From a virus: a stretch of 24,223 nucleotides of DNA. Of the stretch, positions 1 through 24,223 are shown one piece after another; positions within the stretch are counted from its first letter, which is position 1; each line of letters starts with the position of its first letter. The notes below the pieces were generated by a model. That model ran no database searches. It saw only the letters and a program-made list of their open reading frames with translations, and had not been told where the DNA came from. Both the position numbers and the translations under genes were made by a program. The DNA is taken from positions 1 through 24,223 of IMG/VR virus record IMGVR_UViG_3300025930_000037; one strand, 5' to 3'.

Positions 1-491
1 TTGGGAGGCGGCGGCGGCGGGTTTTCCTCATGGTCGGACGCCGTCGCGCTCGCGCGCGCGTTCGCCGCTAAAGAAGATCCTGAAGGAATAGAAGGAATAG
101 CCTGAGTCGTTCGTACCTTGGTATGAAGCCCTTCATACCTTGGTCTTGCCTTGGTCCGTCCCTTCGATCTTGCTGATCCGTTGGAACTTGCCGACGGCGG
201 CGGGCACTGACTCGGCGACTCGTTGGGATGCGGATGCTGATGCTTGCGCCAGTTCGTGATGACGATGTAACGATCCTGTGCGACTTGATAACGCGAGATG
301 AACTGCTTCGTGGCGAGACTTTCCAACAGGTTTTCCACATCCTGCGCACTGATGTCCCAGAGCGGCATCGCTTGCGCTTTGATGCGGCGAGGTCGATCCT
401 CCAGCCGTCCTTCCCGGTCGGCCACCATCCAAAGACTCGTAAACAGGATGTAGGCCATCGGACCCAACTCACAGAGTTCCTCGTTCGTCAT
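1..491 (-). CDS. Phage replication initiation protein, N-terminal part (cut by window edge)
   Basis: The frame opens at ATG 491-489 and stays open to base 1, giving 163 visible codons. The N-terminal ~92 residues match the winged-helix domain found in phage replication (O-like/DnaD-like) proteins: ADREGRLEDRP at about residues 24-34, a second helix pair around 48-66, then YIVITNWRKHQHPHP at 75-89, the usual end of this domain. Family members bind the phage origin and recruit the host helicase. After residue 92 the chain becomes low-complexity (Ser, Arg, Ala, then a run of six prolines at the edge); the domain expected after this linker is outside the window. The start overlaps the stop of the VRR-NUC gene as ATGA, so the two are translationally coupled. 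Repeats within the linker-coding part look like an internal origin and are listed separately. The domain call is firm; the role as initiator is family-based. Confidence 0.8.
   Translation of the reverse strand, partial: MTNEELCELGPMAYILFTSLWMVADREGRLEDRPRRIKAQAMPLWDISAQDVENLLESLATKQFISRYQVAQDRYIVITNWRKHQHPHPNESPSQCPPPSASSNGSARSKGRTKARPRYEGLHTKVRTTQAIPSIPSGSSLAANARASATASDHEENPPPPPP
82..156. repeat. Iteron-like repeat cluster inside the replication gene (candidate origin)
   Basis: On the plus strand there are two tandem copies of GAAGGAATA (82-90, 91-99). CCTTGGT then occurs three times (116-122, 138-144, 149-155), the first two as TACCTTGGT. Copies start 22 and 11 bases apart, close to two turns and one turn of the helix. 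Between the first two lies an exact inverted repeat, GGTATGAAG (120-128) and CTTCATACC (131-139), separated by CC. Lambdoid phages carry their origin iterons inside the initiator gene, so the position fits an origin. That function is inference; the repeats themselves are read directly. Confidence 0.5.
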
Positions 492-889
492 GATGCCGGG
501 TTTGATCGTGCGTGCTCGTGCCATAGTGCCGTTGCCTTTCGTTCGTGATCGTCCAGCCACGTGATGAGCGCATCGACACTGTCGACCACGCCCACCCGCA
601 GCCCGTAGCATGAAGTAAGTTCTAAATGTTTGCGGTCTTGCTCGGGCGTTGTCTTCGCGCCTGGCCGCTTGACTTCGAATTGAAAACCGGGGAACCGGCG
701 ATGCTGTGTCGCATAGTCGGGCGTGCCGGTATCGTGCAGCGTGACCCAGCGTCCACTCGCATAGCGCGCGCGCCCGCAATGCTGGCGGATGATCCAGTAG
801 CCACGCACCCGCAGGAGATCGAGACACGCGCGCTCCACGTCGTTCTCCGACAGCTGGATCCGTTCAGTAGTCAGCTTGAACCGTGCCAT
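488..889 (-). CDS. VRR-NUC domain nuclease
   Basis: A 133-residue protein built almost entirely of one VRR-NUC domain, a compact PD-(D/E)XK-type nuclease fold seen in phages and in the C-terminus of FAN1. Visible motifs: acidic helix SENDVERACLDLL (14-26), GTPDY (55-59) with the metal-binding Asp58, FEVKRPG (71-77) with Glu72 and Lys74, and a following Gln84 in TPEQ. Stand-alone phage versions are thought to cut branched or flapped DNA during replication and recombination. The start at 889 is chosen because AAGGAG lies 9 bases upstream and the domain begins just after it. The frame is open further upstream, but that part is Cys/Ser-rich shadow sequence. It overlaps the preceding gene by 26 bases and the replication gene by 4, consistent with one leftward replication operon. 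Confidence 0.85.
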   Translation of the reverse strand: MARFKLTTERIQLSENDVERACLDLLRVRGYWIIRQHCGRARYASGRWVTLHDTGTPDYATQHRRFPGFQFEVKRPGAKTTPEQDRKHLELTSCYGLRVGVVDSVDALITWLDDHERKATALWHEHARSNPAS

Positions 890-1064
890 ATTCAACAACG
901 ACTCCTTGCCCTTCGAGCATGTCGCGGAATAGTTCCCATTCCGGTTCACGCAACGAGAACACTCCCTCTGGTTTCCATTCGTCGAGTCGCAGCACGAGTA
1001 TGTTGCCGTAGTAGATCTCATGGCCCGCTTTCATTTCCCGGCGCACCAGTCGCAGACGTATCAT
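864..1064 (-). CDS. Small protein of unknown function in replication operon
   Basis: A 66-residue protein starting MIRLRLVRREMKAG, not recognised. It is mixed alpha/beta in character, with a hydrophobic strand (YYGNILVLRL) in the middle and an acidic, helix-prone C-terminal half containing EPEWELFRDMLEG. No Cys pairs, membrane segment or catalytic motif are visible. The start at 1064 overlaps the stop of the zinc-ribbon gene as ATGA, the coupling used throughout this cluster. The frame is open for 14 more codons upstream, but the coupled start is preferred. The 3' end overlaps the start of the VRR-NUC gene by 26 bases. Its place between a zinc-ribbon protein and a nuclease suggests an accessory replication or regulatory role, which cannot be shown from sequence. 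Confidence 0.6.
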   Translation of the reverse strand: MIRLRLVRREMKAGHEIYYGNILVLRLDEWKPEGVFSLREPEWELFRDMLEGQGVVVEYGTVQADY

Positions 1065-1396
1065 GCGGTCGACTCCTTCACTAATGCGACTATCTCCGAA
1101 CAACACCGCGCGCAGAACTTACCCGCCTGCAGTTCGTGGAGTTGTGCATACCCGCGCTTGTGCGCCCCGGCGAAGGGTTCGCCGCAGTACCCTTGATCGG
1201 TGCCGAACATCTGAACGTGGACACCGCGCGGCGTCTTGCGCGTGACGAGATAGCCACCGTCGGTTGAGACACGATGCAGTGCGCGCAACTGGCGCGCGCG
1301 CAACTCGCGGTCACTCGCTTCGATCACGCATGAGGGACAAACTATTGCGCCATCGGGCACTGAACGTCCACACGTCGGGCAGGTCAATGTGGACAT
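1061..1396 (-). CDS. Zinc-ribbon protein with two cysteine clusters
   Basis: A 111-residue protein. The N-terminus has a textbook zinc ribbon, CPTC (6-9) and CPSC (20-23), of the kind found in many small regulatory or adaptor proteins. An Arg-rich helix (29-42) follows. The second half carries TRKTPRGVHVQMF, then Cys71 and a CARCC group at 95-99, which could form a second metal site. Such proteins usually bind nucleic acid or mediate protein contacts; no enzyme motif is seen. The ATG at 1396 lies inside a near-perfect 20-bp palindrome (1382-1401), so initiation may be controlled by a hairpin or by a protein bound there. It is the first well-supported gene of the leftward replication cluster and is coupled by ATGA to the next gene. 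The zinc ribbon is clear; the function is unknown. Confidence 0.75.
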   Translation of the reverse strand: MSTLTCPTCGRSVPDGAIVCPSCVIEASDRELRARQLRALHRVSTDGGYLVTRKTPRGVHVQMFGTDQGYCGEPFAGAHKRGYAQLHELQAGKFCARCCSEIVALVKESTA

Positions 1397-1401
1397 TGAC
1401 C
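1382..1401. promoter_or_regulatory. Near-perfect palindrome spanning the zinc-ribbon start codon
   Basis: GGTCAATGT (1382-1390) and ACATTGACC (1393-1401) are exact 9-bp arms around GG. The leftward ATG is at 1396-1394, inside the right arm. In mRNA this would be a tight hairpin hiding the start codon (though a 2-nt loop would have to open by a pair or two). In DNA it is a plausible operator half-site pair. Partial further symmetry (CAGGT and ACCTG) flanks the arms. Confidence 0.5.
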
Positions 1402-1536
1402 ACCTGCCAACCCTGTCCCAGAATGTACGCTTTCACGATATCTTCTTGAACTTAATTTACTTATTTGCCAATGAAACCGGCTATCTCGTTGAAAGGAAAC
1501 ACGCGGAAAAGTAGCTGTTCTTGTTTTAGAACCCAC
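1384..1536 (-). CDS. Possible small basic leader protein
   Basis: A 50-codon frame from GTG 1536-1534 to TGA 1386-1384. It is preceded by GAACGAAAGGAG with a 5-base spacer, nearly the same ribosome-binding sequence as the confident rightward gene at 2043. The product is basic and Ser/Arg-rich (FPRVSFQRDSRFHWQISK, then SSRRYRESVHSG) with no recognised domain. It lies in an AT-richer stretch and ends just past the start of the zinc-ribbon gene, so translating it would run through the palindrome at 1382-1401. It may be a real first gene of the leftward operon or a leader peptide that opens the hairpin. Codon composition is not persuasive, and the strong ribosome-binding site is the main argument. 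Confidence 0.3.
   Translation of the reverse strand: MGSKTRTATFPRVSFQRDSRFHWQISKLSSRRYRESVHSGTGLAGGQCPH
1517..1532. promoter_or_regulatory. Short inverted repeat in divergent control region
   Basis: GTTCT (1517-1521) and AGAAC (1528-1532) are 5-bp exact arms around TGTTTT. The site lies just downstream of the proposed leftward start of transcription, inside the possible small leader frame. It is weaker than the 9-bp dyad at 1581-1608 and could be a second repressor site or chance. Confidence 0.25.
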
Positions 1537-1580
1537 CTTAACTCCTTTCGTTCCTATCATTTAAAAAACCCTGTACCAGT

Positions 1581-1608
1581 TTCGTATCATATAGTTTGGT
1601 GATACGAA
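1581..1608. promoter_or_regulatory. Operator-like dyad around divergent -10 hexamers
   Basis: TTCGTATCA (1581-1589) and TGATACGAA (1600-1608) are exact 9-bp inverted arms separated by 10 bases, putting the half-site centres 19 bases apart, about two helical turns. The spacer holds TATAGT (1590-1595), a 5/6 match to a rightward -10 box. On the other strand TATGAT (1591-1586) is a 5/6 match to a leftward -10. No convincing -35 box accompanies either. The dyad lies between the leftward genes (starting at 1396 or 1536) and the rightward gene at 1698. A repressor bound here would shut both directions, as at a lysogeny switch; that is inference. Confidence 0.55.
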
Positions 1609-1626
1609 CGACGAACGACGAACGAC
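1604..1626. repeat. Three tandem 7-bp repeats next to the dyad
   Basis: ACGAACG occurs three times head to tail (1604-1610, 1611-1617, 1618-1624), followed by AC. The first copy overlaps the right arm of the dyad at 1600-1608. The tract lies in the 5' leader of the first rightward gene and could be extra contact sites for the same regulator or an unstructured translation leader. Confidence 0.45.
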
Positions 1627-1697
1627 ACGGGCGCAAACGCGCGCCACTCGGGTTGTCGTTGCGCTCGATCACCATTGAACAACGAAGGGAAATTGAT

Positions 1698-1976
1698 ATG
1701 ACGAACATTACGAACAACACAATGACGATCGGTGGCTACTTGGTCGACCGAATACTCTATGACGCCATCTCCGCAGACGCAGAGTTGCTCAACGCCATGC
1801 GACACGATATACCCGCAACGTCGCCGTGTGGCGTCGACGTGCAGCGCGCCATTGACGGGTTCAACGCTATCGCCGAATGCGAACGCATGGCGCACGGTGA
1901 GGGTCGCCCGCCAAAGTTTTTGCTGGACCTCGCCCGTGGCGTGGTGAGCATCGCTAACTGTTTCATATTCGGGTAA
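1698..1976 (+). CDS. Small protein of unknown function, first rightward gene
   Basis: A 92-residue protein not recognised from any family. It opens with an Asn/Thr-rich tail (MTNITNNTMT) followed by a mainly helical body: GGYLVDRILYDAIS, a loop with PATSPCGVDVQ, then AIDGFNAIAECERM and a hydrophobic C-terminus LARGVVSIANCFIFG. Three Cys residues are scattered without a zinc pattern. The ATG at 1698 is chosen because GAAGGGAAA sits 7 bases upstream; the frame is open for 34 more codons, but that part covers the operator and tandem repeats. It is the first gene right of the divergent control region and is followed directly by a strong intrinsic terminator, so it may be expressed mostly alone. 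In a temperate phage this slot often carries a regulator or superinfection gene, but no DNA-binding motif is visible. Confidence 0.6.
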   Translation: MTNITNNTMTIGGYLVDRILYDAISADAELLNAMRHDIPATSPCGVDVQRAIDGFNAIAECERMAHGEGRPPKFLLDLARGVVSIANCFIFG

Positions 1977-1985
1977 CCACTCCAC

Positions 1986-2016
1986 TGGCCACGTCGTTAC
2001 TGACGTGGCCATTTTT
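1986..2016 (+). terminator. Intrinsic terminator after the first rightward gene
   Basis: TGGCCACGTC (1986-1995) and GACGTGGCCA (2002-2011) form a perfect 10-bp stem with a GTTACT loop, followed by TTTTT (2012-2016). It lies 10 bases after the stop at 1976 and before the ribosome-binding site of the next gene, so it should cut or attenuate transcription into the rest of the block. Confidence 0.85.
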
Positions 2017-2042
2017 AGACCCAACAACGAAAGGACATCATT

Positions 2043-2276
2043 ATGAACAACGAAACGAACAACAACAACGACATCGAATTGCTCTCGAACCTCGAACCGA
2101 TGCACTATATCGACGCGGTCAACGTACTCGTGGACAACGCGCACCGACCATTCAGTTACGTGCAGATCACCGCAGAGTGCGAAGTGCGGAAGACCATGTT
2201 CTTCGCGCAACGTCGGGTATACAACGTCGGCACTAAGATGTTCGAAGTGGTCGGCAATTACCTGGAGGTCAAGTAG
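2043..2276 (+). CDS. Small protein of unknown function (paralogous family member 1)
   Basis: A 77-residue protein. The N-terminus is Asn-rich (MNNETNNNND) and is encoded by an AAC/GAA-rich tract continuous with its leader. The body contains YIDAVNVLVDNAHRPFSYV (about 23-41), then CEVRKTMFFAQRRVYNVG and a C-terminal EVVGNYLEVK. The motif Y-x-D-A ... V-x-N ... PFS-[YF]-V recurs in the protein encoded at 2508-2870, so the two look paralogous. AAAGGA sits 7 bases before the ATG. It lies directly behind the terminator at 1986-2016 and its stop touches the GTG of the next gene. No known domain was recognised, and the function is unknown. Confidence 0.65.
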   Translation: MNNETNNNNDIELLSNLEPMHYIDAVNVLVDNAHRPFSYVQITAECEVRKTMFFAQRRVYNVGTKMFEVVGNYLEVK

Positions 2277-2489
2277 GTGGCGCGCGTGACGTTCGATCAA
2301 AGTAGCGCGGTGGACTATAAGTTCGTCCACGGTCGCGCACCGCGCGGGAAAGGGTTGTGGTCGTTCGAACTGGGCGACCACCGCCACTGGACGACCTTCT
2401 GGTTCGATGGCACGTATACCGACGCAAAGCGCGCGGCGATGAAACAAGCGCGCACCCTCCAACTCACCACCGTAGTAGTGAACTCGTAA
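2277..2489 (+). CDS. Small conserved-looking phage protein, unknown function
   Basis: A 70-residue protein starting at GTG 2277, immediately after the previous stop, with GGAGG 8 bases upstream that supports the GTG. The pattern FVHGRAPRGKGLWSFEL, then WTTFWFDGTYTDAKRAAMKQA, then a C-terminal strand (LTTVVVN) resembles a class of short phage proteins with a Gly/Arg loop, aromatic strands and one Ala-rich helix, whose function is unknown. It is basic and could contact nucleic acid, but no catalytic or metal-binding set is present. The tight junction with the gene at 2043 means the two are almost certainly co-transcribed and translationally coupled. Confidence 0.6.
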   Translation: MARVTFDQSSAVDYKFVHGRAPRGKGLWSFELGDHRHWTTFWFDGTYTDAKRAAMKQARTLQLTTVVVNS

Positions 2490-2507
2490 CGAACAACAGG
2501 AACAATA

Positions 2508-2870
2508 ATGAAACGAACAACGACGAACAACAAAAAGCGCGGGACCGCCAAGGTGCGACTCGCGGAAGTAGATGGCACGGTGCGCAACGTTGCGCACGTC
2601 AACCCGGTGGTGGCAGCGGCCACCTACACGGTGGCTCTGTCGAATGCAAGGGCGATCACCACGCCCGAGCGAACGAACATTCAACCGATCACTTACGGCG
2701 ATGCGTTCCGAGAGTTCGTACTCAACGGACGCCACCCGTTCTCTTTTGTGGTGACTCCATACAACGTCCTCAAGACGATCACGGTCGCCAATGGCAACGT
2801 CATTGCATCGCCCCCCGATGCGGCACGCGCCCACTACGAGTGGGTTGCAACGAACAACTTCAAGCGATAA
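2508..2870 (+). CDS. Small protein of unknown function (paralogous family member 2)
   Basis: A 120-residue protein. Its first 12 residues (MKRTTTNNKKRG) are basic and Asn/Thr-rich, followed by a strand-rich stretch with VRNVAHVNPVVAAATYTVAL. The second half repeats the signature of the protein at 2043: YGDAFREFVLNGRHPFSFV (about 63-81) against YIDAVNVLVDNAHRPFSYV, then a helix and strand ending HYEWVATNNFKR. The two are probably duplicates that diverged, this one with an added N-terminal domain. AGGAACA precedes the ATG. It is followed 12 bases later by the integrase, whose ribosome-binding site overlaps this gene's end. No function can be assigned. Confidence 0.6.
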   Translation: MKRTTTNNKKRGTAKVRLAEVDGTVRNVAHVNPVVAAATYTVALSNARAITTPERTNIQPITYGDAFREFVLNGRHPFSFVVTPYNVLKTITVANGNVIASPPDAARAHYEWVATNNFKR

Positions 2871-2882
2871 GGAACAACGAAC

Positions 2883-4160
2883 ATGGCACTTCCACGAATG
2901 AACCAGACCAAGACCCACATATACCGGCGGCACGCCACCAAGTGCCCCATATTCGGCGACACGAAAGATATGACTCACTGCGAGTGCATCATATGGATCC
3001 GTGGCAAAGTCAAGGGCAAGGCGATACGCGACTCGCTCGACACGCGCGCGCTGTCCACGGCAGAGCAACGGCAACGCAACCTGGAGCGCGGCATCGACTG
3101 GCGTCCTGGCAGGAACCCCGACGGACCGGACGGTGGCGGGTTGCACGTCATAACGAAGGGCAACGAGACCATCGAGTACGCCGCGCATGAGTTCATCAAG
3201 ACCGGGAAGAACGGCAACCTCACTACGACCACGCAGACGTTGTACCGTCGGGCGGTGTTGAACTTCACCGAGTGGGCGAACACTCAGGAGATCACGGTGC
3301 TGGCCAACCTGGACTCGTCGCATATTCGAAAGTACTTCGAGTCGAATAGCCACTGGACGCGCAACACCGCGCAGTCCAGGTTGATCGAACTGCGGGTGTG
3401 GTTCCACTGGTGCAAGGCACAACGGTGGATCGCCCACGCCCCGACGTTCGACCGCACACTGAACTTCACCAGCAAAAAGAAGGGCGGGTCGTCCAGCACG
3501 CGGACGCCGTTCACGCCCGACCAGATCAAGGTCATATTCCAGACCATCGAAACGTTGCCCGATGAGTCGCGCGATATGACGCGCGGGTTGGTCTACCTCA
3601 TGTTGTTTACCGGGATGCGCATCAGTGACGCCACGTGGTTCGAACGTTCGTACCTGACCGCCGAGGGCAACGCGGACTACTTCGTCATCAAGACGCGCGT
3701 GCCCATCGCGCTCCCGCCCGAACTCCAACAACCCGCCATTGACGCGCTCAACCGTCTCCCTAAGACGCGGGTCTATTACTTCCACCCCGACCGTGAGGAC
3801 GACTATGCGATGGCGCGCCAGCAATTGCGCGATGGCCAGGAGTTCAGGAAGGGTTGGGAGAACCTGTACGAACGTCGAGTGCGCTATACGACCGCACTCG
3901 TCACGCGGTTGCTCGAACTGGCGGGCGTCGGTGGCACGTGTCACACGTTCCGCGACACGTTCGCCATTAACTACTTGATCGGTGATGGCGAGACCGTGGG
4001 CGACATATTCGTCCTGTCGAAGATGTTGGGCCACTCGGACGTCAAGATCACCGACCAGCACTATATGAAGTTGGTTCCCGGGTATCGCGAGAAGATGTCG
4101 AAAGCGACTCGTCGCCTCGCCTACAAGGGTTTGCCCACGCGGTTGACCGTGGCTAGCTAA
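2883..4160 (+). CDS. int: Tyrosine recombinase integrase
   Basis: A 425-residue phage-type tyrosine integrase. The N-terminus has a Cys-containing segment (Cys21, Cys33, Cys35), then IWIRGKVKGKAIRDSL, a likely arm-binding or zinc-stabilised region. A SAM-like core-binding domain spans about 95-190 (TLYRRAVLNFTEWAN). The catalytic domain shows all expected residues: Arg246 in TGMRISD, Lys270 in VIKTR, His354 and Arg357 in CHTFRDTFA, His384 in MLGHSD and nucleophile Tyr394 in DQHYMKL. It catalyses site-specific insertion into, and with a directionality factor excision from, the host chromosome. AAGGAA sits 8 bases upstream of the ATG. It ends at a bidirectional terminator facing a small HTH gene on the other strand, the usual int/xis neighbourhood. 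It appears intact, so integration competence is expected. Confidence 0.95.
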   Translation: MALPRMNQTKTHIYRRHATKCPIFGDTKDMTHCECIIWIRGKVKGKAIRDSLDTRALSTAEQRQRNLERGIDWRPGRNPDGPDGGGLHVITKGNETIEYAAHEFIKTGKNGNLTTTTQTLYRRAVLNFTEWANTQEITVLANLDSSHIRKYFESNSHWTRNTAQSRLIELRVWFHWCKAQRWIAHAPTFDRTLNFTSKKKGGSSSTRTPFTPDQIKVIFQTIETLPDESRDMTRGLVYLMLFTGMRISDATWFERSYLTAEGNADYFVIKTRVPIALPPELQQPAIDALNRLPKTRVYYFHPDREDDYAMARQQLRDGQEFRKGWENLYERRVRYTTALVTRLLELAGVGGTCHTFRDTFAINYLIGDGETVGDIFVLSKMLGHSDVKITDQHYMKLVPGYREKMSKATRRLAYKGLPTRLTVAS

Positions 4161-4180
4161 TACCCCGCGCGTTGCACCAG

Positions 4181-4215
4181 CGGCCCGCCAGCGATGGCGG
4201 GCCGTTGTTGTCTGT
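4181..4215. terminator. Bidirectional hairpin terminator between int and the HTH gene
   Basis: CGGCCCGCC (4181-4189) and GGCGGGCCG (4196-4204) form a perfect 9-bp GC stem with an AGCGAT loop. On the plus strand it is followed by a T-rich tail (TTGTTGTCTGT, 4205-4215). It sits between the stop of the integrase and the stop of the convergent HTH gene. The tail is good rightward but weak leftward, so leftward termination is less certain. Confidence 0.75.
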
Positions 4216-4222
4216 GGCCACG

Positions 4223-4468
4223 TCATGTCACCGTCCCGGTGCGCTCCTTGTAGACCCGGCGCGCGACCGACTCAGGAACGCGCAATTGCACGTGAGTCTG
4301 CTTGTTACCTTTGCCCTTGATCTTGGCGGGACCGTACCGGATGACGCCCTTCTCACCACGGAACCAACTCCTGACCGTGACGTGTGACATATGCCACGCA
4401 TCGGCGAGTTCCTTCACTGTGTAGTGGCGCTCCAGGAACATAGGACTTGCAGCGGCTGTCTCCGTCAT
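4223..4468 (-). CDS. Excisionase-like helix-turn-helix protein
   Basis: An 81-residue protein with one MerR/excisionase-type winged HTH at about 15-46: HYTVKELADAWHMSHVTVRSWF followed by GVIRYG, where helix 1 begins with a Thr-Val-Lys-Glu-Leu cap and the recognition helix carries HVTVRSW. The C-terminal half is basic (KIKGKGNKQ) and then helical with a run of Val/Arg (RVPESVARRV). Proteins of this size next to a phage integrase are usually recombination directionality factors that bend DNA to promote excision. GGAGG lies 7 bases before the ATG. It is the last gene of the leftward cluster and converges on int, so excision function would come with early lytic transcription while int is expressed separately. 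A small transcriptional regulator is the alternative. Confidence 0.65.
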   Translation of the reverse strand: MTETAAASPMFLERHYTVKELADAWHMSHVTVRSWFRGEKGVIRYGPAKIKGKGNKQTHVQLRVPESVARRVYKERTGTVT

Positions 4469-4481
4469 CTATTGCCCTCCC

Positions 4482-5342
4482 TCATGCGGCTTGTGGTTTG
4501 ACTTTGGCAAGGCCGACGGTGCGCTCGATGTCCCACCATTCCTCGCCCTCCTGCATCTTCAGGTAGCGCACCGGCACGCCATCGCGGTGATACACCCACG
4601 CCTTCCATACGTAAGGCAAAGCGTTGGCCACGAAGTTCGCTCCACGCTTGCGCACCATGCGCTCACGGAGCCAGTAGACGGCATCGGTCTTGCGCAGATC
4701 CAGACCGCTCTTAAGCCCCAGCAGGAACGACTCGGCCTTCTCCGGGTTCTGCTTACTGAAGATGTACTTGCAGAACGAGGCCAACCCTTCCGGTATGATC
4801 TCCCTGATCCGGTTCCGGCATACCCACTCGATAGCGTCGTTGAGTTCATCGCCGCCACGCTCGACCACCTGCGCGATATCGAACGGACTGATCTGCGAGT
4901 TACGACTGCCCTGCAGCCGGTTCCGCTCGTAGTAGAAGAGAAGACGCGCCACCGTCGCAAGGATGGACGCGCGGGGATGCCCGGCGAGGTGCAGCACATC
5001 CGAAGGACGACGCTTGACGCCGTTGTCAATGATGTCCTGGCTGTGGGGATCAAGACCTTCGACTACCCACGTCCAGAACGACACCTGAGCCAAGACGCAA
5101 CCGGCCAGCCGGTGCTGGCCATTGACCAAGTTGCCGTCCCAGTCGAACCCGATGGCGGCGTCCGTGATAAGCCAGTGCCCGGCCCGCATCTCGGCGGCAT
5201 AGTACTGCACTACGTGATCCCGCAGCGGGCGGTTGTGAACGTTGCGCTCCAACATCTTCTCGGCCATCGCTGGCGATACTTCGATGAGTTTGGCTTTCGG
5301 GGTTTGTTTCTTATTCAGTTCCGCTTTCGGGTTTCGTTTCAT
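4482..5342 (-). CDS. ParB/sulfiredoxin-fold phage protein
   Basis: A 286-residue protein. After a Lys-rich N-terminus, IEVSPAMAEKMLERN and the core DGNLVNGQHRLAG (about 69-81, GQHR at 75-78) define the ParB-like nucleotide-binding fold also called ParB/Srx. A second conserved block, DNGVKRRPSDVLHLAG (106-121), follows. The remaining 160 residues are helical. True partition ParB proteins carry a following HTH and a ParA partner; neither is seen. Related phage proteins are usually annotated only as ParB-like or ParB-nuclease-like, and the chemical activity is unsettled: CTP/NTP hydrolysis, nuclease or regulation are all possible. AAAGGAG precedes the ATG by 7 bases. It lies between a putative nuclease gene and the excisionase-like gene. 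Domain assignment is strong; role unknown. Confidence 0.75.
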   Translation of the reverse strand: MKRNPKAELNKKQTPKAKLIEVSPAMAEKMLERNVHNRPLRDHVVQYYAAEMRAGHWLITDAAIGFDWDGNLVNGQHRLAGCVLAQVSFWTWVVEGLDPHSQDIIDNGVKRRPSDVLHLAGHPRASILATVARLLFYYERNRLQGSRNSQISPFDIAQVVERGGDELNDAIEWVCRNRIREIIPEGLASFCKYIFSKQNPEKAESFLLGLKSGLDLRKTDAVYWLRERMVRKRGANFVANALPYVWKAWVYHRDGVPVRYLKMQEGEEWWDIERTVGLAKVKPQAA

Positions 5343-5359
5343 AAGTCGGCTCCTTTCCG

Positions 5360-5902
5360 TTAGTGCCTCTTCCTCGGGTTGCGCTCCGCGCTCTGCAAGA
5401 ACAGGTTGCCGGTGCCGCCGCGCTCCCTCGGCCCGGCATCCCAGTCACACTTCACCTGGATCTTCCACTGGCCGGTGAGCAGGATGTCGATGCCCTTGAT
5501 CTGGTTCTGAATGTTCTGGGTCTCCTTCGTGCCCGTCACCCACAGCGGGAGCTTCCCGTTGCGCAGCGCCCAGTCGACGGCCTTGACCGCCAAGGATCCC
5601 TTCTTCGACGTGCCGTGAGTCGGCTTGAACTTCGCCCACCAGTCACAGTCGGGCAGATGCACGATCACCAGCCGCGGGATAGCCGCTGGCGGCACCAACC
5701 GACCGAGGGCCGTCGGGTACTTCACGCCCGGTTGAAACGCCTGCACCTGCTTGAACTCGGTAGCCCGCTGGTCGAGCAGCTGCTGCGCCTCGGCGGTCGG
5801 GAACACGTACAAACACTTAGTACTCGGCGACACGTGGACGCGGATGTCCGAGCGTTCGAGTTGGATGCCGTACTCGAATAGCTCAGGTTGCTGCGCGTCC
5901 AC
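5360..5902 (-). CDS. Probable PD-(D/E)XK-type nuclease
   Basis: A 180-residue protein. The C-terminal third has KGIDILLTGQWKIQVKCD (136-153) and GTGNLFLQSAERNP (163-176). An Asp (139) at the end of one strand followed by Q-x-K (149-151) on the next is the layout of PD-(D/E)XK nucleases with Gln in place of the second acidic residue, and the Gly-Thr-Gly-Asn-Leu loop after it resembles phage Holliday-junction or restriction-like enzymes. The N-terminal half (RVHVSPSTKCLYVFP, then PRLVIVHLPDCDWWAKFK) is of unknown fold. The GTG start is supported by AGGGAG 7 bases upstream. It sits 17 bases before the ParB-like gene. Substrate unknown; the nuclease call rests on motif layout alone. Confidence 0.5.
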   Translation of the reverse strand: MDAQQPELFEYGIQLERSDIRVHVSPSTKCLYVFPTAEAQQLLDQRATEFKQVQAFQPGVKYPTALGRLVPPAAIPRLVIVHLPDCDWWAKFKPTHGTSKKGSLAVKAVDWALRNGKLPLWVTGTKETQNIQNQIKGIDILLTGQWKIQVKCDWDAGPRERGGTGNLFLQSAERNPRKRH

Positions 5903-5921
5903 CGTGTCGCTCCCTCTGGCC

Positions 5922-6422
5922 CTATACCGAGAAGCCCGCCGCGCGCAGTTGGGCGGTGAACTGCTCGTAGGCGGCTTGCTGCCCGTCCTTGTCGTAGTCG
6001 AAGGCAGTCCACCCGGCCGAGAAGATCTCGTACAGATCCTGACCGTTCCAGGCGATGAGCCAGTACTGCAGTTGAGTCACGACGCCGCCGGTTGGCGCCG
6101 GGGCGAAGATGTCGAAGATGATCCCGGACGTTGGCCATTGCGCCCGTGCCCATTCGAGTACTTTGTTAGCGGTTTCGGCGGTCGGATAGTCGACCGGGTT
6201 CAATGGGTACACAGGCTGCTCGAAGCCGTATCCCGGTTGCACGCTCCAAGGACGCTCGTAGGTGGATGGCCCAACCTCCATGCGGTTGATGATGTCGTAC
6301 AAGCGCTTGGTGACTGGGCTGTAGAGAAAGCCTTTCATCGCGCGCACGAAGATCTTGGATGGGTCAATGGCGGACCCAGTTGCCGGGACGGGGTTGCCCG
6401 TCGCTTGTTTAACAGTCTGCAT
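5922..6422 (-). CDS. Hypothetical protein, early cluster
   Basis: A 166-residue protein not recognised. The first 20 residues are Pro/Ala/Thr-rich. The middle is rich in aromatic residues and Pro (YERPWSVQPGYGFEQPVYPLNP, about 55-76) and the second half contains helix ETANKVLEWARAQWP and QYWLIAWNGQDLYEIFSAGW, ending in FTAQLRAAGFSV. It has no Cys clusters, signal peptide or membrane span. AAGGAG sits 9 bases before the ATG, and the gene follows the 48-residue membrane protein by 3 bases. Co-transcription with the recombination genes upstream is likely. The aromatic, acidic composition suggests a globular protein, but no role can be given. Confidence 0.65.
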   Translation of the reverse strand: MQTVKQATGNPVPATGSAIDPSKIFVRAMKGFLYSPVTKRLYDIINRMEVGPSTYERPWSVQPGYGFEQPVYPLNPVDYPTAETANKVLEWARAQWPTSGIIFDIFAPAPTGGVVTQLQYWLIAWNGQDLYEIFSAGWTAFDYDKDGQQAAYEQFTAQLRAAGFSV

Positions 6423-6425
6423 TTC

Positions 6426-6572
6426 TCAGTTCTCCTTCTCTTGTTGCCACCACGTCCGAGCGCCACCTGTCACGTGCCGCCGCATATCCTCGCGCTCCCG
6501 GGCGGCACGCTGCCGGTGCCATGCCCGCAGGAGCCAGCCGATCACGAATAGCATCACGCCGACCTCGATCAT
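6426..6572 (-). CDS. Small single-span membrane protein (48 residues)
   Basis: The start ATG 6572-6570 overlaps the upstream stop as ATGA and the frame ends at TGA 6428-6426. The N-terminus MIEVGVMLFVIGWLLRAW gives one short hydrophobic span (about residues 3-16), followed at once by a strongly basic segment (WHRQRAAREREDMRRH) and a C-terminal WWQQEKEN. By the positive-inside rule the C-terminus would be cytoplasmic. Size and layout fit a phage inner-membrane micro-protein, such as a superinfection or host-takeover factor. A holin is possible but the single short span and its place among recombination genes argue against it. The coupled start and the clean span support it as real; it is easily missed by gene callers. 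Confidence 0.6.
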   Translation of the reverse strand: MIEVGVMLFVIGWLLRAWHRQRAAREREDMRRHVTGGARTWWQQEKEN

Positions 6573-6922
6573 TCTTCCTCCGCGAAACCGAATTTCCCTT
6601 GCATCTCGGCCATGGTCATGGCCTCTTCGCGCACCGTCTCATTCGTGTCGATCCGCACGATGCGCTTCAGGCCAGGTCTGGGTGTTTCCATGAGTACGAG
6701 GCACTCGACCTCGCGCAGTTCATACCCGTTGTTGATCTTGTTGGTCAGATCGCCGACACGCTTCTCAGCGCCCTTGATCTGCGCCGTGATCGCCGCCACG
6801 TCGTTCGCCTTCTGATCTCGAAGATCAAAGACGGTCTGCGACTCCCGGGCCAAACCCTCGCCCAGTTCGCGTATCTCGTCCTGGCTGAAGGTGTACTTGA
6901 TCGCTTCATATTGCCTCGGCAC
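6569..6922 (-). CDS. Hypothetical coiled-coil protein
   Basis: A 117-residue protein. Residues about 12-64 form a charged, probably coiled-coil helix (FSQDEIRELGEGLARESQ, then DLRDQKANDVAAITAQIK and KRVGDLTNKI). A strand-rich part follows, YELREVECLVLMETPRPG and KRIVRIDTNETVREEAM, ending in an acidic GKFGFAEEE. This helical hairpin plus small beta unit recurs in phage early regions without known function. It starts directly after the stop of the gene at 6923. Partner or scaffold roles for the recombination proteins can be imagined, but nothing in the sequence shows them. Confidence 0.65.
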   Translation of the reverse strand: MPRQYEAIKYTFSQDEIRELGEGLARESQTVFDLRDQKANDVAAITAQIKGAEKRVGDLTNKINNGYELREVECLVLMETPRPGLKRIVRIDTNETVREEAMTMAEMQGKFGFAEEE

Positions 6923-7126
6923 TTACTTCCCCCTTCCGTTCTCGATGCGCGCGTCCAACTTACGACCGAGATCGAGGATGGCATCCCACGTCACGAGATG
7001 CGCCTCACGTGTTCCTTTTGGCCACACCCTCACGCCGAGCGGCAGCAGTTCAACCACGATGGGCCGGTGCCGGTCGAGAGCCGCTGTCTCCCGTTGCAGG
7101 AGCTTTGCCTTGCTGAGTTTTGTCAT
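6923..7126 (-). CDS. Small phage protein of unknown function
   Basis: A 67-residue protein: a basic N-terminal helix (TKLSKAKLLQRETAALD), then RPIVVELLPLGVRVWPKGTRE, which reads as two beta strands joined by a KGTR turn, then VTWDAILDLGRKLDARI as a final helix. This beta-beta-helix plan with a Lys-Gly-Thr-Arg turn is common in short phage proteins of unknown function. GGAG lies 9 bases before the ATG. It abuts the coiled-coil gene at 6922 without a gap and overlaps the end of the preceding frame by 77 bases. Operon membership is secure, function is not. Confidence 0.65.
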   Translation of the reverse strand: MTKLSKAKLLQRETAALDRHRPIVVELLPLGVRVWPKGTREAHLVTWDAILDLGRKLDARIENGRGK

Positions 7127-7274
7127 CTATCGTTGCTCCGATCTGTATCGTGTATCCGCGCTTGGGATCGTACTGCGGTCGACACGGGTGGTATCTCAAC
7201 TCGAATGGAAAGTAAGGGTGCAGCTTGACCGGCGAGATGATGTAGCCACGAAGCCGCCGCACGCGCGTGAGCAC
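7050..7274 (-). CDS. Possible small protein overlapping its neighbour
   Basis: A 74-codon frame beginning with GTG 7274-7272 immediately after the TAA of the RecT gene, with AGGAG 6 bases upstream, a strong reason to believe initiation. Residues 1-48 look protein-like (RGYIISPVKLHPYFPFEL, then DPKRGYTIQIGATID). The last 25, which lie within the start of the gene at 7126, are Gly/Pro/Ser-rich and look like out-of-frame reading. A 77-base overlap is unusual for this otherwise compact cluster. Either the protein has a disordered tail imposed by the overlap, or a point change removed an earlier stop. No domain recognised. Confidence 0.45.
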   Translation of the reverse strand: MLTRVRRLRGYIISPVKLHPYFPFELRYHPCRPQYDPKRGYTIQIGATIDDKTQQGKAPATGDSGSRPAPAHRG

Positions 7275-8222
7275 TTACTTCTCCTGCGGCTCGTCTTGCA
7301 GCATCTCGAACGTCGGCTCTTGCTTGAGGATGCGGTCCCGGAGCGTCTCACGTTCGCCGGCACTCGTCTCACGTTCGGAGGCATTCGTCCCGGCGGGCAG
7401 CTGCTCGGGCGGGTCACCCGGGATCATCTCCAGAGCCTCTTCGCGTTCGATGGCTCCACGCAGCACGTGCGGTGCATGGTACTTCTTGACGCGCGAGATG
7501 GCCCGCCAGAAATACATATCGCGGCCCCACGACTTGTAGTTCTGCTTCTGGGACAGCGGTATCCAGCCGCCCTTCTCATACACCTGTGCCGTGTCGGCGT
7601 CGAACTCGGTGAACTCGACCGTAACTTGGTTGCCCGCACGATCAGTGAGCGGGACGTACACCTTGCCGTCGAGCTTCTTGAGCCACAGCCGACAGCCCAC
7701 GCACTTCTGATACCAGCGGTCCTTGTGCGTGACCTTGTCTTCGATCCACTCTATGTCCCAGTCGTACCCGTGCTGCTGGAGCTTCGAGGCGATGATCTCG
7801 GTCTCCAAGGACGGCTTGCCATTGACGAAGTAGATGTAGCGGATCGCATCCGCAGCATTGAAGCCCCACGCGCGGCCCAACTGTATCTTCACCATCGCGG
7901 TGGCGATGTTCTGCTCGGCGGTGCCGCCTTTCATATCGTCGAACTTGCCCGAGATCGCGAAGTACCGCGCGAGCTTGAGATCGTGCGCGGCGTTCTGCTG
8001 CGCCAGTTCGATCTCGACCAGTTGAGCGATCCAGTTATCGCGCTTGACCGTGTCGGTCACCAGCGCGAGATGGTCGGGCGTGATCCGCGCGCTCGTCGGC
8101 TGTCCGGGCTGGACTGCCTCGAACCGGCCAGCGAGCGACTTCTCGGCTGGCGCTGGTGGCGGTGGTGGCGGCGGTGGTGGTTCCACTGGGCGCGGTGGTG
8201 CTGGCACGTTCTCGTTCTCCAT
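7275..8222 (-). CDS. recT: RecT-family single-strand annealing protein
   Basis: A 315-residue protein. After a proline-rich N-terminus (nine prolines in a row at about 15-23) the body shows features of RecT-type recombinases: an alpha-helical segment with ARYFAISGKF (85-94), GGTAEQNIATAMVKIQLGRAWGF (99-121), then the hallmark YFVNGKPSLETEIIASKLQQHG (131-152), where the phrase on input/seniority of substrate strands is conserved across phage RecT proteins. RecT proteins anneal complementary single strands made by a partner exonuclease. The YqaJ-type exonuclease encoded just upstream is that partner. The C-terminal 50 residues are acidic and contain a doubled ERETSAGERETL. AAGGAG lies 6 bases before the ATG. 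Full-length for the family; the proline run is an unusual addition. Confidence 0.8.
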   Translation of the reverse strand: MENENVPAPPRPVEPPPPPPPPPAPAEKSLAGRFEAVQPGQPTSARITPDHLALVTDTVKRDNWIAQLVEIELAQQNAAHDLKLARYFAISGKFDDMKGGTAEQNIATAMVKIQLGRAWGFNAADAIRYIYFVNGKPSLETEIIASKLQQHGYDWDIEWIEDKVTHKDRWYQKCVGCRLWLKKLDGKVYVPLTDRAGNQVTVEFTEFDADTAQVYEKGGWIPLSQKQNYKSWGRDMYFWRAISRVKKYHAPHVLRGAIEREEALEMIPGDPPEQLPAGTNASERETSAGERETLRDRILKQEPTFEMLQDEPQEK

Positions 8223-8232
8223 GTTGGTCTCC

Positions 8233-8484
8233 TTATCGCTTTCTGAACTCTTCGGCCTTGGGGCACGTGGCGAAGTGGCTCACGCCGTCGGCGTCGTAGG
8301 GCGCGCCGTGGTCGTTCGCATCACGCACCCAGACGATAGGCCGCTGGCATCCCTTGCACTGCCCGGGCGTGCCCACGCGCTTGAGCAGCGCGGTCGTGAT
8401 GGCGCGCGCCTGCTTGAGCTTCTGATACATATCGGCGATCCCCGTGGCGAGAACGCTGCCGGTCTCTTCCTCGGGCGGGATCAC
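8233..8484 (-). CDS. Small zinc-binding protein between exonuclease and recT
   Basis: An 83-residue protein from a GTG that overlaps the exonuclease stop as GTGA. The N-terminal half is helical (GIADMYQKLKQARAITTALL). The C-terminal half holds a likely zinc site: Cys43 and Cys46 in GQCKGCQRPIVW, then His70 and Cys74 in SHFATCP. The central PYDADG turn before the second half-site is typical of small phage zinc-ribbon proteins that occur with recombination genes. It is encoded between YqaJ-type exonuclease and RecT, so an accessory role in end processing or DNA binding is reasonable inference. No enzymatic motif is visible. Confidence 0.7.
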   Translation of the reverse strand: MIPPEEETGSVLATGIADMYQKLKQARAITTALLKRVGTPGQCKGCQRPIVWVRDANDHGAPYDADGVSHFATCPKAEEFRKR

Positions 8485-9452
8485 TCGTCACCGCCTTCGT
8501 CCACGATGCCGTCATACTCGAACCGGAGCCGCCGCCCCCCCGGCTTGACGTACTCGTGCTGCTTGTACACCTCCGCCCGGGTGGCCTCGTCTTTGACGTA
8601 GGCATTGAGCAGCGCGTGCGCCATGCCTTCCCAGCGCATCTTCGTCTGGTCCTTTGTGCGTCTCCAGGTGAGCTTGCCGTTCGCCCACTGCAGTCCTTCC
8701 TGATGGCCGATGGCCAGCTTGAAGAGCATCTCCGCGCGCTTCTTCATGCCTTCCAGTTCCTTGTAGTCGATGCGGATCTGCGCGTACTCTTCGAGCGCCC
8801 CGGCCTCCTCCTCGGTGGCTTCGCGGATGTCGGGATACTTGTGGGTCGGGAACACGTGCTGGAGGTATCGGTCGACGGCTGCGCCTGGCTGAATGATGGG
8901 CGGCGTCTCGTCACCGAGCAGGTAGCGCCGGTAGAACTCCTCGCACTTGGCCAGCATCACGCGCTCGACTTCGCGGTCTCGGGTAATGGTGTAGATGCGT
9001 GGAAGTTCCTCGCCGACCAGCGCGCAGATGTCCCACGCGTCGTAGTCCATTGCGGAGATGTACCACCACGCCTGAAGCTGGACGCGCTCGGGGATGTCGT
9101 TCGCCGTCGCGCCCCACTTCCGGCGCTGGTCCCAGAAGACGACCTTGGCGTCGACGCCCCGGCGTTCGCCCACGCACAGCGCATCCGGCGTGTAGACCTG
9201 CCAAGGGCGCTCGGGATGCTGGGAGGTGACGTTGCAGTATTCGGTCTTGCGACCCGTTACGTGCTCGTACAGCGCCAGCACGCCCTGCTCCAGCTTCTGC
9301 CCGACGATCATCCGAGGCGACGGTTCCGAGCGTGGCATCCCGCCCTTCTTCTCGGCCCAGACGGAGAAGCCGTCGCGTTCGCCATCGACTCCGAAGATCG
9401 CGCCGACCTCCGAACCACCGATGCCTAACTTGCGCATTGCGTGATCGAGCAT
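8481..9452 (-). CDS. YqaJ-type phage recombination exonuclease
   Basis: A 323-residue protein of the lambda-exonuclease/YqaJ fold. Motifs in order: GIGGSEVGAIFG (10-21), VGQKLEQGVLALYE (50-63) with Glu55, TPDA (88-91) with Asp90, VDAKVVFW (100-107) where Asp101 and Lys103 fill the (D/E)-x-K positions, and PERVQLQAWWYISAM (121-135) with the conserved Gln. Such enzymes resect double-stranded DNA 5'-3' to leave 3' strands for annealing by RecT. An Asp rather than Glu before A-K is a mild variation. GGGGA stands 8 bases before the ATG. The C-terminal half is helical and charged. It overlaps a small zinc-ribbon gene by 28 bases at its start and the next gene by 4. A run of seven G in the coding strand (8541-8535) lies near the 3' end. 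Confidence 0.85.
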   Translation of the reverse strand: MLDHAMRKLGIGGSEVGAIFGVDGERDGFSVWAEKKGGMPRSEPSPRMIVGQKLEQGVLALYEHVTGRKTEYCNVTSQHPERPWQVYTPDALCVGERRGVDAKVVFWDQRRKWGATANDIPERVQLQAWWYISAMDYDAWDICALVGEELPRIYTITRDREVERVMLAKCEEFYRRYLLGDETPPIIQPGAAVDRYLQHVFPTHKYPDIREATEEEAGALEEYAQIRIDYKELEGMKKRAEMLFKLAIGHQEGLQWANGKLTWRRTKDQTKMRWEGMAHALLNAYVKDEATRAEVYKQHEYVKPGGRRLRFEYDGIVDEGGDE

Positions 9453-9601
9453 AGTGTTATTCCCCGTTCTCGTTCGAGCAGTTCAACGTACCGATGGGCG
9501 CACGCCTCGCACACCCAGTAGTAGTCGACGAAGCGCACGCCGTCTTCTGCGTGGCAGCGGTCGCACCGATGGGTGAACCAGATGGCGCGGACCTCTCCCA
9601 C
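9425..9601 (-). CDS. Small zinc-ribbon protein (58 residues)
   Basis: A 58-codon frame from GTG 9601-9599 to TAG 9427-9425. AAGAAGG, contributed by the end of the preceding gene, stands 6 bases upstream. The product has a clean four-cysteine ribbon: HRCDRCH with Cys13 and Cys16, then WVCEACA with Cys31 and Cys34, joined by a strand-rich loop GVRFVDYYW. The C-terminal helix YVELLERERG follows. It begins one base after the stop of the RHH gene and overlaps the exonuclease start by 28 bases. Its length and non-ATG start make it easy to miss. Regular C-x2-C spacing and the ribosome-binding site argue that it is real; function is probably nucleic-acid binding or an adaptor role. Confidence 0.65.
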   Translation of the reverse strand: MGEVRAIWFTHRCDRCHAEDGVRFVDYYWVCEACAHRYVELLERERGITLCSITQCAS

Positions 9602-9602
9602 G

Positions 9603-9812
9603 TCATACCTTCTTCTTGGGCCGGGGCCGCGCGAGTTCTTCGTCGGGCGCGGCTGGCAGATGGGCCAGGATGAGTTCGGACAGGATACGGCCCACCGGGA
9701 CCGTTCCGAGGTCGACCGCCACGCGCTCCTTGCAAGCGTGGAGCAGCCGCTTGTGAGCCTGAATGCTCAGGCGCACATGCATCTCTTTCGATATGTCGTT
9801 TCGTTTGGCCAT
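9603..9812 (-). CDS. Ribbon-helix-helix-like DNA-binding protein
   Basis: A 69-residue protein with the outline of an Arc/CopG-type RHH regulator: a short strand MHVRLSIQA (11-19), helix HKRLLHACKERVAVDLG, a turn, then helix VGRILSELILAHL, followed by a basic tail RPRPKKKV. RHH proteins act as dimers that place the strand in the DNA major groove. It is the first gene of the leftward recombination cluster, downstream of a possible promoter at 10165-10192 and a hairpin at 9865-9880, so it may autoregulate that cluster. GAGGAG is 12 bases upstream of the ATG, a longish spacer. The strand is less canonical than in Arc, so confidence is moderate. Confidence 0.6.
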   Translation of the reverse strand: MAKRNDISKEMHVRLSIQAHKRLLHACKERVAVDLGTVPVGRILSELILAHLPAAPDEELARPRPKKKV

Positions 9813-9864
9813 TGAGAAACACGTCTCCTCAAGTGAATGCGGAAGTTGTTTAACGCGACGTTCC

Positions 9865-9880
9865 CCGCGCTTACTCGCGG
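9865..9880 (-). promoter_or_regulatory. Short GC hairpin in leader of the RHH gene
   Basis: CCGCG (9865-9869) and CGCGG (9876-9880) are complementary around a 6-base loop, 53 bases before the RHH start. It could be an mRNA structure or an operator. There is no T-run, so it is not a terminator. Confidence 0.25.
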
Positions 9881-9987
9881 TTCAAATTCTCAAGCTGCAA
9901 CGGAAGCATAGACTGATCCGTTTGCGCCGTCAAGACGTGCGGGATGGCCCGTGGCCACGACGCATTCCCGCAATGGGTATCGGTACT

Positions 9988-10041
9988 ATGCCCACGCTGA
10001 TGCCGATATGAATGCCCATGTTTATGCCCGCAGTGATCCCG
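9988..10041. repeat. 12-bp-phased degenerate tandem repeat
   Basis: ATGCCC or near variants begin exactly every 12 bases: 9988, 10000 (ATGCCG), 10012, 10024 and 10036 (ATCCCG). On the minus strand this reads as a tetrapeptide series of the type x-x-Gly-Ile (AGI, NMGI, HIGI, SVGI). There is no good ribosome-binding site, so coding is doubtful. The exact phase shows a tandem-duplication origin or a multi-site protein target. Confidence 0.5.
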
Positions 10042-10164
10042 CAGCGCAGCGAGAGGGGAGGAGCGCGCGCGGAGGGCAAACGCCGCCGCCGTAAGTGCTT
10101 ACGTTGATATCGGGAGTCATACGGCACCGCCCGAGTAGCGGCTCCAATTCAACCGCAGTTTCAC

Positions 10165-10192
10165 TTTATAACACCAGTGACTTTCCTGTCGT
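10165..10192 (-). promoter_or_regulatory. Possible leftward sigma-70-type promoter
   Basis: On the minus strand ACGACA (10192-10187, 4/6 match to TTGACA) and TATAAA (10170-10165, 5/6 match to TATAAT) are separated by 16 bases, in a locally AT-rich patch. It would start transcription near 10158 and give a leader of about 345 bases before the RHH gene. The score is only moderate. Confidence 0.35.
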
Positions 10193-10203
10193 TATTGAAC
10201 TGA

Positions 10204-10215
10204 AAAAATATTTTT
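10204..10215. repeat. 12-bp AT palindrome
   Basis: AAAAATATTTTT is a perfect palindrome in an otherwise GC-rich region, 48 bases past the end of the last late gene and just upstream of the possible leftward promoter. It may serve as an UP-element-like or bending sequence. No GC stem accompanies it, so it is not a standard terminator. Confidence 0.3.
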
Positions 10216-10262
10216 GCGCGCGTGTCGATGGCCACCAATACGGGACGACGCGGCGTGCCGGA

Positions 10263-10550
10263 TCAGACTGTCTTGTTGATGACACTTTCGACTGCGGCCT
10301 GGAGCGCCACATCTTCGACTTCGGCCCCGCCGGTCTGCACTGCCGGATCCATGACGACCGGCGGTTGCGTCTGCCCGGCCACCATGTCGGGTGCCTGGAA
10401 GCACGACTGCGCCCAGCGCAACCGAGAGGTGTGACCGGGCGTTGAAGACGCTTCGATCAGAATGCTGTCGGCATACTTGATGCACGACACCTTGACCCGG
10501 CCACGGAAAGCCGAGTCGGACATGAGCGCTGCGCTCTCTTCATAGGTCAT
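10263..10550 (-). CDS. Phage protein of unknown function, end of late operon
   Basis: A 95-residue protein. The N-terminal half (TYEESAALMSDSAFRGRVKV, then IKYADSILIEASSTPGHTSRLRWAQ) reads as two helices and a strand. The second half, QPPVVMDPAVQTGGAEVED, then LQAAVESVINK, has Pro-Val-Val-Met followed by a helix. The pattern resembles small proteins I associate with tail or late modules of siphoviruses, but no role is established. GGAG lies 8 bases before the ATG and overlaps the end of the tail fibre gene, 4 bases away, so it is the last gene of the late transcript. No membrane span or catalytic motif supports a lysis function. Confidence 0.7.
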   Translation of the reverse strand: MTYEESAALMSDSAFRGRVKVSCIKYADSILIEASSTPGHTSRLRWAQSCFQAPDMVAGQTQPPVVMDPAVQTGGAEVEDVALQAAVESVINKTV

Positions 10551-10554
10551 GTTC

Positions 10555-13500
10555 TTAGCTCCATTCGTACCAGTTGTTTAATGTGCTGCTGGACGTTTCT
10601 GCCTTGTAGTAGTGTCCTGGCATCACCCATCCGGCGATGCTGAACGACGCCGTCCCGCTGTAGGTGTTCGTCATGTTGTCGATGATGGAAGTCGGGCCGC
10701 TGCTCGCGTCGCTGACGAGCCGCGCATACTGACCCGCACCGATGGCGATAAAGATCGAGACGAACATGGGCTTGCCTGTGGCGTTGTTGTATTGAACATT
10801 CAATTGCCTACCTGCGGTCTGGTTCGTGCGGGCCGTCAGCGCCCCGGACGATAACGGTACCGCCACACCATTGACGCGAAGCACACCACGGGAGTTGATG
10901 TCGCCGTTCACGTCGAGCATGTAACCCGGCACCGCCGCGCCCATGCCGATGCCGACGTTGCCGCCCTGCAACTGAATAGGTCCACCGAATATGGTAAATG
11001 CCGTCTGAGCAGCTTGGTTGCTTGTCACGGCTTGGAGTATCGGTCCGGTTAGGCTACCAGGAAGGCCGAATGCTGTGGGGTCGCCGCGCACATTCAGGAC
11101 GTGGTCTGGGCCTGCATCTACGGTCAGCTTGGCTCCAGGAGCTGTGGTGCCGATGCCGACTTTCCCATCATATTGAAGGTTAAGAATAGAGGTGCCGGTG
11201 CCAGAGTAACCTATTTGCAGCAGGATGCCATCTGTGGTCGTAAAGGAATAGTTGTTGTCACGTCCATTCCGCCAGATGCGAAGAGTGTTGTTAAGATCTA
11301 GGCCACCGCGAACGTCACAAGCAACCTGTGGCGAGGCAGTGTTGATGCCAACATTGCCAGCAGCCGGGTTGAGGCACAGGCTATTCCAAGAGATCCCAGA
11401 TACTCCTGCCTGTATGACTCCTACATCCACCGAGGTATCAAAACCCATCCATAAGCACTTCGCTGAGTTGGTCTGCCCACTAATTGCCAGTTGAGAGGTT
11501 CCTGCACTGCTGGCCGCTGTACTATTTAAACTGATAGTCGCCGGGCCACCGAACACATGAAGCCTTGCTTGCGGTGATGATGTGCCGATGCCGATGTTAC
11601 CTGTCTTGAACCACAACTGACCGCCCACCCCAATACTGGCATCGACATCGAAGCTCAACCCGAGAGCCACGTCTGCCCAACTAGCGCCTGTCGTTACGAC
11701 ATGCATCCTGGTATTGAGGCCCACTTGGTTCCCGGCGAACATCAGGCCAATGTTGCTCAGTGGGTAGTCATTCCCGGCAGTCATGACCGCTGACCCACAG
11801 GCTACGGAAAAGGCCGTTGGCCAGACGCCACTCAATATAGAACTGCCATTGATCCTGGCACTGCCCGTGACATCGAGAGTAGTCCCAGGAGTTGTGGTGC
11901 CGATGCCTACAGCGCCACCCATGAGGTAATGAGACGAAGCCATATACTCCAATGGCATATAGGCAGAAATGGCGTCATTAAAGGACTGAATACAAGCCAC
12001 TCCAGCAATTGGTGACAACAGAATATTCAGGTTCGGACCCTCTCGGACCTGAAATGTAAATTGAGTCGTAGTACCAACGCCTATCTGGGAAACATTGTTA
12101 AGGGTGAACCCGCCGCCGTCGATGTTCTGCGTCCACGGGGTCTGCGAGCCGCCGCCGCCCGTACTGATCGGCACGCCGTTCACGCGATAGACGCCGCCCT
12201 GGAGGTTACAGTCGCCGTTCACCGAGAGGGAATAGCTGGGAGATCCACCCATTCTGATGCCCACAGCACCGCTGGGTTCAACGCCTATGGCTGCTACTGC
12301 TGCTCCAGCATTGTAAGTATAAAAACTGAAGCTCCCTGAGTCGCCATTGGCTCCAGACGTTGCCATCACGATCTGGGCCACCCTCTTATCTGTTCCTACT
12401 TTGGCATTGTTACAGAAGGCCAGGACACCGATACCCGCATTGGACATCAGACTCAGGACTGGGAATTTACCTGATGCGGCAGTATTGATGACCGTGTGAA
12501 AGGAATTCCCATCAGTCATGGGGAGGACGGCCAAGTTGGTTCCAATGCCTACATCACCCGCCACCGTGATCCGCATCCGCTCGACCTCTCCCGGCGACAA
12601 GCAGATCGGTACGCCTGAAGAGTTCTGCGTATAGAGCGAGAGCACGCCTCGCAGCGGAACCGACACTGCTGCCGAGCCACCGAAGACAAGACCGGCGGCG
12701 TAGTTCGAGTCGTTGAGGAACACCGCGCCCGGTGTGCCGTTCGCTGCCTGATCCCGATGGCGCAAGCCCGCCGCTGCCCCGGAGGTTTCGATATTCACGG
12801 GCGCGACATTCATTACGCCGGTGCCGACGGCAATGGAATTGACCGAGTGCAGGATGAAGTTCGCCGCGTTGATATTGGAGGTCCACGGTGTCTGTGAACC
12901 TCCGCCCCCCGGTGCCCCGGTGATCTTCGACCACGCGAGCGAAGTGATCCAGGCCGGGTCGGCATAGCTCCCCAAGGTGCTCACCGCGTTCGTGACCTTG
13001 GCTGCGGTGTAGTCGCCCGCCGTGGCCACCACGTCGCCGACTCGACCGAAGACACTCGACACGGTGCCGCCGCCAGCGGGCACTCCGGTGATCTTGCTGT
13101 GAGCCAGCGAAGTGATCCAAGGAGGGTCCGCGTAACTGCCGAGCGTGCTGACCGCGTTCGTCACGAGTGCGGCTGTGTAGTCGCCCGCCACCGCCACGAC
13201 TGCACCAGTGCGCCCGAAGACGCTACCGACGCCAGCGGCGGGCACGCCCGTGATCTTCGAGTACGCGAGTGAAGTGATCCAGGCGGGATCAGGATACGAG
13301 CCGAGCACGGACACAGCGTTCGTGACCTGAGCCGCTGTGTAGTCTCCGCTGGCGGCAACGACTACGCCCGCGCGTCCAAAGACGCTCATGACCGCGCCCG
13401 ATGGCACGGCCCACTTGATGCCCTGCGCCGTTGCGCTATCGACGGTGAGCACGTGGCCATTCGTGCCAACCGCCAGCCGGGCGAGTGCGGTGGCGTTGCG

Positions 13501-13725
13501 CGCCAGCAGATCGCCCTTCGTTGTGGTCGGGTCCGTGAACGACTGCGAGGCCAGCCACTGCTCATTCGTCCACAGATCGGTGAGCGCCTGAACATTCAGG
13601 TTCTCGTGCAGTGAGGTGATGACATCGCCGCTGGCCACGACCGGCGGGATGACCGGCGTGACCGGCAGCGTGGTCGACTGCAGATCGGGAGTCAGCTTGA
13701 AGCCGGGCGGGAGCGGATGTGCCAT
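10555..13725 (-). CDS. Long tail fibre / receptor-binding protein
   Basis: A 1056-residue protein with a strong AGGAGG 5 bases before its ATG. Order of parts: a short N-terminal anchor (1-110); three tandem units of about 55 residues (114-274), each with VFGR-x-G-x-VVA-x-x-GDYTAA, then AWITSLA-x-SKITG, joined by Gly/Ala linkers; a Gly-Gly-Gly-Gly-Ser-Gln-Thr-Pro-Trp hinge used twice (about 275 and 530); many VGIGT-x-x-P units spread through the remaining shaft; and a C-terminal globular head with MFVSIFIAIG, then FSIAGWVMPGHYYKAE, ending NNWYEWS. The units are typical of beta-rich trimeric fibres. No S74 intramolecular chaperone is seen. The distal head is the likely receptor contact. The middle of the gene has lower GC than its flanks, as is usual for fast-evolving fibres. 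Confidence 0.85.
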   Translation of the reverse strand: MAHPLPPGFKLTPDLQSTTLPVTPVIPPVVASGDVITSLHENLNVQALTDLWTNEQWLASQSFTDPTTTKGDLLARNATALARLAVGTNGHVLTVDSATAQGIKWAVPSGAVMSVFGRAGVVVAASGDYTAAQVTNAVSVLGSYPDPAWITSLAYSKITGVPAAGVGSVFGRTGAVVAVAGDYTAALVTNAVSTLGSYADPPWITSLAHSKITGVPAGGGTVSSVFGRVGDVVATAGDYTAAKVTNAVSTLGSYADPAWITSLAWSKITGAPGGGGSQTPWTSNINAANFILHSVNSIAVGTGVMNVAPVNIETSGAAAGLRHRDQAANGTPGAVFLNDSNYAAGLVFGGSAAVSVPLRGVLSLYTQNSSGVPICLSPGEVERMRITVAGDVGIGTNLAVLPMTDGNSFHTVINTAASGKFPVLSLMSNAGIGVLAFCNNAKVGTDKRVAQIVMATSGANGDSGSFSFYTYNAGAAVAAIGVEPSGAVGIRMGGSPSYSLSVNGDCNLQGGVYRVNGVPISTGGGGSQTPWTQNIDGGGFTLNNVSQIGVGTTTQFTFQVREGPNLNILLSPIAGVACIQSFNDAISAYMPLEYMASSHYLMGGAVGIGTTTPGTTLDVTGSARINGSSILSGVWPTAFSVACGSAVMTAGNDYPLSNIGLMFAGNQVGLNTRMHVVTTGASWADVALGLSFDVDASIGVGGQLWFKTGNIGIGTSSPQARLHVFGGPATISLNSTAASSAGTSQLAISGQTNSAKCLWMGFDTSVDVGVIQAGVSGISWNSLCLNPAAGNVGINTASPQVACDVRGGLDLNNTLRIWRNGRDNNYSFTTTDGILLQIGYSGTGTSILNLQYDGKVGIGTTAPGAKLTVDAGPDHVLNVRGDPTAFGLPGSLTGPILQAVTSNQAAQTAFTIFGGPIQLQGGNVGIGMGAAVPGYMLDVNGDINSRGVLRVNGVAVPLSSGALTARTNQTAGRQLNVQYNNATGKPMFVSIFIAIGAGQYARLVSDASSGPTSIIDNMTNTYSGTASFSIAGWVMPGHYYKAETSSSTLNNWYEWS
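12904..13386 (-). repeat. Three tandem ~165-bp units in the tail fibre gene
   Basis: They encode residues about 114-274, three copies of a VFGR...GDYTAA...ITSLA.SKITG unit of 54-56 residues. The first two linkers are short (AAGVG, GGGTVS). Similar units occur in many phage fibres. Copies differ at scattered positions, so this is an old duplication, though it stays a possible recombination site. Confidence 0.8.
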
Positions 13726-13734
13726 GCGAACCTC

Positions 13735-14025
13735 CTACGACTGAACTGCTGCGGGTGCGGCGTCCTTGACGAGTTCGGTGCCGTTGTCGGCGATGCGCCA
13801 GTTGCCCTCGAGCTTGTGCTGCCGGTAGAACAACAACAGCGCCCCCTGCCGTTGCGAGTCGAGCGCGATGGCGTTCTGTCGAACCTGCTGCACAACTGGC
13901 TGCGCGTCGAAGTCAGTCTGTGCCTTCTTGATGTCGGCGAGTACACTGATCGTGGCTTCGTCGAGTGGATAGCTTTCCGTTTCCATACTTCCCATTCTTC
14001 CTTTCGTTTCGTGACTGTCAGTCAT
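13735..14025 (-). CDS. Small late protein between tail hub and fibre
   Basis: A 96-residue frame if started at ATG 14025, which overlaps the hub gene stop as ATGA. Starts at 13995 or 13986 are also possible and better served by the AAAGGAAG sequence, giving 86 or 83 residues. The common part is helical: YPLDEATISVLADIKKAQTDFDAQPVVQQVRQNAIALDSQRQGALLLFYRQ is a long amphipathic segment (not copied in full length anywhere else), followed by a Trp-containing WRIADNGTELVK and a short tail. Such proteins near fibres may be assembly factors or tail-tip accessories; no family recognised. It ends 9 bases before the fibre gene start and lies in the late operon. Confidence 0.65.
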   Translation of the reverse strand: MTDSHETKGRMGSMETESYPLDEATISVLADIKKAQTDFDAQPVVQQVRQNAIALDSQRQGALLLFYRQHKLEGNWRIADNGTELVKDAAPAAVQS

Positions 14026-16643
14026 GGCGCGGTTACGATCCCGCCATTGAGTTCGAGTGCCACTTGGCCACGGTCGACACCGTCGGCCCAGAGGCGCATG
14101 ATGTTTCCCGCGGCGTCGCGGAATGTGACCTTCATGGTCTTCCCGGCATTGCTGCCCACCGTAAACCCTTTATCGGAGCGAGTGCCGTTCTTGCCCGAGA
14201 TGAGCACATACTCGCCAGCGGTCCCGCTGCTGCTTTCGAACTCAAGGTATGCGCCATTCGGGGACCGCACCAGCGAGCCGATCTTCGTAGTGTCATAGAA
14301 GATCAAGCCGCGCGAGACCAGCGAGGCGACCTCACTACCCTTCGTGACCTTCAAGGCTATCGACGTGTAGGTGGAGTCGGTGGTCGTTGGACTCGTGGCA
14401 ATGTTGCCGCTGCTCGCCGACGTTATCAAGAGGTCGGCATTGCGGATGAACAGACTGCCCGAGGTGTTTGTGTAGACGTTGGCGGTAGCGTAGCTCGTGC
14501 CGCCCGCGCCGAAGACCTTGAACCAGCCGCCATAGACGGAGCCGGTCATCAGACCGATCTCACCGATGACTGACGTACCGTCCCAAACCTTGAGCACGCC
14601 CGGCTTCGATGCGCCCCCGCCCACGTCCAGCGAAGTGGTACTGAGCTTGTCGGTCGTGACTGTCCCGACAATGAGCTTGCTTCCGCTGATCGTTCCGATC
14701 TGCCCGTCGGAGATCAACCCTATGGTGATCGTTGCGGCATTGATCGTTCCGATCTGGCCCGCTGAGATCGACCCGGTGATGGCGGTCGCGTTCACGCTGG
14801 CGATCTGCGCGGCTGAGATGCTGCCTTGGATCGCCGAAGCGTTGACTGAGCCGATCTGCGTCGAGTTGATCGAGCCAGCAATGGCCGAGGCGTTGACCGA
14901 GCCGATCTGCGCGGCCTGAATGATGCCCGTGATCTGCCCGGCGGTGATCGTCTGGATCTGCGCGGCGAGGATCAGGCCGGTGATCGAGTTCGCCGAGATC
15001 CGGCCGATCTGGTAGAAGCTCATCACCGAGGCTTTCGGGTTGTTGTTGATGGCCCACGTGGTGCCGTTGGCATTCATCTGGTAGAAGTTGCCGTCCGGCT
15101 CGTAGTAGAAGAACGAGTTCGGCGGGAAGTTGTCATTCGGGAACGCTTGCGCCGGTGGCCACGGATCGCCGATCTTCACTATCTGGATCGGGCGCAGCGC
15201 GTCGGCGTACTTGGCCAGATCGTCGATGATCTGGTTGGCCAGTTGCGATGAGATGATGACGCCGTTAATGGTCGTTGCGTTGACCGAGCCGATCTGCCCG
15301 GCTTGGATAGCGCCCTGAATGGTCGTAGCCTGCACGCTGCCGATCTGGTTCGAGGTGATCGAGCCAGCGATGCTGGCCGCGTTGACCGATCCAATTTGGC
15401 CAGCGTTGATCTGCCCGACGATGCTGCCCGCGTTGACCGTACCGATGCTGGATGCGCTCAGGCCGGGCGGCACCTGAATGTTCGCGTCCGTGATCGAGCC
15501 AGCGGCGGGCAAGCTCGGCGGGAGGTTCGTGGTCTTCCAGCGGCTGCGCTGATCGAGCACGCGCAGCAACGTCTCCAGGTCTGGCTGGGACGCGCCGAAC
15601 TGCGCGTCGTATTGCACTTCCGTCTTGGAGAACCAAGACATCGAGAGCGACCGGATGACGTACCAGCCCTTGACGCCCAGCCCCTCTTCGTCGATCCAGA
15701 CCTGCTGGCCGAGCTTCAGCCCGTCCTGCGCCCAGATCGTGAAGCTACCCGACTCGATGGGGTTGGCATACTTGAGCACCACGCTCTTGGCTCTCATCGC
15801 CGCGTCCCATCCGTTCGTGATCTGCTCGTCGATCACGGCGGCTTGTAGTTCGCCGTACTTCTCAATAGAGACCGGGTCGGCATACTCGGCTTCGACGAAC
15901 GTCCCGCCGACGGGATCGACGGCCACGCCGCGCACGTAGCACTTGTTGATGGGGTTCGAGAAGTCGCGCTTGAAGTTCTGCACCCTGACCGGGAACGAGT
16001 CCACGAGATCGGGAGAGGTCGACAGCCGGAACGGCGCTTGAGGCGCTTCGCTGGCCAGCCGGTAGTGAAGCACCGCGTCGAAGTCGACGTTCCACTCCGC
16101 GCCAGCCAGCCCCGTCATATCATCGAGCACCTGGCGCGCGGTCTTATTCTTCCAGTCGTAGTACTGGATGACCGGGATGACTTCGGCTACATCTGAGGCA
16201 GAGTCGATCTGCGGGCAGAAGTGTCCGAGCAGCCGCTGGATGATCTGCTTGTCGGACGCTGGCAGCGTGAGGTTGAAGCCGCCCCAGCACACGGAACGGT
16301 CGAGCGCGCTGGCGTGGTCGTTGAGTTCGACCTTGTAGAAGACTTCGAAGCCGACAGCGTCGGACTGCTGCATGGACATCGAGAAGATGCGGCCCTCGAA
16401 TAATTTGGTGGTGCCGTCGCGTCCGTCCACGATGGTGCAGAGGTACAGGTCTCCGATGTCGACGCCGTACACGTCCAGGTCATAATGCGCGGCGTCGTAG
16501 CGCGCGATCCGCGAGAACGACTGGCCCATGATGGTGAGCGACGCGGTGGTGATCCGGCGCGAGGAGTCATAGTTGATGCGCGTTTCCTGGAGTCGACACG
16601 CCGAGGTCACGTCCGCGCCGTTCAGATAGATAAGGGCATTCAT
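14022..16643 (-). CDS. Tail hub/tip protein fused to a repeat-rich fibre
   Basis: An 873-residue protein coupled by ATGA to the tape measure gene. Residues 1-370 look like a baseplate-hub (gp27-like/Tal-type) part: LIYLNGADVTSACR, GDLYLCTIVDG, FEGRIFSMSM, NPINKCYVRG and LKLGQQVWIDEEGLGVKGWYV all suggest beta-barrel domains. Two blocks of 17-residue repeats (396-465, 549-660) built on Q-I-G-S-V-N-A follow, separated by a small domain with NSFFYYEPDGNFYQMN. A glycine-containing distal domain (670-873) with VWDGTSVIGEIG and a C-terminal GQVALELNGG closes the chain. It thus combines the tip plug that contacts the tape measure with a central fibre. No separate Dit-like gene is seen between it and the tape measure gene, so this protein or one elsewhere must fill that role. 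Confidence 0.75.
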   Translation of the reverse strand: MNALIYLNGADVTSACRLQETRINYDSSRRITTASLTIMGQSFSRIARYDAAHYDLDVYGVDIGDLYLCTIVDGRDGTTKLFEGRIFSMSMQQSDAVGFEVFYKVELNDHASALDRSVCWGGFNLTLPASDKQIIQRLLGHFCPQIDSASDVAEVIPVIQYYDWKNKTARQVLDDMTGLAGAEWNVDFDAVLHYRLASEAPQAPFRLSTSPDLVDSFPVRVQNFKRDFSNPINKCYVRGVAVDPVGGTFVEAEYADPVSIEKYGELQAAVIDEQITNGWDAAMRAKSVVLKYANPIESGSFTIWAQDGLKLGQQVWIDEEGLGVKGWYVIRSLSMSWFSKTEVQYDAQFGASQPDLETLLRVLDQRSRWKTTNLPPSLPAAGSITDANIQVPPGLSASSIGTVNAGSIVGQINAGQIGSVNAASIAGSITSNQIGSVQATTIQGAIQAGQIGSVNATTINGVIISSQLANQIIDDLAKYADALRPIQIVKIGDPWPPAQAFPNDNFPPNSFFYYEPDGNFYQMNANGTTWAINNNPKASVMSFYQIGRISANSITGLILAAQIQTITAGQITGIIQAAQIGSVNASAIAGSINSTQIGSVNASAIQGSISAAQIASVNATAITGSISAGQIGTINAATITIGLISDGQIGTISGSKLIVGTVTTDKLSTTSLDVGGGASKPGVLKVWDGTSVIGEIGLMTGSVYGGWFKVFGAGGTSYATANVYTNTSGSLFIRNADLLITSASSGNIATSPTTTDSTYTSIALKVTKGSEVASLVSRGLIFYDTTKIGSLVRSPNGAYLEFESSSGTAGEYVLISGKNGTRSDKGFTVGSNAGKTMKVTFRDAAGNIMRLWADGVDRGQVALELNGGIVTAP
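14664..14999 (-). repeat. 17-residue repeat block B in the tail hub/fibre gene
   Basis: Encodes residues 549-660 with regular 17-residue units, for instance IQAAQIGSVNASAIAGS (575-591), INSTQIGSVNASAIQGS and ISAAQIASVNATAITGS, then an 18-residue variant. At DNA level the period is 51 bases. Regular Ile every few residues and Gly/Ser turns suggest a beta-helix-like shaft. Confidence 0.85.
15249..15458 (-). repeat. 17-residue repeat block A in the tail hub/fibre gene
   Basis: Encodes residues 396-465, with units INAGQIGSVNAASIAGS (412-428), ITSNQIGSVQATTIQGA and IQAGQIGSVNATTINGV. It is the same family as block B, so one block was probably copied from the other and an intervening domain (466-548) inserted or retained. 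Confidence 0.85.
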
Positions 16644-19600
16644 GCGACCGGCACCATCTGGCGGGAGAGGTTCGTGGCTATCTGGTCACCGAGTGCGCGC
16701 GCGGCTTCTGCGGTCGTGATGCCTTGGGCCACGATGGAGACGTTTATCGCCTTCAGCGTCTCGGCGTTCGAGCGCACGTCGGTCTGTAGGTTCGTGGCCA
16801 GCGTGCGCATGTCGCCGAGGATGGTCCGAATGTCCACGAGCACCGGGTACGAGTCCATTACGTTGTTGCGGATCGTTTCGAAGATCGGGTTGACAAAGCC
16901 GGTCCAGTCGTAGAACTGGTCCCGGTGCTTCTCCATCGCTTTCACCAGCGTGCCGTAGGCGAGTTCCTCGAAGATGCGGAACGACACGCCGAGGATGCCG
17001 CCGTCGGCCCGGCTCCCGAGCAACAGCATGGACCCGGCGGTGTTCCGCTCGACTTGGTTCATGGTGCCCTCGAGCTTGGCGATCTGAATATTCAGGATCA
17101 CGCTCGATACAAGCTGGCCCGCGCTGAGGATGTTGCCCAGCAGCCCGCCCGACAGGAAGCCCATGATGCCCTCAGCCGCGCCACCGCCACCGCCGCCTGG
17201 AATGCTGGGGATATCGCTGCCGCCGCCACCACCGGGCACGCTGCCACCGCCACCGCCGCCCGGGATGTCGATCTTCTTGGCCGAGTCGCCGACGGCATCG
17301 ACCGCGCTCTTGATGTCGTCCCAGACGCCCTTGAGTCCCTTCGTCTTGCCCGTGAGCACGCCGATGACTTCATCGCTGGCCAGATGGAGCAGCGACTTGC
17401 CGATGTCGTTGAGCGCGCCTGTGGCCAGCGCGCCGATGTCGGTCCAGATCGAGGTGTGCTGGCTCTTGAGCGTTTCGAGCTTGCCGCCCGGCCCGGTGAT
17501 GTCGGCAACGAACTTGTCGTACTCGATGCGCTGGTTGCCGAGTTCGGTCTGGAGGTCGGTGGTGCCCTGCTGATAGTCGGCCTTGAGCGCGGCGGCTTGC
17601 TCGGCTGACTTCTTCGTGATGTCGATCACGTGCTGGTCATAGTCCAGCTTCTTCTGCGCCAGCGCCTCTTGCTGCTTGAGGATCTCCGCATCCTGCGCCG
17701 TCGCATGGGAGGTCTGGATCTTCAGGATCTTCTTTTCGGTCTCGACCACGAACTCGTCATAGTCGGCCTTCTTCTTGGCCAGCCCCTCCAGCTGCTTGCC
17801 GGTCTCCGTCGCGATCCCGTCGGCGTAGTGCTGGACCGCCGCGTCCTGGTCCTTAGCGTTCTCCTTCAGGTACTCATCGAAGTCGCGCCCCTTGCGGTTG
17901 AGCGACTCGTGCAGGTCGGACTCCTCGCGCTCCTGCCGGAGCTTCTGGTCCCGGGTGTAGCGCGCGAGCTTGTCGTTCTGCTCGGTGATGTAGAACTGCA
18001 GATCCTCGCCCTTGCGCTTGAGTGACGTCTCCAGGTCGGCTTCCTCCTGCGAGTAGACGCCCTTGTTCTTGGCGCGGACGGCGGCGATCTTCGTGGCGGT
18101 GTCTTCGGCATAGCGGTTGTAGTCGCGCTGGCGCTCGGCGATGTTATCGGCGGTGTCCTTGGTCTCGTCCTCAATGTTGGTAGCCGTGTCCTGGCCGAGC
18201 CGTTGCAGGTCTTTGTTGGCATCGTCGACGAAGTCCTTATACGACTGCGTGCGGTCGGCCAGTTCGTCCCGGAGCTTCTCGGTCTCCTCCTCCAGTTGCT
18301 TCTCGTACTTGACCTGAATGTCTTCGATGTTCTGCGCCACGTCCCGCGCATACTCTTCGTAGTCCTGCGTCTTATCGTCGAGCGCGTCCCGGGCCGACTG
18401 CACCTGCTCGGCCTCGGCCTCGGCGTGCTTCTTCTTGATGTCCTCAATGTTGCCGACCACTTCGGCGGCGTAGTCGTCATACTTCTTCGCGGCTTCGTCG
18501 AGCGCACTCTGCGTCTCATCGGCGAGGCCCGCCATTGCGATCTCGTAGTTTGTGGCCAACTCGGCCATCTGGTCGGCGTTGTCGGCGACATACTGATCCC
18601 ACTCGGACGCGCGCTCGGCCAGCGAGTCAACGAGTTCCTGCTCCTGCTTCTTGAGGCCCGCGTTCTGGTCGGGTCCGAACAGCCGATCCCAGACGGCGTC
18701 GAGCACGTCGTTCTTGAACGCCTTCGCCCGGTCCTCGATGTACTTGAAGTACTCGGCCCAGACGTTCTTCTGCTTCTTGGTATGCTCCTCAAGCTGCTTC
18801 TCGGCTTGGTCGAGCCGCCGCTGGTCCTCCTTCGTCCACTTCTCGTTGTGGGCTTCGTGCTCCTTCTTCGAGTCCTCCAGCATCTTGATGCGCGCGCGGA
18901 GTTCCGCTTCGGTGCCGACGCCCGCGTCCCGGGCTATCGTTTCGTAGTCCTTCTTCGACTGCGCGGCGACTGCATCGAGTTCCGCGCGGGTCTGTTCACC
19001 CATGCGGTGATAGGCGTCGGTCAGTTCCGCGCTGGCGTGGTCGGCCACCTTCTTCTGCGCTGCCAGTACGGCCTGCCATGCCGGATACAGATCCTCGGGC
19101 ACGTCGGTGGTGGCTTCGAGTTGCTTGTAGGCCGCGAGCATATCGTCGGCGGCTTTCACCAGATCGCTGCCGACCACGGTGCCCAGCGTCTTCATCGCAT
19201 TGACGAGATCACGCTCGGTGTGCGCCTTGAGCGCATCCTGCGCCTCTTTGAGCTTGGCCAGAGCCGCGCCATAGTCGGATGCGCTGCGCTCCCCGTGCTC
19301 GAACGACACGCGCACGGTGTCGGCGAACTGCTGCGCGCTGGCCACCGCTTGCGTGAGCACCGAGGTCGAAGTGACGCCGAGCTTCTCCAGCGCGATCTTC
19401 GACTCGGAGAACCGTTTGGCCACCGGCCCCGAGACTGCGCCCATGCGATCCCACAACGGGACGATGATCTCGACGGTCTCCACCGCCGCCTTCTTCATCT
19501 CGTAGTACGCCTTCGTAAAGACGTCCTCGTTCTTTTTCTGGCTGGCCTGGAACGCCTTGTCCGAGTCCACCCATCGCTTCGAGAACGCCAGCAGTTCGGT

Positions 19601-20944
19601 ATCGGCCTTCTTGCGCTCCTCGGCGAGCTTCTTGGCGGCGTTCGCATTGGCCACGTCCTGCGCCTCGCGCGCCTTGGCTTCGTTGCGTGCCTTCGTGTCT
19701 GCCGCCGTGGACGCATCCTGCGCCTTCTTGCGTTCGTCGAGCGCGGCTTTGTTGGCAGCGATCTTGACGTTCTGCTCGTCCCAGATCGACGAGAGCTTCT
19801 TCATCTCGTCGGTCACGCCGGGGATCTTCGAAACGGCGGTACTGATCCAACCGAACAGCGTGGACATGCCTTGCGTGAAGACGCCGATGGCTTTGCCGAT
19901 GTACTCGAAGACGGTGGCGAAGATCGCCTTGATCGCGTTCCAGTCGTTCTCCCACCGCTTGAGCGGGTATTCGAAGACGTGGCCGAGGAAGTCGGACAGT
20001 TCGGCCCAGACCGCTTTGATGGCGGGCCAATGTTCGGTGATCCACTGGACCGGGCCTTGCGTCTCCTCCCACGCTTTCGCAAAGTCGAGGATGGCTTTAA
20101 CGGCGATGTCGATCAGCGGCTTGATCGCAATTATCATCTCGCCGATGGACTTGCCGAGGGCGACCATGACCTCCTCGGTCGCCTCGTCCATAACGTGCAT
20201 CGCGCCTTCCCAGCCAGCCAGCGACTCGTCGCCCGCGCCCTTCCAGCGCTTGGCCATATCGTCGGTGACCGCCTCGGCGACGGTCTGCGCGGAGACGAGT
20301 CCCGCTTTGACCTTCTCCATTGCGGTCGGCACGTCGGTCCCGATCTTGGCGGCGAGTGCGCTCCACGCGCTGACACCTTCCCTCTCCAGCGCCTTCATGT
20401 CCTTCGCCGAAGCGACCATGTGCGTCTGCATCTCGGCGATAGCCCCGCTGACTGCGGTGATCCACTCAGGCCCCTTCTTCATCCCGGACGCGGCATCGAC
20501 CAGCGCGGTCATGGTCTTGCCGGTCTGCTCGGTCGAGACGCCGAGATCGAGCATGTTCTTGGCCGCCGGGCCGAGCGTGTCCTCGAAGTCGAAGAGGGAA
20601 TGGAACTCCAGGTTCGAGAGGTCGTCGAATAGTTTGCCGGTCTCCTCGGTGGGACCGGCGATGGCGCGGAACGCTTGGGCGAGGTGGTCGGTCTTGGCGG
20701 CGGCTTCGAGCATGGCGGGCGCGAGGTTCTGCGCCCAGTCGATAATTTCCTGGAGCTTGAAGCCCGCCGCTACGCCCATAGCGGTCTCGGCAATGCCGCC
20801 GAGCGCATCACCGATGCCCGACAGGAAGCCGCCCGCCTTCGTGGAGGTCTCCTCGCTTTGCTTCTCGACCTCTTTTAAGGCGTCGTTGAACTCTTTGTTA
20901 TCGAGTAGAATGCGCGCGATGAGATCGCCGAGATCAGCGGCCAT
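16640..20944 (-). CDS. Tape measure protein
   Basis: A 1434-residue, mostly helical protein, by far the largest here. The N-terminal 300 residues match the tape measure family: a helical start (DLGDLIARILLDNKEF), a Gly/Ala hydrophobic stretch (FLSGIGDALGGIAETAMGVAAG, 40-61), then the LFDFEDTLGPAAKNMLDLGVS block. From about 330 to 1200 it is a long charged coiled coil that includes nine exact 40-residue repeats (782-1141). A Gly/Pro-rich linker (about 1227-1255) leads to a hydrophobic C-terminal part (GFLSGGLLGNILSAGQLV) that may enter the host membrane. The protein sets tail length; at about 0.15 nm per helical residue it predicts roughly 215 nm. The ATG overlaps the stop of the chaperone extension (TAATG). 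No lytic transglycosylase or peptidase motif is seen. Confidence 0.9.
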   Translation of the reverse strand: MAADLGDLIARILLDNKEFNDALKEVEKQSEETSTKAGGFLSGIGDALGGIAETAMGVAAGFKLQEIIDWAQNLAPAMLEAAAKTDHLAQAFRAIAGPTEETGKLFDDLSNLEFHSLFDFEDTLGPAAKNMLDLGVSTEQTGKTMTALVDAASGMKKGPEWITAVSGAIAEMQTHMVASAKDMKALEREGVSAWSALAAKIGTDVPTAMEKVKAGLVSAQTVAEAVTDDMAKRWKGAGDESLAGWEGAMHVMDEATEEVMVALGKSIGEMIIAIKPLIDIAVKAILDFAKAWEETQGPVQWITEHWPAIKAVWAELSDFLGHVFEYPLKRWENDWNAIKAIFATVFEYIGKAIGVFTQGMSTLFGWISTAVSKIPGVTDEMKKLSSIWDEQNVKIAANKAALDERKKAQDASTAADTKARNEAKAREAQDVANANAAKKLAEERKKADTELLAFSKRWVDSDKAFQASQKKNEDVFTKAYYEMKKAAVETVEIIVPLWDRMGAVSGPVAKRFSESKIALEKLGVTSTSVLTQAVASAQQFADTVRVSFEHGERSASDYGAALAKLKEAQDALKAHTERDLVNAMKTLGTVVGSDLVKAADDMLAAYKQLEATTDVPEDLYPAWQAVLAAQKKVADHASAELTDAYHRMGEQTRAELDAVAAQSKKDYETIARDAGVGTEAELRARIKMLEDSKKEHEAHNEKWTKEDQRRLDQAEKQLEEHTKKQKNVWAEYFKYIEDRAKAFKNDVLDAVWDRLFGPDQNAGLKKQEQELVDSLAERASEWDQYVADNADQMAELATNYEIAMAGLADETQSALDEAAKKYDDYAAEVVGNIEDIKKKHAEAEAEQVQSARDALDDKTQDYEEYARDVAQNIEDIQVKYEKQLEEETEKLRDELADRTQSYKDFVDDANKDLQRLGQDTATNIEDETKDTADNIAERQRDYNRYAEDTATKIAAVRAKNKGVYSQEEADLETSLKRKGEDLQFYITEQNDKLARYTRDQKLRQEREESDLHESLNRKGRDFDEYLKENAKDQDAAVQHYADGIATETGKQLEGLAKKKADYDEFVVETEKKILKIQTSHATAQDAEILKQQEALAQKKLDYDQHVIDITKKSAEQAAALKADYQQGTTDLQTELGNQRIEYDKFVADITGPGGKLETLKSQHTSIWTDIGALATGALNDIGKSLLHLASDEVIGVLTGKTKGLKGVWDDIKSAVDAVGDSAKKIDIPGGGGGGSVPGGGGGSDIPSIPGGGGGGAAEGIMGFLSGGLLGNILSAGQLVSSVILNIQIAKLEGTMNQVERNTAGSMLLLGSRADGGILGVSFRIFEELAYGTLVKAMEKHRDQFYDWTGFVNPIFETIRNNVMDSYPVLVDIRTILGDMRTLATNLQTDVRSNAETLKAINVSIVAQGITTAEAARALGDQIATNLSRQMVPVA
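17522..18601 (-). repeat. Nine exact 40-residue (120-bp) repeats in the tape measure gene
   Basis: Starting at Trp782 and ending before Tyr1142, an aromatic-acid-x-aromatic signature recurs every 40 residues without a gap: WDQY, YDDY, YEEY, YKDF, YNRY, LQFY, FDEY, YDEF, YDQH, and YDKF at 1142. Most units also share a preceding K/Q/R-x-D and a central acidic helix. The DNA copies have diverged widely while the length has been kept exactly. Confidence 0.9.
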
Positions 20945-21396
20945 TATGATGCTCCCTTGTGACGTTGCGCGTAGAGATCGAAGCGCTGCATTACATCGTC
21001 ATTCGTACCGGCGGGACGGTTGGATGGCGGGCACTCGCCGGGCAGCGCATATCGCACGCCCGGACGCGGGCCGGGTGCGGCAGGCAATGCGGGACCGGGA
21101 CCGGGTGCGTTCGTGGCCATGCGCATCTCCTGGCGGGCGCGGTACTGGAACATGAAGAACTCGACGCCATGCACGGGGGCTTTCTCGGAACGGCTGATCG
21201 AGTAGTTGAGCCAGGCGGGGAGAGCGGCACAGTATTCACTGAACCGCTCGTGCTCCAGGTGTCGGTCAATGAGCGCCTCGAACTCTTCGAGGGTCAGATC
21301 CCAGAGGTCTCGCTCGGAGAGTCCGAGGTCGTAGCGTCCGACGGCCCAGACAACAAGCCAACTCCATTCGCTTTGCTGTTGCCGGGCCGGTCGACG
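20944..21396 (-). CDS. Tail assembly chaperone, frameshift extension (GT-type)
   Basis: This frame has no credible start of its own and is read by a -1 shift at 21396-21402 from the gene at 21707. It then continues for 150 residues to TAA at 20946-20944, making a 254-residue fusion with the first 104 residues of the short form. The extension begins RRPARQQQSEW, then WLVVWAVGRYDLGLSERDLWDLTLEEFEALID, a typical GT-type segment, and ends in a Pro/Gly-rich part (PGPGPALPAAPGPRPG) and a basic tail. In lambda-like phages the long form binds tape measure protein and tail tube. Position directly before the tape measure gene fits this fully. Confidence 0.8.
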   Translation of the reverse strand, partial: RRPARQQQSEWSWLVVWAVGRYDLGLSERDLWDLTLEEFEALIDRHLEHERFSEYCAALPAWLNYSISRSEKAPVHGVEFFMFQYRARQEMRMATNAPGPGPALPAAPGPRPGVRYALPGECPPSNRPAGTNDDVMQRFDLYAQRHKGAS

Positions 21397-21707
21397 TTTG
21401 GGACTTGTCTCCCGCTGATGGCTGTGGCCACGAGCGGCACCATGTCGGCGAACATGCCCGAGTCGAAGTTCTGCTCGACCCATGCGGGCGTGATCTCCGG
21501 GTGGTGCGTTAGCAGCCCGTGGTACAGGATGAGCGCGAGCTTGGCGGGATCGCGGATCGCATCGATCATGTCGGGACCGCCTTTCATGACCTCGATCTTG
21601 TGTTCCTGGGAGAGCGCCTTGAGCGCCCCCAGTGTGAAGCGGAGCCGGTACTCCGTGCCGTTGAGTTCAAAGCGTACCGGCTCGCTGGCACCTATCTGAG
21701 CCACCAT
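21294..21707 (-). CDS. Tail assembly chaperone, short form (G-type)
   Basis: A 137-residue protein between tail tube and tape measure genes, the fixed position of G-type tail chaperones. VRFELNGTEYRLRFTLGALKAL (about 11-32) is the characteristic beta-beta-helix start of this group; the centre is helical (LALILYHGLLTHHPEITPAWVEQNF). The last 33 residues (after Asn104) are Ser/Gly/Thr-rich and look disordered, as expected if they are only a tail read when no frameshift occurs. GGGAG lies 8 bases before the ATG. Most ribosomes would make this form, a minority the longer fusion, and their ratio matters for tail assembly in known siphoviruses. Confidence 0.8.
   Translation of the reverse strand: MVAQIGASEPVRFELNGTEYRLRFTLGALKALSQEHKIEVMKGGPDMIDAIRDPAKLALILYHGLLTHHPEITPAWVEQNFDSGMFADMVPLVATAISGRQVPNVDRPGNSKANGVGLLSGPSDATTSDSPSETSGI
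21342..21402 (-). promoter_or_regulatory. Programmed -1 frameshift signal
   Basis: On the minus strand CCCAAAC occupies 21402-21396 in the reading phase C-CCA-AAC, the X-XXY-YYZ form needed for a -1 slip. After a 6-base spacer (21395-21390), CGGCCC (21389-21384) can pair with GGGCCG (21347-21342), and inside it CAACA (21381-21377) with TGTTG (21355-21351), giving an 11-bp two-part stem. The shifted frame is the open one that encodes the GT-type extension. Confidence 0.85.
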
Positions 21708-21710
21708 GCG

Positions 21711-22475
21711 TTAGACTCCCGCCGCTTGCGTGACGGTGAACGTTCGATCACCGATGGTGATATGGCCAGTGCGCGCGGGCTGCGGAGCCACGCTGGCGGC
21801 AACGGTGTAATTGACCGTCCCATCGCCCACGGTCGGCGTGAGCGGAGCGGTGATCGTAAGCCATGAGGGCGCGTCCGATGCGGCACTCCACGCTTGCGTA
21901 CTGGTCGAAGTCACGGCGATGGTCTTAGCGCCACCGGCAGCGGTCTCGGTGAGGTTGTCGACCGGCACCAGCGTCACGGCGGCGAGTACGTCCGTCGGGA
22001 TGCCCGAGATGCGGATGGTGGTCGCCTTCGTGCAGATGCCCTGCACCGGATAGGTCTCGTTGAGTTGCTTGACGAACCCACGGAACTGCCGCGTGCGCTG
22101 TGCCGGGTCCGTATTGATGAGTTGGAACTTGGTCACCGCGCGGTTCTGTAGCAGGTTCTCCAGGCCGAAAGGCGAGTAGAGCGAGTGCGTCGGATCCGAC
22201 GGGTTGAAATAGCAAGGGAAGCTCAAGTCGCCATCGTCGATCAAGGTCGGCATGAAGGTTTTGTGCGGGATGCCGGTCGAGTGGCTCGTCGTTTCAATTT
22301 CACCGAGCGTGACGTTGGGGCCGGTCAGGTCGCCCATACCGGCGATAGTCGTATACTCCTCCGGCGATGCTTTCGACAGCACCTGGATCTTAGTCCCATA
22401 TGCCGCGATGGCTGGATCAGTGCTCGGCTCAAGCGGCACGATAGAAGGGGGAATGGCAAGGGCAGCAGCGCTCAT
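21711..22475 (-). CDS. Major tail tube protein with C-terminal BACON-like domain
   Basis: A 254-residue protein. Residues 20-175 fit a siphovirus tail tube protein: YGTKIQVL, then YTTIAGMGDLTGPNVTLGEIETTSH (41-65), a Gly-rich loop pattern seen at the start of this fold, and DGDLSFPCYFNPSD, then FVKQLNETYPVQG. Residues about 178-252 are an extra Ig-like domain of BACON type: WSAASDAPSWLTITAP, then VNYTVAASVAP, ending RTGHITIGDRTFTVTQ, whose final strand is the BACON signature. Tube subunits form stacked rings inside which DNA passes; the added domain would stud the tail outside and may bind carbohydrate or host surface. The start overlaps the preceding stop as ATGA. Confidence 0.85.
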   Translation of the reverse strand: MSAAALAIPPSIVPLEPSTDPAIAAYGTKIQVLSKASPEEYTTIAGMGDLTGPNVTLGEIETTSHSTGIPHKTFMPTLIDDGDLSFPCYFNPSDPTHSLYSPFGLENLLQNRAVTKFQLINTDPAQRTRQFRGFVKQLNETYPVQGICTKATTIRISGIPTDVLAAVTLVPVDNLTETAAGGAKTIAVTSTSTQAWSAASDAPSWLTITAPLTPTVGDGTVNYTVAASVAPQPARTGHITIGDRTFTVTQAAGV

Positions 22476-22936
22476 AGCGTGGTTCTCCGTTGGGTTGCGA
22501 TAGGTTGTCGGGGTTGATGGGTGAAGTTCTCGAACTCGGGCAAGAACTCAAAGAGGATCGTGAAGGTCACGATCACATGCTGAAGATCGGGTTGCGGCTC
22601 GAAGCCGACAGTATGCGAGTGGTTGAAGATGCCGCCGATGCGCACGCCCGCGAAGACCCCACGGACGCCGACCAGCTTCCGTCGCAACGTATCGGCGATG
22701 CCGAGCGCGCGCGACTGCGACGGATCGAAGATGTCGATCTGATAGTCCACGTCCTGCATACTGATCGGACCGATCTGCGTATGACGTGGCGCGGATGCGA
22801 CGGGCGCGAAGACGAGGTACGGCGTCGACTGCTGCCCGGCGGGTTTCTGCGGTGCGCGCATGAGGAACACGCGAGTGCCGGCGACATCGGTGCCGACCAG
22901 CAGCGCGCGCAGAACATCCTCGAAGATGGCGCTCAT
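22472..22936 (-). CDS. DUF3168/gp17-like tail completion protein
   Basis: A 154-residue protein in the slot before the tail tube gene. It starts with a helix (IFEDVLRALLVG), followed by TRVFLMRAPQKP, PYLVFAPVAS, QDVDYQIDIFDPSQSRALGIADTLRRKLVG and a C-terminal strand HVIVTFTILFEF. The order helix, Pro-Tyr strand, D-Y-Q-I-D-I strand, helix with LRR and final strand matches tail-terminator-like proteins of DUF3168/HK97 gp17 families, which form the ring that caps the tail and joins it to the head. ATGA overlaps link it to both neighbours. Sequence conservation in the family is low, so position adds much of the confidence. Confidence 0.75.
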   Translation of the reverse strand: MSAIFEDVLRALLVGTDVAGTRVFLMRAPQKPAGQQSTPYLVFAPVASAPRHTQIGPISMQDVDYQIDIFDPSQSRALGIADTLRRKLVGVRGVFAGVRIGGIFNHSHTVGFEPQPDLQHVIVTFTILFEFLPEFENFTHQPRQPIATQRRTTL

Positions 22937-23397
22937 GCGGCCACCGCCGGGTGCTTCGCGTTTGCTGCCGCTACATCGGAAATGATCTGCGTGAGGTCAG
23001 CGGCCAGGAGCGGTGCGAACTTGGGACGCATGGCCTTGAGCGCCGGGCGCATGAAAGGCTTCTTCGTGTTGTGCTCGGTGCCGTACTCGACCCACGGCGC
23101 GTAGTAGCACTTGCGCGTGCCCACCACCGCGCCGACGTGGCCTTCGAGCACCGCCGCATAGATGCTGGCTTTTAGCCTGCCCGACACTTCGGGGGCTTTC
23201 GCAATAGCATCGTCCCGGATCATGATGGCGGGCTTGAGGCACGCTTCGCTGATGCGCGCGGTGAATGCCGTTGCCTGTTCGCCGCCGAGTGTCGACGCGA
23301 TGGCACGAAGCGTCTTCATGATGTCGGGTACGCCTTCGACCTTGAAGACCTTTGTGCGGGTCGAGACCTTGATACTGCGCTTGATCTTCGTGGCCAT
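22933..23397 (-). CDS. HK97 gp10-like head-tail joining protein
   Basis: A 154-residue protein with the HK97-gp10 pattern: a basic N-terminus, VEGVPDIMKTLRAIAST helix, then MIRDDAIAKAPEVSGRLKASIYAAV (about 58-82) followed by GAVVGTRKCYYAPWVEYGTEHNTKKPFMRPAL, where the APxxSGxL and YAPWVEYGT-x-x-x-x-x-KPFMRPAL blocks are diagnostic. These proteins act at the head-tail connector or the tail terminus. Start codon follows directly on the stop of the Ig-like gene (TAAATG). Overall size is normal for the family. Confidence 0.9.
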   Translation of the reverse strand: MATKIKRSIKVSTRTKVFKVEGVPDIMKTLRAIASTLGGEQATAFTARISEACLKPAIMIRDDAIAKAPEVSGRLKASIYAAVLEGHVGAVVGTRKCYYAPWVEYGTEHNTKKPFMRPALKAMRPKFAPLLAADLTQIISDVAAANAKHPAVAA

Positions 23398-23850
23398 TTA
23401 TGGATGCACCTGGATCGAAGCAGTGGCCGAGTTGCCGCTGGCGTCCTGCGCCGTGACGTAGTCGGCACTGGATGAGGCGACCGTGGCCGGTGCCGTGTAG
23501 AGTCCAGCCACCACAGTGCCGACCGCGCCCGCCTGTAAAGTCCAGTTGACGGTCGCTGGCACGGGCTGGCCCGTTGCGTCGAGCGTGGTGGCCACGAACT
23601 GCTGGGTGCCGCCGGGGCCGAGAGATGAACTCAACGGTTCGAGAAAGACCTTGCCCGACTGAATGCGCTGGGTGAAGGTCTGCTGGTTGCCCCACTTGTC
23701 GATAACCGTGATGCCGTAGCTCTTACCGTTCGTATCAACGGTTGCGTAGGAATTGACGTTGGCAAGATCCGGGTGCGCCACGAGCAGCGCGGCCAGCGCA
23801 TCGAACACCGGCTGTATTTCTGGCGGGACAGCGAACAGCGTAACGCTCAT
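23398..23850 (-). CDS. Ig-like domain virion protein next to the capsid gene
   Basis: A 150-residue protein. The N-terminal half (about 1-70) has a helix (IQPVFDALAALLVAHPD) and strands (SYGITVIDKW) of unknown fold. Residues about 73-150 form a Big/Ig-like domain: SLGPGGTQQFVATTLDATGQ, VNWTLQAG, GLYTAPATV, then a strand ATASIQVHP. Such Big-type domains use the sequence G-x-x-QQF, W and G-x-Y-TAP. It overlaps the capsid gene stop as ATGA and precedes the gp10-like gene, the place of a head-tail adaptor or a head decoration protein. An exposed decoration role is reasonable, with a connector role for the N-terminal half as the alternative; neither is proven. Confidence 0.65.
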   Translation of the reverse strand: MSVTLFAVPPEIQPVFDALAALLVAHPDLANVNSYATVDTNGKSYGITVIDKWGNQQTFTQRIQSGKVFLEPLSSSLGPGGTQQFVATTLDATGQPVPATVNWTLQAGAVGTVVAGLYTAPATVASSSADYVTAQDASGNSATASIQVHP

Positions 23851-24223
23851 GGGGTGAAGGTTCCTTTCGAAAAAGCACCGGGCTGGTAGATGGCCAGCGC
23901 CAACCGTTCCTCGATCCGCACGGTGAGCAGGTTCTTAACGAAGTCGTCGACGTTCTGCGCGGCGATCTCGATGGCTGCGTCCTCGCGGTCGAAGATCTGC
24001 GAGTAGGGCGCGAACTGTCCGACGAGATAGCTGCCGACGGTCATGGCGGGCGAGAGCACAACGGGCGTGCCCCACAGCATCGGCGCGCGTTGCATCGTGG
24101 ACGGATCGGAGAACAGGTACGACCCGCCCGCCGACGCTTTCGCCGTGGCCACCTTGCCCCAGTCGGCGGGGTTCAATACGATGCCGTCCGGTACATACGA
24201 GCGACCGTACACAGCGGCCATGC
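23847..24223 (-). CDS. HK97-type major capsid protein, C-terminal part (cut by window edge)
   Basis: The last 124 complete codons plus a partial codon at the window edge. DGIVLNPADWGKVATAK, then YLFSDP, LWGTPVVLSPAMTVGSYLVGQF, YSQIFDREDAAIEIA and VRIEERLALAIYQPGAF correspond to the A-domain and spine-helix end of the HK97 fold. The segments WG-x-PVV and R-x-E-x-R-x-A-x-x-x-x-x-P near the C-terminus are characteristic. It forms the icosahedral shell. The N-terminal part, including the E-loop, lies outside the window. The stop overlaps the next gene by 4 bases. Confidence 0.9.
   Translation of the reverse strand, partial: MAAVYGRSYVPDGIVLNPADWGKVATAKASAGGSYLFSDPSTMQRAPMLWGTPVVLSPAMTVGSYLVGQFAPYSQIFDREDAAIEIAAQNVDDFVKNLLTVRIEERLALAIYQPGAFSKGTFTP

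Follow-up and report, generated by a model that had tools for sequence, protein, structure and literature searches.

Our analysis indicates that the tail chaperone frames G and T of the phage in IMG/VR virus record IMGVR_UViG_3300025930_000037 are expressed through a G/GT-type programmed -1 ribosomal frameshift, a reading to which we assign a probability of about 96%, and that the frameshift signal is a new instance of a kind long known from phage lambda. The window, by which we mean the whole stretch of DNA analyzed, comprises positions 1-24,223 of that record (24,223 nucleotides). The gene order, the homology of the T segment, the invariance of the slip heptamer, the missing start codons in the T frame and a covarying downstream hairpin together lead to this reading, which an earlier note on the same DNA had proposed and which they support. 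A group of tailed phages so far known only from metagenomes is thereby placed firmly in the G/GT scheme, on evolutionary evidence that is stronger than a motif match.

Open reading frames and profile matches placed the morphogenesis genes on the minus strand and in their customary order, running from the end of the major capsid gene through neck/tail completion, tail terminator and major tail protein to G, T and tape measure, so that G and T are flanked by the major tail gene on one side and the tape measure gene on the other (Table 1). The heptamer CCCAAAC is the sole in-phase XXXYYYZ motif within the G gene, and it joins the G and T frames. Translation bore out both the phase and the 254-residue fusion that had been claimed for it, with 104 residues from G followed by 150 in the -1 frame; the fusion ends at 20944, against the start of the tape measure gene.

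Table 1. Coordinates of the tail chaperone region in the window, and relatives with GGACCCT at the slip position.
Feature	Position	Strand	Basis or remark
Major tail protein gene	21711..22475	minus	Upstream of G; match to phrog_158 (major tail protein) at 1.3e-12
G, tail assembly chaperone of 137 aa (zero frame)	21294..21707	minus	Weak PF12363 Phage_TAC_12 and phrog_2115 matches
Slip heptamer CCCAAAC	21402..21396	minus	G-frame phase GT[C CCA AAC]; phase checked
6-nt spacer GTCGAC	21390..21395	minus	Between heptamer and hairpin
Hairpin 5' arm CGGCCCGGCAACA	21377..21389	minus	Fold; hairpins of relatives covary
Hairpin 3' arm TGTTGTCTGGGCCG	21342..21355	minus	Fold, pairing check
T segment, 150 aa + stop, extension in the -1 frame	20944..21396	minus	Sequence kept in relatives; family matches
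Tape measure gene, downstream of T	16640..20944	minus	PF20155 TMP_3, 8.3e-7; phrog_12798, 2e-7
G_GAC_CCT loci			L033, L041, L049, L051, L058, L068, L072, L076, L079, L084, L086

Profile and fold comparisons place the upstream segment with the tail assembly chaperones and the -1 segment with the lambda-type minor tail protein T. Both lines of comparison identify G as a Phage_TAC_12-like chaperone: PF12363 was matched by 13 of 22 G relatives (best 2.8e-6), with the G of the window falling below the curated cut-off, and the predicted fold of G matched annotated or predicted tail assembly chaperones (E 5e-4) and, weakly, N15 GT. The homology of the T segment to phage T proteins is seen through its relatives, 14 of 41 of which matched PF06223 Phage_tail_T (minor tail protein T; best 1.5e-10) and 22 of 41 PF09550 Phage_TAC_6; the T of the window gave a weak PF09550 match of its own (0.026). 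In the G model (pLDDT 77), residues 11-98 are ordered and disorder begins at about 105-106, and for T the model shows a helical domain predicted with confidence (pLDDT 85). The slip site would therefore stand where an ordered chaperone domain gives way to a disordered tail, which is exchanged for the T domain. A single viral protein of 247 aa, A0A0K1LMC7, was matched by the G model and the T model alike. Searches of the PDB returned nothing meaningful for G by sequence or fold, and nothing for T by sequence.

To quantify how often such a motif arises by chance, we held the G protein constant and drew synonymous codons at the phage's own usage. Of the trials, 60% produced an in-phase XXXYYYZ of some kind in the overlap and 6% produced CCCAAAC, and the heptamer in the window alone is therefore weak evidence for frameshifting; the comparison with relatives, and not the motif, is decisive. 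A search with the T segment recovered 10 viral loci, and a profile of six sequences recovered 75, which, together with the earlier locus L012, reduced to 62 viral loci distinct at the slip site, all carrying the same -1 segment. In the close relatives, whose T segments are 44-59% identical, 18-19 distinct loci use CCCAAAC, in phase in every case. CCA accounts for just 17% of the phage's proline codons, yet these relatives have kept CCCAAAC. The earlier note took the heptamer and the stem to be specific to this phage; the heptamer and a hairpin at this place proved to be common to many relatives. A tblastn search of 50,697 phage records with G and T gave no match.

The first alternative is that T is a separate gene, translated without any frameshift from a start of its own. 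The earlier note had stated that the T segment otherwise has no start, which was incorrect for the window: its T frame is open back to an ATG within G at 21483, preceded by GGAG at a distance of 11 nt, an arrangement that would suit independent initiation. This ATG is not conserved, however, and in the T frame of 43 of the 62 loci the stretch from the last stop to the conserved W.VGRYD core is free of ATG, GTG and TTG codons, so that in most loci T can be reached only from G, as its extension. Several relatives also have a stop directly before the heptamer; L015 and L020 each have a TGA in the -1 frame one codon ahead of it. We consider a separate T gene very unlikely. The Shine-Dalgarno-like GGGAG lying 6 nt before the heptamer of the window was evaluated as an upstream stimulator, and was rejected for want of conservation among the relatives.

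Downstream of the heptamer, after the 6-nt spacer, CGGCCCGG pairs with CUGGGCCG in a stem of 8 bp. For the 48 nt at 21389..21342 the computed folding energy is -25.8 kcal/mol, compared with -14.9 +/- 2.8 for shuffled sequences (z -3.9, with 0 of 200 shuffles as low). Of the two-part stem described previously, the lower helix stands; the upper CAACA/TGTTG pairing is possible, but the minimum-energy fold adopts a slightly different register, and the register of the upper helix in the window is ambiguous. The other close relatives have a perfect stem of 6-12 bp beginning 3-7 nt past the heptamer, and in most of these relatives the 3' arm falls within the codons of the W.VGRYD core. The 3' arm of the window ends 7 nt earlier than that of most relatives, corresponding to a neighbouring stem register.

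Comparison among loci demonstrated that the two arms of the hairpin have changed together. Arms from the same locus paired better than arms swapped between loci in 20,000 of 20,000 permutations, none of which did as well. Because loop lengths vary, covariation was counted on hand-anchored arms from 10 distinct arm sets, leaving outside the count the window and L022, L028 and L029, whose stems are in another register. Four pairs had changed on both sides, and one was found as GC, CG, AU and UA, that is, as all four Watson-Crick types. Doubly changed cells numbered 12, compared with 3.9 in shuffles, although these controls do not correct for shared ancestry among the loci, and the signal dropped off in slid controls.

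The hairpin also bears on the possibility that the fusion arises by transcriptional slippage, which is conceivable for those relatives whose site contains six or seven A in a row, where a polymerase could slip as well. CCCAAAC contains no run above three, however, and an RNA hairpin close downstream fits ribosomal slippage, making a transcriptional origin less probable still than a separate gene. Least probable of all is a frame break caused by sequencing or assembly error, or a T segment decaying from a formerly continuous gene: indels do occur in single metagenomic contigs, but another contig matches the window without a difference over 8.5-9.3 kb, which argues against assembly error, and dozens of diverged relatives share the position of the break while conserving both frames.

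Under programmed ribosomal frameshifting, most ribosomes would terminate at the stop codon of G and produce the 137-aa chaperone. A minority would be held up by the hairpin while CCA is occupied by tRNA-Pro and AAC by tRNA-Asn, move one base back so that the tRNAs re-pair with CCC and AAA, and go on to complete the 254-aa GT protein. If the parallel with lambda holds, the G portion would form a coat around the tape measure protein and the T portion would bring in the major tail protein, with the G:GT ratio governing tail assembly. Three features count against a frameshift, namely the overlap of about 100 nt, the A-site AAC codon and the stem register of the window, which differs from that of most relatives.

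The slip site of lambda is of the GGGAAAG type, and the window phage differs in having CCCAAAC, in the overlap of about 100 nt that follows the site, and in a downstream hairpin that covaries and has its 3' arm within the conserved T core. The two systems are alike in lying between the genes for the major tail and tape measure proteins, in the -1 direction, and in the succession of a chaperone and a T domain, the relatives of the window's T matching the Minor tail protein T family PF06223. In lambda, normal decoding yields G alone and a minority of ribosomes yield GT; the partner bound by G is the tape measure protein, and that of T is the major tail protein (PMC5009743, citing Xu, Hendrix and Duda 2004). 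The haloarchaeal tailed viruses HCTV-1, -2 and -5 have the G-T heptamers GGGAAAC, AAAAAAC and GGGAAAG (PMC5009743), which share with the present case an XXXYYYZ motif in the same gene pair and, in two of the three, AAC as the A-site codon, a codon less usual than AAG at this position in bacteria (PMC5009743). In the window phage, by contrast, X is C, and there is no sign of an archaeal host. The annotated chaperone frameshifts of actinobacteriophages in the PRFect training set (PMC10885494) involve the same gene pair and the same 'threethree' motif class; however, the distance from slip site to G stop averages 26 nt in the SEA-PHAGES set (PMC10885494), compared with about 100 nt here. The length of the overlap may follow from the T core and not from selection on the G tail. 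Positions 21296-21395 are dual coding, and the T core WLTLWAVGRYD also dictates a conserved zero-frame G tail, GS.SGPS.DTTS. A search of the open-access literature on frameshifting returned nothing relevant on CCCAAAC or GGACCCT/GGACCCU.

On a tree of 60 T segments the slip site switches many times: CCCAAAC occurs in two separate clades, and the other sites include CCCTTTA/T, AAAAAAC/A, GGGAAAC, CCCAAAA and AAACCCT. Eleven distinct loci have no XXXYYYZ and carry instead a conserved, non-canonical G_GAC_CCT at the slip position, just upstream of the W.VGRYD core (Table 1); L060 has A_GAC_CCT there. Loci with G_GAC_CCT occupy at least four separate positions on the tree, some on modestly supported branches, and in two cases lie near loci with A_AAC_CCT. 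The motif has the same position and phase as the other slip sites, and in many of these loci a stem follows at the right distance. That one motif was reached convergently at one place argues for its function, and we lean slightly towards the view that G_GAC_CCT is a recurrent -1 shift site interchangeable with A_AAC_CCT. At such a site tRNA-Pro would move from CCU to CCC, and the P-site tRNA-Asp would re-pair poorly (GAC to GGA), which makes the exact slip step uncertain. If this view is true, G_GAC_CCT sites escape searches for XXXYYYZ. The natural variants, in which one homologous protein pair is combined with at least seven different slip sites, form a set on which slip-site rules could be measured. 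A -2/+1 reading for the loci without a canonical heptamer was rejected because of many stops in the alternative frame. Two further T relatives have neither a canonical heptamer nor GGACCCT, L081 having CGCCCT there and L039 nothing obvious.

When bacterial and archaeal genomes were scanned with a profile of the T alignment, no relative turned up, and we therefore propose no host. Elsewhere in the window, a 425-aa open reading frame at 2883-4160 on the plus strand, which we take to resemble a tyrosine recombinase from its motifs, suggests a temperate phage. On the minus strand, 10555-13725 encodes a probable tail fibre of 1056 aa, built with repeat units of the form SVFGR.G.VVA..GDYTAA.VTNAVS.LGSY.DP.WITSLA.SKITG.
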